Shown here: positions 1 to 5,599 of the stretch, piece by piece
Layout: each line of letters opens with the position of its first letter
How positions within the stretch are numbered: position 1 is the stretch's first letter
Origin: Candidatus Lithacetigena glycinireducens
GTDB lineage: Bacteria; Coprothermobacterota; HKB111
Length of the DNA stretch: 5,599 nt
Direction: 5' to 3'
Assembly (NCBI GenBank): GCA_018725485.1
Contig: QLUP01000067.1
Coordinates: forward strand, 1 to 5,599
Notes under the pieces: model-generated
Database searches by the model: none
What the model was told of the DNA's origin: nothing
What the model saw: the letters and a program-made list of their open reading frames with translations, nothing else
Made by a program: the position numbers and the translations under genes

Positions 1-102
1 GGGTTTGGTGTGGACGGTTGAAATTATACTCAACCAGCCATTCGGTTAGCCGGGGATTGAGCTCTTCAGGATCTAAAAATCGAAAATTCAGAACGTTTCC
101 GT
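1..102 (-). pseudogene. Transposase C-terminal fragment (DDE/integrase-core type), truncated, runs off left edge
   Basis: Read on the minus strand, the frame ending at base 2 gives about 30 residues including LDPEELNPRLTEWL followed by VEYNFNRPHQT. The pattern E-W-L-x-x-Y-N-x-x-R-P-H-Q is the hallmark of the C-terminal end of the integrase core in IS481/IS3-like transposases, where it normally precedes a 'LGYLTP' type ending that would lie outside the window. The catalytic D and D residues and the N-terminal helix-turn-helix should lie upstream, at higher coordinates. That space is occupied by the solute-binding protein gene, whose stop codon is only about 43 bases away, and the other two minus frames show no 'ERFNRT'-like segment. 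I therefore read this as a decayed or truncated insertion sequence, not an active one. The exact 5' limit of the homology is uncertain, because the frame stays open further up without resembling a transposase. Family assignment to IS481 rather than IS3 is a guess. Confidence 0.7.
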
Positions 103-144
103 CTTCTTGATGGGAGGGGATTAAGGGGAGGGTGTAGATTATAC

Positions 145-2403
145 TTACCGAAAATACCAGTAGTGAATATTCCAGGTAATTGGTCCCAACCCGAGTGGAC
201 GGTAATTTACCAAGTTAGTTTTATATAATGAAACACCCACCGTATAGTTTATCGGAAATATAGGAAGTTCATTACTTACTTTTTTCTGTACCAGGGAAAG
301 TAATTTCTTTCTTTCTGTTTCCCTGAGTTCCATTTCCGCTTTTTTCAGGGCATCGGTAACTTCAGCATTTCTATAACCGTAAATATTAGAACCCGACCAG
401 TTGTTTTTTTCAGTGGGTATCTGGTCTTCCCGCCAAACAGTTTCACCCATAAACAGTGGTTCAAAAGGCATTGATAATAAAAGCATGGAAGGCCAGGCTC
501 TCATAGTGTAGTGGGTTCTGCTGAAAAAGATGGTGGAAGGCAGATTACGGATGCGCATCTCTACCCCGATATCTTTCCATTGTTGTTGGATGAAAGACTG
601 TATTTTTTCCCTGAGAGCATGTCTGGAAGTGGTTCTAAGTTCCACCGAAAGCCTTACCCCATCTTTAAACCGAATTCCTCCCGCTCCTACCTTCCAACCT
701 GCTTCTTCCAGGAGGTTACGGGCTTTTTCGGGGTCAAAACTATATTTAGTAAGCGAAGAATCATCGTAAGCCCAGTGCCGGGGGTTAAAAAAGCTATGAG
801 CCAGCTCTACCCTATTTCCATAGAATTCTTTGATAATCCTTTCTCGGTCAATGCTATAGGCTAAGGCTTTTCTAACACGCAGGTCGGATAAAATTGGGTT
901 ATCCAGATTGAAGGCTATATGCTCTACAAAAGTGCCTGGTGAGAAAAACACTTTAAGATGTGCCGGAGGTCTGGCTTCCAAAGCCAGAGCCTGGTCAAAA
1001 GTTACACCCATTATAGCTGCATCTACGGTTCTTCCCGATATAACCTGAGCTAAAAGGGTAGTGGTGTCGGGTATAAAACGTATCACCAACCTGTTAGTAA
1101 GCGGATTACCCCAAGCATAAAAAGGATTTTTTTCCATAATAATATGTACCCCAGGTTTCCAGTCAACTATACGATAAGGACCCATACCAATCGGCTTTCG
1201 GGAAAGGTTTTCATCTTTTACAAAATGGTCAATTGTTCCTGTATCTTTCATTTTACGGTACGCTGGCTCAAGGTGTTCCCTGAAGTAAAGCCCCACACCG
1301 GGAGGGCTGGTGTTTGCTCTCCAATCTATCTCTTTAAAAAAGAATTTTATTTGAGATTGATTTAACACCTCAAAACCACGAATGCCATATCCCCCAGAGC
1401 CTTTGCTCAGGTCTATTTTTTCTTCCAAAACTCTAGACCTAACTGGAGTCTGAGGGTCCATAAATACAGCAAAAGCATAAGCCCAGTCATCAATGTTTAC
1501 TTTTTTACCGTTGCTCCAGTGAAGATTTTCTCTTATAGTAAAAGTTAATTCCATTTGTCCACTACCGCTTATTTTCCACCGACCATTTTCTACTGAAGGA
1601 ATATCTTTGAGGTAGCCGGGATAAGGTACCCAGCTCTCATCTCTTCCAATAGCAGGGATATTTATAGCTCCAAGGATGTGGTTCATAGCTGCGGTAAAAC
1701 CTGTCCAGGTGCTTAAAGTATCCGGTTCATGGTTCATAACTATGTTCAAAATGCTTCCAGTTTTAGGAGGATAAATTAAGGAATGCAGACCATAAGCTAC
1801 TTCCCCTCTCGTAGCCCTGGCATTAGCTGCTACCAGTCTACCTGGTCTATAGGTTAAAAATTGGTGTTCGGGATAATATGCCAATGTCAAAAAGGAGGCA
1901 GCCCAACCAGGAATTGTTGATTCATCGTTAGACCAATAAATGTTTTCTTTAACTCTACCGACTTCTTTATCCAAGCCTTTGGCTTTTCCCAGGAGTACCC
2001 CCAGTTCAGCTCGGGTGAGAGAGTATTCGGGTTTGAAGGTACCATCAGGGTAACCTCGCATTAAGTTTGCTCGATAAACTGCCTGAATATGTGAATATGC
2101 CCAGTGAGTAGGTGAAACGTCTTTAAAAGGAAGGTGGTTGAGCGCTTTAGATAAAGATAATTTACGCACCCGGGTCAGCAATACTGCTACCTCAGCCCTG
2201 TTAATGGGAGCATCGGGCTTGAAGGTGCCATCAGGATAACCTTTAAGGTAACCCTGCTTCCATAAACGAAGAATTTCAGATTCAAAAGTATGGCCTTTTA
2301 TATCTTTTAAGACAATTTGTGAATAAACCTCTGGTAAATTTTTTACCTGTCCCAGAGGCACTAAAAATAAAGTAATTAATAGAAGAGCAAATATTCTCTT
2401 CAT
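145..2403 (-). CDS. SLH-domain-anchored extracellular solute-binding protein, family 5 (oligopeptide/dipeptide ABC transporter type)
   Basis: This is a 752-residue exported protein. Residues 1-19 form a signal peptide (MKRIF followed by a Leu-rich core) with no lipobox cysteine. Two clear SLH repeats follow: about 34-77, with GYPDGTFKPDAPINRAE, and about 93-138, with FKDVSPTHWAY and GYPDGTFKPEYSLTRAE. A weaker third lies at about 157-210, with WAASFLTLAY and ARATRGEVAYGL. SLH triplets bind secondary cell-wall polymers. From about 218 to 725 the sequence matches the family 5 solute-binding fold (SBP_bac_5, OppA/DppA class): it has W-S-N-G-K at 296-300, M-G-P-Y-R at 407-411, and the signature VRKALAYSIDRERII at 510-524. 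The role inferred from the family is capture of peptides, or possibly nickel or sugars, for an ABC importer. No permease or ATPase genes lie in the window, so the partner is unknown. The ATG is supported by AGGAGG ten bases upstream, directly ahead of the signal peptide. The natural-looking C-terminus (ITWNIHYWYFR) suggests that the gene is complete despite the adjacent transposase debris. Confidence 0.93.
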   Translation of the reverse strand: MKRIFALLLITLFLVPLGQVKNLPEVYSQIVLKDIKGHTFESEILRLWKQGYLKGYPDGTFKPDAPINRAEVAVLLTRVRKLSLSKALNHLPFKDVSPTHWAYSHIQAVYRANLMRGYPDGTFKPEYSLTRAELGVLLGKAKGLDKEVGRVKENIYWSNDESTIPGWAASFLTLAYYPEHQFLTYRPGRLVAANARATRGEVAYGLHSLIYPPKTGSILNIVMNHEPDTLSTWTGFTAAMNHILGAINIPAIGRDESWVPYPGYLKDIPSVENGRWKISGSGQMELTFTIRENLHWSNGKKVNIDDWAYAFAVFMDPQTPVRSRVLEEKIDLSKGSGGYGIRGFEVLNQSQIKFFFKEIDWRANTSPPGVGLYFREHLEPAYRKMKDTGTIDHFVKDENLSRKPIGMGPYRIVDWKPGVHIIMEKNPFYAWGNPLTNRLVIRFIPDTTTLLAQVISGRTVDAAIMGVTFDQALALEARPPAHLKVFFSPGTFVEHIAFNLDNPILSDLRVRKALAYSIDRERIIKEFYGNRVELAHSFFNPRHWAYDDSSLTKYSFDPEKARNLLEEAGWKVGAGGIRFKDGVRLSVELRTTSRHALREKIQSFIQQQWKDIGVEMRIRNLPSTIFFSRTHYTMRAWPSMLLLSMPFEPLFMGETVWREDQIPTEKNNWSGSNIYGYRNAEVTDALKKAEMELRETERKKLLSLVQKKVSNELPIFPINYTVGVSLYKTNLVNYRPLGLGPITWNIHYWYFR

Positions 2404-2413
2404 TTTCAGTATA

Positions 2414-2419
2414 CCTCCT
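2414..2419 (-). promoter_or_regulatory. Ribosome binding site of the SLH solute-binding protein gene
   Basis: The minus strand reads AGGAGG, ten bases before the ATG at 2403. It is a perfect Shine-Dalgarno core and fixes the start of the 752-residue protein. Confidence 0.9.
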
Positions 2420-2507
2420 GAAAAATTATAGTTTTGGGACGGGTAAGTAATATACCTTTCCCCATAGAAGGGCTATATTTGCCCGAGGATATTATTAAGT
2501 ATGTTTT

Positions 2508-2536
2508 ATAATATCACAAGGATTTAGTAATGTCAA
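2508..2536 (-). promoter_or_regulatory. Sigma-A-type promoter for the SLH solute-binding protein gene
   Basis: On the minus strand a perfect -35 box TTGACA (2536-2531) is followed by exactly 17 bases and then TATTAT (2513-2508), a 5/6 match to the -10 consensus. Transcription would start near 2501, leaving a leader of about 100 nt before the ATG. The leader contains a short GGGC-loop-GCCC arm pair, but I see no convincing riboswitch or attenuator in it. Confidence 0.7.
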
Positions 2537-2598
2537 GATAAATAAAAGATATGGAATCACCGGAGACTCTATTAGTGATGGCGATGAAGAATTTCAAA

Positions 2599-2620
2599 GG
2601 GGACAGTCCCCAACGTCCCC
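2599..2620. repeat. Palindrome GGGGAC-A-GTCCCC followed by a third half-site GTCCCC
   Basis: Positions 2599-2611 form a perfect inverted repeat with six-base arms around a single A. After AAC, a further GTCCCC at 2615-2620 could pair with the same left arm. GC-rich palindromes of the 'GGGGACAGTCCCC' kind recur in intergenic DNA of many bacteria and have been linked to REP-like elements and REP-associated tyrosine transposases; that link is from memory and was not tested here. It lies between the divergent promoter regions of the SLH gene and the Trm112-like gene, so an operator role is an alternative. Confidence 0.55.
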
Positions 2621-2678
2621 AATTGATTGTGGAAAAGTTTTGGAGTTAATGTGCTAAACTTATTTAATCAGGATAAAA

Positions 2679-2852
2679 ATGAGAAAAACCCTATTGGATA
2701 TTATAGCCTGCCCCAGTTGCAAATCGCCTTTAACCCTTACCATAGAAGAGGAAAGGGATGATGAAGTTATAACTGGTTCACTTTCCTGCACTGGTTGCGG
2801 GCTGGTTTTCAGGATTATAGATGCTATCCCTGCTCTTATTTTATCAAATTAG
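2679..2852 (+). CDS. Trm112-like zinc-ribbon protein (UPF0434/YcaR type)
   Basis: This is a 57-residue protein starting MRKTLLDIIACPSCKSPL and ending IIDAIPALILSN. Two zinc-knuckle pairs are visible: C11-P-S-C14 and C37-T-G-C40. The opening 'LLDIIACPxCKxPL' and the closing 'D-x-I-P-x-L' are the standard hallmarks of the Trm112 family. In eukaryotes and archaea Trm112 activates several RNA and protein methyltransferases. Bacterial stand-alone versions are small zinc-binding proteins whose partners are poorly known, so the role here is inferred from the family only. The start is supported by AGGA at 2670-2673, five bases before the ATG. The next gene on the same strand begins 112 bases downstream, so co-transcription is possible but not shown. 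I could not find a convincing promoter; a weak extended -10 candidate (TG-C-TAAACT, 2652-2660) has no -35 partner. Confidence 0.85.
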   Translation: MRKTLLDIIACPSCKSPLTLTIEEERDDEVITGSLSCTGCGLVFRIIDAIPALILSN

Positions 2853-2887
2853 ACAGATGGCTTTACTCAAAAAATATCTTACTAACT

Positions 2888-2899
2888 ACCTTATAAGGT
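2888..2899. repeat. 12-bp perfect palindrome ACCTTATAAGGT
   Basis: ACCTTATAAGGT equals its own reverse complement. Flanking CTAA (2882-2885) and TTAG (2900-2903) extend the symmetry with a two-base bulge. It sits between the Trm112-like gene and the membrane-protein gene. It could be an operator or a weak hairpin, but no U-tract follows, so it is not a typical intrinsic terminator. Confidence 0.35.
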
Positions 2900-2937
2900 T
2901 TAGGAGAAGGGGCGCACAATAATTTGTCTTTTAGTTC

Positions 2938-2961
2938 AAAAAAAAGAGTCGACCCCAATTA
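2938..2961 (+). repeat. Dispersed repeat, copy A (A-run, AGAGTCGACCCCA, ATTA)
   Basis: An eight-base A-run leads into AGAGTCGACCCCA (2945-2957) and then ATTA. Copy B, at the right end of the window, has the same order: an A-run, AGAGTTGACCCCA (12 of 13 identical), then TTA. A degenerate third version, GGAATTGACCCTG (2967-2979, 9 of 13), follows directly and lies inside the start of the membrane-protein gene. The reverse complement (TGGGGTCGACTCT) resembles terminal sequences I associate with REP-like or IS200-like small elements, but that link is from memory. Confidence 0.6.
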
Positions 2962-2964
2962 TTA

Positions 2965-3426
2965 ATGGAATTGACCCTGTTAAATAAAATTATTCTAATT
3001 TTTCTGGCAACTGTAACCCCGATAAGCGAACTCAGGGGTGGAATACCTATGGCTATTAGCCTGGGGTTTAATCCTATATTGGCGTATTTTAGTATCGTGG
3101 TTTTAAATATCCTCCTTTTTTTCCCTGTAACCATTCTACTCAAATTTTTTCATAAGAAATATTTATCTAAGTGCGACCTTTACCAGAGGTATATATCCCA
3201 TATAAGAAACCGGGGAAAACCTTTTGTTGACAGATATGGAATGCTGGGGTTGGCTTTATTTGTAGCTATTCCTTTGCCAGCAAGCGGAGTGTATTCAGGT
3301 ACCATTCTCAGCTGGCTAATAGGAATGAGCTGGCAAAAAAGTTTTCTTTCTATTTCTCTGGGAGCGGCCTTTGCTGGGCTCATAGTTCTCTTCCTTTCTC
3401 TTCCTCTCGCACAGTTTATTTGGTAA
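2965..3426 (+). CDS. Small multidrug export family membrane protein (PF06695 / COG2426 type)
   Basis: This is a 153-residue, very hydrophobic protein. The motif T-P-I-S-E-L-R-G-G-I-P at residues 18-28 is the family signature. A second signature, ALFVAIPLPASGVYSGT at 97-113, matches the conserved 'P-L-P-x-x-G' region of this family. Likely membrane segments are about 7-19, 36-61, 93-103, 109-122 and 126-149, with a basic loop at 62-90. The 'multidrug export' name is inherited from database annotation; the true substrate is not established, and the fold recalls DedA-like re-entrant-loop proteins. Length is normal for the family. The ATG is the only plausible start: an in-frame TAG lies at 2932 and no other ATG precedes the signature. 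It lacks a clear Shine-Dalgarno sequence because a dispersed repeat occupies the upstream bases. A strong purine tract (AGGAGAAGGGG, about 2902-2912) lies about 50 bases too far upstream. The gene converges on the HD-protein gene with a 22-base gap. Confidence 0.85.
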   Translation: MELTLLNKIILIFLATVTPISELRGGIPMAISLGFNPILAYFSIVVLNILLFFPVTILLKFFHKKYLSKCDLYQRYISHIRNRGKPFVDRYGMLGLALFVAIPLPASGVYSGTILSWLIGMSWQKSFLSISLGAAFAGLIVLFLSLPLAQFIW

Positions 3427-3448
3427 TTAAATAATAAAAACAGATTGT

Positions 3449-5323
3449 TTATTGATATCTTTCCAAGGGAAAAAACCAGAAAATTGAATTTCCCACTTCA
3501 ACCTCGCTAAGATGTGTAAATCTACCGTTGCTTTCCTGTCGATAGAGCCTGTACCTGTCTAAATCCATAGACCCGTTGGTTAAAGGTATTTTAGCTCTGT
3601 CTTCATTATCAAATGTTAATTCCAAAATCATCTTTTTCCCCGAAGATATAATACTTTTTTCTTTTATCCTGTGAAAACTGTATTGTACTCCGGTAGAAAG
3701 GGGAGGATTTTTATCTATTTCATGTAAGTAGAGAGGGACTAATCCACAACATTTATAAGAATAAGTATTAATAATTTTTCTACATTCGGAAAGAAGTTCA
3801 TCAGTTAAACATTCTTTAATATACAGAGATCCCTGCCTTATATAGCAATGGTAGCCTTTTTTTAAAAGGAGTATTTTTACCTTAATAAGTAGCTTTTTTA
3901 TTTCCCTGGTAAGGTTAGACGAGGAACTTATTGATGATTCTCTTTGGAAAAGTTGATATAAAATATATTCCTTGAGGGTAATGGGAGCATCTATTTTAAG
4001 CCACTCCTGGTAAAGGTTGATAATAGACATCTCCCAATCGGGAAGAATGGTTTTATGAAAATACTCCTCGGTCAAACTGAATAATACTTTTATCTTCTCC
4101 AGATCGTTGAGCTTAGAATTTAAATCGTTAATCTCATTTTTTTTCAATAGGAGTTCGTTTTTCTTTTCCTCTTTCCATCTACCTTTTTCCAGGTTCTGGA
4201 TATGGCGTGAAATGCTTTGTATTCTATCTTCAACATCCTTTTTTTCCCGTAGATAGTTCCGGGCTACCACTTTATTTACTATACTTTGGGCATCTTCTCT
4301 CTGATTGGGGGTAAGGGGGTGAGTAAAAGTGGATTGGGGAACGAGCTGGAATAGCTGGTGGTAATCAGGGACAAAAAATGTCCTGGTGCTAGTTTGGTTA
4401 AGGTTGTTGATTGCTTCTTCCAGATCGGGGATTAAATTAGAAAAAGATTCGGATAGGCTATGTTTTGTTAAGGGGTAATTTTTTATAAAGGATTCACCGA
4501 CTGCGTAGATTTGAAAGCCATTAAGGGACAATAAAAGATTACCAGCACAATATGTTTCTTCAATCATTTTTCTGAGTTTGCCTTGCCTGTTGTTTATTTT
4601 TAAGAAAACAACAGGTATTTTCTGTGTAGAGATGATATTTTTTCCATTAAGAAGCGTTTCGTATAAAGCAATCTTAAAATAGGTAGCGGTGGTGAAGGAG
4701 TGATCCCATAAGGTCAAATCGTTGCCTGGCCTCCTGGTTTCAGAAGGAAAGGTGGTATAAATGGGTTTTACAGCCTGGAAAACATGGTTTTTAATATTCT
4801 GGAGGCTATCTTTTATAAAGGCTTTGTTAATTTTTTTCCATAAACTCTGGCGGTATTGGTCAATTTTATTGGTGTGAACCAAAGTTTCTACTCCTAAAGG
4901 TGTAGAAAAGTAGGTATCATCTTGTGGTTGCCGAGAGATGTCCTGAAGGAATCCTTTCTCTTCTTCGGAAGCTCTTTGGTCAGCAAGCCTTAGAAGGCTC
5001 ACTATCGGGTTCTTATTCTTAAATGAGCATTCTCTCTGGCACCTTTCGCAACCGTGGTGAGAGCAGATCAAGCTGAGCGGGTAAAAATCAAAGGGTGGTT
5101 GTTTATTATATAAGCCAGAAAGGGTGATAGTTTTTTTAAATATATCCGGATAATTATCATTAAGAGGCAACAGGGCATGTGTGTCTTCCTGAGAATTATC
5201 TATGGCTTTGGAATGGATAAAGTTAGCGCTAAGCTTACCAATATCGTGCAATAAGGCAATAATTTCCAGGAAGAGAATTAAATCTTCTTTTTTTCCCTGG
5301 TTAAGGCTTTTATCAATTTCCAT
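3449..5323 (-). CDS. HD-domain protein resembling the N-terminal part of Cas10/Csx11 (orphan, no GGDD motif)
   Basis: With the start at 5323 the protein has 624 residues. The N-terminal third carries a metal-dependent HD phosphohydrolase pattern: ALLHDIGKLS (H26, D27), SHHG (H89, H90), LLRLADQRAS (D115) and LTLWDHSFTTA (D207, H208). Having the HD motif first and the D-H-S helix last is the permuted order known for Cas10-family HD domains, and the 'D-x-T-L-W-D-x-S' helix is particularly like the Csx11/Cas10 group. A cysteine cluster, C87 with C92, C95 and C99, follows the His pair and may bind zinc. Residues 356-414 are Lys/Glu-rich and probably coiled coil. The C-terminal 200 residues match nothing I recognise. 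No GGDD or GDD cyclase motif exists, so it should not make cyclic oligoadenylate. If active it would cleave a nucleic acid or a nucleotide; both are inference. No other cas gene or CRISPR array is in the window. The frame continues upstream for 91 codons, but that part is antisense to a tRNA gene and is rejected. The Shine-Dalgarno sequence is weak (AGGCAGG). Confidence 0.75.
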   Translation of the reverse strand: MEIDKSLNQGKKEDLILFLEIIALLHDIGKLSANFIHSKAIDNSQEDTHALLPLNDNYPDIFKKTITLSGLYNKQPPFDFYPLSLICSHHGCERCQRECSFKNKNPIVSLLRLADQRASEEEKGFLQDISRQPQDDTYFSTPLGVETLVHTNKIDQYRQSLWKKINKAFIKDSLQNIKNHVFQAVKPIYTTFPSETRRPGNDLTLWDHSFTTATYFKIALYETLLNGKNIISTQKIPVVFLKINNRQGKLRKMIEETYCAGNLLLSLNGFQIYAVGESFIKNYPLTKHSLSESFSNLIPDLEEAINNLNQTSTRTFFVPDYHQLFQLVPQSTFTHPLTPNQREDAQSIVNKVVARNYLREKKDVEDRIQSISRHIQNLEKGRWKEEKKNELLLKKNEINDLNSKLNDLEKIKVLFSLTEEYFHKTILPDWEMSIINLYQEWLKIDAPITLKEYILYQLFQRESSISSSSNLTREIKKLLIKVKILLLKKGYHCYIRQGSLYIKECLTDELLSECRKIINTYSYKCCGLVPLYLHEIDKNPPLSTGVQYSFHRIKEKSIISSGKKMILELTFDNEDRAKIPLTNGSMDLDRYRLYRQESNGRFTHLSEVEVGNSIFWFFPLERYQ

Positions 5324-5338
5324 AGTGGTTTGCCTGCC

Positions 5339-5352
5339 TGTTATAATTATAA
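5339..5352 (+). promoter_or_regulatory. Divergent promoter region: extended -10 for tRNA-Gln, palindromic TTATAATTATAA
   Basis: The plus strand reads TG-T-TATAAT (5339-5347), a perfect extended -10, placing a start near 5354, about 27 bases before the tRNA. The 12 bases 5341-5352 are a perfect palindrome, so the minus strand also reads TATAAT (5351-5346), about 22 bases before the HD-protein ATG. No good -35 box is visible on either strand at the right spacing. Assignment to the tRNA is more secure than to the HD gene. Confidence 0.5.
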
Positions 5353-5380
5353 TATCCTGTAAGTTATTCTTTTTAAATAC

Positions 5381-5454
5381 TGGGGAGTCGTCTAACGGTA
5401 GGACGGGGGACTCTGGATCCCTTAGTAGTGGTTCGAATCCATTCTCCCCAGCCA
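5381..5454 (+). tRNA. tRNA-Gln, anticodon CUG
   Basis: A full cloverleaf can be folded by hand. The acceptor stem TGGGGAG (5381-5387) pairs perfectly with CTCCCCA (5444-5450). The D stem GTCT/GGAC has the loop AACGGTA. The anticodon stem GGGGA/TCCCT encloses the loop CTCTGGA with anticodon CTG at 5413-5415. A four-base variable loop follows. The T stem AGTGG/CCATT encloses TTCGAAT. The discriminator is G, and CCA is encoded at 5452-5454. Anticodon CUG reads the glutamine codon CAG. The unusual first pair (U-A) is typical of bacterial tRNA-Gln. No second tRNA is adjacent, and no clear intrinsic terminator follows. Confidence 0.96.
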
Positions 5455-5508
5455 GTTGAAAGTAATTTCTAAGATTTTTGGTAGTTTTTATTGTCATATT
5501 ATTCAGAA

Positions 5509-5563
5509 GGGTAAAACCCCGTGGGAATCTCATGTTTTTATGTCGTCCTGGCTTCGACACGGG
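5509..5563. repeat. Hairpin-rich block between the tRNA and repeat copy B
   Basis: Several inverted repeats nest here. GGGT (5509-5512) pairs with ACCC (5516-5519) over three A's. CCCGTG (5518-5523) pairs with CACGGG (5558-5563) over 34 bases. Inside that, GTCG (5542-5545) pairs with CGAC (5555-5558). The first two are mutually exclusive because they share bases. No U-tract follows, so a terminator is unlikely. Together with repeat copy B immediately to the right, this may be the edge of a small structured mobile element that continues outside the window. Confidence 0.4.
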
Positions 5564-5575
5564 ATCTACGAATTT

Positions 5576-5598
5576 AAAAAATAGAGTTGACCCCATTA
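5576..5598 (+). repeat. Dispersed repeat, copy B (A-run, AGAGTTGACCCCA, TTA)
   Basis: This is a second copy, in the same orientation as copy A some 2.6 kb to the left. It has a six-base A-run (5576-5581), AGAGTTGACCCCA (5583-5595, one difference from copy A) and TTA. It ends one base before the window edge, so its full extent cannot be seen. Confidence 0.6.
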
Positions 5599-5599
5599 C

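Follow-up and report, generated by a model that had tools for sequence, protein, structure and literature searches.

The protein encoded on the minus strand of the window (the whole 5,599 bp stretch of DNA analyzed here, which is an entire contig, C169, of the 1.24 Mb, 83% complete draft genome G000) is a member of the Cas10 superfamily, as both its fold and its ancestry show, yet it is neither a Csx11 equivalog nor a component of a CRISPR effector locus. We consider it probable that it is a small Cas10 homologue which stands alone, descends from the type III-C (Csx11) line and either left a CRISPR locus or was never part of one, and that it acts independently of CRISPR as a metal-dependent nuclease or phosphohydrolase, both the activity and the substrate being predicted. 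A solo enzyme derived from Cas10 was one of the options offered in a first-pass annotation of this DNA, and it is the one favored here; the Cas10 kinship, the missing cyclase motif and the absence of CRISPR neighbors that it reported all hold.

The same annotation had described an ORF of 624 residues lying between a tRNA gene and a membrane-protein gene, with no cas genes nearby. This description holds, as the reading frame extends from an ATG at 5323 to a stop at 3449 and the two flanking genes encode tRNA-Gln(CTG) and a Sm_multidrug_ex protein. The start codon is backed by the orthologue in a second genome of the same genus (G001; 623 residues, 59% identity end to end), which opens with MEIQTSLKQ at the equivalent position, and by an opposite-strand tRNA-Gln directly upstream of the solo gene in both the window and G001. 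The genes considered were:

3449..5323, minus strand: solo Cas10-type HD protein gene (P0001, 624 aa), from the ORF, the full-length G001 orthologue and dN/dS
5381..5454, plus strand: tRNA-Gln(CTG), divergent neighbor of the solo gene, an arrangement common to G001
2965..3426, plus strand: small membrane protein (Pfam Sm_multidrug_ex, 1.7e-28), convergent neighbor, context only
145-2403, further left: SLH and family-5 solute-binding protein (Pfam search)

In repeat and Rfam scans of the window, the tRNA was the sole RNA and CRISPR arrays were absent, and no RAMP (Cas7/Cas5) genes were present among its ORFs or in its Pfam matches. The contig does not extend into the 10 kb on the right that the first-pass annotation proposed to inspect. 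The fusion of SLH domains to a family-5 solute-binding protein at 145-2403 is uncommon, and a similar gene lies close to the solo gene of G001. Two copies of a short element, AGAGT(C/T)GACCCC, flank the solo gene (2942-2961 and 5583-5594, the second near the contig end) where none would be expected by chance; a few further contigs of G000 and G001 have elements like it, and this may be a dispersed repeat. The same may be said of a GGGGACAGTCCCC-type stretch at 2590-2625, which is intergenic and partly palindromic.

Curated profile libraries recognized solely a Csx11-type HD domain in the window protein. PADLOC Cas10c matched residues 13-244 (4.4e-29) and TIGR02682 (Csx11) matched residues 12-233 only (1.1e-17), values that place the HD match far above chance, although the TIGR02682 score of 63.7 bits is far below the curated cut-off of 248.95 bits. 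TIGR02682 was matched by 21 of the 28 solo relatives. When a profile of the 28 relatives was compared by hhalign with eight genuine Csx11 proteins, residues 5-302, comprising the HD domain and palm 1, were aligned (99.95%, E 1.3e-37), and C-terminal fragments, compared separately, were aligned to the palm-2/C-terminal region of Csx11 (96.9%, E 1.9e-10). These sequence comparisons indicate common descent of the window protein with Csx11 across most of the chain. The Cas3″ profiles TIGR01596 and PF18019 gave weak matches (E 1.8e-4 and 0.003) below their cut-offs (21.6 vs 43.45 bits and 18.1 vs 23.1 bits, respectively). Pfam assigned no family to the window protein, and the 28 aligned relatives gave little there beyond a sub-threshold Cas3_HD. 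With Pfam and NCBIfam matches listed at E-values up to 10, no GAF-HD, dGTPase, YfbR or other HD family appeared, the generic HD family alone being found at 0.41; these families were also absent from the structural match list, a kind of list that can miss families. Nothing relevant was returned by phmmer against PDB sequences and nothing by PHROGs, and single-sequence scans of the genome and viral collections found no relative; the relatives in the genome collections surfaced only with an alignment as the query.

An AlphaFold2 model of the window protein (pLDDT 81.9, pTM 0.77) was compared with known structures. Using VIA-align 2 on Foldseek candidates, we found the best match to be Csm1 (Z 19.2, 341 residues, model residues 14-546); the top 47 rows were all Cas10 chains, and the first unrelated chain had a Z of 7.5. 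Foldseek alone against the PDB gave its best Cas10 (Csm1, ranked second) at E 0.05 and probability 0.97, which is not significant, and the structural case is therefore built on VIA-align 2 together with the sequence profiles. There was no significant Foldseek match among viral structures. The kinship to Cas10 and Csx11 with a permuted order of HD motifs, which the first-pass annotation had put forward, is thus supported by TIGR02682, PADLOC Cas10c, hhalign, VIA-align 2 and the residue alignment alike. Csx11 and Cas10c headed the profile searches, no unrelated, non-permuted HD family was the best match, and the model has the Cas10 arrangement where it aligns with Csm1. One point needs amending: the part described as a coiled coil plus an unrecognized domain is not unrecognized. 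Given its hhalign match to Csx11 and the match of the model to Cas10 in VIA-align 2, it is the remaining body of a reduced Cas10. By the model and the profiles, the window protein is a compact, cyclase-dead Cas10 in which the HD domain is followed by palm 1, then by a helical hairpin, and finally by a palm-2 remnant plus a beta domain:

4646..5290, minus strand: permuted Cas10-type HD domain, residues 12-226 (TIGR02682, PADLOC Cas10c, hhalign 99.95%, structure)
4424..4621, minus strand: reduced palm 1, residues 235-300 (within the hhalign match to 5-302; beta-alpha-beta-beta elements in the model)
4082..4309, minus strand: long helical hairpin, residues 339-414 (seen in the model)
4193-4204, minus strand: family-specific R/K-H374-x-x-N377-L motif on the helical hairpin (invariance of H374)
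3719..3931, minus strand: predicted palm-2 remnant, residues 465-535 (hhalign, model, VIA-align 2)
3818-3847, minus strand: hairpin expected to bear GGDD, which reads CYIRQGSLYI (placed by the order of elements)
3452..3676, minus strand: beta domain at the C-terminus, residues 550-624, resembling the last part of the palm-2 region in Csx11 (hhalign 96.9%, E 1.9e-10)

The long helical hairpin occupies the place where the zinc ribbon of Csx11 would be. The cysteines of this Cys4 ribbon between the palms, invariant in the eight Csx11 proteins, have no counterpart in the window protein, whose cysteines are at positions 87, 92, 95, 99 and 259 and then after 492. A GGDD or GGD motif is absent from the window protein, as had been noted from its sequence, and from all 28 aligned relatives; GGDD is also lacking in type III-C Cas10 (PMC11229360).

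The HD motifs are exactly where the first-pass annotation placed them (H26-D27, H89-H90, D115 and T204-L-W-D207-H208-S209), and their order is permuted, with the last histidine displaced to a C-terminal DH motif. The residues of interest, all on the minus strand, are:

5243..5248, minus strand: H26-D27, HD signature, invariant across the 28 solo proteins and every Csx11 and Csm1 row aligned
5177..5185, minus strand: D47-x-H49, a putative region of metal ligands; neither residue varies within the solo family, and most Csx11 rows have H49 as well
5054..5059, minus strand: H89-H90, putative metal ligands, invariant in the solo family
5027..5065, minus strand: C87, C92, C95 and C99, clustered about the HH motif, where they may form a Zn or Fe-S site
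4979..4981, minus strand: D115, putative metal ligand, D in all solo rows except the Coprothermobacter-like f2 (E)
4697..4741, minus strand: ETRRPGNDLTLWDHS, residues 195-209, which include H208, the histidine displaced in the permuted HD; R197 and H208 invariant, motif also in Csx11

Across the 28 solo proteins, which span down to 13% identity with the window protein, the residues that are invariant besides the start Met are H26, D27, K30, S32, K39, D47, H49, H89, H90, R197 and H208 in the HD domain and H374, the sole one outside it. This histidine (28/28) belongs to the R/K-H-x-x-N-L motif of the helical hairpin (residues 374-377). H26, D27, the HH pair and H208 are common to most Csx11 and Csm1 rows. 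The retention of active-site residues in such divergent proteins suggests that the HD site is catalytically able. The four clustered cysteines are present in the window protein, G001, the Caldisericaceae, f259 and f261, whereas f2, f3, f264 and almost every Csx11 row lack them. The f2 and f3 relatives have no palm 1, and active-site residues are kept even in the most divergent, Coprothermobacter-like, members. The Coprothermobacter-type protein without palm 1 yielded a modest model (pTM 0.50), to whose HD domain Csm1 is a better fit (Z 9.3) than Cas3 (Z 4.9).

The HD site would be a divalent-metal phosphodiesterase of the Cas10/Cas3 kind. Its substrate is most likely single-stranded nucleic acid, judging by its ancestry, as the Cas10 HD cleaves ssDNA (PMC11229360), and the pseudo-palms, together with the helical hairpin carrying the invariant His374, may bind or gate that substrate. 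The role would then be in cellular nucleic-acid turnover or repair, not in RNA-guided immunity. The main rival to this nuclease reading, which we judge unlikely, is a small-molecule hydrolase whose HD domain degrades a signaling or damaged nucleotide (cyclic or linear oligoadenylate, a ppGpp-like compound or a dNTP) and whose pseudo-palms serve as the nucleotide sensor. Nucleotides are common substrates of HD proteins, domains that derive from palms and have a dead cyclase site, as modeled here, could retain nucleotide binding, and the invariance of H374 outside the HD domain suggests a second functional site. However, nucleotide binding by the solo protein is hypothetical, and the HD lineage in question is that of Cas10 and Cas3, with characterized activity on DNA (PMC11229360).

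Every one of the nine genomes sampled from the phylum to which the window belongs (Coprothermobacterota / Ca. Lithacetigenota) yielded the solo gene in a profile search, one copy being truncated at a contig edge. Among 54 Caldisericota genomes, 25 matched the profile and 23 carry the solo protein, G426 (a true Csx11) and G403 (a weak match) having been subtracted. The full-length matches in two overlapping sets of about 390 genomes all fell within these two phyla. The remaining clear matches, some weak ones aside, were in III-C loci with RAMP neighbors: G110, G176, G369, G335, G179, G227, G426 and loci L107-L114 were ruled out as solo genes on these grounds. Matches in G159, G182 and G370 (E 1e-4 to 1e-3) were set aside as probable other HD proteins, and one in G218 (E 1.6e-5) has no RAMP-like neighbors. 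The Csx11 of the III-C locus of G335 (L069 7393-10257) is split into two ORFs of 467 and 350 aa, perhaps by a frameshift. Eight solo-gene pairs gave dN/dS values of 0.10-0.22 (about 0.22 for the window and G001), a ninth pair being saturated at synonymous sites. The solo gene is under purifying selection and is inherited as an ordinary chromosomal gene in both phyla.

No cas or RAMP genes were found beside the solo gene in any locus examined in either phylum, so that the lack of CRISPR neighbors reported for the window extends to the loci of its homologues. The neighborhoods consist instead of housekeeping genes, and these change from clade to clade. In f2 they are phoH and genes resembling yqfF, ybeY, era and glyQS, the names other than phoH having been assigned from the starts of the sequences; f3 has genes like gyrAB and one for a cell-wall amidase, f259 a phosphopentomutase-like metalloenzyme (deoB) and transport genes, and f264 DUF58-DUF4129 genes. 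Because the neighbors vary between clades, they point to no pathway. The solo gene of the Caldisericaceae overlaps or abuts a LipS1-LipS2 lipoyl synthase pair in an apparent operon (L066 8848-12324, L067 7310-11069, L124 7168-10502); a lipoate-linked role was considered for this reason and dropped, as other clades have different neighbors.

This distribution bears on whether the protein might be a solo anti-phage effector, that is, a nuclease of Cas10 type able to sense infection with no guide RNA. Cas10 ancestry speaks for such a function, as does the ancestral stand-alone HD-polymerase defense protein proposed by Makarova et al. (2011; PMC3150331). We nevertheless regard it as quite improbable, given that a near-universal, vertical-looking distribution, low dN/dS and housekeeping neighbors (lipS1-lipS2, phoH-yqfF, gyrAB, deoB) are all unlike defense genes, and that no member of the family was found in the phage, plasmid and viral collections.

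The HD-domain tree groups the solo proteins (28 rows, one change, with support of only 61/23; a solo core of 24 rows has 90/85) and sets them beside Csx11. Such a tree fits a solo clade nested within Csx11 and a sister clade alike, and it shows no basal position. Domestication of Csx11 is a simpler story than a pre-CRISPR origin: a Csx11-type Cas10 whose cyclase was already dead would have lost its zinc ribbon, and the reduced protein would have settled as a resident enzyme, passed on vertically, in the stock common to the two phyla. We give little credence to the proposal that this CRISPR-independent Cas10-type enzyme belongs to the core, perhaps the essential part, of deep-branching and thermophile-rich phyla, that its line diverged from Cas10 when type III systems arose or earlier, and that it preserves the pre-CRISPR job of the HD-Cas10 ancestor.

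Carriage of the solo gene is also independent of type III genes elsewhere in the genome. In the window's phylum, six of the nine genomes have no RAMP genes, and neither have 15 of the 23 Caldisericota carriers. Their absence is soft evidence in single incomplete drafts, but the carriers G002 and G394, which likewise have no RAMP gene, are single contigs of 99% completeness. Over the 54 Caldisericota, RAMP genes occur in 8/23 carriers and 7/31 non-carriers (Fisher p 0.37), indicating no association. Across the family, the solo gene is independent of type III loci and of type III genomes. The window's own genome does have a type III locus on a separate contig, C135 (L063 2320-8595), in which a 513-aa III-D-like Cas10 (PADLOC Cas10d 2.9e-53) with GGDD and no HD domain is followed by several RAMP genes. 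One could imagine the solo protein as an HD nuclease that serves, in trans, type III effectors with an HD-less Cas10, as on C135. The two proteins are found together in both G000 and G021, and HD domains are rare in type III-D (3%; PMC11229360). Carriers without type III genes mean, however, that such a role cannot account for the whole family, and the Csm1 of G001 has its own HD domain; we hold this explanation to be very unlikely, while a CRISPR link may exist in the window's own species, whose genome has the HD-less Cas10. That the gene is the decaying remnant of a type III-C locus, an option raised in the first-pass annotation and suggested by the loss of cyclase motif, zinc ribbon and cas neighbors, we reject as next to impossible, since intact frames, an invariant active site and purifying selection are conserved across two phyla.

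The stand-alone Cas10-type enzyme that we favor differs from each known system that it resembles. It shares with Csx11 (III-C) the permuted HD motifs HDIGK, HH, D and ETR..ND.TLWDHS, palm 1, the C-terminal palm-2/beta region and the lack of GGDD, whereas solo proteins have 430-690 residues (Csx11, about 950-1080), lack the four zinc-ribbon cysteines between the palms, and have no RAMP neighbors and, in the window protein, a score far under the TIGR02682 cut-off; the solo protein adds the hairpin with His374 and the Cys cluster in the HD domain. Csm1 (III-A Cas10) has the same overall fold, but the solo protein has about 15% identity to it and lacks both the cyclase GGDD and accompanying csm genes. 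Similarity to the Cas3″ HD nuclease is weak and limited to the HD superfamily, the solo protein having the Cas10-type permuted order and sub-cut-off scores. Like the ancestor postulated by Makarova et al. (2011; PMC3150331), it is a Cas10-like HD protein without Cascade or CRISPR; unlike that ancestor, its polymerase/cyclase site is gone and its position in the tree is not basal. No earlier description of the solo family was found in the literature on solo or orphan Cas10, a search mostly outside subscription journals, so that this absence is not proof. Published surveys would have missed the family, since one left out solo Cas10 proteins through a completeness threshold (PMC10600005) and another left out Cas10s under 500 residues (PMC11229360).

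A shrunken relative of Cas10 is thus an ordinary inherited gene in two phyla of heat-loving or deep-subsurface bacteria, having kept the nuclease-type site and lost the signal-making one. Studies of Cas10 have so far dealt with it as the center of an RNA-guided complex, and a CRISPR-free version kept by selection throughout a phylum indicates that the HD-Cas10 body is able to function by itself. It also provides a small protein with which to ask what HD-Cas10 does without guide RNA, RAMPs or cyclase. If the protein was domesticated, it would represent a CRISPR effector turned resident cellular enzyme; if it is ancestral, it would be relevant to the proposal that CRISPR arose from a stand-alone HD-polymerase protein (PMC3150331).
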